Assembly: GCF_023238205.1 (NCBI RefSeq)
Contig: NZ_CP096659.1
Location: 1,116,001 to 1,180,000 of the forward strand
From: Halorussus limi
GTDB lineage: Archaea > Halobacteriota > Halobacteria > Halobacteriales > Haladaptataceae
DNA length: 64,000 nt
Reading direction: 5' to 3'
Notes under the pieces: generated by a model
Seen by the model: only the letters and a program-made list of their open reading frames with translations
Database searches by the model: none
What the model was told of the DNA's origin: nothing
Part shown: in pieces, positions 1-64,000 of the stretch
How the letters are laid out: the number at the start of each line of letters is the position of its first letter
Position numbering within the stretch: the stretch's first letter is position 1
Translations under genes and position numbers: made by a program

Positions 1-56
1 CCCACCTCTACCCCGACGACTACACTCGACCGCTGGACGGGCAACAGGGAGAGTAG
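1..56 (+). CDS. 3' end of an unidentified gene (partial)
   Basis: The third frame reads HLYPDDYTRPLDGQQGE and then TAG at 54-56, which looks like the acidic C-terminus of a haloarchaeal protein. Only 17 residues lie inside the window, so no family can be assigned. It would converge with the minus-strand gene that ends at 118. Confidence 0.45.
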   Translation, partial: HLYPDDYTRPLDGQQGE

Positions 57-117
57 CCGCTACGGTTCCGCCGACCAGAGGCCTCGGGCACGCTCCGGGC
101 GCTTCGCCGCAGTTCGA

Positions 118-1017
118 CTACTCCGCGGGCAGGTACTCGATTTCGGTTATTTCGGCCCGCCAGTAGGGCAGGTCGCCGTCGGGCAGGTTCCACTCGACTT
201 CGCCTTCGGTCGGGACGAGCAGGCCGTTTCGCTCCCGGTAGTTCCGGAGACGGACCGTCCACGCCCTCCGCTCGTAACCTCCGTCGTCGGTCGCTCGCGG
301 GCGTTCGGCCGCGATGCGCTCGACTCGGTGGTCGTCGCCGAAGTGGAACACCGCGCTCGCCGTCGCGTCGCCGTGTTCGACGGTCGCCAGCGCCGAGTCG
401 TCGTCTCTCGCCTCCCACTCGACGCCCTCGCCGGGGACGAGCGCGGTCGGGAACCAGACCGTCTCGGCGAGATACCGGAGGAGTTCGCCCTCGTCGAGCG
501 CCGGGCCGGGGTCGGCGTTCGCGACCGGGAGCGACCCGAAAACCGCGGCGCGGAGCGACCCCGAGCCGCCGACGTAGGCGTCCACGGCCCGAATCGGAAC
601 GAACGGGGCCAGTTCGACGGTCGCGTCCCAGACGAACCCCGGCGGCCGGACGGTGAACCGCTGGGTGGCTTCGAGCGGTTTCCACGGCGCGTCGGCCCCG
701 CCGAGTCGGAACTCGCCGCGCTGTTCCAGTCGGACCGTCCGGACGTACGACCGCCCGTCCCGAATCGCGTGGTCGAGGTAGTCGCCGACCGGGTCGGGCA
801 GACCCGCCAAGTCGTCGTTCGTGACCGTGCGGTCGGTGTCCGTGACGATTCGGCGCTCGCCAGCGACCGCTCGCTCGGGGCGGCCCTCGGCGTCCGCGAG
901 CAGTTCGTCCGTGAGAGCGGCGGTCTCCCGGTCGAAGCGGGCGCGGCCGACCGCGGCGGCCGCGCCGACACCGACCGCGGCCGCGCCGAGTCCCTTCAGG
1001 GCGGTCGTGACTCGCAT
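118..1017 (-). CDS. DUF6544/DUF6920-like conserved protein
   Basis: This 299-aa protein starts with a short Ala/Gly/Val-rich hydrophobic stretch (about residues 5-24), which could be a membrane anchor or signal. A charged region follows, then a beta-rich domain with an FVWDATVELAP-type segment near residue 130 and a C-terminal stretch ending in IEYLPAE. The layout resembles the DUF6544 (formerly DUF6920) proteins of unknown function in haloarchaea and actinobacteria; I assign that from memory of the family. No catalytic motif is visible. It stands alone, divergent from the hydrolase at 1137. The ATG at 1017 is the first start before the hydrophobic segment. Confidence 0.75.
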   Translation of the reverse strand: MRVTTALKGLGAAAVGVGAAAAVGRARFDRETAALTDELLADAEGRPERAVAGERRIVTDTDRTVTNDDLAGLPDPVGDYLDHAIRDGRSYVRTVRLEQRGEFRLGGADAPWKPLEATQRFTVRPPGFVWDATVELAPFVPIRAVDAYVGGSGSLRAAVFGSLPVANADPGPALDEGELLRYLAETVWFPTALVPGEGVEWEARDDDSALATVEHGDATASAVFHFGDDHRVERIAAERPRATDDGGYERRAWTVRLRNYRERNGLLVPTEGEVEWNLPDGDLPYWRAEITEIEYLPAE

Positions 1018-1136
1018 ACGTCCCGTTCGCTCTCGGTCGTCAAGAGCGTCGTGGCGTGACCGAACGAGTCCCCGACGAGTGACGGACGAGTCCCCGACCG
1101 CCGCCTACTTTCCCGCTCGCCCGCCTACGCCCGGGC

Positions 1137-2093
1137 ATGACCGAACCCCTGCGCACCGAACTGGACCCGGAGGTAGCCGAAGTCGTCGCGGACATCGAGT
1201 CCGCGGGCGTCCCCGAGTGGTCGGCCATGTCGGTCGAGTCCGCCCGGCGAGTCGAGGACGAGGTCTTCTCCGGCGGCGACCCGCCGGAGGTCGGGTTCGT
1301 GCGCGAGTTGGCGATTCCGGGGCAGGACGCGTCGGCGGGAGAGATTCCGATTCGGGTCTACCGCCACGAGGAGATCGCGAACTCGGACCGCGCGCCCGTT
1401 CTCGTCTACTACCACGGCGGCGGGTGGGTTCTCGGCACGCTCGACTCCATCGACGGCGTCTGTCGCCGCCTCGCCCGCCGCGGGGAGTGCGTCGTCGTCT
1501 CGGTCGATTACCGACTTGCGCCCGAACACCCGTTCCCCGCCGCGGTCGAGGACGCCGACGCCGCGCTCCGGTGGGTCGCCGACCGCGCCGAGTCGTTCGG
1601 CGGCGACCCCGAGCGCCTCGCGGTCGGCGGGACCAGCGCGGGCGGGAATCTGGCCGCCGTGACCGCCCTGCGGTCGAGGGAGACCGGCGGGCCGCGACTG
1701 TCCCGCCAGTTCCTCTTCTACCCCATCACCGACTACGCCTTCGACACCGATTCCTACGCCGAGAACGGCGACGGACCGCTCCTGACAGAGGCGGACATGC
1801 GGTGGTTCTGGGACCGCTACCTCCGGAGCGAGGTGGACGGCGCGAACCCCTACGCCGCGCCGCTCCGCGCGCCCGACCTCTCGGGACTCCCGCCCGCGAC
1901 GGTCGTGACCTGCGGATTCGACCCGCTCCGCGACGAGGGCGTGGCCTACGCGGAGCGACTCGCGGAGGCGGGCGTCGAGGTCCGCCACGACCACCACCCC
2001 GACCAGCCTCACGGGTTCCTCAGCACGTCCGAGTCGGTTTCCGCGGCGGACGAGGCGCTGGACGACATCGGCGCGGAGTTGCGGTCGCTGTAG
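1137..2093 (+). CDS. alpha/beta hydrolase (HSL-type esterase/lipase)
   Basis: This 318-aa protein belongs to the hormone-sensitive-lipase branch of alpha/beta hydrolases, which cleave short acyl esters in the cytoplasm. The oxyanion-hole motif HGGGW lies near residue 95 and the nucleophile motif GTSAGG near residue 166. The catalytic Asp is probably in GFDPLRDEG (near 262) and the His in the PHGF segment near 293. Length and order match the family. The ATG at 1137 follows a 119-base gap behind a divergent gene. It looks monocistronic, and the next gene converges on it. The natural substrate cannot be read from sequence. Confidence 0.9.
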   Translation: MTEPLRTELDPEVAEVVADIESAGVPEWSAMSVESARRVEDEVFSGGDPPEVGFVRELAIPGQDASAGEIPIRVYRHEEIANSDRAPVLVYYHGGGWVLGTLDSIDGVCRRLARRGECVVVSVDYRLAPEHPFPAAVEDADAALRWVADRAESFGGDPERLAVGGTSAGGNLAAVTALRSRETGGPRLSRQFLFYPITDYAFDTDSYAENGDGPLLTEADMRWFWDRYLRSEVDGANPYAAPLRAPDLSGLPPATVVTCGFDPLRDEGVAYAERLAEAGVEVRHDHHPDQPHGFLSTSESVSAADEALDDIGAELRSL

Positions 2094-2145
2094 CGGGTCG
2101 CGTCGCGGTGCAGTCAGAAGTCGTCCGAAAATCCGATTCGGGGAG

Positions 2146-5100
2146 CTACGCGAGTCGCCGGCGAGCGACCGCCAGACCGGCCAGCAACGCGACCAGCGCG
2201 GTCGAAACGCCGAACCCGGGGACGCCGCTACTGCCGCCGTCGTCGGTGGTCGCGGCGGTCGTGGTGCCGGAGTCGCCACCGTCGCCGTCGCCAGCGACCG
2301 AGACCGACCCGGCGGAAGCGCCGTTGACTGCGAGTTCGTGTTCGCCCGGCGAGTCGAGCGTCACCTCGAAGGTGAGGCGCTCGGACTCGCCGCCCGCGAG
2401 TTCGACGCTCTTCTCGGCGACGACGTCGCCGTCCACCGAGAGCCTCGCGGTCCCGCTGGCGGTGCCCGAACCGTCGTTCTCGACGGTCGCCGTGACCGTC
2501 ACGCTCTCACCCGGTTCGACGGTGGTCGCGCCGACCGACGCGTCAGTCACCGAGAGCGCGCCGCTCCGGACGCCGACCGCGAAGGTGCCGGTGTCCGCGG
2601 CCGCGCCGCGGAGGACGTACTTCCCGCCGCCGGTCTCGACCACTTCGGTCTCGACCGCTCGCCACGACCCGCCGTCGAGTCGGTAGAGCGCGACGTTCTC
2701 GGGAGCGGCGGCGGCGCTGGCTGGCACCGCAAATTTGACGCCGACCTCCGAGAGTTCGGAGGCGGTGATTTCGGTGGTCCCTACCTCGACGTAACCGAGC
2801 GCGGGCACGTCGGGTGCGGTCGCGCCGTCCGGCGGACTCGCGGCGACGCTGGCATCGACGTAGAACTCGGAGGAGGGTTCGTCGCTGGACGGCCGGACCG
2901 ACACCTGACGCACCGTGAGGTCGCCCGCCGCGATGCCGCCCTCCGGCGAAAGCCGACCGGGCGCGTCCGACCGCGCGCTGAGGATTTTGCCCCGGAAACT
3001 GTTCGGGGTCACTGCCGTCACTTCGTCGCGCACGTCCGGGACCGGGATGTCCACCGCGCCGCCCCCGCCGCCGGCGCTACCGCCACCGCCGCTGTTCCCC
3101 GAGGACTCGTTGACGACCGCGAACGAGACCGTCTCGGGTTCGGCCAGCGAGTTGCCCGCATTGTCGGTCGCGTTCAGCGTGGCGTTGTAGGTCCCCGCCG
3201 AGAGGTTCCGGGTGAAGGTGATCTGGCCGTCGGACGCTATCGACGCGCCGGTCGCGACTTCGACGCCGTCCTCGCCCTCGAACGTGAGCGTGACGTTCGC
3301 CGGGTCCACGCCGGAGTAATCGTCGTCGTACGACCCCGTGAGAGTCACCTCGCCGGGCGTCGGCGTCTCGGTCGCCACGGCGAGCGAGGCCGTCGGCGGC
3401 GTCGACTCCTTCCGGCCGGTGATGGCGTAGGTCGAGAAGTGCGGGGCCTCGATTTTGTAGGTGTAGGTCCCGTCGTCGTCGCTGGCGTCGACGCGCTTCG
3501 CGTCAACCTTCTCCCATCCGGTCGAGCGGTTCTCCTCTTCGACCCAGAACTTCACCGTGCCGGGCCGGATGTACTTCTGGTGGACGCGGGACTGCTCGAC
3601 GGTCACGTTGACGGTCGCGTCCGTGATGTTGGCGTTCGAGACCGAGGTGTCTATCTGCGGGAAGTAGAGCGAAGTTCCGTTCGGGTTGGTCCGGTTCGAG
3701 TCCGGGTTCGTCGTCGCGGTCCCGACCGTCACGTTGGCCTCGGTGGTCCCGTTGTCCGTCCGGATGGACACCTCGTTCACGTTCGTGTCGCTCGTCTCGG
3801 CTTCGAGCGTGCCGTTTTTCGTCCTGTTCATCGCGACCGTCTGCCCGACGTTGTAGGCGGTCGAGGCGTTGCGGACGGTCAACTCGTTGCCCGCCGCGTC
3901 GCGGACGACGACCTCGAACTCGTGGTTGCCCAGCGCGGGCGCGGGCAGGACCGGACCATGTCCGTCGGAACCGATGGACTCGCCGTCCACCAGAATTGCG
4001 TGGACTCTGCTCTGGTCGTCGGTCGCGTTCACGACGACCTGAATTGCGTGCTGGGGGAGGACCTCGTCGGTCCGATTCAGTCCCGGCGGCGTCGTCAGCG
4101 ACGGTTTCTCCGTGTCGATGCGAATCGTCTCGTTGTGGTGAGTCTCGGTGTTGTTCGCCTCGTCCACGCTATAGAACTCGACGGTGTGGTTGCCCTCGGA
4201 GTCGAGCGTGACGTTGCCGCCATCGTAGGTCTGCCACTGACCGCCGTCTAGACTATAGTTCGTGACTGCCACGCCACTCGTCTCGTCCGACGCGTCGAAC
4301 GTGACGTTCACGTCCGAGTCGTACCAGCCGTTATCGTTCGCCGACGCGTTCGTCACGAGGTCGGTCGCCGGGTCGGTCGCGTCGATTTTGAAGGAGACGG
4401 ACCTGTTTTCGACGTTCCCGGCCGCGTCGGTCGCACGGTAGCTGACGGAGTGGTTGCCGTCGGTCGAGACCGTGACGTTGCCCTCGTAGGACTGCCAGTC
4501 GCCGCCGTCCACGCGGTATTCGACGCTGGTGAGCCGAGACGTGCCGTCGGACGCCGAGAGGTTCACCGCGACCGACGAGTTGTACCACCCGCCGCGCTTC
4601 GTGCTGTCGGCGTCGAGCGTGGCGGTCGCGTTCGGGGCGTGCGTGTCGAGCAGTAACTGTTGGGCGAGTAGTCGTTCCGAGTTGCCGTGCGTGTCGGTCG
4701 CGTTCGAGAAGAGGTCGACGGTACCGTCGGACAGTCCGGCGGCGTCCACCGTGAAGTTACCGCGGTAGATACCGTCGTCGCCTTGGGTGAGCGCGACGGT
4801 TCCCGCGCCGAGTTCGGAGGCGTTCGCGGTGACGCTCTCGACGCCGGTGAGGGCGTCGGAAACGTTGAACGCGACCGAAACGCGCTCGCCGTCCGAGACG
4901 ACCGCGTTGCCGTCGGCGCTGGTTACGTTGTGAACCGAGACGGTCGGTGCGGTCGTGTCGACGACGGTGGTGTCCGACGTAGTTCCGGTGAAGTTCTCGT
5001 TTCCGACCGTGTCGGTGGCTTTTTCCAACGTAATCTGATACTCATCGTCGCTATCTACAGTGTAGAACGCCCGATACTCGTAGGAAGTCGAATCGTTCTG

Positions 5101-8100
5101 AACACTCATGTCCCCCTCTCGGATAGTTTTGAGTGTATCTCCTGTACTATTGGTGAGAGTAATGCGAAGAGTATCGAGTTCTTCATCTGTAGTCAATAGA
5201 ATCTCGAGGTCTTGTTCCGCCCCGTACGAAGAGATGCTTAGCTTCTGAACGTGTGCTGCCTCGTTATCCACATCGATGGAACCGCTATCACTGTTCGTAT
5301 TTGTACTATTGTCGGTCGCCCTCACCGTGACGTTCCGAGTACCGGTGCCCGCGTCGGCGACCGTAACGTTCGCCGCGAAGGTGTCGCCGGTCGTGTGGCG
5401 GAGGTCGACCTGTCCGGCACCCAGACTAGTCGCGTTGGCGGTCACCGAGGCGACGCCGCTCCCGTTCTCGACCACCGTCGCCTCGATTCTGACCGCGTCG
5501 CCGTCGTTCACGACGCCGTCGTCGTCGGTGGCGTCGGTGAGGTTCGCGGAGATTTCCGGCGGTTTCGTGTCCACGATAACCGAGTCGGTCTGGCCGGTCG
5601 CACCGTCGTTGCCGTTCCCGTCGGTGGCGTTCTGGAGCGTCGCCTCGAAGGTGCCGTCTCGGCCCTGCGAGACGTTCGCGGTGTAGACGTAGGTGCCCGA
5701 GTCGTTCGTCTCGGTGAAGTTGGCGCGGGTCAGTGTCCCCGACGCGTCACCGTCGAGTCCGACCGTGATGTTCGACAACTGCTCGGTGGACTCGAAGGAC
5801 ACGTTCACGTCCTGCCCGGTCGCCGTCACGTCGAACGCCGAGATTATCGGGGCGGAGGTGGTGAGCGCGACGGTGACGTTCTGGTCGCCGGACATCGTGA
5901 GCGACCTGGTGTGAATCTGGGGCGGGAATCGCGTGCTGTTCTCGGGCGGCGTGACCGTCAACGAGACGTCGCCCGCGAACTCCATCCCCCGGCGACCGGT
6001 CGCTCTCGGGACCAAGTATCCCTCGGCGTCGGTCGTCTCGAAGACGAAGCGGGCCGTTGCGTTCGCGTGGGAGTGGGTGAAGTTGACGGTCGCGTTCTCT
6101 ACCGGGTTGCCGACCTCGTCGACGACCCGGACGTTCAACAGCGACGCGTTCGGGAGGTCGAATCGGCCGAGGTCCGCGTCCGTCGTCGCGTTCACGCGAC
6201 CCAGTGCGTACACGTCGGGCACGTCGTCGTGGGGATACGGACTGTCGGCGCCGTCTTGGAAGAACTCGGCGTCGTAGGACCGACCGGCGTGGACGCCCTC
6301 GACGGTGAAGTTCCCCGTGGCGTTCGTGTAGTCGTACGGCCACTGGTCGGCCGACTCGTTGGTGAAGTAGACGAAACCATCGTCCACGGGATTCCCGTCC
6401 GGGCCGGTGATTCGACCGGAGACGTTGACAGTCTCCTGTAGCGTGACGGTGACGTTGGTGTCGTTCTGCACGTCGATGATGTCAGTGTACACCGGTCCCT
6501 CGAATTGGGAACTGCCGTCCGGCGGAGACGCCATCACGCGCACATCGCCGACGACTTCGATGCCGGGCGTGCCGCCGGCGGTGAACGTACCGTCGCTGCG
6601 CGTCTCGCCGGGGAAGTCCACGTGCGACCACGTCCCGTTCTCCTTGCGGAAGTGCATGACCTCGACGTTGGCGTTCGGAACGGGGTCGCCGCTCTGGTCC
6701 ACGACAGTCACGTTCAGGACGTGAGCCTTAGGAAGCGTCCGGGTCCCGAGGTCCGAGGAGTTCCGGCCGTTCACGATGTCGAGGTTGTAGAGGTCCGGGG
6801 ACCCGTCGAGGGGCAGATACGTCGAGTCGGGTCGGCTGAAGTTGTCCTGATAGTAGCCGATTGCGTACTTGCCCTCGACGCCGGTCGTCGACAGCGAGTA
6901 CGCTCCGGTTCCGTCGGTCCGACCGCGGACGTTGTTCGTGACGTTGAGCCGGTAGGCGATGATTTCGTCGTCTTCGGCGACCGTTCCGTCGGCTTCTTCG
7001 ACGGTGCCCGAGTAGCTCACTCGGTCCTCCACGGTCTCCTCGACAGACGGAATCGCGCCGTCGGCGTCCACGAGTCCGTATCCCGTCCGGTTGTTCGGTT
7101 CACTGCCCCGCAGCGGGACCGCCGAGGATTCGAGCCGTGACTGGACCTGCTCGGGCGTGAGACTCCCGTTCGCCGCGAGCATCAGCGCCGCGACGCCAGC
7201 CGTGTAGGGCGTCGACGCGGAGGTCCCGTAGAAACTGTCGTACACGGAAGTCGTCACGCCGTCGGGCGCGACCACGTCGGGCTTGATTCGGCCGTCGATG
7301 GTCGGCCCGCGCGAGGAGAAGCCCTCCAGTCGGTTGTCCTCGTAGTTGACCGCGCCGACCGTGACGATGTTCCGGCCCGTGCCGGGAATCGTGACGCTCC
7401 GGCCGCTGGTCCAGTACTCGGGGTCGGAGTCGCCGCGGAAGAATGCGTCGAACTTCGCAGAACCGTTGGCACTGCGGTTGTACACCCCGAGGAAGACCGG
7501 TTCAGTAGCGTAGTAGCTGACCTCCTCGACCGGTGGCTGTGAGCCGTTCTGGACTGTCTGGGACCCGGCGACGATGGTGCCGCTGGCGTTGTAGAGGTAG
7601 AAGTCGTAGTTCTCGTTTCGGGCGTCCCAGTCGTTCCAACTGACGTCGATGTTCACGTACCCCGAACCGCCGGCCGGCGTGACGTTCATCGTCTCGTCGC
7701 TCCCGCTGAAGTTCATCCAGCCGTTACCGTCGGGGTCCGACCACTGGTCGTTCCAGTGGCTCTGGTAGCCGTCGTTTCCGGAGGAGGTCAGCCACGTCGT
7801 CCCGTTCCGAACCGACTCGTTGATTTCTCGGTTCATCGAGTCGGTTCCGTCGAGCGGTCCGACGTTGTACCAACTCAGCGACATCGTCACTACGTCGGTC
7901 GACGTGTTCTGGTCTATCCACGTGACCGCCTCGTAGAACTCGGTGAGGGTGCCGACCTTCACCGCAACGATGGAGGCGTTGGGCGCGGTGTCGGCGACGA
8001 GTTCGGCGGTCGCGGTGCCGTGTTCGCCCGACTGGTTGCTCATCGAGCGCGGGTCGGCCGAACTGAAGTTCCGCCAGTTCACGAGTTGGTCGGAGATTTC

Positions 8101-8784
8101 GGGGTTGGTCACGTTGAATCCCGTGTCGACGACTGCCACCGTCACGTTCTCGCCGGTGACGGCCGCGTCGTGAACGTTCCCGACGTCCATGTTCGAGAGA
8201 CCCTCGCCGACGATTTCGTTCGTGTCGGGCTTGCGGGGTCGGCGAACGAACTCGACCGCCGCCGAGTCCGCGAGCGCCTGCACGGCCGCCGCGGGCACAC
8301 GCGCCTGCACGAGACGCTCGTGTTTCGCCTGCACGTCGCCGCCGTTCGCGCCGACCAGTCCGGCGGCGTCGTCGCTCCGGCCGGGCGAGGCGCGGACCAC
8401 GACTTGCACGAACTCGGTGCCGCCCGTGCTGTCGGCCGAGGGCCCGCCCTCCGCCGACTCGACTTCGTCGAGGAGCGCCGACGAGACCTTGGGGTTGGCC
8501 GCCGCCGCGGGCGGCGCGGACCGCCCCGTGGTCCCGTTCGCGGTCTGGTTATCGGTAGTCGTCGTCGCTGTCGTTGTCGTCTCCGACCTCGTCGTGTCGG
8601 TCGCCGTGGTCGTGGCGAGCGTCGTCGTTGCGACCGTAGTGGTGTTGCCCGACGTGTTTCCACTGGCGGTCCCGACCGCGAGCGGACCGATAGATGCGAC
8701 GACCGAGGCCGGAACCGCCGCGGTCACGGCCGAGACGACCAGCAGGACCGAGAGCGCGACCGCTGAGGTGCGGCTTCTTCTCAT
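2146..8784 (-). CDS. giant secreted S8 (subtilisin-like) serine protease with Ig-like repeats and PGF-CTERM anchor
   Basis: This predicted exported protease has 2212 aa. I take the ATG at 8784 because it opens a clear signal peptide (RR, then a hydrophobic core at residues 8-30); 39 further codons upstream are open but lack signal character. A Thr-rich linker (45-85) leads into an S8 domain with Asp220 (VVDTGF), His255 (GEHGT), Asn337 (SSGNDG) and Ser522 (GTSAST). Behind it come carboxypeptidase-regulatory/CNA-B-like modules, many Ig-like repeats with 'SVSFKID'-type strands, a PGF-pre-PGF-like domain, a CARDB-like domain and a C-terminal PGFGVSTAL-hydrophobic-RRR tail typical of archaeosortase-processed surface proteins. 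The dense N-x-S/T sequons suggest heavy N-glycosylation. One internal stretch is unusually AT-rich (see findings). Confidence 0.88.
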   Translation of the reverse strand: MRRSRTSAVALSVLLVVSAVTAAVPASVVASIGPLAVGTASGNTSGNTTTVATTTLATTTATDTTRSETTTTATTTTDNQTANGTTGRSAPPAAAANPKVSSALLDEVESAEGGPSADSTGGTEFVQVVVRASPGRSDDAAGLVGANGGDVQAKHERLVQARVPAAAVQALADSAAVEFVRRPRKPDTNEIVGEGLSNMDVGNVHDAAVTGENVTVAVVDTGFNVTNPEISDQLVNWRNFSSADPRSMSNQSGEHGTATAELVADTAPNASIVAVKVGTLTEFYEAVTWIDQNTSTDVVTMSLSWYNVGPLDGTDSMNREINESVRNGTTWLTSSGNDGYQSHWNDQWSDPDGNGWMNFSGSDETMNVTPAGGSGYVNIDVSWNDWDARNENYDFYLYNASGTIVAGSQTVQNGSQPPVEEVSYYATEPVFLGVYNRSANGSAKFDAFFRGDSDPEYWTSGRSVTIPGTGRNIVTVGAVNYEDNRLEGFSSRGPTIDGRIKPDVVAPDGVTTSVYDSFYGTSASTPYTAGVAALMLAANGSLTPEQVQSRLESSAVPLRGSEPNNRTGYGLVDADGAIPSVEETVEDRVSYSGTVEEADGTVAEDDEIIAYRLNVTNNVRGRTDGTGAYSLSTTGVEGKYAIGYYQDNFSRPDSTYLPLDGSPDLYNLDIVNGRNSSDLGTRTLPKAHVLNVTVVDQSGDPVPNANVEVMHFRKENGTWSHVDFPGETRSDGTFTAGGTPGIEVVGDVRVMASPPDGSSQFEGPVYTDIIDVQNDTNVTVTLQETVNVSGRITGPDGNPVDDGFVYFTNESADQWPYDYTNATGNFTVEGVHAGRSYDAEFFQDGADSPYPHDDVPDVYALGRVNATTDADLGRFDLPNASLLNVRVVDEVGNPVENATVNFTHSHANATARFVFETTDAEGYLVPRATGRRGMEFAGDVSLTVTPPENSTRFPPQIHTRSLTMSGDQNVTVALTTSAPIISAFDVTATGQDVNVSFESTEQLSNITVGLDGDASGTLTRANFTETNDSGTYVYTANVSQGRDGTFEATLQNATDGNGNDGATGQTDSVIVDTKPPEISANLTDATDDDGVVNDGDAVRIEATVVENGSGVASVTANATSLGAGQVDLRHTTGDTFAANVTVADAGTGTRNVTVRATDNSTNTNSDSGSIDVDNEAAHVQKLSISSYGAEQDLEILLTTDEELDTLRITLTNSTGDTLKTIREGDMSVQNDSTSYEYRAFYTVDSDDEYQITLEKATDTVGNENFTGTTSDTTVVDTTAPTVSVHNVTSADGNAVVSDGERVSVAFNVSDALTGVESVTANASELGAGTVALTQGDDGIYRGNFTVDAAGLSDGTVDLFSNATDTHGNSERLLAQQLLLDTHAPNATATLDADSTKRGGWYNSSVAVNLSASDGTSRLTSVEYRVDGGDWQSYEGNVTVSTDGNHSVSYRATDAAGNVENRSVSFKIDATDPATDLVTNASANDNGWYDSDVNVTFDASDETSGVAVTNYSLDGGQWQTYDGGNVTLDSEGNHTVEFYSVDEANNTETHHNETIRIDTEKPSLTTPPGLNRTDEVLPQHAIQVVVNATDDQSRVHAILVDGESIGSDGHGPVLPAPALGNHEFEVVVRDAAGNELTVRNASTAYNVGQTVAMNRTKNGTLEAETSDTNVNEVSIRTDNGTTEANVTVGTATTNPDSNRTNPNGTSLYFPQIDTSVSNANITDATVNVTVEQSRVHQKYIRPGTVKFWVEEENRSTGWEKVDAKRVDASDDDGTYTYKIEAPHFSTYAITGRKESTPPTASLAVATETPTPGEVTLTGSYDDDYSGVDPANVTLTFEGEDGVEVATGASIASDGQITFTRNLSAGTYNATLNATDNAGNSLAEPETVSFAVVNESSGNSGGGGSAGGGGGAVDIPVPDVRDEVTAVTPNSFRGKILSARSDAPGRLSPEGGIAAGDLTVRQVSVRPSSDEPSSEFYVDASVAASPPDGATAPDVPALGYVEVGTTEITASELSEVGVKFAVPASAAAAPENVALYRLDGGSWRAVETEVVETGGGKYVLRGAAADTGTFAVGVRSGALSVTDASVGATTVEPGESVTVTATVENDGSGTASGTARLSVDGDVVAEKSVELAGGESERLTFEVTLDSPGEHELAVNGASAGSVSVAGDGDGGDSGTTTAATTDDGGSSGVPGFGVSTALVALLAGLAVARRRLA

Positions 8785-9169
8785 GCCGACCCTCCAGTCA
8801 CGGCGGTCGTTCGCGCGGTGGTAGTCGGCCGCGAAGAGCCACCACCGAAGCGCCCGAGACTGTGAGAGGCGGCCGTCGTGACAGTAAGCGTCGCGCCGCA
8901 CCGCGAGCGTACCGTTGCCCCAACATACGTTTTATTTCTAACATGTATTGTATCGGTCATTGTCGTCCAGTTATGGTAATGGGTGATAAAATTTTGTAAT
9001 CGACACAAGTAGTCAATAGAGACGATATGAACGACGGGCAGAACGACAGTCGAGCAGAATATGTACAAAACCGGACGACGGAATCGGCCCGAGTCGTTTC
9101 AGAACAGGAAAGCCACACCACCGAGGGCACTCGACCGACCGACCAAAAAGTGTAGTTACTTCTACTATT
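8785..9169. other. intergenic region between protease and RNA-binding protein gene
   Basis: This 385-base stretch is the upstream region of the minus-strand protease. Its protease-proximal half is GC-rich. From about 8930 it becomes AT-rich with TTTTATTT and AAAATTTTG tracts that could hold the protease promoter, which would imply a leader of well over 100 bases. I see no convincing gene. Confidence 0.5.
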
Positions 9170-9589
9170 TTACTCGAAGTCGTCCTGCGTGACCGGTTTG
9201 CCCTCCTCGGTTGGCGGGGCGATGTGGTCGACGAACTCCTCGACGGACGGTTGCTCGACGCGGACCCGAACGTGGATGTCGCCGAGTTCGTCGGGATTGC
9301 CGACCGCGAAGTTGACGACGCCCTCGAAGGCGGCCTGCTTCTTCAGGTCGAACGAGAAGGTGTCGCCGCGACGGTTGCCGAAGAACTCCCCGCGGGCGGT
9401 GTCGAGTATCTCTTGGCGGTGGAGCAGTTCCGAGAAGTGGTCGAGCGAGTGGGCCTCGGCGACGACCTCGCCGTGCTGTTGTTCGGGTTCCGCGCCGGGG
9501 AAGATGTTGGCGATGGCGGTCGCGACGCGGTCCGCGATTTCGGTGTCCGTGACGGGTGCCGTAACCTGGACGTCGATGCTGTAAATCAT
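9170..9589 (-). CDS. predicted RNA-binding protein (COG1325, exosome-associated family)
   Basis: This 139-aa acidic protein resembles the archaeal COG1325 family, annotated as RNA-binding and linked by gene context to the exosome. It opens with an MIYSIDVQVTAPV strand, has a central EILDTARGEFF helix and an F-S-F-DLKKQAAF segment, and ends with a VRVRVEQPSVEEF strand-helix. The open frame extends upstream to 10054, but the ATG at 9589 is the natural start because it lies five bases after the stop of the kinase-like gene, a translational-coupling arrangement. The two genes form an operon that is widely conserved in haloarchaea. RNA binding is inferred from the family only. Confidence 0.82.
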   Translation of the reverse strand: MIYSIDVQVTAPVTDTEIADRVATAIANIFPGAEPEQQHGEVVAEAHSLDHFSELLHRQEILDTARGEFFGNRRGDTFSFDLKKQAAFEGVVNFAVGNPDELGDIHVRVRVEQPSVEEFVDHIAPPTEEGKPVTQDDFE

Positions 9590-9594
9590 GGTAA

Positions 9595-10167
9595 TCAGGC
9601 CTCCTGTGCGCGTTCGCCTTCGAGTCCCTCGACGCCGTCGGTCAGCAGGGCGCGAATCTTCTCGTGGAACGCCTCCAGCGTCGCGGTGTTGTCTATCGAG
9701 GCGTCGGCGCGGGCGATGGCCTCGTCCATGCCGAACCCGCGCTCGCGCTCGTCGCGTTCGCGCAGGGTCTCGGCGTCGGTGGCGTCCCGACCCCGCGCCT
9801 CGACGCGTTCGACCCGGACCTCGAACGGCGCTTCGATGCTGACCAGCGTGAAGTCGTCGCCGAACGCCGCCTCGAATCGCTCGACTTCGACGCCCGCTCG
9901 GATGCCGTCCACGAGGACGGTCTCGTTCGCTTCGAGCGCCTCCTCGACGACGGGCAGCGAGCGCTGGGCGACGGCGTCCGGGCCGTTCTCCTCGCGGAGC
10001 GCCCCTGCGACTTCGCCGTGGTGTTCGGCCGGGTCGAGGCCCCGGTCGCGACACTCCGCGCGAATCACGTCGCCCATCGTCACGACGGGAATCCCGAGTT
10101 CCTCGGCGACCGAGGCGGCCTCGCCCTTGCCGCTCCCCGGCAGACCCACGGTTCCGATAACTCTCAT
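9595..10167 (-). CDS. P-loop nucleotide kinase-like protein (adenylate/dephospho-CoA kinase-like, UPF0200 type)
   Basis: This 190-aa protein begins with a Walker A motif GLPGSGKGE (residues 8-16) followed by an NMP-kinase-like helix; an LVDGIRAGVEVERF strand near residue 95 is Walker B-like. It matches the archaeal UPF0200/COG0237-related family of dephospho-CoA-kinase-like ATPases, whose exact substrate is unsettled. The ATG at 10167 sits directly before the P-loop; the longer open frame upstream is unlikely. It is the first gene of the two-gene operon with the RNA-binding protein, and AT-rich DNA before the start would hold the promoter. Confidence 0.85.
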   Translation of the reverse strand: MRVIGTVGLPGSGKGEAASVAEELGIPVVTMGDVIRAECRDRGLDPAEHHGEVAGALREENGPDAVAQRSLPVVEEALEANETVLVDGIRAGVEVERFEAAFGDDFTLVSIEAPFEVRVERVEARGRDATDAETLRERDERERGFGMDEAIARADASIDNTATLEAFHEKIRALLTDGVEGLEGERAQEA

Positions 10168-10300
10168 TGGATTCTGATAGTGGTGAACGGTGCTTAAGCG
10201 CTGTGTTCCATCAGGAACGCACGGAGAACGATGTTTGAGCCGTGCGTAACCGCGGTGAATCCTAAGACCTTTTGCGAAGGCCACTCCAAGGAATCGGCAA

Positions 10301-10375
10301 GGGCACGTAGCTCAGTCTGGAAAGAGCGTCGGACTTCTAATCCGACGGTCGTGGGTTCAAATCCCATCGTGCCCG
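10301..10375 (+). tRNA. tRNA-Arg (anticodon UCU)
   Basis: The sequence folds as a cloverleaf. The acceptor stem GGGCACG (10301-10307) pairs with CGTGCCC (10368-10374), with discriminator G at 10375. The anticodon stem TCGGA/TCCGA encloses the loop CTTCTAA, giving anticodon TCT. The T-arm is GTGGG-TTCAAAT-CCCAT. No intron is visible and CCA is not encoded. A T-run (TCTTTT) directly follows and probably ends transcription. Confidence 0.95.
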
Positions 10376-10647
10376 TCTTTTATCCGGGTAGTCGACTCTC
10401 ATCGCGTTCTGGTCGGTATTCGTCGAAAACGGGGTTCCGTGGAACTGCACAGAGGCCGCACGTGATTCGAGCCACCCTTCGGGACACTAATCGGACGGCG
10501 CTGGCGATTTCTCTGGTACCGGCTGAGGCTTCGGGATTCGCTCGATACGTAGTGCGAACCGAACGAGAGTGACGGCCGCGATTACTGGACGAACCGCTCT
10601 CTCGGGAAATCGCAAGAACCTCAAGCACCGTACCTGAACTGGCACCG

Positions 10648-10845
10648 ATGCCCTCCGCCACGCATACCGCTTCGATTCGAAATCTACTACTCATAATCGT
10701 GGTACAGCTCGGCTTCTGTATGGTCCTCCTTGCCGAGGTTGCGACCGCTGCACGGGGATACGGTACCCCAATTACCTTGGCGGGTTTCATCGCTGGAAGT
10801 ATGCTGATCGCCGGTGCAATCTACGTGGCGACTACTGACCGGTGA
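10648..10845 (+). CDS. small two-helix membrane protein, hypothetical
   Basis: This 65-aa ORF has two clear hydrophobic segments (about residues 12-32 and 43-60) joined by a short ARGYGT loop, ending in TTDR. The hydrophobic pattern and isolated position make it a plausible small membrane protein. I recognise no family. It converges with another small membrane ORF at 10926-11135. Confidence 0.5.
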   Translation: MPSATHTASIRNLLLIIVVQLGFCMVLLAEVATAARGYGTPITLAGFIAGSMLIAGAIYVATTDR

Positions 10846-10925
10846 GTCTGTGATCTGTATTGACCGTGTCGTCTTCGGGAGAGTATCCGACACCAAACGG
10901 TCAATATGTGGTGCGTATCTAACGT

Positions 10926-11135
10926 CTACCCTTCTCGACTCGAGAGCAAGAGAGCAGTAGAACCAATCACGACGAGAATACTGAAGGTAAAACTTACTGC
11001 GTTCGTATACCCGAGCCAATCCTGATTCACGCCAACGTAGAGAACAAGCACGATTAGGAGACTGGTGGCGGCAAGCGCCTGAAGGAGGACTCTTCCTCGA
11101 TGAAACTGCGTTATCCGTTCCCAACCCCATAGCAC
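10926..11135 (-). CDS. small two-helix membrane protein, hypothetical
   Basis: This 69-aa ORF starts with GTG at 11135 and has two hydrophobic segments (about residues 17-36 and 46-64) behind a basic/aromatic N-terminus, ending in SSREG. It faces the similar-sized membrane ORF at 10648-10845. I recognise no family. The base composition of this stretch (10.6-11.3 kb) is more AT-rich than the surrounding core, so both ORFs may be recent arrivals or decaying. Confidence 0.45.
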   Translation of the reverse strand: MLWGWERITQFHRGRVLLQALAATSLLIVLVLYVGVNQDWLGYTNAVSFTFSILVVIGSTALLLSSREG

Positions 11136-11363
11136 GATAATTGCTGTCGAGAATCAAATAGCAGGTGGCTGTTCTCCTCGGAACGTTTTCGTCCGGTACA
11201 CGCGCTGGACTGCGTAATCTGTGGTCCGAATCCTTCACGGACGGCCGAGACACCGCCGAGTAGCGGAGGCCACGTACGGGTCCGAGTAGTGCCCACGGAA
11301 GACTCGGCCCTGGGAGAGATGGCGGGCACAAGAAGTAGGGGCGTGAACCACGATTAACGAACT

Positions 11364-12713
11364 GTGCTCGATCGGTTTCGACACCCACTCGTCGCAGTCG
11401 CCGTCGCCTTAGCGTTGACCGTACCGTGGATCGGGACGTTCGTCTCGTACGGTGGGTACGGAACCGTACACCCGGGCGAGAACATTACGCCGGGCATGGC
11501 CGTCCTCGTGGCGGGCCTCGCGATAGTGGGTGCTGCGTTCCTGCTCGCGTGGGCGTCCGAGACCGCTGAGAAGGACGTCCCACAGGCGTTCGCCATCGCG
11601 GTGCTGGCGGTGCTGGCCGTGGCTCCCGAGTACGCCGTCGACGCGCTCTACGCGTGGGAGGCCGGTGCTGGTTCCAGCGAGGCCGCCAACCTCGCAGTGG
11701 CCAACATGACCGGTGCGAACCGAATTCTCATCGGCCTCGGATGGTCGGGCATCGCGCTGTTCACCATCTACCGCGCGAAGCGCACCGCCGACGCAGCGGT
11801 CGAGAGCCGCTCGGGGTTCCTCGCAGACGCGGTCACGCTCGACCCGGGAATCGCGACCGAGATTACGTTCTTACTCGTCGCGACGGCGTACGCGTTTTTC
11901 GTCCCGCTCAGTGGCGGTATCGGCCCGCTCGATTCGCTCTTTCTGGTGGGACTGTTCCTGCTTTATCTCCTCGTCGTAATCCGCGGTGACGTCGAGACGT
12001 CCGAGGAACACGTCGGCGTCCCCGCCTACTTCCAGCAGTATCCGAAAGTACCGCGCATTGCGCTCGTCCTCTTCGGGTTCGCGTTTTCGGGGGCGATAAT
12101 CTTCACCGCCGTCCACCCGTTCGCCGAGGGACTGGAACAGTTGGGACTCCAGTACGGCATCCCCGAGTTCTTCATGATCCAGTGGCTCGCACCGCTGGCC
12201 TCGGAGAGCCCCGAACTCATCGTCGTCGCCTATCTGGTGAACAAGGGGCGTTCGACCGCCGGCTTCAACGCGCTCATCTCCTCGAAGCTCAACCAGTGGA
12301 CGCTGCTCATCGGAACGCTCGCCGTCGTCTACTCCATCTCGGCCGGCGCTATCGGAACGCTCTCGTTCGATTCGAAGCAGGCCGCTGAAATCTGGATCAC
12401 CGCCGCCCAGAGCCTCTTCGCCATCGCTATCCTGACGAACCTCGACATTAGCATCCGTGAAGCCGTCGTACTGCTCGTCCTGTTCGCGACGCAGGTTCTC
12501 GCGGAGTTCTACGTGATTCAGACGTACGCCGAAGCGGCCGCGACGACGCTCAGTATTTCCATCCTCTACGCCTACACCGCCGTCTACGTCGTTCTCGGTG
12601 GCGGACTGTTCTTCAAACGTCGCGATAGCGTCCGCGAACTCCTCCAGCGAAGCGTCTCGAACGCTCGGACTGCGATAGGAATGGGAGCGGACCAGACGGA
12701 ACGCGCGGACTGA
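11364..12713 (+). CDS. sodium/calcium exchanger (CaCA superfamily) membrane protein
   Basis: This 449-aa integral membrane protein has about ten to eleven hydrophobic helices and the two inverted alpha-repeat signatures of the CaCA superfamily. The first is around APEYAVDALYAWEAG with the NLAVANMTGANRILIGLG helix (residues 75-125). The second is around APLASESPELIVVAYLVNKGR with FNALISSKLNQWTLLIG (residues 275-315). The acidic residues of these repeats (PE...D and SESPE) are the expected cation ligands. It probably exchanges Ca2+ or another cation for Na+ or H+. The start is GTG at 11364; no leader or ribosome-binding site is obvious. It looks monocistronic. Confidence 0.85.
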   Translation: MLDRFRHPLVAVAVALALTVPWIGTFVSYGGYGTVHPGENITPGMAVLVAGLAIVGAAFLLAWASETAEKDVPQAFAIAVLAVLAVAPEYAVDALYAWEAGAGSSEAANLAVANMTGANRILIGLGWSGIALFTIYRAKRTADAAVESRSGFLADAVTLDPGIATEITFLLVATAYAFFVPLSGGIGPLDSLFLVGLFLLYLLVVIRGDVETSEEHVGVPAYFQQYPKVPRIALVLFGFAFSGAIIFTAVHPFAEGLEQLGLQYGIPEFFMIQWLAPLASESPELIVVAYLVNKGRSTAGFNALISSKLNQWTLLIGTLAVVYSISAGAIGTLSFDSKQAAEIWITAAQSLFAIAILTNLDISIREAVVLLVLFATQVLAEFYVIQTYAEAAATTLSISILYAYTAVYVVLGGGLFFKRRDSVRELLQRSVSNARTAIGMGADQTERAD

Positions 12714-12910
12714 CACCGCTTCATCGACGGAGCGACGACGTCGTTCGTACGACCAGTCGGCGAACGAACGGCCTGCTCATTGCGGCGCTTCGCTCTCGGA
12801 AGGATTGCGTGACGGAGGGCAGTAGCCGAACTCTACGCTCTCGGCGAAGGTGCGTCGACTCCGACGACGGACCGCCGTCGATTCGCGAGAAGGGTAAACC
12901 AGACCCGCGT

Positions 12911-13060
12911 TCAGAACAGGTCACCAACGTCGTTGATGTCCGACCGACAGAACGGACACCGATAGTTGGTCTGGAAGTCGTTGCGTTGGGCAACGGTTCG
13001 AGTTTCGAGTTCGTGCATTGCGATACTGCGACCACAGTCGGGACACGCTACCTTCGTCAC
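12911..13060 (-). CDS. small zinc-ribbon protein (49 aa)
   Basis: This short gene reads from GTG at 13060 to TGA at 12911. The product has paired zinc-binding knuckles, CPDC (residues 6-9) and CPFC (residues 35-38), separated by about 25 residues, which is a classic haloarchaeal micro-zinc-finger layout. A TTTAAG box on the minus strand (13086-13091) is centred 28-29 bases before the GTG, so the mRNA is probably leaderless; this supports GTG over the out-of-frame ATG at 13067. Function is unknown; such proteins may bind nucleic acid or partner proteins. Confidence 0.8.
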   Translation of the reverse strand: MTKVACPDCGRSIAMHELETRTVAQRNDFQTNYRCPFCRSDINDVGDLF

Positions 13061-13085
13061 GGCGCATGAGTCTATAGCCCAAACA

Positions 13086-13091
13086 CTTAAA
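13086..13091 (-). promoter_or_regulatory. TATA-like box of the zinc-ribbon gene
   Basis: TTTAAG on the minus strand is centred 28-29 bases before the GTG start at 13060, the same spacing seen before other leaderless genes in this window. Confidence 0.55.
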
Positions 13092-13330
13092 TTGTACTGT
13101 AAGGTCAGTAGAGAAATCTTACGGCCGAGGGGTACGGAAATACGCGAACGACTTGGGGCGCGCGCAGAGGAGATTGAAATAAATGCCCGAGTTCCGAGCG
13201 CACCTTCGAATCCGAGTCCCGTCTGTGTTTCGCGAATTAGATTCAGATTCGAAGTCAGAAAAAGGCGATGAAAACCGACCTACTCCCCGAAGCAGTCCTC
13301 TGCGGGTCGCTTCGCTCCCCGCTTCGGTTC

Positions 13331-13355
13331 GAGGCCTTCGCTCCGCTCAGGCCTC
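13331..13355 (-). terminator. hairpin at the stop codon of the aminopeptidase gene
   Basis: GAGGCCT (13331-13337) and AGGCCTC (13349-13355) form a perfect seven-base stem around an eleven-base loop and overlap the TGA at 13347-13349. Its place at the 3' end of the gene suggests transcript termination or end protection. No T-run follows, so the assignment is weak. Confidence 0.35.
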
Positions 13356-14450
13356 GCTCTCCTCGAAGCCGTCTTCGAACCGGAAGGTGCCGTTCCGCTG
13401 GACGATTTCGCCGTCCACCTCGATGTAGGAGTCCTCGGCCATGTCCACTATCATGTCCACGTGGACCGCGCTCTCGTTGCCGGTCTCGCCCTCGGGCAGG
13501 CACTCGTCGTAGGCGCGGCCGACCGCGAGGTGGATGGTATCGCCCATCTTCTCGTCGAAGAGCATGTTGTAGGTGAACCGGTCGATGTCGCGGTTCATTC
13601 CGATACCGAGTTCGCCGAGGCGGCGCGCGCCCTCGTCGGTGTCGAGAATCTGGCCCAGCACGTCCTCGTTCTTGCTGGCGCTGTACTCGACGACCTCGCC
13701 GTCCTCGAACCGGAGGTAGCCGTCGTCGACCTCGTGGCCCTCGTGAATGAGCGGTTTGTCGAACAGGACCTCGCCCTCTACCGAGTCGGCGACGGGCGCG
13801 GTGAACACCTCGCCGCCCGGCAGGTTGTTCTTCGCGTGGTCGTTGATGGTGGTCATCCCCTCGATGCTCATGCGGAGGTCGGTCGTGTCGCCCGAGACGA
13901 TGTGAACCTCCTCGCCCGCGTCGAGGATGTCGACCATCTGGCGCTGGTGTCGCTTCTGCTCGTCCCAGTCCTTGCCGATGGCCGACCAGACGAACTCCTC
14001 GTACTCCCCGGTGCTCATCTCGGCGTTCTGGGCGTCGGCCGGGGCGGGGTACTGGGTCAGCACCCACGTCGTGTCGAGAATCTCCTCGCGGACGGGCAGC
14101 TGGGCCGTCCGGAACGCCGCCATGGTCTCGCTGTCGACCGCGCTCATGTCGGCGACGTTGTCGTGGGCGCGGACGTGAATCCACACGTCGGCGGCCTCGG
14201 CCAGCGCGAGTTCGTGGTCCGGCGTGTCGATGTCCTCGGGCGCGGCGGCGTCGAGGAACGCCGCGCGCGTCCGGTCGTTGCGGAACGAGACGTGGAACGG
14301 GAACGCGCCCCGTTCGCCGATGGTCTCGCAGAGCGCGAGCGTCAGGTCCTCGGCCGCCGAGGCGGCGCTGACGACGACGTTGTCACCGGCCTCGATTTCG
14401 GTGGAGTGGTCGACGACGATTTCGGCGTGCTCTCTGACTCGGGGGTCCAT
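13347..14450 (-). CDS. M29-family aminopeptidase
   Basis: This 367-aa protein resembles the thermophilic metalloaminopeptidases of family M29 (AmpS/PepS-like), cytoplasmic enzymes that remove N-terminal residues from peptides with two metal ions. It has the family's N-terminal domain (EHAEIVVDHSTEIEAGDNV) and the C-terminal catalytic part with GGEVFTAPV, an EGHEVDDGYLRFEDGEVVEYSA segment, LGELGIGMN, and the metal-ligand-like HVDMIVDM near the end. The M29 metal ligands are Glu, Glu, His, Tyr, His and Asp; the visible GGEVF Glu and HVDM His/Asp fit. The ATG at 14450 matches the family's start; 16 upstream codons are open but unlikely. Confidence 0.88.
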   Translation of the reverse strand: MDPRVREHAEIVVDHSTEIEAGDNVVVSAASAAEDLTLALCETIGERGAFPFHVSFRNDRTRAAFLDAAAPEDIDTPDHELALAEAADVWIHVRAHDNVADMSAVDSETMAAFRTAQLPVREEILDTTWVLTQYPAPADAQNAEMSTGEYEEFVWSAIGKDWDEQKRHQRQMVDILDAGEEVHIVSGDTTDLRMSIEGMTTINDHAKNNLPGGEVFTAPVADSVEGEVLFDKPLIHEGHEVDDGYLRFEDGEVVEYSASKNEDVLGQILDTDEGARRLGELGIGMNRDIDRFTYNMLFDEKMGDTIHLAVGRAYDECLPEGETGNESAVHVDMIVDMAEDSYIEVDGEIVQRNGTFRFEDGFEESEA

Positions 14451-14588
14451 ACCGAAATCTGGCGGGGAAAGCCGCAAACCGCTTTCGGTCCCGGACAACG
14501 AGGCGGCCGTCGGCGTCGCCGCGACGCGGCGTGAGGTGAATCGCCGCCATCGCGGGGTATTTGACTCGCCGGGGGCAAACGAACGCGT

Positions 14589-15617
14589 ATGTTAGACCTG
14601 CGGAGCGACACCGTGACGAAACCCGACGACGCGATGCGCGAGGCGTCGCGCGACGCCGAGGTGGGCGACGACGTGTACGGCGAGGACCCGACGGTCAACC
14701 GCTTGGAGGACGAGGCCGCCGACCTCGTCGGCATGGAGGACGCCCTCTACGTCCCGAGCGGGACGATGGGCAATCAGGTCGCGGTCCGAACCCACACCGA
14801 GCGCGGCCAAGAGGTGCTGACCGAGCGCGAGAGCCACGTCGTCAAGTGGGAACTCGGCGGGATGGCTCAGCTCTCGACCCTGCAGGTCCGGACCCTCGAC
14901 GGCGGCGAACGCGGAGTCCCGACCCCCGAGCAGGTCCGCGAGGGCCACGTCGAGGAGGACCTCCACCGGCCCGGAACCGGCCTGCTGACGCTCGAAAACA
15001 CGCACAACAGCAAGGGCGGGGTCGCCATCGCCCCCGAGCGAATCGACGCCGCGGCAGAGGCCGCCCACGACCTCGGGATTCCGGTCCACCTCGACGGCGC
15101 GCGGGTCTGTAACGCCGCCGTGGCCCACGACGTGCCCGTCGAGCGGATGACCGAGCGGGTCGATTCGGTGATGTTCTGTCTCTCGAAGGGACTCGGCGCG
15201 CCGGTCGGGTCGATACTGGCCGGGAGCGAGGAGTTCGTCGCCCGCGCGCGTCGCAACCGGAAACTGTTCGGCGGCGGGATGCGGCAGGCCGGGATTATCG
15301 CGGGGCCGGGCCGACTCGCGCTCGACAACGTCGAGCGACTCGCCGACGACCACGAGAACGCCCGAGTACTGGCCGAGGAGTTAGCGGGCGTCGAGGGCCT
15401 GTCGGTGCAGGACCCCGAGACGAACATCGTCCTCGTGAACACCGAGGGAACGGGCCGCGAGGCCGACGAGTTCCTCGACGCCTGCGCGGAGGCGGGCGTG
15501 CAGGGCACCCAGTTCGACACGCACGTCGCGCGCTTCTGCACGCACTGGGACGTGAACCGCGAGGACGTCGAGCAGGCGGCCGAGTACGCGAGCGAGGCGG
15601 TCGAGCGACTCGACTGA
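14589..15617 (+). CDS. ltaE: low-specificity L-threonine aldolase (beta-eliminating lyase family)
   Basis: This 342-aa PLP enzyme should cleave L-threonine or L-allo-threonine to glycine and acetaldehyde. It starts with the family hallmark LDLRSDTVTKP. The PLP-ring region is PSGTMGNQVA (residues 58-67), the cofactor Asp lies in HLDGARVCNA (near 165), and the Schiff-base Lys is in FCLSKGLGAPVGS (near 198). Length and motif order are normal. It is divergent from the aminopeptidase. Another beta-eliminating activity is possible, but the motifs favour threonine aldolase. Confidence 0.92.
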   Translation: MLDLRSDTVTKPDDAMREASRDAEVGDDVYGEDPTVNRLEDEAADLVGMEDALYVPSGTMGNQVAVRTHTERGQEVLTERESHVVKWELGGMAQLSTLQVRTLDGGERGVPTPEQVREGHVEEDLHRPGTGLLTLENTHNSKGGVAIAPERIDAAAEAAHDLGIPVHLDGARVCNAAVAHDVPVERMTERVDSVMFCLSKGLGAPVGSILAGSEEFVARARRNRKLFGGGMRQAGIIAGPGRLALDNVERLADDHENARVLAEELAGVEGLSVQDPETNIVLVNTEGTGREADEFLDACAEAGVQGTQFDTHVARFCTHWDVNREDVEQAAEYASEAVERLD

Positions 15618-15655
15618 GCGGGGCGGTCGCCGGAACACCTCGGTGGCGGCGTCGG

Positions 15656-15796
15656 CTATCGGCGGCCGTTCTGGACGCCCTCGCGGAATCCCGTGATGGT
15701 TCGTCGAACGAACAGGTACATGAAGAGGACGAACCCGAGCAGGATCGCCAGGAAGCCGACGACGAGTGGATTATTAAAGATGAAACTGAGGTCCAT
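15656..15796 (-). CDS. 46-aa single-helix membrane protein
   Basis: This short ORF starts at ATG 15796 and ends at TAG 15656-15658. Its product has one strong hydrophobic helix (residues 12-30), followed by RRTITGFREG and a basic tail. The strong helix with a charged C-terminus resembles the conserved one-helix micro-membrane proteins of haloarchaea. It lies between threonine aldolase and a divergent wHTH gene. I infer no function. Confidence 0.65.
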   Translation of the reverse strand: MDLSFIFNNPLVVGFLAILLGFVLFMYLFVRRTITGFREGVQNGRR

Positions 15797-15890
15797 ACGT
15801 GACCATTCGGTCGCCGCTTCAAATTCGTTTCGACGTTCCCGCCGCTCGCAGGGAACAAAGTTCATGATACGGGGGTGACAACGGCGATAC

Positions 15891-16547
15891 ATGGCTGACC
15901 TCCTCCCCTCCACGTCCGACGCGACGGCCCCCCAGTCCGCCGAACCGCGGGTCATCGGCGTCGACAGCGACGACGCCGACGACCTGCTCGGGGCGCTCTC
16001 GTCGGACACGGCCCGCGAACTGCTGGCGGCGCTCCACGAGGACCCCGCGACGCCCTCCGACCTCGCCGAGACCATCGACACCTCGCTCCAGAACGCCCAG
16101 TACCACCTCGGCAAACTGGAGGGCGCGGACGTGATTCAGGTCGTCGACACCGTCTACTCCGAGAAGGGCCGCGAGATGAAGGTGTACGCGCCCGCCGACC
16201 AACCGCTCGTCGTCTTCGCGGGCAACGAGGAGAAGACGACCGGGCTAAAGTCCGCGCTCTCGCGGTTGCTCGGCGCGGTCGGTGCGCTCGGCCTCCTGAG
16301 CGTCGCGGTTCAGCAGGTATACGGCGACGGCGTGGGCGGCCTGTTCGGGTTCTCCACCAGCGGCGGCGACGCGATGTCCGAGACGGGCGGCGGTGGCGGG
16401 ATGTCGGTCCAGTCCACCGACGCCGCCGGACAGGCCGCCGACGCCGCGGCCGGCACGCTCCCGCCGGGTCTTGTCTTCTTCGCGGGGGGCGCGCTGGTCC
16501 TCGCGCTCGGGTTCGCGTGGTGGTACTACGCGAACAGCGGCGAGTGA
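15891..16547 (+). CDS. ArsR-like winged-helix protein with two C-terminal membrane helices
   Basis: This 218-aa protein has an ArsR-type winged helix-turn-helix at about residues 28-90 (LLGALSSDTARELLAALHED, SDLAETIDTSLQNAQYHLGKL). A Gly-rich linker separates two hydrophobic helices near residues 122-145 and 187-212. This membrane-tethered layout recurs in haloarchaea and suggests a DNA-binding sensor held at the membrane. No metal-binding Cys cluster is visible, so it is not a classical metal sensor. It is divergent from the small membrane protein gene at 15656, its nearest possible target. Confidence 0.82.
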   Translation: MADLLPSTSDATAPQSAEPRVIGVDSDDADDLLGALSSDTARELLAALHEDPATPSDLAETIDTSLQNAQYHLGKLEGADVIQVVDTVYSEKGREMKVYAPADQPLVVFAGNEEKTTGLKSALSRLLGAVGALGLLSVAVQQVYGDGVGGLFGFSTSGGDAMSETGGGGGMSVQSTDAAGQAADAAAGTLPPGLVFFAGGALVLALGFAWWYYANSGE

Positions 16548-16858
16548 GGCGTTCTCCGCCGGAAATTAGACCGCAGAGCCGATAACTAAAAGGGGTTTTT
16601 GAGTTTACGGGAGCTATTTGATGGGCCGAAACGTAGGGAGTAGTGTACCGCCCCGCTTCGGCCCTCCGCCACTGCGGACCCCCGCTCCGCACGTCACCCC
16701 GCCACCGCGTTCCCGCGCCTCCACTGCCCTCTACCTGTGCCCTCTTCGGCGGGGCGGTCGTCCGATACCGAACTCGCCGAGCGCCAGTTGCGCTTAGCAG
16801 CGCGACCGGACCGACGCCAGCGACGAGCGCCAGACCCTGAGCGACTTAGAGCGGCGAG
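16548..16858. other. intergenic region, no gene recognised
   Basis: This 311-base stretch separates the wHTH gene from the convergent phosphoesterase gene. A GGGGTTTTTG tract near 16592 could end the wHTH transcript. Short GC-rich open frames occur but show no start, composition or motif that supports coding. Confidence 0.45.
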
Positions 16859-17416
16859 TCACTCTATTTCGAACCGCTCCACGACCGACCCGTCCCGGTG
16901 GCGAATCTCGCCGACGAGTCGGGCGTCGGTCCCCCCGTCGCCACCGCGCGTTTCTCCCTTCTCGACGCCGCTCTCCGTCGGTCGCCGGAGTTCCGCGTGC
17001 GTCGGGACGCCGCCGCGGGGGTCGGCGTGACTGCCGGGATTCAGCAGGAGGACGTCGTCGGCGTCGGTGGCCGCGTGGCGGTGGGAGTGGCCGAACACCA
17101 CCGCGTCGGCGGCCTGCTGGCGGCCCAGAAGCGAGAGACCGGTCGCGCTCCGGTCGTCACCGTGGGTCAGGACGAACCTCACGCCTTCGACTTCGAAGGT
17201 GCGCTCGGGCGGGAGTCGGTCGCGGACTTCGGGCGTGGCGTTGTTGCCGTAGACGGCGTAGAGACGGTCTGCGACCGACTCGAAGGCGTCCAGCGCGGCC
17301 GCGTTCACGAAGTCCCCGGCGTGAACGACCGCGTCGCTCTCCTCGACTGCCCGCTTCGCGCGGCCTTCGAGTTCGTGGCCCGACCGACTGTGGGTGTCCG
17401 AGAGGACGGTAATCAT
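16859..17416 (-). CDS. YfcE/MJ0936-type metallophosphoesterase
   Basis: This 185-aa calcineurin-like phosphoesterase should hydrolyse phosphodiester or phosphomonoester substrates with two metal ions. The motifs appear in order: D-x-H in VLSDTHSR (residues 4-11), GD in VVHAGDF, GN(N) in VYGNNA, GHSH near residue 108 in VVFGHSHR, and NPGS. The start at ATG 17416 places the first motif at the N-terminus as in the family; an upstream in-frame start (17470) would add an unrelated 18 residues. It is divergent from the CDF transporter. The natural substrate is unknown. Confidence 0.9.
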   Translation of the reverse strand: MITVLSDTHSRSGHELEGRAKRAVEESDAVVHAGDFVNAAALDAFESVADRLYAVYGNNATPEVRDRLPPERTFEVEGVRFVLTHGDDRSATGLSLLGRQQAADAVVFGHSHRHAATDADDVLLLNPGSHADPRGGVPTHAELRRPTESGVEKGETRGGDGGTDARLVGEIRHRDGSVVERFEIE

Positions 17417-17502
17417 GACTCGGCGTAAGAGCGGCGGGTTCCTGAGCGTTTCCGTCTGGGTTGCAATCACTTTCTTGTCCGGCGAGAGAGAAGGCTACGC
17501 CA

Positions 17503-18474
17503 ATGGCCGAAAGCAAATCCGTCGTTATCGCCGCGCTCATCGCCAACGGGGCGATAGCAGTGCTGAAGTTCCTCGGCTTCCTGCTGACCGGAAGCGCCGC
17601 GATGCTCTCGGAGACGTACCACTCCATCTCTGACACCGGCAATCAGGTGTTCCTGCTCATCGGTATCCGGTACAGCAACAAGAAGGCGAGTCGCGAACAC
17701 CCGTTCGGGTACGGGAAGGCCCAGTTCTTCTACAGCTTTCTGGTGAGCGTCCTCCTGTTCGGCATCGCCGGGTGGGAGTCGGCAAAGCACGGTTACGACG
17801 CCATCATGCACCCCCACGTCCCCGAACAGGGAGCGGCCACGCTACTCGGTTACACGTTCCCCGGCGTCTGGGTCAACTACGGCGTGCTCATCGCGGCGAT
17901 TCTGTTCGAGGGGTGGGCGCTGAAGAAGGCGTACGCCGGCATGAAGAAGGACATTGAGCAGCACAACTGGAGCGGACTGGCGGAAGCGTTCAAGAAGACC
18001 ACCAACGTGACGACGCTGACCGCGTTCACCGAGGACACCATCGCGCTGGCCGGCGCGGGCATCGCGCTGATTGGAATCTACCTCTCCAGAATCACCGGGA
18101 ACCCGATTTACGACGCGGTGTCGGCGCTGCTCATCGGTATCATGCTGATGGGGTTCGCGGTGGCGCTCGCGTGGGAGAACAAGCGACTCCTGCTCGGCGA
18201 GAGTCTGCCGGAGTCCGAGGAGGAGCAACTCCGGAGCGTCATCGAGGGATGGGACGGCGTGGTGAACATCGTGGACTTCCGGACCGTGGTCTTCGGGCCG
18301 GAGGACGCGATTCTCACCGCCGACATCGCCTTCGAGAAGGGCATCGCCACGGCCGAGATGGACCAGAAGATTACCGACTTGGAGGACGCGCTGATGGAGC
18401 AGAACGGGAGCGTGTCGAAGGTGTACATCGAACCTGAGACGCGATGGCGGAGCAGGAAGGAGACGGCGGGATAG
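17503..18474 (+). CDS. cation diffusion facilitator (CDF) transporter
   Basis: This 323-aa protein probably exports Zn2+, Mn2+, Fe2+ or a similar ion in exchange for protons. Its N-terminus (AESKSVVIAALIANGAIAVLKF) leads into six predicted helices. The first half of the metal site is the YHSISDTGNQ segment, where the family usually has HSxxDxxN. The second appears in FTEDTIALAGAGIALIG, an HxxxD variant with Glu. A cytoplasmic ferredoxin-like domain (about residues 215-310) ends the protein. ATG 17503 fits better than an in-frame start 14 codons earlier, which lies in the promoter region of the divergent phosphoesterase. Confidence 0.88.
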   Translation: MAESKSVVIAALIANGAIAVLKFLGFLLTGSAAMLSETYHSISDTGNQVFLLIGIRYSNKKASREHPFGYGKAQFFYSFLVSVLLFGIAGWESAKHGYDAIMHPHVPEQGAATLLGYTFPGVWVNYGVLIAAILFEGWALKKAYAGMKKDIEQHNWSGLAEAFKKTTNVTTLTAFTEDTIALAGAGIALIGIYLSRITGNPIYDAVSALLIGIMLMGFAVALAWENKRLLLGESLPESEEEQLRSVIEGWDGVVNIVDFRTVVFGPEDAILTADIAFEKGIATAEMDQKITDLEDALMEQNGSVSKVYIEPETRWRSRKETAG

Positions 18475-18534
18475 TTACGCGTCGTCCGAGTCAAGGTCCC
18501 TGCACTGCTCGGCACTTCCACTCGCAAGCGAGAG

Positions 18535-18540
18535 TTTAAA
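18535..18540 (+). promoter_or_regulatory. TATA-like box of the XPD helicase gene
   Basis: TTTAAA is centred about 28 bases before the GTG at 18566, which predicts a leaderless transcript and decides the start codon. Confidence 0.6.
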
Positions 18541-18565
18541 CGTCAAGCCGAGCAAACCCACTCTC

Positions 18566-20764
18566 GTGGCAGAGACGAACGGGTACATGCGCTTTTTCCC
18601 CTACGAAGAGCCGTACGACAACCAGCGGGAGGCGATGGACCGAATCTACAACGCCTTCTCCCGCGGGCAGGACGTGCTGTTCGAGGGGGCCTGCGGGACC
18701 GGCAAGACGCTGTCGTCGCTCGTGCCCGCACTGGAGTACGCCCGCGAAGAGGACAAGACGGTGGTCATCACGACCAACGTCCACCAGCAAATGCGCCAGT
18801 TCGTGGCGGACGCGCGGGCGATTACGGCCGAGGAGCCGATTCGCGCCGTCGTCTTCCGGGGGAAGGGGTCGATGTGTCACATCGACGTGGGCTTCGAGGA
18901 GTGTCAGGTCCTCCGGGACAACACCTACGAGGTCGTAGACGCCGAGAGCGACCTCGCTGAGTTAGAGCAGCGACAGGAGGAACTGCTCGAAGCGAGCCAA
19001 GACGGCGACGAGCGCGCCGCCGAGGCCCGGAGCGCGGTCATGGACGAGTTAGAGCAGGTCCAAGAGCGCGTCGAGGGCTTGGAGGAGCAGAACACCTGCG
19101 AGTACTACTACAACAACCTCGTGGGCGACAACGACGAGTTCTACTCGTGGCTCTACGACGACGTGCGGACGCCCGACGACATCTACGAGTTCGCCGAGGA
19201 GCAGACGCTCTGTGGCTACGAACTCCTGAAGGACGGGATGGAGGGCGTGGACTTGGTGGTCTGTAACTACCACCACCTGCTCGACCCGATGATACGCGAG
19301 CAGTTCTTCCGGTGGCTAGACAGAGACCCCGAGGACGTCATCACCATCTTCGACGAGGCCCACAACGTCGAGGACACCGCTCGCGAACACGCGACCCGGA
19401 CGCTGACCGAGAACACCCTCGACTCGGCGCTCGACGAGTTGCAGGACTCCGACGACGCCCGGAGCGAACCAGCCTACAACGTCGTCTCGGCGTTCCGGGC
19501 GGCGCTCGAAGAGACCTACGAGGACGCGTTCGGGTTCGGGGACCGCGAGCAGGTCGGCGACGACTGGGAGGACGTGTCCATCACCAACGAGAGCAAGCGC
19601 GACGACCTGACGCTCAACTTCCTCCAGCAGTACACCGGGAAGGGAATCGATACGGAACTCCAACTCGCGGTCCACCTCGGCCGGGAACTCGACGAGGAGT
19701 ACGAGGAGGCCTACAAGAACGGCGAGTCCACGACGCGACAGGAGTGTCAGACGCTCCAAGCCGCGACGTTCATCCAGTCGTTCATGGACGAGAGCGCGGA
19801 GTTGGGCCAGTACCCCGTGGTCTCGGTCCGGCGCGACGAGGCGACCGAGGAGGTGTACGGCCGGGCGGAACTCTACACCTGCATCCCGCGGGAGGTCACG
19901 GAAGACCTGTTCGGCGAGGTGTACGCCACGGTGCTGATGAGCGCGACCCTCCGGCCGTTCGACGTGAGCGCGGCCGTGCTTGGACTGGACGACCCCGTGG
20001 AAATCGCCTACGGGTTGCAGTTCCCCGAGGAGAACCGCCGGACGTTCGCGGTGGAGACGCCCGCGCTCTTCTCCAGCGAGCGCGACGACCCCGACACGCA
20101 GGAGGCCATCGCGGGCGTCCTCCGCGATTCGGTGGAGTTCACCGCGGGCAACACTCTGCTCTTCTTCCCGAGTTACGCCGAGGCCGAACGCTACTACGAC
20201 CGCCTCTCGCGGGAGTTCGGCGGTGGCGAAACCTCGGAGACGACGCTCTACATGGACGAACCCGGCACTTCGGTCGAGGACCTCCGCCAGCGGTTCGTCG
20301 CCGACGACGACGCCGCGCTGTTCACCTCGCTGTGGGGGACGCTCGCCGAGGGTGTCAGTTTCGACGGCGACGAGGCCCGGACGGTGGTCGTGGTCGGCGT
20401 TCCCTACCCGCACCTGAACGACCGGATGGAGGCGGTCCAAGAAGCGTACGACCGGACGTTCGCCGACCGCTCGGGCCGGGACTCGGGGTGGGAGTACGCC
20501 GTCGAGATTCCGACGATTCGGAAGACTCGGCAGGCGCTCGGCCGGGTGATTCGGTCGCCCGACGACTTCGGCGTCCGCGTGCTGGTGGACAAGCGCTACA
20601 CCGAGGCCGGTCGCCGGGAGATGGGCAAGTACAGCGTCCGCGAGACGTTCCCGCCCGAGGAGCGCGCCGAGATGCTGGACGTGCAGGCCGAGAAGTTGAA
20701 GTTCGCGATGCTGAACTTCTACAGCGACAAGCAGGCGTGGACCGGCGACCCGCCGACGCCGTGA
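18566..20764 (+). CDS. XPD/Rad3-family ATP-dependent DNA helicase
   Basis: This 732-aa superfamily 2 helicase unwinds DNA 5' to 3' and is the archaeal relative of the TFIIH repair helicase. Walker A is GACGTGKT (near residue 45) and the DEAH box is FDEAHN (near 258). Four cysteines between motifs I and II (SMCHI, EECQV, NTCEYY, TLCGYE) are placed to hold the 4Fe-4S cluster needed for unwinding. Motif VI-like QALGRVIRSPDD lies near 655. A Glu/Gln-rich coiled region (about 125-175) is inserted between the second and third Cys. GTG 18566 is supported by the TATA box. It probably acts in nucleotide excision repair. Confidence 0.93.
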   Translation: MAETNGYMRFFPYEEPYDNQREAMDRIYNAFSRGQDVLFEGACGTGKTLSSLVPALEYAREEDKTVVITTNVHQQMRQFVADARAITAEEPIRAVVFRGKGSMCHIDVGFEECQVLRDNTYEVVDAESDLAELEQRQEELLEASQDGDERAAEARSAVMDELEQVQERVEGLEEQNTCEYYYNNLVGDNDEFYSWLYDDVRTPDDIYEFAEEQTLCGYELLKDGMEGVDLVVCNYHHLLDPMIREQFFRWLDRDPEDVITIFDEAHNVEDTAREHATRTLTENTLDSALDELQDSDDARSEPAYNVVSAFRAALEETYEDAFGFGDREQVGDDWEDVSITNESKRDDLTLNFLQQYTGKGIDTELQLAVHLGRELDEEYEEAYKNGESTTRQECQTLQAATFIQSFMDESAELGQYPVVSVRRDEATEEVYGRAELYTCIPREVTEDLFGEVYATVLMSATLRPFDVSAAVLGLDDPVEIAYGLQFPEENRRTFAVETPALFSSERDDPDTQEAIAGVLRDSVEFTAGNTLLFFPSYAEAERYYDRLSREFGGGETSETTLYMDEPGTSVEDLRQRFVADDDAALFTSLWGTLAEGVSFDGDEARTVVVVGVPYPHLNDRMEAVQEAYDRTFADRSGRDSGWEYAVEIPTIRKTRQALGRVIRSPDDFGVRVLVDKRYTEAGRREMGKYSVRETFPPEERAEMLDVQAEKLKFAMLNFYSDKQAWTGDPPTP

Positions 20765-20857
20765 AACGCGGTATTCACGACGCGAGAACCCCACGACGAC
20801 GGCGGTGCGGAAGGCGACGAGAGCGACGACGGCGACGAAGGGGCGGCGACCGCTGAT

Positions 20858-21373
20858 TCAGGCAGGCAGCGAGAACGCGGCGACTTCCTCCTCGTAGGTC
20901 GCGTCCCAGAGCGCGAGTCGGTTCACGGTCCACGTCACCGATTCGACGTCGCGTTCGGCGAGTCGGCGGGCCGCCTGCTCGGACGCCACACCGCCGCCCC
21001 GCGCGAGCGTGACGTGCGGAACGTAATCGTCGCCCTCGAACTCCTCGACGGCCGAGAACTCGTCGAGCAGACGGTCGTGGACCCGACGGAGGCCCGGACT
21101 CTCGACGGCGAGGTAGACCACCGGTCCCTCGCCGAGCGGCGGGTGCTCGAAGCAGTCGATGCCGGTGACGCGGGCCTCGAATGCCGGTGCGCCCGCCAGC
21201 GCCGTCCGGACCTGCTCGCGCAGGCGCGCGACTCCACCCGGCGGCGCGTCGCCGAGACGCTTGCAGAGGAGGGTGTGGCGCTCCCGGATGGTGTCGAAGT
21301 CGAGCAGGGCGGGCCGGAGGTCCTCGGCGAGCCGCTCGACTTCGCCGGGAACCGGGACGTTGAGGCTGTACAC
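20858..21373 (-). CDS. 2'-5' RNA ligase/cyclic phosphodiesterase-like protein
   Basis: This 171-aa protein of the 2H phosphoesterase superfamily carries the two H-x-T/S-hydrophobic motifs: RHTLLCKRL (near residue 36) and PHVTLARGG (near 125). Family members act on 2'-5' phosphodiester or 2',3'-cyclic phosphate ends of RNA. I place the start at GTG 21373, giving the N-terminus VYSLNVPVPGEV that fits haloarchaeal homologues; the open frame runs 29 codons further upstream, but that part overlaps the promoter zone shared with the divergent kinase gene. Confidence 0.82.
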   Translation of the reverse strand: MYSLNVPVPGEVERLAEDLRPALLDFDTIRERHTLLCKRLGDAPPGGVARLREQVRTALAGAPAFEARVTGIDCFEHPPLGEGPVVYLAVESPGLRRVHDRLLDEFSAVEEFEGDDYVPHVTLARGGGVASEQAARRLAERDVESVTWTVNRLALWDATYEEEVAAFSLPA

Positions 21374-21474
21374 GCCCGGAACGTGGAGGAGCGCGCACAA
21401 GAGAATGGCGGTCGTCGGACCGACGGCGGTTCGGAGACCAGATTTATTGTATTTCGCCACCTTAAGTGGGAGGA

Positions 21475-23031
21475 ATGGAGATACCCGGGGAGGCCGTGCG
21501 CGTACTCTACGTCGCCGACAGACAGCGGACCGGTGACTTCGCCGAGTACCTCGGAAGAGAGGACGCCGTCACCGTGGCGCGCGCGGACGACGCGGCGGCC
21601 GGCCTCGACCGCTTGGAATCGGAGACGTTCGGCTGTGTCGTCGGCGACGCGAACGGCGGACTCGACCTGCTCGACGCCGTGCGAGAGCGGTGGCCCGACA
21701 TCCCGTACGTGTTCGTCGCGGGCGAAGGGGACGACGACGCCAGCGAGGCGCTCGCGCGCGGCGCGACCGACTACCTCGAACGACGGGCCGACCGCGACCA
21801 GTCGGCCCTGCTGGTCGTCCGGGTCGAAAACGCCGTGGTGCGCCGGGCCGCCAGCGGTCCGGACGGGTCGCTCGTCACCCGAGAGACGGCCGACGACTAC
21901 GCCCGCATCGCGACCGAACTCCGCGAGAACGAGACCTACCTGCGGAAACTCTACCGGACGGCGTCGAACACCGAACTCTCATACGAACAGAAGCGTCGCC
22001 GACTCCTCGAACTCGGCCGAGAGCGCCTCGACGTGGACGTGGGGTTCGTCTCGCAGGTGGAAGGCGACACGTTCGAAATCGTGGACGCGGTCGGGTCCCA
22101 CGAACTGCTCCAACCCGGCGAGACCGCGCCGCTGGGCGAGACCTACTGCCGGAAGACGGTCGAGGGCGAGGGACTGCTGAGCGTCGAGGACGCCGAGTCG
22201 GAAGGCTGGTCCGACGACCCCGCCTACGAGACGTACGGTCTCGGCTGTTACGTCGGTGCGAAGATATTCGTAAACGGCGACCTCTACGGCACGCTCTGTT
22301 TCGCCGACCGGGACCCCCGCGACAGGGCGTTCTCCGAGAACGAGAAGATATACGTCGAACTCATCTCCCAGTGGTTGGGCTACGAGTACGAGCAGATGGC
22401 CGACGAGAACGCGCTCCGCGAGCAGAACCGCCGCCTCGACGAGTTCGCCAGCGTGGTCAGCCACGACTTGCGCAATCCGCTGAACGTCGCCAGAATCTAC
22501 CTCGAGATGGCCCGAGAGAGCGGTTGCGAGGAGGACTTCGAGCAGGTCGAGGACGCCCACGACCGGATGGAGCAGTTGATTCAGAACCTGCTCACGCTGG
22601 CCCGACAGGGCGACGCGCTACACGACGTGACCGACCACGACCTGTCGGCAGTTACGGCCGAGGCGTGGCAGAGCGTCGAGGCCGACGCCGCCGTCTGTCG
22701 AGCGGAGGACGACGTGACCGTCGAGGCCGACCGCGAGCGTCTCCAGCAACTGCTGGAGAACCTCTTTCGCAACGCGATAGAACACGGCGGCCAAGCGGTG
22801 ACGGTTCGGGTCGGTGCGCTCGACGGCGGCGACGGGTTCTACGTCGCCGACGACGGCCCGGGCGTCCCCGAGAACCGGCGTGAATCGGTGTTCGAACACG
22901 GCTACTCGACGGACGACGGCGGGACCGGACTGGGACTCGCAATCGTTCGGCGCATCGCGGAGGCCCACGACTGGACCGTCTCGGTCGCCGAGAGCGAGAC
23001 GGGCGGCGCGCGCTTCGAGGTTAGATTCTGA
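21475..23031 (+). CDS. GAF-domain sensor histidine kinase with receiver-like N-terminus
   Basis: This 518-aa protein has a receiver-like domain (1-125), a coiled linker, a GAF domain (about 165-305; PLGETYCRKTVEGEGLL and YVGAKIFVNGDLYGTLCF), a HisKA dimerisation helix with the phosphorylated His in VVSHDLRNPL (near 335), and a HATPase domain with N box NLFRNAIEHG, G1 DDGPGVPE and G2 GGTGLGLAIVRR. There is no transmembrane segment, so it is cytoplasmic. The receiver lacks a well-placed phospho-acceptor Asp context and may be a pseudo-receiver. The GAF layout matches bacterio-opsin-activator-like haloarchaeal sensors; the ligand is unknown. A purine-rich GGGAGG just before ATG 21475 supports this start. 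Confidence 0.9.
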   Translation: MEIPGEAVRVLYVADRQRTGDFAEYLGREDAVTVARADDAAAGLDRLESETFGCVVGDANGGLDLLDAVRERWPDIPYVFVAGEGDDDASEALARGATDYLERRADRDQSALLVVRVENAVVRRAASGPDGSLVTRETADDYARIATELRENETYLRKLYRTASNTELSYEQKRRRLLELGRERLDVDVGFVSQVEGDTFEIVDAVGSHELLQPGETAPLGETYCRKTVEGEGLLSVEDAESEGWSDDPAYETYGLGCYVGAKIFVNGDLYGTLCFADRDPRDRAFSENEKIYVELISQWLGYEYEQMADENALREQNRRLDEFASVVSHDLRNPLNVARIYLEMARESGCEEDFEQVEDAHDRMEQLIQNLLTLARQGDALHDVTDHDLSAVTAEAWQSVEADAAVCRAEDDVTVEADRERLQQLLENLFRNAIEHGGQAVTVRVGALDGGDGFYVADDGPGVPENRRESVFEHGYSTDDGGTGLGLAIVRRIAEAHDWTVSVAESETGGARFEVRF

Positions 23032-23112
23032 CCGGGCGTCGGGTCGCGCGATTCCCTCTCCTGGCGGGCACGTGTCGTATCATTGACTGCAATCTTTGCC
23101 GACCCGATAGAG

Positions 23113-23118
23113 TTTAAG
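23113..23118 (+). promoter_or_regulatory. TATA-like box of the argG transcript
   Basis: TTTAAG is the only good TATA-like box between the kinase gene and argG. Typical spacing puts the transcription start near 23143, about 208 bases before argG and exactly at an ATG that opens the 31-codon ORF. Confidence 0.5.
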
Positions 23119-23143
23119 CCCCTCGCTCTCAATGGATGTGACG

Positions 23144-23239
23144 ATGACAGGGACTCGCGGCCCGGGGTCGCTCGCAGGTACCCCCGAGAGCCGTGAGTCC
23201 GCCCTCGTTCTCGCGCGACGACGACCGGGGTCCTTTTAG
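23144..23239 (+). CDS. putative Arg-rich leader ORF upstream of argG (31 aa)
   Basis: A 31-codon frame runs from ATG 23144 to TAG 23237-23239. The peptide contains five Arg, three of them consecutive (CGA CGA CGA) at residues 25-27 close to the stop. The ATG lies where a leaderless transcript from the 23113 TATA box should begin. The stop codon is inside a hairpin. Placement directly upstream of the arginine synthesis genes suggests an arginine-sensing leader peptide. No homologue is known to me, and Arg-rich frames arise by chance in GC-rich DNA, so this stays a hypothesis. An in-frame ATG at 23132 would add four residues. Confidence 0.35.
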   Translation: MTGTRGPGSLAGTPESRESALVLARRRPGSF

Positions 23240-23244
23240 ACCCC
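23227..23244 (+). promoter_or_regulatory. hairpin covering the stop of the leader ORF
   Basis: GGGGTC (23227-23232) pairs perfectly with GACCCC (23239-23244) around the loop CTTTTA. The leader ORF stop codon spans the loop and the 3' arm. It could act as an attenuator or mRNA-stability element for argG; a ribosome stalled at the Arg codons just upstream (23216-23224) would affect its folding. Confidence 0.4.
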
Positions 23245-23351
23245 ACCTTATCCTCATCCCCTGACTCCGCTGGTTTCGTCCCGTTCGACGTCACCCGTAT
23301 CGTCCGCGAACTATCCACTGACACGACACCCGACAACACACCACACCCAAC

Positions 23352-24611
23352 ATGACAGAACAATCGAAAGTCGCGCTCGCCTTCTCGGGCGGACTCGACA
23401 CCACCGTCTGCGTCCCGCTGCTCGAAGAGGAGTACGAACACGACGAAGTAATCGGCGTCACGGTAGACGTCGGCCAACCCGCCGAGGAGTTCGACGAGGC
23501 CGAAGAGACCGCGGAAGCGCTCGACCTCGAACACTACGTCGTGGACGCGAAGGACGCGTTCGCCGACCAGTGTCTCGACGCCGTGAAGGCCAACGCGACG
23601 TATCAGGGCTACCCGCTGGGCACCGCGCTCGCGCGCCCCGTCATCGCCGAGGCCATCCTCGAAGTCGCCGAGGAGAACGACTGCGACGCCATCGCTCACG
23701 GCTGTACCGGCAAGGGCAACGACCAACTTCGCTTCGAGGCGGTCTGGCGCGAGTCGGATTTGGAGGTCATCGCGCCCGTCCGCGAACTCGGCCTGACCCG
23801 CGAGTGGGAGATGGAGTACGCCGACGAGAAGGACCTGCCCGTCGAGGGCGGCAACGAGGGCGACTGGAGCATCGACACCAACCTCTGGAGTCGCTCGGCC
23901 GAGGGCGCGGACCTCGAAGACCCCGGCTACGTTCCGCCGGAGGACATCTACGAGTGGACCGACACGCCCGGTCAGAAGAACGTCGAGACCGTCGAAATCA
24001 CCTTCGAAGAGGGCAAGCCGGTCGCCGTCGACGGCGAGGAGATGCCCGCAGTTCAACTCATCGAGTACCTCAACGACCTCGCCGGGAGCCACGGCGTCGG
24101 CCGCACCGACATGATGGAAGACCGCATGCTCGGCCTGAAGGTCCGCGAGAACTACGAGCATCCCGCCGCGACGACCCTGCTCAACGCCCACGAGGCGCTC
24201 GAAGGACTCGTCCTCACCGAGGAGGAGCGCGCCTTCAAGAAGCAGGTCGACCAGCAGTGGGCAGAGAAAGCCTACGAGGGCCTGCTGTCCGCGCCGCTCG
24301 TGGACGCCCTCGACGGATTCGTGGACACCACCCAGGAGAAGGTCACGGGCACCGTCACCGTGAAGTTCGAGGGCGGACAGGCCCGCCCGGTCGGCCGCGA
24401 GAGCGACTACGCGGTCTACTCCGAGTCGGCCGCCTCGTTCAACACCGAGTCGGTGGACGGCATCGCCCAGAGCGACGCGACCGGCGTGGCGAAGTACCAC
24501 GGCTTCCAGTCCAGACTCGCAAACGAGGTCGCCGCGAACGCCGAGGCCAAGAAGGCCGAACTGCTGACCGACGGTTCCGGCGATGGGACCGAGGAGACGG
24601 AGGAGCAGTAG
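23352..24611 (+). CDS. argG: argininosuccinate synthase
   Basis: This 419-aa enzyme joins citrulline and aspartate with ATP to form argininosuccinate, the penultimate step of arginine synthesis. The N-terminal PP-loop ATP-binding motif is AFSGGLDTTVC (residues 9-19). The family segments YQGYPLGTALARPVIA (near 82-97), HGCTGKGNDQLRFE (near 115-128) and DTNLWSRS (near 176) are all present. Length is normal. It heads the arginine region and is separated by one base from argH, so they are co-transcribed. The upstream region is long (320 bases) and carries the possible leader ORF and hairpin. Confidence 0.97.
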   Translation: MTEQSKVALAFSGGLDTTVCVPLLEEEYEHDEVIGVTVDVGQPAEEFDEAEETAEALDLEHYVVDAKDAFADQCLDAVKANATYQGYPLGTALARPVIAEAILEVAEENDCDAIAHGCTGKGNDQLRFEAVWRESDLEVIAPVRELGLTREWEMEYADEKDLPVEGGNEGDWSIDTNLWSRSAEGADLEDPGYVPPEDIYEWTDTPGQKNVETVEITFEEGKPVAVDGEEMPAVQLIEYLNDLAGSHGVGRTDMMEDRMLGLKVRENYEHPAATTLLNAHEALEGLVLTEEERAFKKQVDQQWAEKAYEGLLSAPLVDALDGFVDTTQEKVTGTVTVKFEGGQARPVGRESDYAVYSESAASFNTESVDGIAQSDATGVAKYHGFQSRLANEVAANAEAKKAELLTDGSGDGTEETEEQ

Positions 24612-24612
24612 A

Positions 24613-26145
24613 ATGACCGAGGAGAGCGGCTCCGCGGGTAGCGAGGAACGTCGTTCCTCCAACGACGCGTCCGACGTGGTGCGCCGCGACCGCTTCAGCG
24701 GCGGCCCCGCCCGCGGGTTCCTCTCCTCGATGGCCGACGACGAGCGCATCTTCGCGGCCGACCTCGCGGTGGACCGCGCCCACGTCGTGATGCTGGCCGA
24801 GCAAGGCGTGGTGAGCGAGGACGAGGCCACCGCAATCCTCTCGGCGCTCGACGAGGTCGAGTCGGCGGGATTCGACGCGCTCCCCGACGGCGAGGACGTT
24901 CACGCCGCCATCGAAACGGCCGTCGTCGGCCGCGCGGGCGACGTCGGCGGGAAGATGCACACCGCCCGGTCGCGCAACGACGAGGTGGCGACCTGTATCC
25001 GCTACCGCCTGCGCGAGGACGTGCTGGACGCCGTCGAGGCGACGCTCGGCCTCCGGAAGTCGCTGGCGGAAGTCGCCGAGGGGCACGCCGAGACCGTGAT
25101 GCCCGGCTACACCCACCTCCAGCCCGCACAGCCGACCACCGTCGGCCACTACCTGCTCTCCTACGAGCAGGCGGTCGCGCGCGACACGGCGCGCCTGTTC
25201 GACGCCTACGCTCGCGTGAACCGCTCGCCGCTCGGTTCCGCCGCGTTCGCGGGCACGCCCTTCGACGTGGACCGCGAGCGCACCGCCGAGTTGCTCGGCT
25301 TCGACGAACTGGTCGCCAACTCGATGGACGCGGTCTCGACCCGCGACTTCCTCGTGGAGGTCGTCGCCGCGCTCGCGAATCTGGCGACCACGGTGTCGGG
25401 CCTCGCCGAGGACCTCGTGGTGTTCTCGAACAAGGGCCTCGTAGAACTGTCCGACGACTACTCCTCGACCTCCTCCATCATGCCCCAGAAGAAGAACCCC
25501 GACACGCTCGAACTCGTGCGGGCGACCGCGGGGGACGCCGCGGCGGGGCTGAACGGCCTGCTCACGACGCTGAAGGGCCTGCCCCGCGCGTACAACCGCG
25601 ACCTCCAGAACGCCACGCCCCACGCGTGGGAGACCGTCGACGCCGTTTCGGAGGCGGTCGCGGTCGCCGCCGGGGCCGCGGCGACCGCGGAGTGGGACGA
25701 GGCGGCGCTGGCCGAGGCGGCCGGTGAGGGCTTCTCGACGGCCACCGGCGTCGCCGACCTCCTGGCGATGGCCGGAGTCCCCTTCCGGAAGGCCCACGAG
25801 ATGGTCGCCGAGAGCAGTGAAAAGGTGTCCAAGAGAAACGAAAATGTTGCTGAAAGCAACGTCAAGGCGTCTTATTTGGACGCGCTCGACGCCGCGGCCG
25901 AGGAGATTCTGGACGACTCGCTGGCGGCCTACGTCGAACGCGAGGCGGTCGAGGCCGCGCTCGACCCCGCCGAGAGCGTCGCGTCGCGCGACTCGACCGG
26001 CGGTCCCGCGCCCGAGTCGGTCGCCGCGGGCCTGACAGCGGCCGAGGAGACCGTCGCGGCCGACGAGGCGGCGCTGGCCGACGCCCGCGAGTCGCTGACG
26101 GCCGCCGACGAGAGACTCCGCACGGAGGTGAGCCGATATGCCTGA
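24613..26145 (+). CDS. argH: argininosuccinate lyase
   Basis: This 510-aa member of the fumarase/aspartase superfamily splits argininosuccinate into arginine and fumarate, the last step of the pathway. Hallmarks are DVGGKMHTARSRNDEVAT (near 115), PGYTHLQPAQPTTVGHYLL (near 163) and the catalytic-loop signature SSIMPQKKNPDTLEL (near 292-306). It is slightly longer than bacterial ArgH because of acidic insertions, including one near the C-terminus (about residues 455-475). Translation starts at ATG 24613, one base after the argG stop, which suggests coupled translation. Confidence 0.97.
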   Translation: MTEESGSAGSEERRSSNDASDVVRRDRFSGGPARGFLSSMADDERIFAADLAVDRAHVVMLAEQGVVSEDEATAILSALDEVESAGFDALPDGEDVHAAIETAVVGRAGDVGGKMHTARSRNDEVATCIRYRLREDVLDAVEATLGLRKSLAEVAEGHAETVMPGYTHLQPAQPTTVGHYLLSYEQAVARDTARLFDAYARVNRSPLGSAAFAGTPFDVDRERTAELLGFDELVANSMDAVSTRDFLVEVVAALANLATTVSGLAEDLVVFSNKGLVELSDDYSSTSSIMPQKKNPDTLELVRATAGDAAAGLNGLLTTLKGLPRAYNRDLQNATPHAWETVDAVSEAVAVAAGAAATAEWDEAALAEAAGEGFSTATGVADLLAMAGVPFRKAHEMVAESSEKVSKRNENVAESNVKASYLDALDAAAEEILDDSLAAYVEREAVEAALDPAESVASRDSTGGPAPESVAAGLTAAEETVAADEAALADARESLTAADERLRTEVSRYA

Positions 26146-26171
26146 GCCACGGCCGGTCCCGTCCGGAACCA

Positions 26172-26177
26172 CATTTA
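26172..26177 (+). promoter_or_regulatory. TATA-like box upstream of lysW (distal)
   Basis: CATTTATAAAC contains a strong TATA-like core at about 26172-26177. Its transcription start would fall near 26200, within the palindrome at 26193-26207. Confidence 0.45.
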
Positions 26178-26192
26178 TAAACTACCGAAGTC

Positions 26193-26207
26193 CGAAATTG
26201 GATTTCG
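26193..26207. promoter_or_regulatory. candidate operator palindrome before lysW
   Basis: CGAAAT-TGG-ATTTCG is a perfect inverted repeat with a three-base centre, 20-odd bases downstream of a strong TATA-like box and about 110 bases before lysW. The geometry suits a dimeric repressor such as an Lrp/AsnC-type or ArgR-like regulator. The identity of the protein is not shown. Confidence 0.4.
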
Positions 26208-26282
26208 TTTGACGCGATATTCGCCCTCTCACGCCCTTAGAGACGACTCTGTGCTATGAAAATATTTTGTCACGTTCGATGG

Positions 26283-26288
26283 TTTTAA
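26283..26288 (+). promoter_or_regulatory. TATA-like box of lysW (proximal)
   Basis: TTTTAA is centred about 31 bases before the lysW ATG at 26317, which predicts a near-leaderless mRNA for the lysW-argXCBDEF operon, independent of argGH. Confidence 0.5.
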
Positions 26289-26316
26289 GTGGTACTGCGG
26301 GATACATTGGAGTGCT

Positions 26317-26481
26317 ATGACCGAATGCGTCGAATGCGGGGCGGACGTGACCCTGCACGACAACGCCGAAGTGGGAGAGATACTCGACTGCACGACCTGC
26401 GGCGCGGAACTGGAACTCGTCGAACGAAACCCGCCAGTCCTCGACCGAGCCCCGGAGCTCGAAGAGGACTGGGGGGAGTAA
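26317..26481 (+). CDS. lysW: amino-group carrier protein LysW
   Basis: This 54-aa acidic carrier holds the glutamate (or alpha-aminoadipate) amino group through an isopeptide bond to its C-terminal Glu during ornithine (or lysine) synthesis. A zinc ribbon is formed by CVECG (residues 4-8) and CTTCG (near 25-29). The C-terminus is the diagnostic EDWGE. The stop is followed one base later by the TTG start of argX, so the carrier and its ligase are made together. In haloarchaea this carrier system serves mainly arginine synthesis, which fits the neighbours here. Confidence 0.95.
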   Translation: MTECVECGADVTLHDNAEVGEILDCTTCGAELELVERNPPVLDRAPELEEDWGE

Positions 26482-26482
26482 G

Positions 26483-27361
26483 TTGCAGGTCGGAATACTC
26501 TACTCCCGGATTCGGAAGGACGAGAAGCTCCTGCTCTCCGAACTCCGCGAGCGCGGCCACGACGTGGTGAAGATAGACGTGCGCGACCTCCAGTTCGGAC
26601 TGGACGAGGCCCCCGAAATCTTCGCGGACCTCGACGTCGTGGTGGACCGGTGTCTCGCCACGAGTCGGAGCCTCTACGCCACCAAGTTCTGCGAGGCGTA
26701 CGGCGTGCCCGTGGTCAACTCCGCGGAGACCGCCCAGACGTGCGCCGACAAGGTTCAGAACAGCCTCGCGCTCGCCGGCGCTGGCGTCCCCACGCCCGCG
26801 ACCGACGTGGCGTTCACCAAGGAGTCGGCGATGGAGAGCATCGAGTCGTTCGGCTACCCCTGCGTCCTCAAGCCCGTGGTCGGGTCGTGGGGTCGCCTGA
26901 TGGCCAAAATCGACTCGCGGAGCGCCGCCGAGGCGATTCTCGAACACAAGGCCACGCTCGGCCACTACGAACACAAGGTGTTCTACGTCCAAGAGTTCGT
27001 GGACAAGCCCGGCCGCGATATTCGCGTCCTCGCGACCGACGGCGACCCCGTCGCCGCGATGGTTCGCTCGTCGGACCACTGGCTCACGAACGCCGCGAAG
27101 GGTGCCGAGACCGAGGCGTTCGAACTCGACGCCGAGGCGAAGAAGCTGGTCCAACAGGCCAGCGACGCGGTCGGCGGCGGCCTGCTGGGCGTGGACCTAA
27201 TGGAGGTCGGTGGAGGGGACGAACCCAACTACACCGTCCACGAGGTCAACCACACGGTCGAGTTCAAGGCGCTGAACGACGCCGCCGACGCGGACGTGCC
27301 GGCCGAAGTGGTCGATTGGCTCGAAACGAAGGCCGCCGCGAAACAGGAGGTGGTCGCCTGA
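26483..27361 (+). CDS. argX: glutamate--LysW ligase ArgX/LysX (ATP-grasp)
   Basis: This 292-aa ATP-grasp ligase attaches glutamate (or alpha-aminoadipate) to LysW and so starts carrier-bound ornithine synthesis. It begins QVGILYSRIRKDEKLL. The ATP-grasp core includes SFGYPCVLKPVVGSWGRLMAKI (near residues 119-140) and the metal-binding GVDLMEV with HEVNHTVEFK (near 238-262). The start is TTG at 26483, one base past the lysW stop; an upstream ATG or GTG would cut into lysW. The Asn in VNHTVEFK is the motif often used to separate ArgX from LysX, and with argF downstream I favour ArgX. Confidence 0.93.
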   Translation: MQVGILYSRIRKDEKLLLSELRERGHDVVKIDVRDLQFGLDEAPEIFADLDVVVDRCLATSRSLYATKFCEAYGVPVVNSAETAQTCADKVQNSLALAGAGVPTPATDVAFTKESAMESIESFGYPCVLKPVVGSWGRLMAKIDSRSAAEAILEHKATLGHYEHKVFYVQEFVDKPGRDIRVLATDGDPVAAMVRSSDHWLTNAAKGAETEAFELDAEAKKLVQQASDAVGGGLLGVDLMEVGGGDEPNYTVHEVNHTVEFKALNDAADADVPAEVVDWLETKAAAKQEVVA

Positions 27362-28449
27362 TGCCCATCGTCGATTCGACCGGAGCGGAGGGAGCGAGCG
27401 CGGACGAGACGCTCTCGGCCACCGTCGTCGGCGCGAGCGGGTTCGCGGGCGGCGAACTCCTCCGCATCCTCTCGGGCCACCCGAACTTCGACCTCGCGGG
27501 CGCGACCAGCCGCGAGTACGCGGGCAAGTCGGTCGGGTCGGTCCACCCGAACCTCCGGGGGACCGACCTCCGGTTCTCGGACCCCGCGGACCTCGACTCC
27601 GTGGACGTGCTGTTCGCCGCGACGCCCCACGGCGTCTCGATGGCGCAGATAGACGCCTTCTACGAGGCGGCCGACACCGTGGTGGACCTGAGCGCCGACT
27701 TCCGGTTGAACACCGCCGAGCAGTACGAGGAGTGGTACGACGGCCACGACGCGCCCGAGTATCTGGACGAGGCGGTGTACGCCCTGCCGGAACTCCACCG
27801 CGAGGAGTTGCCCGGCGCGGACCTCGTCGCCGCGGGCGGGTGCAACGCCACCGCGACGATTCTCGGCCTCCATCCGCTGTTCGAGGCCGGGATTCTCGAC
27901 GGCGACGGGAGCGAGCAGATAGTCGCAGACGTGAAGGTCGGGTCCTCGGAGGGCGGCGCGACGTCGAGCGAGGCCGGAAGTCACGCCGAGCGCTCGGGCG
28001 TCGTCCGGCCCTACGCGCCGACCGGCCACCGCCACGAGGCCGAAATCGAGCAGGAACTGGGCGCCGAGGTGTCCTTCTCGGCCCACGCCGTGGACATGGT
28101 CCGCGGCGCGGCCGCGACCTGCCACGTCTTCCCGAGTTCGCCCGTCTCGAAGGGCGACCTCTGGTCGGCCTTCCGCGGGGCCTACGACGAGGAACCGTTC
28201 GTCCGCCTACAGTCCGGCGGGTCGGGCGTCTATCGCTACCCCGAACCGAAGGCAGTCGCGGGCACCAACTACGCCGAAGTCGGCTTCGAGTTGGACCCCG
28301 GAAACGAGCGCGTCGTGGTGTTCAGCGCCATCGACAATCTGGTGAAAGGCACGGCCGGGCAGGCGGTCCACGCCGCCAACCTCGCGCTCGGCCTCGAAGA
28401 GACCGCGGGACTCGACTTTCAGGGACTCCACCCGGTGGGAAGCCCATGA
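27361..28449 (+). CDS. argC: LysW-gamma-glutamyl-phosphate reductase (ArgC/LysY)
   Basis: This 362-aa NADPH-dependent enzyme reduces the LysW-bound gamma-glutamyl phosphate to the semialdehyde. The nucleotide-binding motif is VVGASGFAGGELLR (near residues 23-36) and the catalytic Cys lies in AAGGCNATATILGL (near 161). PHGVS and DLSADFRL are also typical of the ArgC family. The ATG at 27361 shares one base with the argX stop. About 20 extra acidic residues precede the Rossmann fold, a common haloarchaeal extension. Confidence 0.95.
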   Translation: MPIVDSTGAEGASADETLSATVVGASGFAGGELLRILSGHPNFDLAGATSREYAGKSVGSVHPNLRGTDLRFSDPADLDSVDVLFAATPHGVSMAQIDAFYEAADTVVDLSADFRLNTAEQYEEWYDGHDAPEYLDEAVYALPELHREELPGADLVAAGGCNATATILGLHPLFEAGILDGDGSEQIVADVKVGSSEGGATSSEAGSHAERSGVVRPYAPTGHRHEAEIEQELGAEVSFSAHAVDMVRGAAATCHVFPSSPVSKGDLWSAFRGAYDEEPFVRLQSGGSGVYRYPEPKAVAGTNYAEVGFELDPGNERVVVFSAIDNLVKGTAGQAVHAANLALGLEETAGLDFQGLHPVGSP

Positions 28450-29438
28450 CGGACGAGTACACGAAAGCGGACCTCGAAGCGGCACACGAGCAACTTATCG
28501 ACAACGACCTCGGCGACGACGGACTCCGGACTGATGGAGGAGCGGTCGGCGGAGACGAACAGAACCCGCCCGTCGTCGTCAAAATCGGCGGCGCGCGTGC
28601 CGTGGACCCCGAAGGCGCGCTAGCGGACATCGCGCACCTCGTCGCCAACGGCGAGGACGTGGTGGTCGTCCACGGCGGTTCGACCGCGGTGGACGACACC
28701 TTGGAGCGCCTCGGCGAAGAGGCCGAGTACGTCGAGACGCCCGGCGGCGTCGTCGGACGCTTCACCGACGAGACGACGATGGAGGTCTTCGAGATGGTCC
28801 TGCCCGGCAAACTCAACACCGACCTCGTGGCCGCGCTCCAGAACGAGGGCGTGAACGCGGTCGGTCTCTCTGGCGCGGACGGAAAGCTCCTGACCGGCCC
28901 GCGCAAGTCGGCGGTCAAGGTGGTCGAGGACGGCCGGAAGAAAATCCGCAGGGGCGACCACTCGGGCAAAATCGAGGCGGTCAACGACGACCTGCTCTCG
29001 ACCCTGCTCGCCGGAAGCTACGTCCCGGTCGTCACGGTGCCGATGCTCGCCGAGGAGTCGCGCGGCGCGTCGAAGACGGGCGGCGGAGGCGGCGCGGGCG
29101 CGACGGAGTACACGCCCGTCAACGCCGACGCCGACCGCGCGGCCGCCGCGATTGCGGGCGCGCTGGGCGGCGAGTTAGTCGTGCTGACCGACGTGGCGGG
29201 CGTCTACGAGGACCCCGACGACCCCGAGTCGGTCATCGAGCGCGTCGGGACCCCCGCGGAGTTGGACGCCGCCGAGGCGGCCGCGGAGGGGTTCATGACG
29301 AAGAAAGTCATGGCGGCGGTCGAAGCCCTCGACGGCGGTGCGGCCTCGGTGACGGTCGCGGACGCGAACAACCGCGACCCCATCACCGCGGCCCGGACCG
29401 GCCACGGAACGACCTTCGAACCCGGGGCGGTGAGATGA
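28446..29438 (+). CDS. argB: LysW-glutamate/acetylglutamate kinase (ArgB/LysZ)
   Basis: This 330-aa amino-acid-kinase family enzyme phosphorylates the side-chain carboxylate of LysW-bound glutamate. Recognisable parts are VVVKIGGARA (near residue 41), VVVHGGSTAVDD (near 75) and the ATP-binding NADADRAAAAIAGALGG with LTDVAGVYEDP (near 220-258). It is longer than bacterial ArgB because of an acidic N-terminal extension (about 38 residues) and a Gly-rich insert near 205. It overlaps argC by four bases (ATGA). Confidence 0.94.
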   Translation: MTDEYTKADLEAAHEQLIDNDLGDDGLRTDGGAVGGDEQNPPVVVKIGGARAVDPEGALADIAHLVANGEDVVVVHGGSTAVDDTLERLGEEAEYVETPGGVVGRFTDETTMEVFEMVLPGKLNTDLVAALQNEGVNAVGLSGADGKLLTGPRKSAVKVVEDGRKKIRRGDHSGKIEAVNDDLLSTLLAGSYVPVVTVPMLAEESRGASKTGGGGGAGATEYTPVNADADRAAAAIAGALGGELVVLTDVAGVYEDPDDPESVIERVGTPAELDAAEAAAEGFMTKKVMAAVEALDGGAASVTVADANNRDPITAARTGHGTTFEPGAVR

Positions 29439-30574
29439 TGTCCGGATTCGTCTACTCCGAGAAGCCGATTCGAATCGAATCGGGCGAGGACGCGTACCTC
29501 TACGACGATTCGGGCGACGAGTACCTCGACTTCGGCGCGAGTTACGGCGTCGCCGCGGTCGGTCACTGCCACCCCGAGGTCGTCGAGGCCGTCCGGTCGC
29601 AGGTCGAGAAGCTGACTTTCGTGCAGGCCAGCTATCCCAACTCGGCCCGCGACGGTCTCTACGACAAACTGGCGGCGGTCGCGCCCGGTGACTTGGAGAA
29701 CGTCTGGCTCTGCAACTCCGGCACCGAGGCCAACGAGGCGGCCATCAAGTTCGCGCGGAGCGCCACGGGCGACTCCAAAATCGTCGCGGCGCAACGCGGC
29801 TTTCACGGCCGGACGATGGGGTCGCTCGCGGCGACGTGGAAACCCAAGTACAAGAAGCCATTCGAACCGCTCGCGAGCGACTTCGAGTTCGTCCCCTACG
29901 GCGACCGGCAAGCCCTCGAAGCGGCCGTGGACGACGAGACGGCCGCGGTCCTGCTCGAACCGATTCAGGGCGAGGGCGGCGTGAACCCCGCGCCCGAGGG
30001 CTACCTGAACGCGGCCCGCGAGGTGACGGAGGAGACCGGGTCGGCGCTGATTCTGGACGAGATTCAGACCGGACTCGGCCGGACGGGCGCGCTGTGGGCC
30101 TGCGAGAAGCGCGGCGTCGTCCCCGACGTGCTCACGTCGGCGAAGGGACTCGGCGGCGGCCTCCCGGTCGGCGCGACCCTCTGTGCCGACTGGGTAGCCG
30201 AGAACGCGGGACCGCACGGGTCGACGTTCTCGGGCGGGCCGGTGGTGAGCGCGGCCGCGGAGGCCACGCTCTCGGTCATCGCCGAGGAGAATCTGCCGGA
30301 GAACGCCGCCGAGGTCGGCGACCGCCTCCAGTCGAAACTGAGGGGGTCCGACGCGCCGATTCGCGCGGTCCGCGGCGAGGGCCTGCTCCTCGGCGCGGAG
30401 GTGAAACGCGGCGCGAACCGCATCCTGAAGGAACTGGCGATGAACCACGGGATTCTGGCGCTCCCCGCGGGCCGGACCGTGGTGCGCCTGCTCCCGCCGC
30501 TGACCGTCTCGGAGGCCCACGCCGACGAAGTGGTCGCGGCGCTCGAAAGCGTCCTCGCGGGGGCCGAGACGTGA
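29435..30574 (+). CDS. argD: LysW-ornithine/acetylornithine aminotransferase (ArgD/LysJ)
   Basis: This 379-aa class III PLP aminotransferase converts the LysW-bound semialdehyde to LysW-ornithine using glutamate. The motifs are the PLP-phosphate site NSGTEANEAAIKFAR (near residue 92), the PLP-ring Asp in LILDEIQTGLGRTG (near 205) and the Schiff-base Lys in LTSAKGLGGGLPVGA (near 235). Two adjacent ATGs (29435 and 29438) are possible; the first overlaps the argB stop by four bases. Confidence 0.94.
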   Translation: MMSGFVYSEKPIRIESGEDAYLYDDSGDEYLDFGASYGVAAVGHCHPEVVEAVRSQVEKLTFVQASYPNSARDGLYDKLAAVAPGDLENVWLCNSGTEANEAAIKFARSATGDSKIVAAQRGFHGRTMGSLAATWKPKYKKPFEPLASDFEFVPYGDRQALEAAVDDETAAVLLEPIQGEGGVNPAPEGYLNAAREVTEETGSALILDEIQTGLGRTGALWACEKRGVVPDVLTSAKGLGGGLPVGATLCADWVAENAGPHGSTFSGGPVVSAAAEATLSVIAEENLPENAAEVGDRLQSKLRGSDAPIRAVRGEGLLLGAEVKRGANRILKELAMNHGILALPAGRTVVRLLPPLTVSEAHADEVVAALESVLAGAET

Positions 30575-31629
30575 GCCAGAGCGCCGACGCGGGCGTGACC
30601 GACGAGGCGGCCCGCGAACTCCTCGCCGACCTCGTGGCGATTCCCTCCCCGACCGGCGACGAGCGCGAGTGCGCCGAGCGCCTCGCGGCCTTCTTCGAGG
30701 AGCGCGGCCGGGAGGCGTGGCTCGACGAGGCGGGCAACGTCCGCGCGCCCGCCGACGACTCGGTACTCCTCACGTCGCACATCGACACCGTGCCGGGAGA
30801 CATCCCGGTGGAGGTGACGGACGGGAAACTCTGGGGCCGCGGGAGCGTGGACGCCAAGGGACCGCTCGCGGCGATGGCCGCCGCCGCGGTCGAAACGGGA
30901 GTTAGCTTCGTCGGCGTCGTCGGCGAGGAGACCGACTCCCGGGGCGCGCGTCACCTCGTGGCCGACCGCGAGGAACCCGACGCCGTGGTCAACGGCGAAC
31001 CCTCCGGATGGGACGGCGTGACCCTCGGCTATCGGGGCTTTCTGGCCGGGGAGTACGCGGTCGAGACCGACTCGGCCCACACCTCCCGTCCCGACCCGAA
31101 CGCGATTCAAGCGGCGATGGCGTGGTGGTCGCGGGTGGAGGAGGCGTTCGAGAGCGCCCCCGAGCAGACGGACGAACCGTCGGTGTTCGAGCGGGTGACG
31201 GCCAAACCGGTCGAGTTCTCGGGCGGCACCGCGGCCGACGGCCTGTCGGTGGAGGCGAGCGTGGACGCGCAGTTCCGGATTCCGCCCGACGAGACCGCGG
31301 CCGATATCCGAGAGACCGTCGAGGACGAGTTGGCGGCGGGGTCGGTCGAGTGGGCGGAACCGATTCCGCCCGTGATGGAGACGCCCCGGAGCGAGGTGGC
31401 GCGAGCGTTCCGGACCGCGATTCGACGAGTCGGGGGCGACCCTCGACTCCTCCGCAAGACCGGAACCAGCGACATGAACCTCTACGCCGGAGCGTGGGGC
31501 TGCCCGATGGCGACCTACGGACCCGGCGACTCCGAGTTGGACCACGCGCCGAACGAACGCCTCGACCTCGGGGAGTTCGACCGCGCCGTCGCGGTCCTCG
31601 AACGCGTCTCCGAGACCCTGCAATCATGA
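30571..31629 (+). CDS. argE: LysW-ornithine hydrolase/deacetylase (ArgE/LysK, M20 family)
   Basis: This 352-aa M20 metallopeptidase releases ornithine from the LysW carrier. Metal and catalytic residues are visible: HIDTVPG (near residue 70, His and Asp), WGRGSVDAKGPLAAMA (near 92), and GVVGEETDSRGARHL (near 117, the catalytic Glu pair). A C-terminal RKTGTSDMNLYA and the final ligand His in LDHAPNERLDL also fit. Translation starts at GTG 30571, overlapping the argD TGA. Confidence 0.93.
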   Translation: MSQSADAGVTDEAARELLADLVAIPSPTGDERECAERLAAFFEERGREAWLDEAGNVRAPADDSVLLTSHIDTVPGDIPVEVTDGKLWGRGSVDAKGPLAAMAAAAVETGVSFVGVVGEETDSRGARHLVADREEPDAVVNGEPSGWDGVTLGYRGFLAGEYAVETDSAHTSRPDPNAIQAAMAWWSRVEEAFESAPEQTDEPSVFERVTAKPVEFSGGTAADGLSVEASVDAQFRIPPDETAADIRETVEDELAAGSVEWAEPIPPVMETPRSEVARAFRTAIRRVGGDPRLLRKTGTSDMNLYAGAWGCPMATYGPGDSELDHAPNERLDLGEFDRAVAVLERVSETLQS

Positions 31630-32594
31630 ACGACCACGCGACCCACTCCACGACAGACCCGACCGACCCGACCGCAGCATCGCCACCGAAGCACTTCCTG
31701 CAAATCGACGACCTCTCGGGCGACGAACTCGCCGAGTTGTTCTCGACCGCCGCCGAGTTGAAAGTCGCCCACCGCGCCGGGAAGGACCACGCGGTCCTGC
31801 CGAACCGTAGCCTCGCCATGCTGTTCGAGAAGCCGAGTACCCGCACCCGGGTCTCCTTCGAGGCGGGGATGACCCAGTTGGGCGGCCACGCGGTCTACCT
31901 CGGCCCCGACACGACCCACCTCGACCACGGCGAACCGGTCGCCGACACCGCCCGCGCCCTCTCGCGGTACGTGGACGCGGTGATGGCCCGCGTGTTCGAC
32001 CACGACGCCCTCGAATCGATGGCGGCCCACGCCACGGTGCCCGTGGTCAACGGCCTCTCGGACGCGGCCCACCCCTGCCAGACGCTCGCGGACCTGTTCA
32101 CCGTCTACGAGCGGTTCGGCGGGTTCGAGGACGTGGAAGTCGCGTGGGTCGGCGACGGGAACAACGTCGGCCAGTCGTTCGCGGTCGGGGCCGCGATGGC
32201 CGGCATCGACCTCACGATGGCGACGCCCGAAGGGTACGGACCCAACGACGGCGTGCTGGCGCGGGCCGACGCGTGCGGGCGGGCCCCCGACGTCGTCCAC
32301 GACCCCGAGAAAGCGGTCGAGGGCGCGGACGTGGTGTACACCGACGTGTGGGTCAGCATGGGCGAGGACGACGTTCGCGAGGAGAAACTCGGCGACTTCG
32401 AGGGCTTTCAGGTGAACGACGACCTGCTCGCGGCCGCCCCGAAGGCCGACGTGATGCACTGCCTGCCCGCTCACCGCGGCGAAGAAATCACGGGCGACGT
32501 GCTGGAGAGCGACCGGGCGGTCGTCTGGGAGCAGGCCGAGAACCGGATGCACACCCAGAAGGCGCTTCTGGTGCATCTGCTCGGCGAGGACTGA
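31626..32594 (+). CDS. argF: ornithine carbamoyltransferase
   Basis: This 322-aa enzyme makes citrulline from ornithine and carbamoyl phosphate. The carbamoyl-phosphate loop FEKPSTRTRVSFE (near residues 67-79), HPCQTLADL (near 147) and the ornithine-binding HCLPAHRGEEIT (near 278-289) are all present. It overlaps argE by four bases and closes the operon. Its product feeds ArgG, encoded about 8 kb upstream in the same cluster, so the whole path from glutamate to arginine is encoded in one block except for carbamoyl phosphate synthesis. About 22 residues precede the usual family start. Confidence 0.96.
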   Translation: MNDHATHSTTDPTDPTAASPPKHFLQIDDLSGDELAELFSTAAELKVAHRAGKDHAVLPNRSLAMLFEKPSTRTRVSFEAGMTQLGGHAVYLGPDTTHLDHGEPVADTARALSRYVDAVMARVFDHDALESMAAHATVPVVNGLSDAAHPCQTLADLFTVYERFGGFEDVEVAWVGDGNNVGQSFAVGAAMAGIDLTMATPEGYGPNDGVLARADACGRAPDVVHDPEKAVEGADVVYTDVWVSMGEDDVREEKLGDFEGFQVNDDLLAAAPKADVMHCLPAHRGEEITGDVLESDRAVVWEQAENRMHTQKALLVHLLGED

Positions 32595-32601
32595 GCCCCG
32601 G

Positions 32602-33108
32602 CTAGTCGGCCGCGTGGCGCTCGACGGTCTCGTCGAGGTGGAACTGCGTCCGGAGTTGAAGCCGGGGCACCTGCCCGACGGCACCGTTCGTGCCGGGCTT
32701 TCGCGTCGTCGTGCGCTCTACGGTCGCCGAAACGTCGGCGTCGAGCCAGTCCCGGAGCGCCGAGCGCAGTCGCCGACCCGACTCCTTCGAGTCGAGCAAT
32801 ACGTCCACGGCCGGAGTTCGCGGGCGCACCGCGAGGACCTCGGGACGGTCTCCCAGCCACGCCGTCAGGTCGGGGTAGGTCGCCTCGCCGAGCGTGTCCG
32901 CGATTTTCGCGTACGTGCCGGTGAGGTCCGCGAGTCGCCAATACTTCGTAAGCGCGTACTCGTCCACGACGTTGTCCCGGCGCGTCACTCGGTACGCGTT
33001 CGTGAGGACGTCGGCATCCTCGAGTCGGTCGTAGTCGGCCTCGAACCGGACGCGGCGCTCCTCCGAAGAGTCGGTGTCCGGCGTCCACGTCGCTTGCCAC
33101 TCGTACAT
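32602..33108 (-). CDS. conserved hypothetical protein (168 aa)
   Basis: I place the start at ATG 33108, where the acidic frame begins MYEWQATW; the open frame extends ten codons further up with no supporting signal. The protein is soluble, alternating short strands and helices, with a VDVLLDSKESGRRLRSALRDWL helix region in the middle and a QVPRLQLRTQFHL strand near the end. I recognise no family or catalytic motif. It converges with argF, its stop lying eight bases past the argF stop. Confidence 0.7.
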   Translation of the reverse strand: MYEWQATWTPDTDSSEERRVRFEADYDRLEDADVLTNAYRVTRRDNVVDEYALTKYWRLADLTGTYAKIADTLGEATYPDLTAWLGDRPEVLAVRPRTPAVDVLLDSKESGRRLRSALRDWLDADVSATVERTTTRKPGTNGAVGQVPRLQLRTQFHLDETVERHAAD

Positions 33109-33276
33109 GGCGGCGGCTATCCAGCCCCCTGTTATCAACTTTCACCTTCCGGGGCTCTCCGGTCGAGGTCCGTGCCCGCGCCGAATGCTAAACACGTATT
33201 CAACTAGCTCGTTATAAATGTCAACCGCCAAAAGTGATTACGGTCGACCCGTCGTGGCTTCAGCGGGGGAAAACCC

Positions 33277-34122
33277 GTGTTCTACCACGACAACGAACTA
33301 CAGTACGAAGTCGAAGTCGAAGACCCGGACCCGTACTTCGCGAAGATGTTGCAGCAAGCCATCGGCGGAGTCGAAGGCGAGATGCGCGTCGCGCTCCAGT
33401 ACATGTTCCAGGCGTTCGGGCAACCGAAGGAGAAACAGGAGTACCGCAACCTGCTGATGGAGACCGCGGCCGAGGAGTTAGGCCACATCGAGATGCTAGC
33501 TACGGCCGTCACGAAGAACCTCGAGGGCGCACCCGAGGAACTGCGCCGGGAGGCGCGCGAGAACGACGCCGTCATCGACGCGATGATGCAGGGCGGCCAG
33601 CCGCGACAGGCGCTCTCTGCCGGCCTCCACGCGATGCCGGTCGACGCCAACGGTAACGCCTTCAGCGGGAACTTCATCGTCGCCAGCGGGAACCTCGCGG
33701 CCGACATGTACGCCAACATCATGGCCGAGTCCACCGGGCGACTGCTCGCGACCCGACTCTACGAGATGACCGACGACCCGGGGATGAAGGACATGCTCGC
33801 GTACCTCATCGCCCGCGACACGATGCACCAGAACCAGTGGCACGCCGCGCTGGAGGAGATGGGCGAGACCGTGCCGGTGCCCGCGAGCTTCGACCAAGAG
33901 AAGGAGAATCAGGAGTACAACTACGAGTTCATGTCCACGTTCCGCGAGGACCGGGAGGACCCCCACGAGCGTTGGACCGAAGGAGTGTCCATCGACGGAA
34001 AGGGCGAGTTCTCGTTCGGCAACCAGCCCGGCGGCGGCAACCCGCAACTCGAAAAGGCCATCGAGGAGATGTACAACGAGGCCAGCGGCGGGTCCGGCGA
34101 CAGGACCATCGAAGACGAGTAG
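33277..34122 (+). CDS. manganese-containing (non-haem) catalase
   Basis: This 281-aa ferritin-like protein should dismute hydrogen peroxide at a di-manganese centre. Metal-ligand helices are visible: GVEGEMRVALQYMFQAF (Glu near residue 33), ETAAEELGHIEML (Glu and His near 65-71), NIMAESTGRLLATRLYEM (Glu near 150) and ARDTMHQNQWHAALE (His near 182). Length is normal for the family. I use GTG 33277, which begins FYHDNELQYEVEVEDPDP; an ATG at 33218 opens a different frame. A TTATAAA box near 33211-33217 would give a leader of about 40 bases. Confidence 0.93.
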   Translation: MFYHDNELQYEVEVEDPDPYFAKMLQQAIGGVEGEMRVALQYMFQAFGQPKEKQEYRNLLMETAAEELGHIEMLATAVTKNLEGAPEELRREARENDAVIDAMMQGGQPRQALSAGLHAMPVDANGNAFSGNFIVASGNLAADMYANIMAESTGRLLATRLYEMTDDPGMKDMLAYLIARDTMHQNQWHAALEEMGETVPVPASFDQEKENQEYNYEFMSTFREDREDPHERWTEGVSIDGKGEFSFGNQPGGGNPQLEKAIEEMYNEASGGSGDRTIEDE

Positions 34123-34131
34123 CGACCCGAC

Positions 34132-34596
34132 TCACGTCCGGCGAGCGACCGCGAAGGTGACGCCGAGGACCCCGCCGTAGAGGACGTGTCCGACGAGGCT
34201 CGCGACGCTCGGGTCGGGAATCGGCAGCACCCAGACGGTGTTGGCCAGCGCCCAGAACGTCACGGCGACGCCGGTGGCGACTACCCAGAGCGCGACCCCG
34301 TAGCCGACGCCCAGCGCGACCCCAGTTGCGGCGCGGTCGGCGAAGCGGTCGAGTCGGGGGAGACTCACGACGCCGACGTAGACGAGTGCGAACACGAGGC
34401 TGTGGGACAGGTGGACGACCCAACTGTACGCCAGCGCCTCCACGCTGACGACCGTCTCGCGCGGGGGCAGGACGCCGACCGCGAACTGGAGGTAGAGTCC
34501 GAAGACGAGGCCGGCGACGAGTCCGGCGATAGCGCCGCCGACCCACCGACTTCGGCCGCGCCGGTCGCGTCGAACCGCGGTCTCCGTCTCGGTCAT
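34132..34596 (-). CDS. four-helix membrane protein, hypothetical
   Basis: This 154-aa protein has a basic N-terminus (RRDRRGRSR) and four hydrophobic helices at about residues 19-42, 55-78, 92-112 and 128-150. The pattern resembles small haloarchaeal membrane proteins of the DUF6789 type that are sometimes misnamed histidine kinases; no kinase motif is present. It converges with the Mn-catalase gene. Confidence 0.75.
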   Translation of the reverse strand: MTETETAVRRDRRGRSRWVGGAIAGLVAGLVFGLYLQFAVGVLPPRETVVSVEALAYSWVVHLSHSLVFALVYVGVVSLPRLDRFADRAATGVALGVGYGVALWVVATGVAVTFWALANTVWVLPIPDPSVASLVGHVLYGGVLGVTFAVARRT

Positions 34597-35067
34597 AACG
34601 TGTGAACTATGATAGCACGTCTGAAAAATCGGTGCGTTCGTTCGGACCGTTCACGGTTCGACACCGGAGTCACGAGGCATTTCGGCACGAAAGAGGAGAT
34701 TGTGTCTGGCGCGTGACTCCGCCAGAAGGCCGGAAAGCGCCAGCGTAACCCCGAACGGGAGTACGACGACACCCGCTGTTTTACCGGTCCCACCTCGGAC
34801 TGCTCTGCAGGTTCGAGGCGGTAACTTGTACCGTAGTCAACGAGTTGTTGCGGATAGAGAACTGAGTACCGAGGACATCTCCGGTCGGTCTCCAATCGAA
34901 ATGAAGGGGTGGAAACGAGTGCCACGACTCGGTTTCGCGGTGAGCGTGACGCTCGGTCGGCAAAACGACGAGCGCCAGCGACGGGAGATATCCTCCCGCC
35001 GCGTTCCGCGAGCGTAGAACTACCTCGAACCGACCGTTTTTATCCGTCGGTTCCCTCCCACAGAACG
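34597..35067. other. intergenic region before threonine synthase
   Basis: The 471-base stretch has open frames on both strands, but none shows a plausible start, acidic composition or known motif. Composition is a little lower in GC than the neighbouring genes, so it could be decayed coding sequence. The last 30 bases hold the thrC promoter (TTTTTAT at about 35037-35043, 28 bases before ATG 35068). Confidence 0.4.
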
Positions 35068-36327
35068 ATGACTCTGAGTCTGTCCGGGGAGCGACCCGAC
35101 CCGCCGGAGACGGCGGACGAGGGCGTCTGGTTGGCCTGCATCGAGTGCGGAACGACCTTCGCCCCGTTCGAGGCGGTTCGGTACACCTGCGACTCGTGCG
35201 ACGGTCTGCTGGAGGTACGATACGCCGACCTTCCGACCTTCGAGGACTTCGAGGGACGCGGCGTCTGGCGGTACGCCGACGCGCTCCCCTTCGAGGAGGG
35301 CGTGGCCATCGAAGAGGGCGACACCCCGCTCTACGAGGTGCCGACCATCGAGGACGAGACGGGGGTCGCGGACCTCCGAGTCAAACACGAGGGGATGAAC
35401 CCGACGGGGAGTTTCAAGGACCGCGGCATGACCGTCGGCGTCCGCGTCGCCGAGCGACTGGGCGTGGACCGCCTCGCGTGCGCGTCTACGGGCAACACGA
35501 GCGCTGCGCTGGCGTGCTACGGGGCGCGCGCAGGAACGGAGGTTCTGGTTCTGCTCCCCGCCGGAAAGGTCGCCGCGGGGAAGGTCGCGCAGGCCAGCCT
35601 CCACGGCGCGCGGATTCTGGAGGTCGACGGCAACTTCGACGCCTGCCTCGACATCGTCTCGGACCTCGCCGCCCGCGGCGAGGCGTACCTGCTCAACTCG
35701 CTCAACCCCTTCCGACTTGAGGGCCAGAAGACCATCGGCCTCGAGATTCTGGAGCAGTTCCGCGACCAGACGGGCGAGTTCCCGGACCGCATCGTCCTGC
35801 CGGTCGGGAACGCGGGCAACACCGCCGCCCTCTACAAGGCGTTCCGCGAACTGGTCGCGTCGGGGGCGCTCGCTCCCGAGGAAGTGCCGGCGCTGACCGG
35901 CGTGCAGGCCGAGGGCGCGGCCCCGATGGTCGAGGCCATCGAGGAGGGCAACGACGAGGTCCGGCGCTGGGAGGAGGTCGAGACCCGCGCGACCGCCATC
36001 CGCATCGGCAACCCGGTCAACGCACCGAAGGCCCTGCCCGGCATCCGCGAGACCGGCGGCACGGCGGTCGCGGTTTCGGACGAGGAGATAACCGACGCCC
36101 AGCGCTCGCTCGCCCGCGACGGCGTGGGAGTCGAACCCGCGAGCGCGGCCTCCGTGGCGGGACTCCGGAAACTCCGCGAATCCGGCGACGTCGCGGCCGA
36201 CGAGCAGGTCGTCTGCCTGACGACGGGCCACCTGCTGAAGGACCCCGACGCCGCCGCGGCCGCCGGAGCGAACCCCGAACCGGTTCCGGCCGACACCGAC
36301 GGCGTGTTGGACCACCTCGGCGAGTAG
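35068..36327 (+). CDS. thrC: threonine synthase
   Basis: This 419-aa PLP enzyme converts O-phosphohomoserine to threonine. An N-terminal zinc-ribbon-like pair, CIECG (near 23) and CDSC (near 41), precedes the fold-type II core. The PLP Lys lies in MNPTGSFKDRGMTVG (near 118), followed by ASTGNTSAALACYG (near 142) and the phosphate-binding PVGNAGNTAALYK (near 250). The family segment IRIGNPVNAPKAL is present. ATG 35068 follows a TATA-like box at leaderless spacing; the longer open frame upstream is not needed. Confidence 0.94.
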   Translation: MTLSLSGERPDPPETADEGVWLACIECGTTFAPFEAVRYTCDSCDGLLEVRYADLPTFEDFEGRGVWRYADALPFEEGVAIEEGDTPLYEVPTIEDETGVADLRVKHEGMNPTGSFKDRGMTVGVRVAERLGVDRLACASTGNTSAALACYGARAGTEVLVLLPAGKVAAGKVAQASLHGARILEVDGNFDACLDIVSDLAARGEAYLLNSLNPFRLEGQKTIGLEILEQFRDQTGEFPDRIVLPVGNAGNTAALYKAFRELVASGALAPEEVPALTGVQAEGAAPMVEAIEEGNDEVRRWEEVETRATAIRIGNPVNAPKALPGIRETGGTAVAVSDEEITDAQRSLARDGVGVEPASAASVAGLRKLRESGDVAADEQVVCLTTGHLLKDPDAAAAAGANPEPVPADTDGVLDHLGE

Positions 36328-36421
36328 GAATCTCCAGTCGAAACGGCGTCGTTCGTCCGTCTGACGCCGTCATGCTCCCGTCTGACGCGACTTTTTGGGG
36401 GTAGACGCCGTGTGTCTTCGC

Positions 36422-36847
36422 GTGAGCACCGAGACCCCCGAACGCGCTCACGACCCCGAGAGACTACCCGAAGGAGAGCGAGCAGACGGGTCGAACCCGC
36501 GACCCGACGACGATTTGAGGGTGGTGGTCTGTCCGCAACGTGTCTACGAACAGTTACGACCGGAACTCGACGAGCGACACGAGCGCCGATGCGGCGACTA
36601 CGAACGCGAGTACGAGGAACTGCTGACCGAACGCGCGCGACTGGCCGACGAGGTGAATCGCCTCGAACGACGATTGGAGAGCAAGAAGTCCCAACTCGAC
36701 GCCGTGGTCACGCGCAACGAGCGAGTGCTGGAAGCGCGGACCGAGTCCTACCGCGAGCGAATCGCCGGCGACGGCGACGACTTCGAGTGGACCGGCCGGA
36801 GACAGGAGTCCGGTCTGCTGGCGCGACTGAAAGCGTGGATTCGGTAG
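36422..36847 (+). CDS. coiled-coil conserved hypothetical protein (141 aa)
   Basis: This acidic protein has a disordered N-terminus (1-35), a short strand LRVVVCPQRVYEQL, and a long coiled coil at about residues 55-105 rich in Glu, Arg and Leu heptads (ERARLADEVNRLERRLESKK). It ends in LLARLKAWIR, a possible amphipathic helix. I chose GTG 36422, where the acidic frame begins STETPERAH, with a CTTTTTG box about 30 bases upstream. No function is apparent. Confidence 0.7.
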   Translation: MSTETPERAHDPERLPEGERADGSNPRPDDDLRVVVCPQRVYEQLRPELDERHERRCGDYEREYEELLTERARLADEVNRLERRLESKKSQLDAVVTRNERVLEARTESYRERIAGDGDDFEWTGRRQESGLLARLKAWIR

Positions 36848-36893
36848 CCCGCGCCGCGCTCTCGTCGCTGTGGAAACGCGCCGGTCCGGCGAC

Positions 36894-38120
36894 TTACCCG
36901 CTTCGCGCCAACGCCACGACGACCGTCGCGCTCACGAGCAAGCAGGCCAGCAACCCGGCGAACGCCGCGGTGTACGAGATTCTCCCCGCGACGAATCCGA
37001 CGTAACTCGGGCCGAGACTCCCGAGACCGATGTAGACCGTCCGGGTCGCGCCGAGGTCGCCGCCCATGCTCCCGTCGGGAAACGTGTCCATCAGGAGCGC
37101 CTGCATCACCGGCGGGTAGGCCATCAGGCCCCCGGCGAAGACGACGACTGCGCCACCCGCTGTGAGCGTGCTGTCCGCGACGAGTAACCCGGCCAGCGCG
37201 CAGGCCGCGACGACCAAGGCCCCGGCCGCGACACCCGCCCGGGGGAACCGGTCGCCCAGCGACCCGGAGAGGGGCTTGACCGCCGCGCCGACCAGAAACA
37301 GCGCGGCGAACCCGCCGCTGGCGAGTCCGGCCGGGAACCCCTTCGACGCCCGGAGGAACGTCGGCAGGAACCCGGCCGCGCTCTGCCACGTGAACGCGTA
37401 GAGCGCGTAGGCCAGCAGGAGCCACCGCATCCGGGGGTTGCTCCGGAGTCGCCTCGCGGTCTCCGCGGCGTCAGAGAGGCCCGCAGCGACCGACTCGCGG
37501 TCCACCGTCGGGCGGACGTACTCCTCGCGACCCCAGAGGTGGAGCGCGAGCGCCACGCCCGCGAGGACGACGACGACCGGCGCGTAGGCCGAGCGCCAAC
37601 CGGCGAGCGCGAGCGCCGCGACGGCGAGTCCGGCCGCGGCCGCGCCGCCCACGTCGCCCGAGGCGGTGTGCAGGCCGAACGCCTGCCCGCGGCGGGCGAC
37701 GAACAGGTCCGAGACCAGCGCCCGGGCCGGGGTCGGGTAGAGACCGGCACCGGTGCCGACGACGACCGCACCGAGCAGGAACACGGGGTAGTTCGGCGCG
37801 CTGGCGAGGACCGCGAACCCCGCGACGACCAGCGCGAGACCCGCGACGAGCAGGGTCTTTCGGGTCAGTTCGTCCGAGAGGCGGCCGCTGGGGTACTGAC
37901 AGAGCGCGTAGAGACCCCAGAGGGTCGTGAAGGCGAGGCCGGACTGGAACTCGGTGATGGCGAGGTCGCCCATTACGGCCGGAAGCATCGGCGAGAGGAC
38001 GAGTCGGCCGGTCTGGATGGCGGCCCATCCGAGCGAGACCGCCAGCAGGAGACGGCCGGAGTAACCGGTCAGGAGGCGCTCCTCGCGGGCGTCCGTCTCG
38101 TCGGCGCGGCCGTGTGACAC
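36894..38120 (-). CDS. MFS transporter
   Basis: This 408-aa protein has twelve predicted transmembrane helices in two six-helix halves with an internal loop after helix 6. The motif-A region between helices 2 and 3 reads YPSGRLSDELTRK, and the matching loop in the second half is LSGSLGDRFPRAG. Near-family members include nitrate/oxalate and drug-type MFS proteins, so the substrate is open. I prefer GTG 38120 because a CAAATAC box lies about 28 bases before it on the minus strand and the upstream 33 codons are basic and unlike the gene. Confidence 0.87.
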   Translation of the reverse strand: MSHGRADETDAREERLLTGYSGRLLLAVSLGWAAIQTGRLVLSPMLPAVMGDLAITEFQSGLAFTTLWGLYALCQYPSGRLSDELTRKTLLVAGLALVVAGFAVLASAPNYPVFLLGAVVVGTGAGLYPTPARALVSDLFVARRGQAFGLHTASGDVGGAAAAGLAVAALALAGWRSAYAPVVVVLAGVALALHLWGREEYVRPTVDRESVAAGLSDAAETARRLRSNPRMRWLLLAYALYAFTWQSAAGFLPTFLRASKGFPAGLASGGFAALFLVGAAVKPLSGSLGDRFPRAGVAAGALVVAACALAGLLVADSTLTAGGAVVVFAGGLMAYPPVMQALLMDTFPDGSMGGDLGATRTVYIGLGSLGPSYVGFVAGRISYTAAFAGLLACLLVSATVVVALARSG

Positions 38121-38270
38121 TGTCGGAGCAAGGAGACGGAGGTATTTGAGTTCGGGTTTTGCGGCAGGGGCGAACGTGGAACGACGGCGAAGGCCAGTGA
38201 CCGTCTCCGTAACGTTCACCGGTAAAACCGAGATATATAAGCAAGTAGGAGTTAACTATCTAACACTCTG

Positions 38271-38924
38271 ATGGAACGCGACCGAGCGGCGCTCGTCGCC
38301 CTCCTCTACGCCGTCTCGGCAGGTGTCTCTGCCGCAGCACTTCGCTCGACGGACCTCGCGGGCGAACTGAGTCCTCCGACGGAACTGAGCCAGACCAGCG
38401 GGGAATCGCTACTGTTCGTCTTCCTCCGGTGGCTCTTTTCGGTCCTCGGGATGTCGATGTCCGAGTTCCGCATGCCCTCGGCGGGCGGGGGCGTCCTCCG
38501 CCTCCTGCTCGCCCTGTTTCGGACGGTCGAGTCGTACCTCTTGCCGATAGCCGTCGGCGCAGTCGTCGTGACGGCGCTGGGACTCGCGACGCGCCGAATC
38601 GCCAGCGGCACGTCCGGCACGACGGCGACGGACGACGAGGCGACCGAGCGAGACGGAGTTCAGTTCCGCCCCGAGGAACTCTCGAACGAGGTGTATCGAG
38701 CCTGGGGCGAGATGGTCCGAAAGCTCGACGCAGAGAACGCCCGCGCCCGGACCCCGGCCGAGTGGGCCGGGGTCGCACGCGAGGCGGGGTTCGACGCCGA
38801 GTTCGTCGACGAGATAACCGACTCCTTCCGGGCGGTCAGGTACGGTGACGAACCGGTCGGCCCGGAACAGCGTCGGTGGAACCGACGCGACTCGGAAGGC
38901 GCGGAGGGCGACACCGAGCGATGA
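38271..38924 (+). CDS. DUF4129 domain membrane protein
   Basis: This 217-aa protein has an N-terminal helix (8-26), a second hydrophobic region near 45-60, a helix at about 85-105, and a cytoplasmic DUF4129 domain (about 130-200) with AYRAWGEMVR-type and ARTPAEWAGVAREAGF elements. DUF4129 also forms the C-terminal part of bacterial transglutaminase-like membrane proteins. It is the first gene of a four-gene operon with four-base overlaps (ATGA). An ATATATAAG box at about 38232-38240 is the likely promoter, giving a leader of roughly ten bases. Confidence 0.85.
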   Translation: MERDRAALVALLYAVSAGVSAAALRSTDLAGELSPPTELSQTSGESLLFVFLRWLFSVLGMSMSEFRMPSAGGGVLRLLLALFRTVESYLLPIAVGAVVVTALGLATRRIASGTSGTTATDDEATERDGVQFRPEELSNEVYRAWGEMVRKLDAENARARTPAEWAGVAREAGFDAEFVDEITDSFRAVRYGDEPVGPEQRRWNRRDSEGAEGDTER

Positions 38925-39484
38925 ACAGGCTTCGAACCGGGGCGACGGTCGTCGGCTACGTCCTGTTCGGTGTCAGCGTCGCGGTACTCGGTGGGAGCGC
39001 TCTCCTCGGGGAGGACTCGATACCGGTCGTCCTCGCGGGCGACCTGATTCCGCCGGCGTTCTTCACCGTCGCAGTCGTGGGAACCGCGCTGGTCCTCGTC
39101 CTGTCCGAGGTACCGAAGGCGGAGACGGCACCGCTGGAAGTCGAAGCGGTCGCCCGAGGTCGGACGTTCGGAGCGCGCTTCGACCGCCGCCTATCGGGGT
39201 GGCTGTTGGTCGTGCCAGAACGCGAGCGACGGACCATCCGGGAGGAGCTTCGAGAGACGGCGCTGGAGACACTCGTCCGCTCGACGGGGTGTTCCCGCGA
39301 GAGGACGCGGGAGAAGCTCGAAACCGGGGCGTGGACGGACGACCGAGTCGCGGCGTCGTTCTTCACACCGACCGGGAGTGGGTTTCGGAGTCGAACGAGA
39401 GCGATAGTCGGGCGGATTCGGTTCGAGCATCGAGTCGAGCGAACGGTGCGGGCGCTACAGTCAATCGAGAGCGAGAACGAATGA
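38921..39484 (+). CDS. haloarchaeal DUF58-cluster membrane protein (probably DUF7269)
   Basis: This 187-aa protein has two N-terminal transmembrane helices (about 8-28 and 40-62) and a basic, helical cytoplasmic tail with the repeated pattern RTIREELRETALETLVRSTGCSR. In haloarchaea the gene between DUF4129 and DUF58 belongs to a family I recall as DUF7269, of unknown function. It overlaps both neighbours by four bases, so the products are probably made together as a membrane complex. Confidence 0.8.
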   Translation: MNRLRTGATVVGYVLFGVSVAVLGGSALLGEDSIPVVLAGDLIPPAFFTVAVVGTALVLVLSEVPKAETAPLEVEAVARGRTFGARFDRRLSGWLLVVPERERRTIREELRETALETLVRSTGCSRERTREKLETGAWTDDRVAASFFTPTGSGFRSRTRAIVGRIRFEHRVERTVRALQSIESENE

Positions 39485-40755
39485 ACGAGAGTTGGCGAAC
39501 CGGACGGTGGAACGGCGCAGTCGCGTTCGTGTTCTGCGCGACCGCAGTCGGCGTCTACTTCGACCGACCGGCGCTGTTGCTCGTCTCCATCGTCGGCGTC
39601 GGGTTCGCCGCGTATCCGTACGTGACCCGAGAGCCGCCGACCGAGTTCGGCGTCGAGCGGCGTCTCGACGCGACGACTCCCGAACACGGAAGTCGCGTAA
39701 CCGTGACGGTCGGCATCACCAACGAGAGCGACCGGTACGCGCCGAACGTGCAGGTCGTGGACGGCGTTCCGGAACTCCTGACCGTCGCGTCGGGGACAGC
39801 GCGACACGCGACGGCGCTCGAAAGCGGCGAGTCGGCGCAGTTCTCGTACGAACTCCGCGCCAAGCACGGCGAACACCGGTTCCGGCCCGTCACGGTAGTA
39901 ACCGGCGACGTGAGCGGTGGCAAGGAAATCGAACTACGGGCGACCAGCGACGCCAAAATCGCCTGTCTGCCGCGCGTGAGCGAGGTTCCGCTTCCCGACC
40001 GACTGGTCGGCGCCGGACGAGCGAGCGCGGCGGCCGCAGGGGACGGCGTCGAGTTCCACCGCACGCGAACGTACCGCCACGGCGACCCGCCGAGTCGAAT
40101 CGACTGGCGGCGGTTCGCCAGAACCGGCGACCTCTCGACCGTCGAGTATCGAGAGGACCGCGTCGCGTCCGTCGTCGTCTGTCTCGACGCTCGTCGCGTC
40201 GCCTACTGTCGGAGCGGCGACGGCGAACCGCACGCGGTCTCCTACGGCGTCGCGGCGGCGAAGGCGATAGCGACCGCCTTCCGGCGACAGGACCACCGGG
40301 TCGGTCTCGCCGTGTTCGGGCCAGCGTTCCGCTGGGTAGCGCCGAGCGCCCGAGGAGGTCTCCGTACCGTACTCGGCGAGACGGCGGACGGGGGTCCGCT
40401 GCTGTCGCCGGACCCGCCGGACGAAACCGACGACGACCCCGCCGGAAACGGCGACGAGCAGGCGACGAAGCTCGCGGCGAAACTGACTCGTCGCGACCAA
40501 CTGGTGGTCGTCTCCCCTCTCGTGGACGAGGAGATGGCGGACGCGATTCAGCGGCTTCGACGCCGGTGTAAGGCCGCGTTCGTCGTGAGTCCCGACGTGA
40601 CGTCGGACGCCACGACCGGCGCGGCGGTCGGTCGGCTCCGGCGCGCGAATCGAATCGCCGCCCTCGAACGGTCGAACGTGCGCGTCGTCGATTGGTCCCC
40701 GGACGGGTCACTGAACGACGCGTTCCGGCGGACCATCGGGAGGCACGAGCGATGA
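39481..40755 (+). CDS. DUF58 domain-containing protein
   Basis: This 424-aa protein has two N-terminal helices (about 10-50), an Ig-like/DUF11-like extracellular region (60-150), and the DUF58 signature around RTYRHGDPPSRIDWRRFARTGDL (near 196-220), followed by a von Willebrand factor A-like domain (VVVCLDARR near 235). DUF58 proteins are normally paired with MoxR-type AAA ATPases that load metal ions or remodel complexes through the vWA domain. Here no MoxR gene is adjacent. It overlaps its neighbours by four bases. Confidence 0.88.
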   Translation: MNESWRTGRWNGAVAFVFCATAVGVYFDRPALLLVSIVGVGFAAYPYVTREPPTEFGVERRLDATTPEHGSRVTVTVGITNESDRYAPNVQVVDGVPELLTVASGTARHATALESGESAQFSYELRAKHGEHRFRPVTVVTGDVSGGKEIELRATSDAKIACLPRVSEVPLPDRLVGAGRASAAAAGDGVEFHRTRTYRHGDPPSRIDWRRFARTGDLSTVEYREDRVASVVVCLDARRVAYCRSGDGEPHAVSYGVAAAKAIATAFRRQDHRVGLAVFGPAFRWVAPSARGGLRTVLGETADGGPLLSPDPPDETDDDPAGNGDEQATKLAAKLTRRDQLVVVSPLVDEEMADAIQRLRRRCKAAFVVSPDVTSDATTGAAVGRLRRANRIAALERSNVRVVDWSPDGSLNDAFRRTIGRHER

Positions 40756-41456
40756 ACGACGAGTTCGTCACGCCCGACCGCCGCCCGACAGCGGTCGGAA
40801 GCGCAGTCGCGCTGGCGTTCGTCCTCGCGGGCGTCGCCGCGTTGACCGACGACGCGACGGAACTCGTCCCCGTGGCAATCGAAGCCGCGTGTCTCCTCTG
40901 TGTCGGTGGGGGTCGAGTCCTGCAGGGACGCGGGCGTTCGAGGACCGGGCGAGCGGCGGTCTTCGTCGGGAGCCTCGCGCAGTTTCTCGCGGTCGGCGCG
41001 GCCGCCTCGATGCCCGAGCGACTGGACGAGCAGGTCGTTCTCGTCGTCGGCCTGTTCGGCGTCGCGCTCTGTCTCCTCGGGCTGTATCCGCTCCGGCGGA
41101 GTCAGTCGCGACAGTTCGTGAACGCCGGCGTCGGAGCCTGTCTGGTCTCGATACTCGTGGCCGGAGTACTTCGAGAAGCGTCCGTCCTGCGACTCACCGT
41201 GGCGTCGGCCGCCACGCTGGTCGGTTGGAACGTCGGACAACAAGCTGTCACTCTCGGAAGGCGAGTCGGGCGAGCGGCCGGGACGAAGCGAGTCGAAGCG
41301 GTTCGGACGCTCGCGAACGCGTCCGTCGGTGCGATACTCGTCGCGTCGGTCGCCGTCGGTAACGCCGTCGCTCCGATACAGGTACCGACGCTGGCACTCA
41401 CGTTGTTCCTCGCGACGGTCATCGCGCTTCTCACGTCGTTGCTCTCGTTGTCGTAG
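40752..41456 (+). CDS. haloarchaeal DUF58-cluster membrane protein (probably DUF7519)
   Basis: This 234-aa protein has about seven hydrophobic helices separated by short basic or acidic loops, with Arg-rich segments after helix 2 (QGRGRSRTGR) and near residue 175. Its position after DUF58 matches a haloarchaeal membrane family I recall as DUF7519. It is the last gene of the operon and overlaps the DUF58 gene by four bases. The function of the whole cluster is unknown. Confidence 0.8.
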   Translation: MNDEFVTPDRRPTAVGSAVALAFVLAGVAALTDDATELVPVAIEAACLLCVGGGRVLQGRGRSRTGRAAVFVGSLAQFLAVGAAASMPERLDEQVVLVVGLFGVALCLLGLYPLRRSQSRQFVNAGVGACLVSILVAGVLREASVLRLTVASAATLVGWNVGQQAVTLGRRVGRAAGTKRVEAVRTLANASVGAILVASVAVGNAVAPIQVPTLALTLFLATVIALLTSLLSLS

Positions 41457-41637
41457 CTGAATCACGCCGTCGCTCACACGGTATGTCAGTAGTGGACATC
41501 AACAGCGCCCCCGACGAAACCAGCGGTACGTGCTTTCGCACTCGACGATTACACCGCAGTTCGGTCGAGAGTTCGAGCAGAACCGCGGGTCGTGGTGTTT
41601 CCGAAACTGGACAAGAGCGAATTCCGTCCGCGTGCGC

Positions 41638-43224
41638 CTACTCCGCGCCGTTCAGTTCGATGTAGCGCGCCTCGATGATGCGCTCGTCGGCCTCCAGCGC
41701 CTCCTTCGCGTCGTCGGGCACCTGCTCGTCCAGCGTGTACACCGTCAGCGCCTCGCCGCCGATGGTCTCGCGGGCGTTGAACATCCCCGCGATGTTGACC
41801 CCGTGGTCGCCCAACACGGTGCCGATGAACCCGATGACGCCCGGCGCGTCCTCGTTGCGGGCGACGAGCATGTGGCCGTGCGGGATGGCGTCGATGCGGT
41901 AGTCGTCCACGCGGACGATTCGGGGGTCGTCGCCCGCGAACAGCGTGCCTTCGACGCTGATGGACTCGTCGTCGCCCGAGACGGTCACGCGCACGAGGCT
42001 CTGGAAGTCCTCGGTCTGGCGGGTCTTGGACTCGGTGACCTCGACGCCGCGCTCCTCGGCGATTTGGGGCGCGTTGACCGCGTTGACCTGCCATTCGAGC
42101 GGTTGGAACACGCCCTTCTGGGCGCTGGCGGTCACGAGTTCCACGTCCTCTTCAGCGATGTCGCCCTCGTAGTGGACCTCGATGGAGTCGATGCGCTGGT
42201 CGAGCAGTTGGGTGGCGATTTTGCCCGCGGTCTCGGCGAGACCGATGTACGGTTCGACGCGGGGGAACGCGCTCTCGTCGATGGACGGCGCGTTGAGCGC
42301 GTTCACGACCGGTTCCTCGGCGAAGGCCGCCACGACTTGGTCGGCGGTGCTGGTGGCGACGTTCTCCTGTGCGGCCTCGGTACTCGCGCCGAGGTGGGGC
42401 GTGACGACGGCGTCCTCGACTTCGAGCAGGGGGTTGTCCGGCGAGACGGGTTCGTCGGCGAACACGTCCACCGCGGCCCCGGCGAGGACGCCCTCCTCGA
42501 CGGCCGCCGCGAGGGCGTCCTCGTCCACGACGCCGCCGCGAGCGCAGTTGACAAGATAGCCGCCTTCGAGTTGAGCGAGTTCCTCGTCGGAGATGAGGTT
42601 CTCCGTCTCGGGCGTCAGCGGCGTGTGGACCGTGAGGAAGTCCGCGCGTTCGAGACACCCGTCCAAGTCCACGAGTTCCGCGCCGAGTTGGGCGGCGCGG
42701 TCCTCGCTGATGTAGGGGTCGTAGGCCACGAGGTCCATCCCGAGCGAGTCGAGTTTCTTGGCGACCTCTTGCCCGACTCGGCCCAGACCCACGACGCCGA
42801 GGGTCTTGCCGTTGAGTTCGGTGCCGAGGTAGTCGCCCTTGGCCCACTCGCCGCCCTTGAGTCGGACGTGGGCCTGCGGAATGGACCGCGCGGTGGCGAA
42901 CATCATCGCGACGGTGTGTTCGGCCGCGGCCCGGACGTTGCCCTCCGGCGCGTTGGCCACGATGACGCCGTGTTCGGTCGCCGATTCGATGTCGATGTTG
43001 TCTACGCCGATACCCGCACGGCCGACGATGACGAGGTCGGTTGCGGCCTCGAAGACCTCCTCGGTCACTTCGGTTCCCGAGCGAACGATGAGACCGTTGG
43101 CGTCCGAGACAGCAGACAGAAGCGCGTCTCCTTCCACGTCGTAGGCGGTTTCGACTTCGTGACCCGCGTCGCGAAGTCGCTCTAAGCCCGCGTCGGCGAT
43201 GGGGTCCGTTACGAGGACCTTCAT
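41638..43224 (-). CDS. serA: D-3-phosphoglycerate dehydrogenase
   Basis: This 528-aa enzyme oxidises 3-phosphoglycerate with NAD+ in the first step of serine synthesis. The Rossmann motif is LGVVGLGRVGQEVAKKL (near 140-156). Catalytic Arg, Glu and His lie in NCARGGVVDEDAL (near 231) and TPHLGAST (near 280). An intervening ASB domain and a C-terminal ACT domain (about 455-528, NEDAPGVIGFIGTVLGDHGVNIAGM) make it the long, serine-regulated form. ATG 43224 gives the family start MKVLVTDPI. It is divergent from the phosphate transporters. Confidence 0.95.
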   Translation of the reverse strand: MKVLVTDPIADAGLERLRDAGHEVETAYDVEGDALLSAVSDANGLIVRSGTEVTEEVFEAATDLVIVGRAGIGVDNIDIESATEHGVIVANAPEGNVRAAAEHTVAMMFATARSIPQAHVRLKGGEWAKGDYLGTELNGKTLGVVGLGRVGQEVAKKLDSLGMDLVAYDPYISEDRAAQLGAELVDLDGCLERADFLTVHTPLTPETENLISDEELAQLEGGYLVNCARGGVVDEDALAAAVEEGVLAGAAVDVFADEPVSPDNPLLEVEDAVVTPHLGASTEAAQENVATSTADQVVAAFAEEPVVNALNAPSIDESAFPRVEPYIGLAETAGKIATQLLDQRIDSIEVHYEGDIAEEDVELVTASAQKGVFQPLEWQVNAVNAPQIAEERGVEVTESKTRQTEDFQSLVRVTVSGDDESISVEGTLFAGDDPRIVRVDDYRIDAIPHGHMLVARNEDAPGVIGFIGTVLGDHGVNIAGMFNARETIGGEALTVYTLDEQVPDDAKEALEADERIIEARYIELNGAE

Positions 43225-43326
43225 GCCTACCTCCACTCGTGCCGCCGGGATAACCCTTTCTCCGCCCGTGTCTTTTGCCAGAACTCGTCTCGAATCCCGT
43301 CTCGCGGTCGAGACCGGACGACGAGG

Positions 43327-43332
43327 TTTTAA
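43327..43332 (+). promoter_or_regulatory. TATA-like box of the first PiT gene
   Basis: TTTTAA is centred 28-29 bases before GTG 43358, so the transcript should be leaderless. Confidence 0.55.
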
Positions 43333-43357
43333 CCGGCCTTCCCCCGACGTACCCGCT

Positions 43358-44575
43358 GTGACCAGTCTACTCCTCTATCTCGGCGTCGCGGTCGCGGTCT
43401 TCGTCGGGTTCAACATCGGCGGGTCGAACACGGGCGTCGCGTTCGGCCCGGCGGTCGGCAGCGGCACCGTCTCGAAACTCGGCGCGGGCGCGCTGATGAG
43501 TTTCTTCTTCCTGCTCGGTGGATGGACGCTCGGCCGCCGCGTCGTGGACACCCTCGGCAAGGAACTCGTCGCGGGCGACCCGTTCACCATGCGCGTCGCC
43601 GTCGTCGTCCTGCTCTTCATCGGTCTCGCGCTGTTCGCCGGGAACGTCCTCGGGGTCCCCGCCTCCACCTCGATGACCGCCGTCGGCGCGATAGTCGGCC
43701 TCGGTCTCGCTATCGGGCGTCTGAAGACCGACGCCGTCCTCGAAATCGTCGGCTGGTGGCTGGTTGCGCCCATCGTCGGCTTCTGGGTCAGCGCGATGGT
43801 CGGTCGCTACTGGTACGACGACTTGGACGAATACATCGACGTCGACCGGAGCGAGGGACCGCTGGTGACGTTCGACAGGTCCGACGGGCTTCCGACGCCG
43901 GAACTCGGGCCGGAGACCACGCGCCGGGAGTTCGGCGGCACGCTCCTCGTGGTCGGCATCGGCTGTTACATGGCGTTCTCGGCGGGCACGAGCAACGTGG
44001 CCAACGCCGTCGCGCCGCTGGTCGGCAACGGCGCGATTACGATGACTCAGGGCGTCCTGCTCGCGGCCGGGGCGACCGCGGTCGGCGCGCTCACCATCGC
44101 GCGCCGGACCCTCGACACCGTCGGCAACGACCTCACCGACCTCCCGCTCGTGGCGGCGGTCGTCGTCGCGGTCGTGAGTTCCTCCATCGTGACGGTGCTG
44201 TCGGCGCTCTCTATCCCCGCGAGTTTCGTCGTCATCGCCACGATGAGCGTCGTCGGTCTCGGGTGGGGTCGCGCCACGGTCGCCGACCCGGTGCCCGACT
44301 CCCCGCAGGTTCCGGGCGCGAGCGTCGGCGTCCCCGGCGAGAGCGCCAGCGTTCCCGGAAAGCGCGTCGGCGTGCCCGGTAAAGGGAGCGACCCGCCCGG
44401 CGAGCGCACCGACCTCGACTCCGAGGACGCGGACGAGACCGCTGGCGACGACCCGTCCGCGGGCGAACTCTACCAACCAGCGACGACCGCACGGGTCATC
44501 CTCCTCCAGAATCTCGTCCCCGGAATCGCGACCGTCGTCGCGTACGTGGTGTTTCGGTACGTGCCGATTCTGTGA
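43358..44575 (+). CDS. PiT-family inorganic phosphate transporter, copy 1
   Basis: This 405-aa protein has the duplicated PiT layout: FVGFNIGGSNTGVAFGPAVGS at the N-terminus and YMAFSAGTSNVANAVAPLVG in the second half, plus PASTSMTAVGAIVG and RRTLDTVGNDLTDLP. It should import phosphate with Na+ or H+. The classical GxNDxxN signature reads GTSNVAN here, with Asn in place of Asp. A cytoplasmic loop (about 307-345) contains repeated VPG units that the other two copies lack. GTG 43358 is set by the TATA box. It is the first of three tandem paralogues. Confidence 0.9.
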   Translation: MTSLLLYLGVAVAVFVGFNIGGSNTGVAFGPAVGSGTVSKLGAGALMSFFFLLGGWTLGRRVVDTLGKELVAGDPFTMRVAVVVLLFIGLALFAGNVLGVPASTSMTAVGAIVGLGLAIGRLKTDAVLEIVGWWLVAPIVGFWVSAMVGRYWYDDLDEYIDVDRSEGPLVTFDRSDGLPTPELGPETTRREFGGTLLVVGIGCYMAFSAGTSNVANAVAPLVGNGAITMTQGVLLAAGATAVGALTIARRTLDTVGNDLTDLPLVAAVVVAVVSSSIVTVLSALSIPASFVVIATMSVVGLGWGRATVADPVPDSPQVPGASVGVPGESASVPGKRVGVPGKGSDPPGERTDLDSEDADETAGDDPSAGELYQPATTARVILLQNLVPGIATVVAYVVFRYVPIL

Positions 44576-44603
44576 GAGCATTCATGAAGATATATCTACA
44601 CGA

Positions 44604-44609
44604 TTTAAC
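44604..44609 (+). promoter_or_regulatory. TATA-like box of the second PiT gene
   Basis: TTTAAC is centred 27-28 bases before ATG 44634, at the same spacing as in the other two copies. Confidence 0.55.
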
Positions 44610-44633
44610 TGTCATCTCGTTCTCTGTTTCCCC

Positions 44634-45881
44634 ATGGCCAGCGTACTCCTCTACCTCGGCGTCGCGGTCGCGGTCTTCGTCGGGTTCAACATCGGCGGTT
44701 CCTCGACCGGCGTCGCGTTCGGTCCCGCGGTCGGGAGCGACGTACTATCGAAGGTCTCGGCCGCCGCCCTGATGTCCGGATTCGCCCTCCTCGGCGGGGC
44801 CACTCTCGGTCGAGGGGTCATCCGAACGCTGGGCGGTCGAGTCGTCGCGGCGAGCCACTTCAACCTCGTCGCGGGCGTGGTCGTGCTGTTCTTCGTCGGC
44901 CTCGCGCTGCTCGTCTCGAACCTGTTCGGTGTCCCCGCCTCCACCTCGATGACCGCCGTGGGGGCTATCGCGGGAATGGGCGCTGCCGGCGGCTTCCTCA
45001 AGTGGGAGAAGATAGGCGAAATCGTGTCGTGGTGGCTCGTGTCCCCGATTCTGGCGTTCTGGACGTGTGCGGTCGTCGGTCGGTATCTCTACCCGCATCT
45101 GGCGGCCAGATTCCGAATCGAGCGGTCGTCGGGGCCGGTCCTCGACTGGCGTGACGCGCCAGTCGGGTCGGTCCCCGTCGGTCCGGCAGACGGAACCACC
45201 CGCAGCGAACTGTTCTGGAACGGTCTCGTGGTCGCTATCGGCTGTTACATGGCGTTCTCGGCGGGCGCGAGCAACGTGGCCAACGCCGTCGCGCCTCTGT
45301 ACGGCGCGGGCGCGCTCGGCGGCGAACTGCTCCCGTACGTCGCCATCGGTGCCGGCGCCCTCGCCGTCGGTTCGTTCACCATCGCGCGCCGGACCCTCGA
45401 CACCGTCGGCAACGACCTCACCGACCTCCCGCTGTTGGCCGCGCTCGTCGTGGAAGTCGTGAGCGCCAGCCTCGTCGGCTTCCTCTCGCACATCGACATC
45501 CCGGCCAGTCTCGCCGTGAGCGCGACGATGAGCATCGTGGGTCTCGGATGGGGTCGAGCGTCGCGGTCCACGACCGTCACGGAAGTCGCGCAGGCGGCCA
45601 TCGCCGGCGAGAGCGCCGACCGGAAGACTCCCGAACCGGTAGCGAACGGGTCCGGTCGGCGGAGGTCGGACGAGGACGTAGGCGAGACCGCTCGTTCGTC
45701 CGGAGGGGGAGGCGGAATCGAGGAGGTGGCCCCCATCGGCGAGGACAGCGACGAATCGACCAGCGACCTGTTCGACCCGGCGGCGACCGCCCGCGTCGTC
45801 TTCCTCTGGATTCTCACGCCGTCGCTCTCCGGAACGGCCTCCTACCTGCTGTTCACTGCCTTCCCGGTCTACGCGCCGTGA
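44634..45881 (+). CDS. PiT-family inorganic phosphate transporter, copy 2
   Basis: This 415-aa paralogue of the flanking transporters has the same two signature halves (GFNIGGSSTGVAFGPAVGS; FSAGASNVANAVAPLYG). Its central loop differs: it has an acidic, Gly-rich insert (about 350-385) before SDLFDPAATARVVFLW. It starts 58 bases after copy 1 ends, with its own TTTAAC box, so it can be expressed separately. Nucleotide identity to copies 1 and 3 is visibly high around the signatures (for example TGTTACATGGCGTTCTCGGC). Confidence 0.9.
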   Translation: MASVLLYLGVAVAVFVGFNIGGSSTGVAFGPAVGSDVLSKVSAAALMSGFALLGGATLGRGVIRTLGGRVVAASHFNLVAGVVVLFFVGLALLVSNLFGVPASTSMTAVGAIAGMGAAGGFLKWEKIGEIVSWWLVSPILAFWTCAVVGRYLYPHLAARFRIERSSGPVLDWRDAPVGSVPVGPADGTTRSELFWNGLVVAIGCYMAFSAGASNVANAVAPLYGAGALGGELLPYVAIGAGALAVGSFTIARRTLDTVGNDLTDLPLLAALVVEVVSASLVGFLSHIDIPASLAVSATMSIVGLGWGRASRSTTVTEVAQAAIAGESADRKTPEPVANGSGRRRSDEDVGETARSSGGGGGIEEVAPIGEDSDESTSDLFDPAATARVVFLWILTPSLSGTASYLLFTAFPVYAP

Positions 45882-45929
45882 GAGTCGTTCTCACGCTCCG
45901 ACGCCGCAGAATCGACGGAACCGACACGA

Positions 45930-45935
45930 TTTAAC
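45930..45935 (+). promoter_or_regulatory. TATA-like box of the third PiT gene
   Basis: TTTAAC is centred 26-27 bases before GTG 45959. Confidence 0.5.
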
Positions 45936-45958
45936 CGGCGTCGTGTGTTCGTACACGT

Positions 45959-47164
45959 GTGATCAGCGCACTCCTACTCGTCGGTCTCGCCGTGGCCGTC
46001 TTCGTCGGCTTCAACATCGGCGGTTCCTCGACCGGCGTCGCGTTCGGACCTGCGGTCGGAAGCGGGGTCCTCTCGAAACTCGGGGCCGCCGGGTTGATGG
46101 CGAGTTTCGCACTGCTCGGTGGCTGGACGGTCGGTCGAAACGTCGTGAAGACGATGGGCGGAGAAATCGTGCCTTCGGCCCTGTTCACGCTCCCCGCGAG
46201 CGTCGGCGTGCTGTTCTTCGTCGGCCTCGCCCTGCTCGTCTCGAACTTGTTCGGCGTTCCCGCCTCCACCTCGATGACCGCCGTCGGCGCCATCGCCGGA
46301 CTGGGCGTCGCGGCCGGTGACATCAACTGGGGCGTCATGGGCGGCATCGTCTCGTGGTGGCTGGTCGCGCCCATCGTCGCATTCTGGGTCTGCGCGGTCA
46401 TCGGGCGCTACCTCTACCCGTATCTCGACGTGTGGTTCCGCATCGACAGGTCGGAGGGGCCGATGTTGGAGTACAACCGCGTGGGGTCGGTCCCCTACCC
46501 CGTCCCGAGCGCGAACACCAATCGCCGCGAACTATTCAGTAGCGTCCTCGTGGTCGTCATCGGCTGTTACATGGCGTTCTCGGCGGGCGCGAGCAACGTG
46601 GCCAACGCCGTCGCGCCCCTCGTAGGGAGCGACGCCATCGGAATCAACCAGGGCATCCTACTGGCCGCGGGTGCCATCGCGGTCGGCGCGTTCACCATCG
46701 CGCGCCGGACTCTCGACACCGTCGGCAACGACCTCACCGACCTCCCGCTGTTGGCCGCGCTCATCGTGGAAGTCGTCTCGGCGTCGCTCATCACCTTCCT
46801 GTCGTATCTGGGCATTCCGGCCAGTCTCGCGGTCAGCGCGACGATGTGCATCATCGGTCTCGGGTGGGGCCGGGCGACGCGAGCGGTCCGCGTCCGCGAC
46901 GCCGCGGCCGCCGCGGTCCGGGGCGACGGCGAGCAGGGAGACGAGTCCCCCGACGGCGATTCGAAGATGTCGGTCGACGCGCTGACGGCCGAACCCGAGG
47001 AGGAGGTCCAGAAAATCGGCGAGGAGGACCCCGACGAACTCCAGACGAAGGACCTGTTCGACCCGGCCTCGACCGGCCGCGTCATCATGCTCTGGATTCT
47101 GACGCCCAGCGTCTCGGCGCTGGCGTCGTTCCTGCTGTTCGAGTTCTTCCCGATTTATCAGTAG
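45959..47164 (+). CDS. PiT-family inorganic phosphate transporter, copy 3
   Basis: This 401-aa third paralogue contains FNIGGSSTGVAFGPAVGS, PASTSMTAVGAIAGLG, FSAGASNVANAVAPLVG and RRTLDTVGNDLTDLP. Copies 2 and 3 share GASNVAN and the (T/S)(K/D)DLFDPA(A/S)T(A/G)R tail motif, so they look closer to each other than to copy 1. It starts with GTG 45959, 77 bases after copy 2 ends. The acidic cytoplasmic loop (about 320-365) is the most variable part. Confidence 0.9.
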   Translation: MISALLLVGLAVAVFVGFNIGGSSTGVAFGPAVGSGVLSKLGAAGLMASFALLGGWTVGRNVVKTMGGEIVPSALFTLPASVGVLFFVGLALLVSNLFGVPASTSMTAVGAIAGLGVAAGDINWGVMGGIVSWWLVAPIVAFWVCAVIGRYLYPYLDVWFRIDRSEGPMLEYNRVGSVPYPVPSANTNRRELFSSVLVVVIGCYMAFSAGASNVANAVAPLVGSDAIGINQGILLAAGAIAVGAFTIARRTLDTVGNDLTDLPLLAALIVEVVSASLITFLSYLGIPASLAVSATMCIIGLGWGRATRAVRVRDAAAAAVRGDGEQGDESPDGDSKMSVDALTAEPEEEVQKIGEEDPDELQTKDLFDPASTGRVIMLWILTPSVSALASFLLFEFFPIYQ

Positions 47165-47227
47165 CGTCGGGGTGCCTCGGCGGGAAACAATAACTACTAA
47201 CCATGTCGCGGCCGAACCATCGTGCTG

Positions 47228-47617
47228 ATGCCAACCGTAGAATACCTCAACTACGAAGTGCTGGACGACCAGGGCTGGGACATGGACGACGACGACCTCT
47301 TCGAGCAGGCCGCCGATGCTGACCTCGGCGACGAGGACTACGGCACGCTCGACGTCGCGGAAGGCGAGTACATCCTCGAAGCCGCCGAGGCGCAGGGCTA
47401 CGACTGGCCCTTCTCGTGCCGCGCCGGTGCCTGCGCGAACTGCGCCGCCATCGTCAAAGAGGGCGAAATCGACATGGACATGCAGCAGATTCTCTCCGAC
47501 GAGGAGGTCGAGGACAAGAACGTCCGCCTGACCTGCATCGGTAGCGCGGCGGCCGACGAGGTCAAGATCGTCTACAACGCCAAGCACCTCGACTACCTCC
47601 AGAACCGCGTCATCTAA
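47228..47617 (+). CDS. fer: haloarchaeal 2Fe-2S ferredoxin
   Basis: This 129-aa plant-type ferredoxin carries electrons in the cytoplasm, in haloarchaea chiefly from 2-oxoacid:ferredoxin oxidoreductases. Cluster ligands are in CRAGACANC (near residues 64-72) and a final Cys in RLTCIGS (near 103). It has the extra acidic N-terminal region typical of halophilic ferredoxins and ends in the conserved [12 protein letters not shown] 47228 gives the known N-terminus PTVEYLNYE; a GTG two codons earlier is in frame but less likely. It is the last high-GC core gene before the accessory region. Confidence 0.96.
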
Positions 47618-47658
47618 TCAACAGCGTAAAACGTTCGTTAAACAGACACGGTGTTCAG

Positions 47659-47690
47659 CAGAATCGAATCACCCCCGATTCTGTGTTTTT
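47659..47690 (+). terminator. fer: hairpin plus T-run behind ferredoxin
   Basis: CAGAATCG (47659-47666) and CGATTCTG (47676-47683) form a perfect eight-base stem with a nine-base loop, followed by TGTTTTT. It resembles an intrinsic terminator 40 bases after the ferredoxin stop and marks the boundary with the accessory region. Confidence 0.6.
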
Positions 47691-48005
47691 ACCGCCAGAT
47701 AGCCTCTGCATCGTACAAACTTCTCTGAGTAGCAACTGCCTCAGCAGAACCAATATCCACACTACTGTTTGAAGCATTAGTAGCCACGGGTATTCAACAC
47801 ATCATCGATGGCACTGGGGCGCATTGAGAACACAGGTAGTTTCGAATAGGGGGTTGTCGCAATAGTAGTTAATACTGACGGGAGAAGTAATTCTTATCCT
47901 GCAATCCGCCATTCCGGGGAAGTGTGCTTCTGGGTCGCACTGGTGGGAGGGAACCGACGCGGGACGAAGAACTGATAACTATGGTTACGCTGTATTCGAA
48001 ACAAT
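47691..48005. other. intergenic region at the core/accessory boundary
   Basis: This 315-base AT-rich stretch holds no gene I can support. It must contain the promoter of the methylase gene at 48006. I looked for a tRNA fragment or attachment-site repeat and found none. Confidence 0.5.
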
Positions 48006-49076
48006 ATGGGTATCCGGTTCATTGGCCACAAACAAAAACTGGTCTCTGAGATCGTCTCTGTTATCGATTCTACTGTGGGGCAGTCTACTCGTATCGGCGA
48101 TCTTTTTACCGGTACAGGCAGTGTTGCAGCAGGTTTGAAGCAATCAGGACATTCCGTTGTTGCTAATGACCTACTCACCCACTGTTGCCTCTCTGCACGC
48201 GCCCAACTCTGCAATCCACCCCAACCAGCATTTGAGATGCTGCTTGAGGAAGCACCTGAGGTCAGTGAAGTTAGCAACCAATTCATACAGCGTTCGGGAT
48301 ATACACAGACGTTGTCATACTTGAATCAGGTTGAGGGCATTCCTGGTTTCGTGTACTCTACCTATTCTCCGGGAGGAACTGCCGACCGAGAGGAGCCAAG
48401 ACAGTATTTCACGAACGAAAACGCGAAGCAGATTGATGCAATTCGGCAGAGGGTACATCAGTGGCACAACGACGGGATAATCAGCGATGATGAGCACGCG
48501 CTCTTGATCTACGATCTTATTCAGGCCACAAATGAGGTTGCTAATACGGCCGGAACCTATGGTGCGTTCCTGAAATCATGGTATGAGCGCGCAAAAGAAT
48601 CGTTGGAATTGACGCCCTCGGAGATTCCTGATGGACCACTTGATCACAAGATCTTCCAACAGGACGCGAATAAATTAGCTACCGATCTTTCAGTTCCAGC
48701 TGTTTATCTTGACCCACCGTACACGAAGCGACAATATGCCTCGTACTACCATCTTCCTGAGACAATCTCACAGAAAACGAACCCATCTGTGTCTGGGAAA
48801 ACCGGCTTACCGGATTGGAAGCCAAAGAGCTCTGACTACTGCCATAAGCGCAGAGCTGGTGGGAAGTTGGATGGTCTCTTATCTAACCTTGATACAGAGT
48901 ACGTGTTCCTCAGTTACAGCGATGAAGGACACATAACTCCTGACGAACTTAACAATATTCTCACTAACCATGGGTCTGTAGAACTCCATACATTTGATCA
49001 TCAACGGTACAAAAGCAACACAGAAGCGAAATCGGGCGATCTAACTGAAGCGTTGTATGTGGTGGAGTTGGCTTAG
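48006..49076 (+). CDS. D12-class (Dam-like) N6-adenine DNA methyltransferase
   Basis: This 356-aa protein should methylate adenine N6 in a short DNA motif. The SAM-binding motif is GDLFTGTGSVAAG (DLFTGTGS at residues 32-39) and the catalytic motif is DPPY (236-239), in the alpha order typical of D12 enzymes. RFIGHKQKLVSEIV at the N-terminus corresponds to the family's Y-x-G-x-K start. The region between about 80 and 220 is the target-recognition part. It precedes a McrBC-like pair on the same strand and is probably the protective methylase of that restriction locus. Confidence 0.85.
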   Translation: MGIRFIGHKQKLVSEIVSVIDSTVGQSTRIGDLFTGTGSVAAGLKQSGHSVVANDLLTHCCLSARAQLCNPPQPAFEMLLEEAPEVSEVSNQFIQRSGYTQTLSYLNQVEGIPGFVYSTYSPGGTADREEPRQYFTNENAKQIDAIRQRVHQWHNDGIISDDEHALLIYDLIQATNEVANTAGTYGAFLKSWYERAKESLELTPSEIPDGPLDHKIFQQDANKLATDLSVPAVYLDPPYTKRQYASYYHLPETISQKTNPSVSGKTGLPDWKPKSSDYCHKRRAGGKLDGLLSNLDTEYVFLSYSDEGHITPDELNNILTNHGSVELHTFDHQRYKSNTEAKSGDLTEALYVVELA

Positions 49077-49091
49077 CCGACTCCGGCCAAA

Positions 49092-49098
49092 TTTATAT
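49092..49098 (+). promoter_or_regulatory. TATA-like box of the 197-aa gene
   Basis: TTTATAT is centred about 28 bases before ATG 49123, so the 197-aa gene and mcrBC may be transcribed separately from the methylase, as a leaderless mRNA. Confidence 0.55.
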
Positions 49099-49122
49099 TG
49101 GTAGGCTTATTGTTGACATCTT

Positions 49123-49716
49123 ATGGACACACGTCACGTGGATCAGGTTCTCTGGAAATTTCTAACGAGGACCGACTACTCAGCAATGAACGGGCTGTAC
49201 GCAGGTCAGGGAGGAGGGTCTGCCAAGCACATCACACTCCCTCCTTCGAAAAAAGAGGAGATTGCGGACTTCTTCGACGTATCCCCGTTCCCCCCTAGCG
49301 GACAGAAAGTAATTGACAAAAATCTAAGGGTTGAACCCGTGGACGATGTCCCCGGGTCTGAAGGACCGATCAAGATCACCTGTAAATTGGACAGACGGGG
49401 TGGCGAATGGCGAATTGCAGATCAGGACCAAAATCGATACGTACTCTGGTCATCAGACTACGGTTTTCCGAGCCCAGATGAGATTCCGTGGGACGATGAT
49501 GATTATTACGATATTGATCCACCAATTATCTATTTTGTCAAAGACACATCTGGTAACTTCCATGCCCGGGCAGCGACTGATACCTCGCCAGAAACATTGA
49601 GGCGTTTCCCACCTGAGCTGGCACATCAGTGGGATTCGGCTGGAAAGCGTAATAACTTCGGAATTGTTAGATTCACGGACGTGACTTTGGAGGATGCATC
49701 AAATATCAATGAGTAG
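49123..49716 (+). CDS. unrecognised 197-aa protein of the McrBC-like locus
   Basis: I do not recognise this family. The protein is mixed alpha/beta. It has a basic N-terminus (MDTRHVDQVLWKFLTR), an Ala/Gly/Ser-containing loop (YAGQGGGSAKHI), a strand-rich middle (IKITCKLDRRGGEWRIADQ), an acidic DDDDYYDIDPP loop, and YFVKDTSGNFHAR, which could be a nuclease or DNA-binding core strand. Its place between a methylase and McrB/McrC genes, overlapping the mcrB start, suggests it is a subunit of the restriction complex, perhaps for DNA recognition, as the third subunit is in the BsuMI system. This is inference. Confidence 0.8.
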   Translation: MDTRHVDQVLWKFLTRTDYSAMNGLYAGQGGGSAKHITLPPSKKEEIADFFDVSPFPPSGQKVIDKNLRVEPVDDVPGSEGPIKITCKLDRRGGEWRIADQDQNRYVLWSSDYGFPSPDEIPWDDDDYYDIDPPIIYFVKDTSGNFHARAATDTSPETLRRFPPELAHQWDSAGKRNNFGIVRFTDVTLEDASNINE

Positions 49717-50881
49717 GATTAGTGTGACCACCCTTCGAGATCGGTTAGCATCCAATCACAACGTCTTGTTATATGGTCCACCAGGAACAGGAAAGACAGA
49801 TCTCATGCTCAAGCTCCAGAATGAGCTGGAGTCTGGGTCAGAGGCAGAACAAGAACCCAGTAAGGTGTTCGATTCTTCTTCAATCGAAGCACCATTTGAG
49901 ACTGGTGAACCCTCTGGTGATGATCGTGACTTTCCAGGGGAGGTGAAAACAGCTTGGCTTACCTTTCACGAAAGTACGACACACGAAGAATTTATCGTAG
50001 GGTTACGGCCACAACCTACTGATGGTGGAGTTAGCTTAGAGCCCCGTGCTGGTATCCTGCTCTCGTTGGCAGAACATGCTCGGAATGGGAATACCAGCGT
50101 GATCTTTATTGACGAAATTAACCGGGCTAACGTCTCGAAAGTATTTGGTCAATTCATCACGCTGATGGAACCTGACAAGCGTCTTGATACGGACGGTGAT
50201 CAACAACAATCCACTGTCGGGATTACTTTCCAACAGCTTGACGATGGAGACGAGGTGAAGAATCCGTGGGGAGACGATTTTACAATCGAATTTCCGTTCC
50301 ATCTCCCTCAGAACCTGTATTTAGTTGCATCAATGAACTCTCTTGACCGATCAACGGCACCTCTAGATTCAGCTCTCGCTCGCCGCTTCGATCAGGTGAG
50401 CGTTGAACCAGACTATACAGCGCTTGCGGACCATCTCGGAACTGACGCTGTTACTGGGGTGGAATTATCGCCAGATCCACAGTCTGTATCGCCTGAAAAG
50501 ATCGCTATTGCTCTTCTTTGGCGAACAAACCAGTTCTTGCGGAGCGTATACGGCGACGACTTTCAGCTTGGACCCGGATACGTGTGGTCTGTCGGAGAGG
50601 CAGATTCTGACACAGAGGCCATAGAAGAACTTGCTGTGGCTTGGGATAGCCGAATTCTGCCCAAGCTTCGTGAAGTCTTCCGGTCCCGTGAGGATCAACT
50701 AGCGACACTACTGAAGGCAGATGAGTCTCTTAATGGCATGAATAACCCATATCATCGTGACGAAATTCCCGCCGAATGGGGCAAGGTCGGAGCTGATGGT
50801 CCACTTCAACTACCGGATCTTCGTAATTTGGACACCGCTGATCAGCGAACAGTCCTTCATGGCCTTGCGCGATCTGACTGA
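49709..50881 (+). CDS. mcrB: McrB-like AAA+ NTPase
   Basis: This 390-aa protein has Walker A GPPGTGKT (residues 23-30), Walker B VIFIDEINRAN (131-141) and the McrB-subfamily hallmark MNSLDRS (209-215), with a sensor-2-like ALARRFDQV following. It lacks the N-terminal DNA-binding domain of E. coli McrB, so recognition must come from another subunit, perhaps the 197-aa protein. It probably powers DNA translocation for the McrC nuclease using GTP or ATP. The start is ATG 49709 (overlapping the upstream stop by eight bases) or ATG 49694; a GGAGG touches the latter, so the choice is open. Confidence 0.85.
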   Translation: MSRISVTTLRDRLASNHNVLLYGPPGTGKTDLMLKLQNELESGSEAEQEPSKVFDSSSIEAPFETGEPSGDDRDFPGEVKTAWLTFHESTTHEEFIVGLRPQPTDGGVSLEPRAGILLSLAEHARNGNTSVIFIDEINRANVSKVFGQFITLMEPDKRLDTDGDQQQSTVGITFQQLDDGDEVKNPWGDDFTIEFPFHLPQNLYLVASMNSLDRSTAPLDSALARRFDQVSVEPDYTALADHLGTDAVTGVELSPDPQSVSPEKIAIALLWRTNQFLRSVYGDDFQLGPGYVWSVGEADSDTEAIEELAVAWDSRILPKLREVFRSREDQLATLLKADESLNGMNNPYHRDEIPAEWGKVGADGPLQLPDLRNLDTADQRTVLHGLARSD

Positions 50882-50889
50882 GACGAACA

Positions 50890-50991
50890 ATGGTCCTTGT
50901 CTAAGAGTACGGCGACCCAGTCCAGATTAGAGGTAATCCAAGTCAGTTAGCTGAAGCATTTGACTATGCGGAGGAGCACTGGGCTGCTCGA
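50890..50991 (+). other. interrupted 5' end of the mcrC reading frame
   Basis: ATG 50890 begins M-V-L-V and meets TAA at 50902-50904. The same frame then continues EYGDPVQIRGNPSQLAEAF and on into the annotated McrC without another stop. EYGDP is typical of McrC N-termini, so this looks like the genuine start of the protein broken by a nonsense codon at position 5. Confidence 0.65.
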
Positions 50992-52161
50992 TTGGGAACA
51001 AGCGACGTCTTTGACGTGACGGTAATCCCAAATGGTGTTGAAATCAGACCACTTGGAGTCACGGGACAGGTCACCGTAGCTGGTGATAGTATAGAGATTG
51101 TCCCGAAATATTTGTTCCCAGAAGAGGTGGACAATTGGCATGGAAGTGTTGCTGACATTCTAGCGTTCTCTCAGACAGAGAGCTTTGACTTAGTAAGTTC
51201 AGCCACGGGTGAAAGAGATGTCTCTACTTTCGTCGATCTGCTGGCAGGGGCATTTGCTGACCAGTTACGAGATGGTCTTCGCCATGGCCTTCCGACAGAA
51301 TATGTCCGTAGAAAGGAGACTGCAGGTGCCGTAAGAGGACGTCTCGTTATCGAAGACTTGTACCCTCAGGTGCTGAAAGACCCAACTAAAGTGGTTTCCG
51401 AGTCTGATGAACTATCTGTAGATACAATACTCGGGAGGGTACTTCGGTGGGCCGCCAATGAATACGCACATCTCACGACTGATCCGTCTGTACGAAGCAG
51501 ATTGCTGGAGTTAGAGACTAGACTGTCAGAAGCTAGTAAGCAACCACCAAGCTTGGCCCAATTGGATCGATTATTTATCCCACCCCAATATCGCCGTTTT
51601 GAACGGGCAGTTGAGCTCGCCATTTGGCTAAGGCGGAACGAAGGACCCTCACTCCGAAGTGACGAGCTGGATCTTCAGGGAGTATTGATAAGCACACATG
51701 ATCTGTATCAGGATTTTGTTGATGCTTGTCTAAGTTACATCTCCCGTGACGAAGATTGGAAATTCACGTCTGAACCTCCGACTCATGTCTCCACAACACC
51801 ATCAAATCTGACTGCGTATCCCGACCACGTCTTGCAGACTTCTCAGGGAGATCTCCTACTTGATTCGAAATACGTGGTTTCAGCCGACTGGGACCAACCA
51901 GACAACCGGGGTGAGAAGCGACCCGACCTCAGCGAAGTCTACCAAGTAATGGCAGCCGGAAGAGCGCGAGAGATTGAGGACGTCGGTCTCGTATATCCTT
52001 CGGTGTCAGACCAATACACTGGGCCATGGTCCATTCAGGGTGCTGGAAATCCTCTTAGGATACATCTGGTCGAAATTGACCCTTCCTCATTCAAATTCAG
52101 GAATATCGAAAGGTTCACCGAGTCGATACAGACAGAGATTCATTCGATTGTTCACGGCTAA
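50992..52161 (+). CDS. mcrC: McrC-like PD-(D/E)xK endonuclease subunit (possibly damaged)
   Basis: This 389-aa frame (TTG start) matches McrC: an N-terminal beta domain (GVTGQVTVAGDSIEIVPKYLF), a helical middle, and a C-terminal nuclease with YPDHVL (Asp278) and LLLDSKYV (Asp291 and Lys293), the PD-(D/E)xK core. It would cut DNA with McrB. In-frame coding sequence lies upstream to 50890 but is split by TAA at 50902, so a product starting at TTG 50992 lacks about 34 native residues. It may be a pseudogene or use a weak alternative start. Its 3' end overlaps the convergent methylase gene by 47 bases. Confidence 0.75.
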   Translation: MGTSDVFDVTVIPNGVEIRPLGVTGQVTVAGDSIEIVPKYLFPEEVDNWHGSVADILAFSQTESFDLVSSATGERDVSTFVDLLAGAFADQLRDGLRHGLPTEYVRRKETAGAVRGRLVIEDLYPQVLKDPTKVVSESDELSVDTILGRVLRWAANEYAHLTTDPSVRSRLLELETRLSEASKQPPSLAQLDRLFIPPQYRRFERAVELAIWLRRNEGPSLRSDELDLQGVLISTHDLYQDFVDACLSYISRDEDWKFTSEPPTHVSTTPSNLTAYPDHVLQTSQGDLLLDSKYVVSADWDQPDNRGEKRPDLSEVYQVMAAGRAREIEDVGLVYPSVSDQYTGPWSIQGAGNPLRIHLVEIDPSSFKFRNIERFTESIQTEIHSIVHG

Positions 52162-54781
52162 ACTCGTCAGAGAGCGATCGATAGACGTCCAGCACTTGTG
52201 ACTTGTACTCGAACTCTCCATCTCCGCGACGGCGAAGTGCTCCGAAACTATTGATAATATGATTCACGTCAGTCTCTGTGAGCTCATAGAGGTGAAAGAA
52301 GAGCCCATCAAGCTCTGCCCGGAGTTCCGTTCTTCGTTCGGAATCCCAATCATAGGGCGTTGATTGGAAGCCAAGATCATCACCCCACGAATCCAGGTCA
52401 TGGGCGGTGTATGTCAGCTCTGCCACTCGCTCGCTTATCCAGTCTACCATTGGCTCACCTCGAATCGTTTGCCCTCGATACACTTCTGGAGAGAGAACTG
52501 GCGTCTGCCTCACAATATACCAGTTGAGGGTGACATTCCCAATCTTCTGACGGCACGCAAAGTCGTACGCCATTGAATTGAGATTCGTCAGCAAACATGC
52601 CACCTCTCTGGCGGGACGAGAAGTAAGCAACAGGGGGAATTTGTTGCCCACCGCTGTATGGGGGAGAACAGAAGCAATCATAGTCCGAGAGTTCGTCGCG
52701 CTGGTAATATCCTTGAACCCGATAAACCACTCATGTGGGTAATCACCTGGAGTTGCAGCATCAACGGACTCGGACGGGAGATAATACCGAGCATTCACGG
52801 TGAAATCGGGGTTGGATAAGTTCGTCTCTTTGGTGGGCTCTTTCGTCCCAGATCGGAACAGGTTGCCGTCAGCGTCCTTCGCGTGAGATTTCCGATGATT
52901 GTACTGTCCCACCATACGACCCTCATACAACCGCTTGTACGTCTCATCGCCCATGTTGATGTCGCCATTTCTCTCTCGTGTTCCGTCTGAAAGTTCATTG
53001 ATTGAGATGAACTGATCTGAGTCTGTAGACATATCGAACATCCTCTTATACGTGACGCCCCACGGATTGGTGTTCTCCGCTTCTTCGTCTCCTTCCTCAC
53101 CTACAAATATCGGTGAAATATCGTGCTGCTTCTGAAGGATTTCGAGCGCTTTTCGTCCACGAACAAGAGGTGCAGTCTTTGTTATTGGATTCAACTGACC
53201 GATCTCATTCGGACTTAACTTGACGTGTCTAGATTCATCATCGATATCGGATGGCTCATGGGCAAAGAAGACGTAATCAGCCTCTTTTGACGATGGTTCG
53301 TTTGAGAGCGTAAGCAGCGAGAACCTTGTCCGTCCGTCAACATCCTCAAAGAGTTTCTCTCGGTTTTCAAAGTCGTACAGGGAGACCAATTTACCTTGTG
53401 TCGTAAGATGCTCGAAGAAGTCACTGGTGTAGTAGTCCGTCGCAATCCCTGTGGGGACAATAAACGCACAGTAGCCGCTCTCTGAAATTATCTGCAACGA
53501 ACGTTCGACGAACAAACTATACAAGTTTAGCATTCCCACGTTGGTCCATTCGTAATCAACAGAATCCCGGATCTCGTCGGCGTATTTTTTTGCTTGGTCT
53601 CGTGCCTGTTGTAGGTCGGTTTGCACGCTCTCATACCGCTCTCCGGCGATTTGATCCCCTCGCTCTGCAGATGTGCCAACCTCTGCAAGCTTTGGCTGTC
53701 TCGCCGCAAGGAACTCTCTAGTCTGCACTTTAACCCGCTCCCAAGGTGGATTCGTCACTACGATATCAAACCCATCGTTCGAACTGAAGACCTGATCAAA
53801 CTCCTGCCCCCAGTTAATAGGACGTAGTTGCTCACGATAGGTGGTTCCGTTTTCGGCAGATTCTATACTTGAAAGACGTTGTTGTCTGACCGAACCTTGG
53901 AGAGAGTCTCCGACGACGAATCGATCCGGGCTAGGACCCAGTTCCGAGGCGGCAAAACCGCCTTCAGCCCAGAGAACCGCCAAACAAGCTTCTCGGGAGA
54001 GCCGGTTAGCATCTGCCCCATAAAATGCATTTTCTACGATGAGCTGGTTGGCCTCGGTTAGATCATCCGAATCGGGGTCACTAGACCCCGCGATTGATGT
54101 TGCAATAACAGGTGCTAGCACCTCAAGAACACCAAGTAGCATACTGCCGGATCCACAGGCTGGATCCACAATACTTAATGACGAAACTACGTTTCCTATG
54201 TCCTCAGCATCAACACGTTCGAAATCATCCATACCGCCCGGCCAGCAATTATGTTCTTGGCATCGTTCTCGGACCTTCCGTTCGGTAGCTGGCCTAACAG
54301 CTCGTTTTGCTAACTCAATCGGTGTGAGATATGTCCCAGAGACTCTTCGATCGTCATTAGCTGATTCATAGTGCAGTTCGTCTACGTCGGGATTAGGTTG
54401 GTACTCAGTGAACGATTCCAGAGCATTGCTGATTGGATCAAATGCGTTTGGCTCTTTGGATTCCCAATTGTTGGTATGAGCAGAAAGTACCTGCTCAACA
54501 GGTAAACTAGTAGCGTCAATCGAACCCGTACGGAAGAGTGGATTTAGAGCATGTTTCTTATTCGACAGCGCAGCGTCTCTGAGGTCAATCCATGTTGTAT
54601 AGGGATCTACACCCTGCTGTGTAGCGTGTGTAACGCTAACTATTGATTGAAGCGTAACTCGTTTACAGTCTTGCTCGATCGACTCGAAACTCTGTTCACC
54701 ATCGCCAACCTGATCGATGGCGGACGCTACATACGTGGAGAGTGCATCAACCGCAGGAGGGAGATTTTTGCTTTCTACCAT
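52115..54781 (-). CDS. Eco57I-like class I N6-adenine DNA methyltransferase (888 aa)
   Basis: This large protein has a helical N-terminal region (1-150), the gamma-class SAM motif VDPACGSGSMLLG (206-218), motif IV TNPPWERV (343-350) and a long C-terminal half (about 500-888) that probably holds target recognition. The order fits Eco57I/type IIG or BREX-PglX-type methylases, but it is shorter than PglX and I see no PD-(D/E)xK nuclease motif at its N-terminus. It may be an orphan methylase or need a separate nuclease. It is convergent with mcrC (47-base overlap). ATG 54781 gives the first acidic helix; no leader is evident. Confidence 0.82.
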   Translation of the reverse strand: MVESKNLPPAVDALSTYVASAIDQVGDGEQSFESIEQDCKRVTLQSIVSVTHATQQGVDPYTTWIDLRDAALSNKKHALNPLFRTGSIDATSLPVEQVLSAHTNNWESKEPNAFDPISNALESFTEYQPNPDVDELHYESANDDRRVSGTYLTPIELAKRAVRPATERKVRERCQEHNCWPGGMDDFERVDAEDIGNVVSSLSIVDPACGSGSMLLGVLEVLAPVIATSIAGSSDPDSDDLTEANQLIVENAFYGADANRLSREACLAVLWAEGGFAASELGPSPDRFVVGDSLQGSVRQQRLSSIESAENGTTYREQLRPINWGQEFDQVFSSNDGFDIVVTNPPWERVKVQTREFLAARQPKLAEVGTSAERGDQIAGERYESVQTDLQQARDQAKKYADEIRDSVDYEWTNVGMLNLYSLFVERSLQIISESGYCAFIVPTGIATDYYTSDFFEHLTTQGKLVSLYDFENREKLFEDVDGRTRFSLLTLSNEPSSKEADYVFFAHEPSDIDDESRHVKLSPNEIGQLNPITKTAPLVRGRKALEILQKQHDISPIFVGEEGDEEAENTNPWGVTYKRMFDMSTDSDQFISINELSDGTRERNGDINMGDETYKRLYEGRMVGQYNHRKSHAKDADGNLFRSGTKEPTKETNLSNPDFTVNARYYLPSESVDAATPGDYPHEWFIGFKDITSATNSRTMIASVLPHTAVGNKFPLLLTSRPAREVACLLTNLNSMAYDFACRQKIGNVTLNWYIVRQTPVLSPEVYRGQTIRGEPMVDWISERVAELTYTAHDLDSWGDDLGFQSTPYDWDSERRTELRAELDGLFFHLYELTETDVNHIINSFGALRRRGDGEFEYKSQVLDVYRSLSDEFSREQSNESLSVSTR

Positions 54782-54852
54782 ATGTGACGTGGGGTCTGCT
54801 CTGGAATATCTTAGACGTAGATTCGGCTAAAAGGTATGGATTATTGGAAAGC

Positions 54853-54937
54853 AGTGGTGAGGTCTCATACCACTAACCCGAATACCCGGCCACCACGCCG
54901 GGTCCGATCAGGCGTCCCTCGGCCACCACACCGAGGG
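54853..54937. repeat. cluster of three hairpins, two sharing a GGCCACCAC core
   Basis: Hairpin 1 is AGTGGT/ACCACT (54853-54874, ten-base loop). Hairpin 2 is CCCGGC-CACCAC-GCCGGG (54885-54902). Hairpin 3 is CCCTCGG-CCACCACA-CCGAGGG (54916-54937). All stems are perfect. Hairpins 2 and 3 share the string CGGCCACCAC. The cluster is 70 bases upstream of the methylase start on that gene's 5' side and could be a structured RNA or REP-like element. Confidence 0.5.
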
Positions 54938-55177
54938 ATTCACTCTCTCTTTTGGGAACTGGTTCACATGGCTGATCGACCAGCATGCGTCGACGTCTCC
55001 CTACATACTTCAATGCATGCAAATCTCTTGATGTAGATTTGATCTGTTGAAATCCCATTCTTTAGTTATCTTCTCATCTGAAACGACTTGTCGCTGAATA
55101 TTACGAACTGACCGCGAGCATTCGCGTGAGCGGAGCGAGCGCGATTCTGCCTTTTTCACCATGTTTTTCGAGGATTC

Positions 55178-55195
55178 GTGTTACGCGCGTAACAC
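55178..55195. promoter_or_regulatory. 18-bp perfect palindrome
   Basis: GTGTTACGC-GCGTAACAC is perfectly palindromic with no spacer. CGTAACACCGAA, its right arm plus neighbours, recurs at about 55243-55254, just before the HEPN stop codon. It could be a dimeric protein-binding site or a terminator for the minus-strand HEPN transcript. Confidence 0.45.
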
Positions 55196-55256
55196 CGAAA
55201 CACTCTGGAATCACTGTCGCCCGTTCCCGCCCGCTCTCCCGATCGTAACACCGAAC

Positions 55257-56882
55257 TCACCGTTTCTCATCATCGGGTATCGTGGCGTTCCCGCCCATCG
55301 GCAGGACAGTCCCGTCAATTTCTTCTCGCTTCATCCGTTCCTCTTCTGCTAACGCGAACGTCGTGTACAGCAGCGCTGCGCGAGCTAATCGCAGCATTTC
55401 CACCGTCACCTCTCGCAACTCTTTCTCACCGACCGGGTAGTACTGCGTGTCTTGCAACCAACTTCTGTCCGGGGGTTCGGACACGATCCCATCACGGTAC
55501 ACTTTAAGATAGTCGTGCTCGATCGCATTCCGGAGGTCTCGGAGTTCATGCGCGACCACAACCGGCGACTCGTCGTCGTTCTGCCCGGAGTCTTCATGGA
55601 AATCTTTCCTGAGCCAGAACAACGCGTTCAACGCCCAGTTATCCGAGTCCACGAACTGTTCTTCTAACCCCTTACTGTAGTGCCCACGGTTGTGCCATAC
55701 TGACCGGAATGACGGGTCGTCGTGTCCGAGATCGTAGTACTCGTTGATGATGACGGCGATTTTATCGAATACGGAGTACGCCGTTCGGAACGCGGATTTG
55801 ATTTGCTCGGTTCGGTACCCGTACACGGAGTAATCGAGCGTATCTTGCAGCGTGACATTCCTATCAGAGGAATGCCCGACTGATCTCATCCACCCTTCAT
55901 AATACATGTACCGCGCGGACACGAACTCCTGTTTGATCTGGTTGAATACACCGGGATACGGAAATTCCTCTCCATCGGGCATGATCATTCCCGGGAGTGT
56001 GACAGGGTCGTGCGCGACGAATGAGTGCATTGAGATATCGTTCAACGGGTTCAGGTACAACCGGTTGTTGAGCACCCACTCGTGGTACTTGACGTCGAAT
56101 TTCCCGTCACCGAGCTCGTACTCGTCTTCAGTTTCGATCGTTAACTGGTCGTCGGCGAACTGTTCGATAGACTCCATCCCGGCTCGGAATCGTGTCTTGG
56201 CTTGCGGGTACACGTCGTCAGCGTTCTGCAACGCGGCTTCGTAATCGGTGTACGCTGAGTGGAGGATCCGGGCGGCGTACGATTGTGACGGTACCAGGCT
56301 AGCGTAGTACTGTTTCGTGATTGCGCGTTTGCCGAGCGCCATGCCGTGTTCCGGATTGATTTCAACGGCTTTGTGATGCCAGTGCAGTGCTTCGCATACC
56401 CTTCCGGTTCTGGCGAGGTACCCGGCGAAATTCGTGTACCGTTGGAGTTGTTGTGTGGGTGTGACGTCGGTGTCGTATTCGTCGCTGACGCTAGCTCTGG
56501 CATGCCCGATCGCGTTTAACAGGTCGGTAGATTCGAAGAACGTGTGTTGCGTATCGTCGCCGGTGACGGTGTGTCGGAGCGAGTACGCGTTCGCTAATTG
56601 GTAGTGTCGAATCGCTTCGTGTGCCGGTGACAAGGCGTCAGTGTCGGGGAACGTTTCGGTGTGCAATTCGATGATGCGATCTAACCCGTCTTGCCGTTGC
56701 AGGTCTTCCGACAGGTTGTACAGCACGCCGGTGAGGTGTAGTCGCGTTTCATCGTGGAGCTCCGCCCAGTCTGCATCGTCTGCGTTGACGAGGGTAGTGT
56801 ACGCGGCGTCTGGATTCTCGATACCACGGTTCACGTGGATGTGTTCGGAAAGGTCCTGAAGATTATCTGGGACGTCAGGCAT
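55257..56882 (-). CDS. LA2681-family HEPN domain protein
   Basis: This 541-aa protein has a helical, TPR-like N-terminal part (about 1-230; NFAGYLARTGRVCEALHWHHKAVEINP is a TPR-type helix pair) and a C-terminal HEPN domain of the LA2681 type. The HEPN RNase motif R-x4-H is LRNAIEHDYLK, with Arg451 and His456. HEPN proteins with this motif are metal-independent RNases used in toxin and anti-phage systems. It lies downstream of two nuclease genes on the same strand (170-base gap). ATG 56882 is the first start; the TATA box is not clear. Substrate and trigger are unknown. Confidence 0.8.
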   Translation of the reverse strand: MPDVPDNLQDLSEHIHVNRGIENPDAAYTTLVNADDADWAELHDETRLHLTGVLYNLSEDLQRQDGLDRIIELHTETFPDTDALSPAHEAIRHYQLANAYSLRHTVTGDDTQHTFFESTDLLNAIGHARASVSDEYDTDVTPTQQLQRYTNFAGYLARTGRVCEALHWHHKAVEINPEHGMALGKRAITKQYYASLVPSQSYAARILHSAYTDYEAALQNADDVYPQAKTRFRAGMESIEQFADDQLTIETEDEYELGDGKFDVKYHEWVLNNRLYLNPLNDISMHSFVAHDPVTLPGMIMPDGEEFPYPGVFNQIKQEFVSARYMYYEGWMRSVGHSSDRNVTLQDTLDYSVYGYRTEQIKSAFRTAYSVFDKIAVIINEYYDLGHDDPSFRSVWHNRGHYSKGLEEQFVDSDNWALNALFWLRKDFHEDSGQNDDESPVVVAHELRDLRNAIEHDYLKVYRDGIVSEPPDRSWLQDTQYYPVGEKELREVTVEMLRLARAALLYTTFALAEEERMKREEIDGTVLPMGGNATIPDDEKR

Positions 56883-57051
56883 GGTGTAGTCTCACGGTGC
56901 AGTGAACGTGAGCTTTCGGCATATTGAAGCGCTATTTTTAGATACAACTTTGGATGAAACAGTCTGTCGATAGAGACTGCGAACTGTATCAGAGGATGTT
57001 CTCCTTCTGAAGCGACACGTACATGGGCGATAAACTGGTTTGAGAATCCAA

Positions 57052-57699
57052 TCAACCCCCAAGGATATAGGCAGATCCAGGCACGCTGCTTGGAAGTTTC
57101 AATTCAACTTTGTCTTTTGTTATTCTGGTACCCACAGTCAACTGGTTGAATTCAGGGACAAATCTGCCAACCTCTACAGGACCATACTTCTGTAGGGCAT
57201 CGTCAAATGCATCTGGTGAATGAGCAGGGGTGTATTTTCCAGGGACAACACAAACTACGTGACAGAATTTTCCTGTCCCAAGAATAACATCGAGCTTTCG
57301 GTATAATGCTGCCAATCTGCTTCGGTAGTAGATCTCGAAAACGACTGGTTCCGGTTCCTCGATATATACATCAGCGGTCATCGAGCCATTGCCTTTGGTG
57401 ATTTGCGATTCGATTTGAACGGAATCTCGATTGTACCCCAGCTGATTACAGGCCGTTTTGATTGCGAGTTCACATCCCATTTGATGGACGACTGAAGTCT
57501 GTGCTCGGCTGAAGCAGTCGTCTTGGTCCCCATCGGTGTGAAGGAATTGTCGGTGGGTGTCAGCATGTCTGTCGAATACTACCTCCTCAGCACAGAGTAG
57601 GCAATGATAAGTGTCATCATCTGTGTAACGTGACTCTGGATCCATTACCTCGGAGCCATCAACCAACTGCTCGCTTGGTGTGTGTATCGCTATGAACAT
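57052..57699 (-). CDS. CoiA-like nuclease domain protein
   Basis: This 215-aa protein has an N-terminal zinc-knuckle-like segment (YHCLLC at Cys33/Cys36 with His45, His49 and His54), then a PD-(D/E)xK-like core: TADVYIEE (Asp110) and VVFEIYY (Glu122), where competence protein CoiA has DV and FEIQ. The last position is Tyr rather than Gln/Lys, so activity is uncertain. CoiA-like proteins are DNA-binding nucleases that also occur in defence loci. I use ATG 57699; the longer frame (to 57837) overlaps the upstream exonuclease gene. It begins eight bases after that gene's stop. Confidence 0.65.
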   Translation of the reverse strand: MFIAIHTPSEQLVDGSEVMDPESRYTDDDTYHCLLCAEEVVFDRHADTHRQFLHTDGDQDDCFSRAQTSVVHQMGCELAIKTACNQLGYNRDSVQIESQITKGNGSMTADVYIEEPEPVVFEIYYRSRLAALYRKLDVILGTGKFCHVVCVVPGKYTPAHSPDAFDDALQKYGPVEVGRFVPEFNQLTVGTRITKDKVELKLPSSVPGSAYILGG

Positions 57700-57707
57700 G
57701 AGTTGGA

Positions 57708-58358
57708 TTACTGGATATCCGGTGGTGCAAGGTTTTTCATCGAAAAGTCGGATCTCGGAACATATCTTCCGGCGAGCTCGGCGAGTTCCCTTGTACGCTC
57801 GATATCGGCCAAGTTGTGCCTGAGCAGTGGTGCCCATTCTGCCTGCTCAAATGCTGTAACAGCGGCTTTACTATCGTCGAATGGATCATAGCTTACATCA
57901 CCAATGAGCATGTCGTAAACTCCTACCAAGTCGCGCACATCGTTTGTGTCGAAACGACTGATCGCATCCATCATGTCGGCGTAGGGAATTTCGCGGAATG
58001 GCCATGGAATATCGTTCCGGAGACATGCAGATCTAAGAAATGGAAGGTCAAATCCACCCTTCCAAACTTCTCCATTGTAGGCCGTCAAATAGTGCATGTC
58101 GCCATCAATAGCTTCATCAACGAATTGTGCAAGGGTCTGTAGTAGCACCTCTTCGTTATCAACGACTCTGAGTTCAGTCGATTTGTTTGTATACTGACCC
58201 AGCTCATCTCTAAGGAGACCACGATCAGCAGGGCGACTTTGAGTGTTGAGAACCAACCAATTCCGAAGTTGGTGTGAGAATCCTGCAACAGTCACTACAG
58301 ATCCCTCTTGAAGTCCTGACGTCTCAATATCGAAGGCGACTGGTGCGAGATCTCCCAT
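57708..58358 (-). CDS. RNase H-fold 3'-5' exonuclease (DEDD superfamily, YprB-like)
   Basis: This 216-aa protein has exonuclease motif I FDIETSG (Asp10, Glu12), motif II YNGEVWKGGFDLPFL (Asp104) and motif III HNLADIERTREL (His181, Asp185), the pattern of YprB/RNase_H_2 nucleases. It should degrade single-stranded DNA or RNA ends with two metal ions. It heads a transcript with the CoiA-like gene eight bases downstream, and the HEPN gene follows on the same strand. ATG 58358 puts motif I at the N-terminus as in relatives. Confidence 0.8.
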   Translation of the reverse strand: MGDLAPVAFDIETSGLQEGSVVTVAGFSHQLRNWLVLNTQSRPADRGLLRDELGQYTNKSTELRVVDNEEVLLQTLAQFVDEAIDGDMHYLTAYNGEVWKGGFDLPFLRSACLRNDIPWPFREIPYADMMDAISRFDTNDVRDLVGVYDMLIGDVSYDPFDDSKAAVTAFEQAEWAPLLRHNLADIERTRELAELAGRYVPRSDFSMKNLAPPDIQ

Positions 58359-58579
58359 ACCGATCTATACACCATCCACTAACATAATTGTCTGCAAACC
58401 CGAGTGAAAGTGGTTCTAAGACGTTCTACCCGAACATTCAAATTCATCCGGGCTTGGATAAGTCTGACTTCTATTCCGAATTCTGGGAAGCTCACTAATC
58501 ATACCGCCAATAACAGCATTTCCGAGTGATTTGGTCGAACGTTTAGGAGTTGGATTACAGAAGGTGAAAGTAATGTCTT

Positions 58580-58840
58580 CTACTGGCTGTCATCAAACGG
58601 TACTAAGTCCCGATGGCGAAACGATATTGGGAGATCTTCGTCTGACTCTATGTTCAGAAGAATATATGAGTATGAATCTGTGTTCCGTTTGGTTTCTGTA
58701 CCAAGGTCATCTGTGAAGACTTCAAGGACCTCACAAATCATGTTATTATACTTGGAGTCTGGATCGGCAGACTCGATGTATATCTGTACTTTTTCTCCAA
58801 CAGAGTATGGCTCACTTGCAGGCTGGGGAATATCTTCCAT
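58580..58840 (-). CDS. small SH3-like beta-barrel protein, hypothetical
   Basis: This 86-aa acidic protein has the strand pattern of an SH3-like barrel: YSVGEKVQIYIESADPDSK, NNMICEVLEVFTDDLG and ISFRHRDLVPFDD. Similar small proteins with FRHRDLVP-type ends occur in haloarchaeal genomes, often beside mobile DNA. I prefer ATG 58840 to the in-frame TTG at 58861. It lies about 220 bases upstream of the exonuclease gene on the same strand. No function is assigned. Confidence 0.6.
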   Translation of the reverse strand: MEDIPQPASEPYSVGEKVQIYIESADPDSKYNNMICEVLEVFTDDLGTETKRNTDSYSYILLNIESDEDLPISFRHRDLVPFDDSQ

Positions 58841-59082
58841 TGGTTCGTGTTGACCAGCCAAGCTGCATCAGTCCTTTGTGAAATGTCCGTGAAGTTGAGA
58901 ACCTCCCCAGCTGATCAACGATGAGGTAATACGATGGCTGAGTAGCCGAAACCGTTTAGAGCGGCTTTTCGAACACCGAATTCCGTACTCCACGAGACTC
59001 CCCTTATCCTATCACTCTTCGGACTCGGACACGGTTCTCCTCAGATGAGATAACGCTAGAATACATACAACTGCTACATTCT

Positions 59083-59097
59083 ACGGGCGAGACCCGT
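59083..59097 (-). terminator. short hairpin behind the second recombinase gene
   Basis: ACGGG-CGAGA-CCCGT forms a five-base perfect stem 16 bases past the stop at 59113. It is a weak terminator candidate with no T-run. Confidence 0.25.
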
Positions 59098-59112
59098 TTC
59101 TGAATCTTGTTG

Positions 59113-59883
59113 TCACTCGTGATAGTAGCATACACTATCCGGAAAGAACACTGTGCGACGGCAGAGATCGCTCGCTGTAGCTTCTTCACCGCAATGATAC
59201 GTCGGGTTTTCATGCTGTTCTGAAAGGATGAAATACCGCTGAGTCAGGGAGCGTCCTTGGTGTGTGTCTGGGAAGCCCATAACTTGGCGGATAATGTTTC
59301 CCTTGAATCCCTTCTCGGCTAGTATCTTTCCGAACGTCATCCGCAGATTTGCCCCCGAGATGGTCTTGTCGCTACCGGCGCGCTTCCCAATATTCTCCAA
59401 CCGATGGTTCACCGTTGCGGGCGTACAGACTCGATCGTGTGTGGCGAAGTATGTCTCTATGAAGTCAGCGAACTCCGGTTCAGGTACTGGCACTCGTCGT
59501 GGTTGGAGTGTGCCGTTCAGCGACCAATATCCGTCTCTCAGGTGCTTGCAGTCTCTACATGGGTGGCCGCCGCCGCTGGTCGTTCGTCCTTTCCGTCCGG
59601 GACTCACGGTACACTCGGTACGATCACCCGGGACACGGACGAAGAGACGACTGCCGTCCCACTCCAGCCACTCCGAAGTCATGTGAGCGAATGTCCCAGG
59701 CTTCAAACCGGTCAAGAGGAGCCCTTCGCCTAGAAGACGGTCTTTGTGGTCTCCGTCTCGGCTAGCTTTCCTGAACGCATTGACGCCGTCGTCTGTGAGC
59801 GGGAGCGACTGTCTGCCTGGGTAAACCTTCAGCTGACGGTCACTGAGGTTCTCAGGAGGGTCACCACTTATCATCATACTCAT
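59113..59883 (-). CDS. degenerate tyrosine recombinase-like protein (second of pair)
   Basis: This 256-aa paralogue of the upstream recombinase aligns along its length: GLKPGTFAHMTSEW, the zinc-like ECT...HPCRDC block (Cys91, Cys109, Cys112), ANLRMTFGKILAEKGF, VMGFPDT and QRYFIL. Compared with active enzymes, the first Arg is Lys61, the first His is Ala178 and the second His is Phe204; Arg181 and Tyr217 remain. It is therefore probably inactive as a recombinase and may be an accessory subunit. ATG starts at 59883, 59877 and 59874 are possible, each overlapping the upstream stop. Confidence 0.7.
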   Translation of the reverse strand: MSMMISGDPPENLSDRQLKVYPGRQSLPLTDDGVNAFRKASRDGDHKDRLLGEGLLLTGLKPGTFAHMTSEWLEWDGSRLFVRVPGDRTECTVSPGRKGRTTSGGGHPCRDCKHLRDGYWSLNGTLQPRRVPVPEPEFADFIETYFATHDRVCTPATVNHRLENIGKRAGSDKTISGANLRMTFGKILAEKGFKGNIIRQVMGFPDTHQGRSLTQRYFILSEQHENPTYHCGEEATASDLCRRTVFFPDSVCYYHE

Positions 59884-60559
59884 CCTGGACGTCCTCCCCA
59901 GCGAACTTGATGTACTTAATCGCTTCTTCGAGGTTCGCATGTCCCATGAGCGCCTTGATTTTGTGAGGGCCGAAGTCTTTTTTCGCCAGAAGCGTGCCGT
60001 ACGTATCACGGAGATCGTGGGCGACCACCCGCCGTTCGAACCCCGCCCGTTCGGCGATACTCTTTACGCGGTTAGTGATCGTCCCCTGTGCCGCGACATT
60101 TTCGTAGAGGTCGAAGTAGCTGTTCAGGATATGAATGGTGTCATCATCGCGGACGGGGATCGGTCGGACACCTGCCTCGGACTTTGGCGTAAAGTCCGCA
60201 CCTGCCGGTGCCCAGTACTTCTCTGCCCGGTTTCGGCAGTGGAAGCACGGAACACCAGTCGGATTCGTGTCACCCCCGCTTCCGTTTCCGGATCCGAGTG
60301 TGCACACCTCCCCATAGGGAATTTCGACGTGAGGACGCTCGTTCGGCCCGTTACACCACCATGATGGCGTCATATGTGCCATTGCGGCGGCACGGATTCC
60401 AGTTGAGGTAAGTGTTAGACCAATGAGCTCATCGAGGACGTCGCCGTCCTTAGCAGCCTCTCGAAACCGGATATACTGTGACTTTGGGGCCGGTCTGAAC
60501 GTCCCGGTCTTATCACGATCGCCTGAGAGTCCTAACGGATTGTATGTCATTCCTGGCAT
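59861..60559 (-). CDS. tyrosine recombinase/integrase-like protein (first of pair)
   Basis: This 232-aa protein lacks an N-terminal SAM-like arm but has the catalytic residues of tyrosine recombinases: Arg56 (TGIRAAAM), His181 and Arg184 (AHDLRDTYGTLL), His207 (LMGHAN) and Tyr216 (AIKYIKF). A zinc-knuckle-like block (Cys86, Cys105, Cys108) is inserted between the first Arg and the second motif. It should cut and join DNA at specific sites through a 3'-phosphotyrosine bond. It overlaps the next gene by about 23 bases. An inverted repeat lies 53 bases before its start (60612-60643). Confidence 0.78.
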   Translation of the reverse strand: MPGMTYNPLGLSGDRDKTGTFRPAPKSQYIRFREAAKDGDVLDELIGLTLTSTGIRAAAMAHMTPSWWCNGPNERPHVEIPYGEVCTLGSGNGSGGDTNPTGVPCFHCRNRAEKYWAPAGADFTPKSEAGVRPIPVRDDDTIHILNSYFDLYENVAAQGTITNRVKSIAERAGFERRVVAHDLRDTYGTLLAKKDFGPHKIKALMGHANLEEAIKYIKFAGEDVQDEYDDKW

Positions 60560-60963
60560 GTTGGTAAAGTTACTTCACAGGGTCAATGCCATAAATGATT
60601 GCAAAGTTATCCCGCTAACCGGATATTCTCAAACTCTTAGCGGTAGTTACTATGCAGTAAACACGTGACTCCAGTGAAAATGTCCATTTATCATATTCAC
60701 AGTCTGCAACACTGATTCACAGCACGACCATATCGGGGTCGGGAATGAGAGATCATTCGTGCGCATTAAGTAGGATCTCTAATGGCTCACTTGATGCTCT
60801 TCAGGGGGTATCATTGAAGACTTCCCATACCAAATAGGAATCGCTCAGTACAGAAGAAGAATGTATCGAGTTGACCAACGACCTCCTCAGTACCGGTCAG
60901 AATCTCGCTTTTGAACACTGGGAGTGATCTAGAGCATTTCCGCAGTTTCACCGGTACTGCTCG
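60560..60963. other. intergenic region between recombinase and DUF4238 genes
   Basis: This 404-base AT-rich stretch lies between two minus-strand genes. Apart from the inverted repeat near the recombinase start I see no gene, tRNA or clear terminator. Confidence 0.5.
60612..60643. promoter_or_regulatory. inverted repeat upstream of the recombinase pair
   Basis: CCGCTAA (60612-60618) and TTAGCGG (60637-60643) are perfect inverted copies 18 bases apart, 53 bases before the recombinase start. They may be arm sites bound by the recombinases or an operator. Confidence 0.35.
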
Positions 60964-62094
60964 TTACAGCGATTCCGCGTCCAAATACTGTTCAGACGAG
61001 ACTTGACCAATCTCCTCTAAAATTTCAGCCCAGTATTCGGCATTTGGGCTCTTCATCTCCAAATCACTGATTACCGAAATAGAGTGGGAGAACTGTTCGA
61101 GTGCTCTGACTTTCTTCCCACGAGACGAAATAATATCCGATCCTTCTCTCAGATACCACTCTCTTTGCTCCGGTGACTTCGGACCTGAAGCTGCGATTGT
61201 GTAGGCTCGAAGCATTTCCTCGAAGTCCGGTGTATTCCCCCGTACGAAATCGTCATCAGGAAAGGCAGAGCAAAGCCGCTCCACTGTCCGCTCCAACCGT
61301 TCACCGTTCCCAACAGGAGCGAATACCTCCCGGTACGCATTGAGAGGTTGAAGCAAATTGAACTTCCAAACCTCCTCACGGTCTGCCACCTCAACTCTCG
61401 TAAACATCTCGTCAGGAAGCTGCTGGATATCCTCTTCTGGTTCAAGCTCCCATAATAATCCATCTACGTCATAGAGACTTGGATCCAGTAACAGCAAGAG
61501 GTGATCCGGGCCAATCGGACAAAAAATCTGTCTCCCGATCAGCTCTTTTGCCGTTGTATCTAGGTTGTCAAACTGCTTTCCTTGCGCCTCGACTACCGGC
61601 TCGTCAGAGGTAAAGAAGGGAAGGTCGGTCTTATTTTCTATTAGTACCCACCCCATGTACTGGAGAAGTGTGTGCCCCTCCGACGTATTGTAGGAGATTG
61701 CTGAGAACCAGTCTTGTACGCCCTCATTGAACTCATCAAGTGGCAATCTCTCTTTGGCGGTGTAGTAGAGCCGTGAATTGATACTCCGTGTCGTTTGAAA
61801 CGATATAAACGAGGAGACCCCGGGAACATCCTTTGCTGATAGGACTTCACCGTCCAGAATATTCCGGATAGTGCTGATCATCTCTCGTTCGGCGATGTTC
61901 GTTTCACCGCTCTCCAAGAGGCCGTCTGCGAAATTTTCGTAGGAAGCCGCCTTCCTGATTGGATATCGGTCTCGTGGCGGATGATAGTCACCCCCCTCAT
62001 GTTCGTCAAGAAGTGAATATCGAGAAATGAGTCCCTCCCCATCCGGAGCAAAATTTTGGAGGTACGCTTGAGGAACGATATGCTCGTTGGCCAT
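60964..62094 (-). CDS. DUF4238 domain-containing protein
   Basis: This 376-aa protein matches DUF4238: the N-terminal HIVPQAYLQNFAPDG (near residues 4-18), YRRxxP-like ISRYSLL, and a central LPFFTSDEPVV (near 165), where the family has an ITSDNPV-type motif. DUF4238 proteins have conserved His, Gln and Asp residues and often sit in defence or mobile regions, but no activity is established to my knowledge. I use ATG 62094; the frame also has a TTG start four codons earlier. It is separated from both neighbours by about 400 bases. Confidence 0.8.
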   Translation of the reverse strand: MANEHIVPQAYLQNFAPDGEGLISRYSLLDEHEGGDYHPPRDRYPIRKAASYENFADGLLESGETNIAEREMISTIRNILDGEVLSAKDVPGVSSFISFQTTRSINSRLYYTAKERLPLDEFNEGVQDWFSAISYNTSEGHTLLQYMGWVLIENKTDLPFFTSDEPVVEAQGKQFDNLDTTAKELIGRQIFCPIGPDHLLLLLDPSLYDVDGLLWELEPEEDIQQLPDEMFTRVEVADREEVWKFNLLQPLNAYREVFAPVGNGERLERTVERLCSAFPDDDFVRGNTPDFEEMLRAYTIAASGPKSPEQREWYLREGSDIISSRGKKVRALEQFSHSISVISDLEMKSPNAEYWAEILEEIGQVSSEQYLDAESL

Positions 62095-62490
62095 CTGATT
62101 AACCAACCGGAAACCAACAGAATAAGCCTTACTGGCTCAATCAATAGATCTCGTATCGGTCAGTATGCAGGCGGATTTTCACGACCTATTCAGCTGTGGG
62201 GTGGTGAAATAAATACTGTGACAAGCCTTCTATGACGCTCTGGCTCTTCACAGTACGAAGATGAATAGAGGGTCTTGATGCACCTCGGCTTTAGCTAGTT
62301 GGTGTTGGTCTGGATCACGCACTTATAAAAGAACATCAACAATGGAATTTTGGTAATCGCCAGGTGATACAGGGATAGAATGACGACTTGGTTTTGAAAT
62401 ACCCATATAAGTTTGATTACCAAGCTGTATTCCGCACTACGACTGAGTCTTACCAAGTGTATTTACGTATGAGGTTTATTATATCAAGAT
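62095..62490. other. intergenic region upstream of AbrB-like gene
   Basis: This 396-base AT-rich stretch between divergent genes contains the two near-direct repeats at 62417-62463 and several TATA-like strings. No gene is supported. Confidence 0.5.
62417..62463 (+). repeat. two near-direct repeats before the AbrB-like gene
   Basis: TTACCAAGCTGTAT (62417-62430) and TTACCAAGTGTAT (62450-62462) differ by a single base insertion and start 33 bases apart, close to three helical turns. They lie 28-74 bases before the AbrB-like start and could be operator sites or iterons. Confidence 0.45.
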
Positions 62491-62661
62491 ATGAGTGATG
62501 AGTCAGTGACCTCAACGAGCATTACCATAGAGATCGGCCCCCCAAAGTATCAGGCGACTATCGACAAACAAGCACGGAAAGCACTTGGAGTGGAAGGACA
62601 ACAGTCAATTCTTCAGGCAGATTTAACTCTAAAGAGAGTCGGTGAGGGGGGTGACAGCTGA
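62491..62661 (+). CDS. AbrB/MazE-like small DNA-binding protein (56 aa)
   Basis: This short gene has ATG at 62491 and TGA at 62659-62661. The core KYQATIDKQARKALGVEGQQ (residues 19-38) matches the swapped-hairpin AbrB fold, where members read xYQVTIPKxxRxxLGxxxGD. Such proteins are antitoxins or transcriptional regulators. The classic P of TIPK is D here. It is the first gene of the plus-strand set with the Rep gene, 169 bases before it, and the direct repeats just upstream may be its own operator. Confidence 0.6.
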   Translation: MSDESVTSTSITIEIGPPKYQATIDKQARKALGVEGQQSILQADLTLKRVGEGGDS

Positions 62662-62688
62662 ACCTGTTGCTGGATTCGGCGAGGGATC

Positions 62689-62708
62689 GGGGGCGGGCCA
62701 ACGCCCCC
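62689..62708. terminator. GC-rich hairpin between AbrB-like and Rep genes
   Basis: GGGGGCG-GGCCAA-CGCCCCC is a perfect seven-base stem with a six-base loop, 28 bases after the AbrB-like stop and 123 bases before the Rep start. It could be a terminator or, given the HUH Rep gene behind it, part of a replication origin. Confidence 0.4.
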
Positions 62709-62830
62709 AGAACGCGGACTCACCTGCACCACAGAGTGGTCCTCGGTTGGTTCTTCGTCAACAGGCGCAATAGGACTTTCGTCCGACGTGACCTGAAGAC
62801 CCGTAGTGGTATCTTGGAAGGTGATGAGCG

Positions 62831-64000
62831 GTGAGTGTCGATAATTTCGATAGTGACGGAACAGGAAGTCAACCATCAATTATCTATGCCTTTGATGGTG
62901 GCGACGAAATCCGTGAACTCTCCCGTTCAGGATATGGTGAAGCTGGCCCATCACCAGGAGATGTTCTTGAACGGGAATCCACCCGATCAAACCCCACCGA
63001 ACGTTTACCGGAACTTGAACTACCTGGTAGCCGCGGTCTCAAAGAGGATGATTGTGGAGAAGAGATTCCTGTCTTCGCATGTAATCAATGTGGAAAGCCA
63101 AAATATCTCGGTCGGTGTTGTGCTTCACCAGTTTGTGAACGGGACTGGCCTGCTGCGGTGAAAAAGAAAGCAATCCGCTTATCCGGGAAACTTGATGCAT
63201 TGCGGCGTAAAGTCTACGCTAGTTATGATGGACAGAAGAATGTCGATTTTAACCATGTTGTGGCGTCGCTGCCTGATTTCCTCGTTGACTCTCAAAACCC
63301 AATGGAACGGGCTTACCTAGTACTGAAAACACTCCTCGAAGAGAATTGGCAGATCGAAGGTTTCGGGGCAATCTATCACCCATATCGGATTAAGAAGGAA
63401 TATAGAAAGGACCAGTACGAACACGATGGCGCAGAAGGTAATGGGGATATGACCTGGTCTGATGTCTTATCAAGTGAAGATCCCCTGGAGTATGTGAAGT
63501 ACTCTCCGCATTTTCACCTCTTCTTCCCTGCAGTCCGAAAGTCGTTTGACTATTTGGTTGCTGAAGCTGTTGCTAACCAGTCTGGTTGGGTCTTCCATCG
63601 AATTACCCAAGGGAACGACAGCAATATCTCAGTGGAGAATTTGGAAGATCTTGTTCACCAGGTGACCTATGCCTTCTCACACGCTGGTGTTAACGAGTGG
63701 TCCGCTGATCGTGCTGAGCTCACAAGCGTCATGAAAGGCAAGTTGCATAATATGAGTGTCTCTGACGAAATACACGCTGAGTGTCTGTCTCACTTCTGCG
63801 AGGCTGCACCGAACCTACTTGGGACACAGTTCGCTGATCTTGACGAGGCTACCTGTGATGCAGAAATTGCGGGCGGTCATACCAATAGGAATCAGCGCCC
63901 AGTCAAAAGTGAAGATGAGTCTGACGAAACCAGTTCTGAATCTCCGTCTGCACAGAAGAGTGGGGGTGTCGAAGAATCTGAAAGATCGGTGAAAGACGAT
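62831..64000 (+). CDS. HUH-type Rep protein of haloarchaeal plasmids/viruses (partial, 3' end outside)
   Basis: An uninterrupted frame starts at GTG 62831 (a stop lies six bases upstream) and is still open after 390 codons at the window edge. A Cys cluster (FACNQC...RCC...VC; Cys84, 87, 96, 97, 102) lies in the first part. The HUH motif appears in YSPHFHLFFP (His227, His229) and a candidate catalytic Tyr in QVTYAFSHAG (Tyr280). GFGAIYHPYRIKKEYRKDQY (residues 177-196) is typical, as I recall, of haloarchaeal rolling-circle Rep relatives. It should nick an origin to start replication or transfer. The tail after 330 is Ser/Glu-rich and disordered. Confidence 0.75.
   Translation, partial: MSVDNFDSDGTGSQPSIIYAFDGGDEIRELSRSGYGEAGPSPGDVLERESTRSNPTERLPELELPGSRGLKEDDCGEEIPVFACNQCGKPKYLGRCCASPVCERDWPAAVKKKAIRLSGKLDALRRKVYASYDGQKNVDFNHVVASLPDFLVDSQNPMERAYLVLKTLLEENWQIEGFGAIYHPYRIKKEYRKDQYEHDGAEGNGDMTWSDVLSSEDPLEYVKYSPHFHLFFPAVRKSFDYLVAEAVANQSGWVFHRITQGNDSNISVENLEDLVHQVTYAFSHAGVNEWSADRAELTSVMKGKLHNMSVSDEIHAECLSHFCEAAPNLLGTQFADLDEATCDAEIAGGHTNRNQRPVKSEDESDETSSESPSAQKSGGVEESERSVKDD

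Follow-up and report, generated by a model that had tools for sequence, protein, structure and literature searches.

A likely arginine-specific leader-peptide control element in front of argG in haloarchaea

The argG gene of Halorussus limi is preceded by a short open reading frame that ends in a run of arginine codons next to a hairpin, and the hairpin holds the stop codon of the frame. We consider this a likely cis-acting, arginine-specific leader-peptide control element. What is shown here is its DNA anatomy and conservation, its specificity for the amino acid, its bias to rare codons, its structure and its geometry, while transcription start, translation, stalling and termination are inferred. 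Against the model stands the lack of transcript, ribosome-profiling or expression data for any such leader. The element lies in the window, by which we mean the whole 64,000-nucleotide stretch that was analysed (contig NZ_CP096659.1, positions 1,116,001 to 1,180,000). Its parts, in window coordinates, are as follows.

23089-23099, no strand assigned: palindrome GCAATCTTTGC (GCAA-N3-TTGC), a candidate operator 5' of promoter P1 and the sole copy in the 64 kb
23113-23118, + strand: TATA box TTTAAG of promoter P1, its first T 31 nt from the leader ATG
23144-23239, + strand: leader peptide ORF of 31 codons, MTGTRGPGSLAGTPESRESALVLARRRPGSF and a stop, with the ATG at 23144 and the stop TAG at 23237-23239
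23151-23200, + strand: hairpin 1, within the leader ORF, arms 23151-23160 and 23191-23200, from the family alignment
23216-23224, + strand: putative sensor CGA CGA CGA, Arg25-Arg27, from the arginine excess in frame and the CGA bias
23227-23244, + strand: hairpin 2, GGGGTC-CTTTTA-GACCCC, which holds the stop TAG; its arms differ yet stay paired among relatives
23245-23269, + strand: pyrimidine-rich, G-poor tract past hairpin 2, accttatcctcatcccctgactccg, from base composition over 152 loci
23292-23313, + strand: CACCCGTATCGTCCGCGAACTA, kept in Halorussus and able to pair with the Arg-run segment, from alignment and MFE fold
23352-24611, + strand: argG (argininosuccinate synthase), first in argG-argH-lysW-argX..., from PF00764 and PF20979

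A sequence-only reading had placed the TATA box, the ATG, the 31 codons, the CGA run, the hairpin and the stop, and these coordinates held base for base. Its claim of a sole TATA-like box also held, as no TATA box besides P1 lies close before argG in the window's genome. Its interpretation as an arginine-sensing leader is supported by the comparison below, with expression, stalling and termination output unproven. The word attenuator, which it also used, is supported as a function but not as a bacterial structure, because no classical pair of terminator and antiterminator, complete with U-tract, can be made out.

The position of the P1 TATA box predicts a leaderless leader transcript; this is inferred from the TATA spacing, and no transcript has been mapped. 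Another in-frame ATG, at 23132 in the window's genome, is not kept in relatives. Hairpin 2 consists of 6 bp with no mismatch, the stop codon running from the loop one base into the 3' arm, and the leader RNA folds more stably than its shuffles (z = -2.5). When both strands of the window were scanned for short ORFs preceded at 20-36 nt by a TATA box and ending in a stop within a G+C hairpin, the argG leader was the sole match. The leader peptide has no Pfam match. The covariance models of Rfam 15 gave no match at E <= 1 in window positions 21400-30000, and five related loci yielded none at E <= 0.1. Pfam confirmed the gene order argG, argH, lysW, argX. Directly 5' on the same strand (21466-23031) is a hybrid response-regulator/GAF/histidine-kinase gene, whose end is some 80 nt from the P1 TATA box.

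Comparison with close relatives, which the sequence-only reading had suggested as a check, was run and showed the Arg run and hairpin to be conserved. The argG leader was found in 18 of 18 Halorussus genomes searched and in 10 of 10 other genomes of the family, one with the frame lost and one with the stop shifted. Among the 18 Halorussus genomes, 16 place the leader ATG 31 nt after the first T of the TATA box; the distance is 30 nt in one of the remaining two and 33 nt in the other. The Halorussus ORFs have 30-32 codons and end in RRRPG[S/R/L/P][L/F/P] before the stop, with 2-4 Arg codons in the run (four in L003 and L005, two in L018). Two loci of the sister genus amount to natural experiments: at L033 the leader reading frame has been lost through an indel, and at L036 CAG replaces the TAG stop, with a new stop three codons on.

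Further argG upstream regions were taken from seven other families (40), from deeper families and from 80 named genomes. The comparison is one of sampled genes, not a genome-wide census of such leaders. An automated scan found the design in 152 of 165 haloarchaeal argG loci, at least six of the 152 being one genome counted twice; by eye, most of the 13 loci missed hold a variant, such as a G-U pair in the stem. The distance from the first T of the TATA box to the leader ATG is 30-34 nt in 148 of the 152 detected loci and 29-34 nt in 150. Nearly every haloarchaeal family examined has the argG leader. Haloferax is represented by Haloferax marinum (L294), H. volcanii not being in the set, and its argG leader is of the same design (MATRSTLATFAPLRAAGIRRRRPAL and a stop). 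The element is present in Halobacterium relatives as well, and because both groups carry it, it could be tested at once by existing genetics and Ribo-seq. Three deep-branching families (L213-L220) and 14 assessable genomes from other orders of the phylum showed no leader at argG, nor did additional copies of the gene (L221, L222). Because it is absent from the outgroups and the deep-branching families, the argG leader probably arose within the haloarchaeal lineage.

We then applied a strict definition requiring a TATA box, an ATG and a stop within a stem of at least 5 bp. This was met by 123 of 165 argG loci versus 6 of 3,300 dinucleotide shuffles (0.2%). Each of the 123 strict leaders places two or more Arg codons beside the hairpin, and in 121 of them the number is three or higher, so that clustered codons for the operon's own product occur at 121 of 165 argG loci; not one of the 3,300 shuffles had three Arg by the hairpin. 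The last ten codons hold 3.96 Arg when read in the ORF frame; the two alternative frames give 1.7 and 1.5. Codon choice is equally skewed, with CGA accounting for 482 of 683 Arg codons in the run (71%) versus 38 of 1,762 in 120 argG genes (2.2%). Beyond the Arg run the peptides differ by family (RRRPGSL, RPRRPGLF, RRRRRRRAL, RRERAGR), and therefore it is the amino acid, not the peptide, that appears to be under selection.

A second operon shows the same anatomy with different codons. We compared the upstream regions of ilvB at 17 Halorussus loci and 20 from other genera, and 30 of the 37 satisfy the strict definition, with the stop placed in the hairpin as at argG. All 30 strict ilvB leaders have at least four Ile/Leu/Val codons by the hairpin, and in none are there two or more Arg. 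The core of the peptide is VERVIIVGA followed by a stop (TGA, TAA or TAG), which sits in the loop of GTAGGGGC-CTGA-GCCCCTAC. Rare codons are favored in the leader relative to the ilvB gene, ATT at 77% versus 13% and GTA at 50% versus 1%. Since leader codons match the product at both argG and ilvB, we infer amino-acid sensing by a translating ribosome. This match at both operons is the strongest argument for such sensing, and ilvB provides independent support. In Halorussus, no such leader was found upstream of trpC, trpD and hisG (0/51 loci) or of leuA (0/30 loci).

The short out-of-frame ORF near each Halorussus leuA start was considered and rejected, as it does not fit the leader design. In the window's genome, leuA copy 1 (L308, minus strand) has a perfect palindrome, TTATTCGGGGGTCCCCCGAATAA, just within its 5' end, accompanied by a 12-codon out-of-frame ATG ORF. 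At copy 2 (L328, plus strand), a leaderless out-of-frame ORF, MSDNDMHSSDTSRAGRVLRRYVEN, overlaps the gene start.

These data bear on whether the ORF product itself matters, either as a functional small protein or as an arginine-sensing arrest peptide of the kind known in fungi. The frequency of RRRPG at the C-terminus in several families speaks for it. However, there is no conservation beyond the Arg run, the ilvB leader has I/V in the same place, and the CGA bias fits tRNA supply rather than peptide chemistry. We regard a role of the peptide itself as highly improbable.

Hairpin 1 is supported by the family alignment. Over its 27 genomes, 92.6% of cells in the hairpin are paired, both sides have changed in 4 of 7 pairs, and the covariation score was reached by 0 of 500 shuffles; sliding the partner leaves only 18-44% paired. 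At hairpin 2 the stem letters change as pairs, and the stop remains in or just beside it across loci. The arms are GGGCC/GGCCC at 54 loci, GGCCC/GGGCC at 22, CGGGC/GCCCG at 22 and GGGTC/GACCC at 20, with GGGGC/GCCCC and ACCCC/GGGGT among further pairs. Because the scan demanded a stem, these counts are biased toward pairing; the fair comparison is the one with shuffles. The loop of hairpin 2 in argG leaders varies from 3 to 8 nt.

A palindrome could also act as DNA, with hairpin 2 bound by a regulator and the ORF incidental. In favor of this, it is a perfect inverted repeat just 3' of the promoter, and the ilvB stem, GTAGGGG/CCCCTAC, is almost invariant. On the other hand, the argG stem sequence and loop length vary freely with pairing kept, unlike an operator, and the variable loop in particular disfavors this reading. 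The reading frame, the place of the stop, the encoded amino acid and the preference for rare codons are all kept, and GCAA-N3-TTGC upstream is a better operator candidate. There is very little to recommend the DNA-operator explanation.

In 112 of 152 loci, the last Arg codon ends 1-2 nt before the stem. In modelling that assumes a bacterial-sized footprint, a ribosome with the second or third CGA in its A site abolishes hairpin 2, and one with the first CGA there cuts it to 4 bp. A ribosome at the stop codon likewise abolishes hairpin 2, and therefore the model requires release to be fast relative to stalling.

We propose that transcription from P1 would begin at or next to the leader ATG, as the TATA spacing predicts, and that the leader ORF would be translated as a leaderless message by a ribosome close behind RNA polymerase. 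When Arg-tRNA is scarce, the ribosome would stall at the rare CGA codons, its footprint would cover the 5' arm of hairpin 2, and the hairpin would not form. With hairpin 2 open, RNA polymerase would read on into argG-argH-lysW-argX. With ample arginine, the ribosome would get to the stop and depart, and hairpin 2 would form where the untranslated G-poor tract begins. This would lead to an early end of transcription, either intrinsic or with FttA/aCPSF1. In H. volcanii in vivo, a hairpin has been reported to terminate 59% of transcripts and a T-stretch 95% (PMC7237163). Coupling of transcription and translation is supported in Haloferax by the co-purification of RNA polymerase with ribosomal proteins and initiation factors (PMC8576121). 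We prefer transcription termination as the output over FttA-dependent polarity or translation, but it has not been shown and the alternatives are not excluded.

No U-tract follows hairpin 2 across the argG loci compared; where a second promoter is lacking, the longest T-run ahead of argG is 2-3 in most genomes. The 25 nt past the hairpin (152 loci) instead contain 10% G, 41% C and 28% T, with the first G at a median of 18 nt, and the RNA past the hairpin in ilvB leaders is also pyrimidine-rich and G-poor. Another possibility is that, with the same sensor, termination is brought about not by hairpin 2 but by FttA (aCPSF1), acting on RNA left untranslated beyond the leader stop, as a Rho-like polarity attenuator. 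The 25-nt C/U-rich, G-poor tract at both argG and ilvB is consistent with this, and FttA is considered probably responsible for polarity in archaea (PMC12548453). However, FttA polarity alone does not account for the retention of the stop within a hairpin with co-varying arms, and the RNA in question is just as exposed while a ribosome is stalled upstream.

Promoter arrangement differs between genomes. P1 is the sole promoter in Halorussus and in about half of the loci (77/165), while a second TATA box, P2, lies close before argG in the other 88. P1 therefore cannot be the sole source of argG in those genomes. From its sequence, P2 would be predicted to yield a leaderless argG mRNA. P2 loci, which include L044-L049, L053-L057, L061-L065, L071 and L072, have a T-rich stretch (e.g. 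TTTTATTTC) 5' of a TATA box about 30 nt before argG, often with a conserved TAGC...CTCT-like element. Conceivably, the T-rich stretch and second TATA box are a leader terminator plus a promoter for leaderless argG.

Another alternative retains the sensor but gives it a translational or processing output, whereby refolding of the leader would alter argG translation or mRNA stability with transcription unaffected. The missing U-tract favors this. So does the conserved downstream segment in Halorussus, which can pair with the Arg run, and therefore stalling would alter long-range structure. The argG start, which has no Shine-Dalgarno and lies in an unstructured A/C-rich stretch, is a further point for it. 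However, hairpin 2 is a median of 96-141 nt from argG, whereas termination-reinitiation coupling in H. volcanii is lost beyond about 30 nt (PMC12548453); reinitiation from the leader stop to argG is therefore unlikely and was rejected as the main mechanism on this distance. Nor is the downstream pairing general. By alignment and MFE fold it is clear only in Halorussus, a further family has a comparable partner in just two genomes (L043, L080), and the CACCCGTATCGTCCGCGAACTA-type segment was not seen in families with a second promoter. Where P2 is present, argG would be leaderless and beyond the reach of leader folding. We consider this output unlikely. As an Arg-run partner is clear in Halorussus only, a general terminator/antiterminator switch was left out of our model.

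In the window, the palindrome GCAA-N3-TTGC is found 55 nt upstream of the ATG of the argG leader. The same motif is present in 22 of 34 ilvB leaders from loci L081-L097 and L161-L180, mostly 57 or 60 nt before the ATG, and in 0 of 51 upstream regions of trpC, trpD and hisG. Because it precedes both leaders at a fixed distance, one shared regulator acting on top of them is suggested, and the palindrome may be the site of such an amino-acid regulator.

The proposed element resembles attenuation of the bacterial trp, his, leu and ilv operons in having a short ORF before the operon, a run of product codons with rare codons preferred, and a hairpin placed such that a stalled ribosome decides its formation. 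It differs in that the haloarchaeal ORF is leaderless with its stop inside the hairpin, its sequence is unrelated to known leaders, and there is neither a U-tract nor a conserved antiterminator. Because the U-tract terminator is missing and no conserved antiterminator was found, we do not classify it as a bacterial-type attenuator. In pyrBI/ampC-type attenuation, the leader ORF overlaps a U-tract terminator and UTP or translation rate is sensed. Similarly, the argG leader ORF extends into its hairpin, which would be held open by the ribosome itself, although the haloarchaeal leader is proposed to sense a specific amino acid. The fungal arginine attenuator peptide (CPA1, arg-2) is a conserved nascent peptide that senses arginine. 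It too is encoded by a short upstream ORF and is arginine-responsive, as proposed here, whereas haloarchaeal leaders conserve only the Arg codons. T-box and riboswitch leaders are likewise cis-acting RNAs before amino-acid genes, but the argG leader has no Rfam match and its sensor is a codon run.

A 2010 survey reported leader peptides in Proteobacteria, Actinobacteria and, newly, Firmicutes (PMC2965389), and a 2014 paper described attenuators in archaea as without experimental support (PMC4247193). We found no earlier report of archaeal amino-acid leader-peptide attenuation in the literature searched, which excluded most subscription papers. Codon-matched leader peptides precede two operons over most of the whole order. 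It is likely that haloarchaea evolved ribosome-dependent, amino-acid-specific attenuation after leaving the other Halobacteriota, independently of bacteria, for at least the arginine and branched-chain operons. If so, this would be the first such system in Archaea, attenuation of this kind having so far been documented only in bacteria, and attenuation would have had an independent evolutionary origin. It would also mean that transcription and translation are coupled tightly enough for gene regulation where the RNA polymerase is Pol II-like and translation is leaderless.

A start-site study of H. volcanii made the case that haloarchaea do not typically have structured leaders, and argG and ilvB are not among its 16 uORFs of long 5' UTRs (PMC4983044). 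All 16 uORF peptides have a low isoelectric point, unlike the Arg-rich leaders, which tempers the absence of argG and ilvB from that list. Separately, H. volcanii sRNA_61 is 111 nt long with a 32-aa ORF lacking a stop, and shows high ribosome occupancy with no protein detected (PMC12482152). Ribosome-bound 'untranslated' small RNAs of this organism could perhaps include leader RNAs of the type described here. The H. volcanii pheS and Trp-tRNA ligase genes have uORFs of 26 and 23 aa, respectively, in long 5' UTRs (PMC4983044), and these are possible codon-matched leaders.
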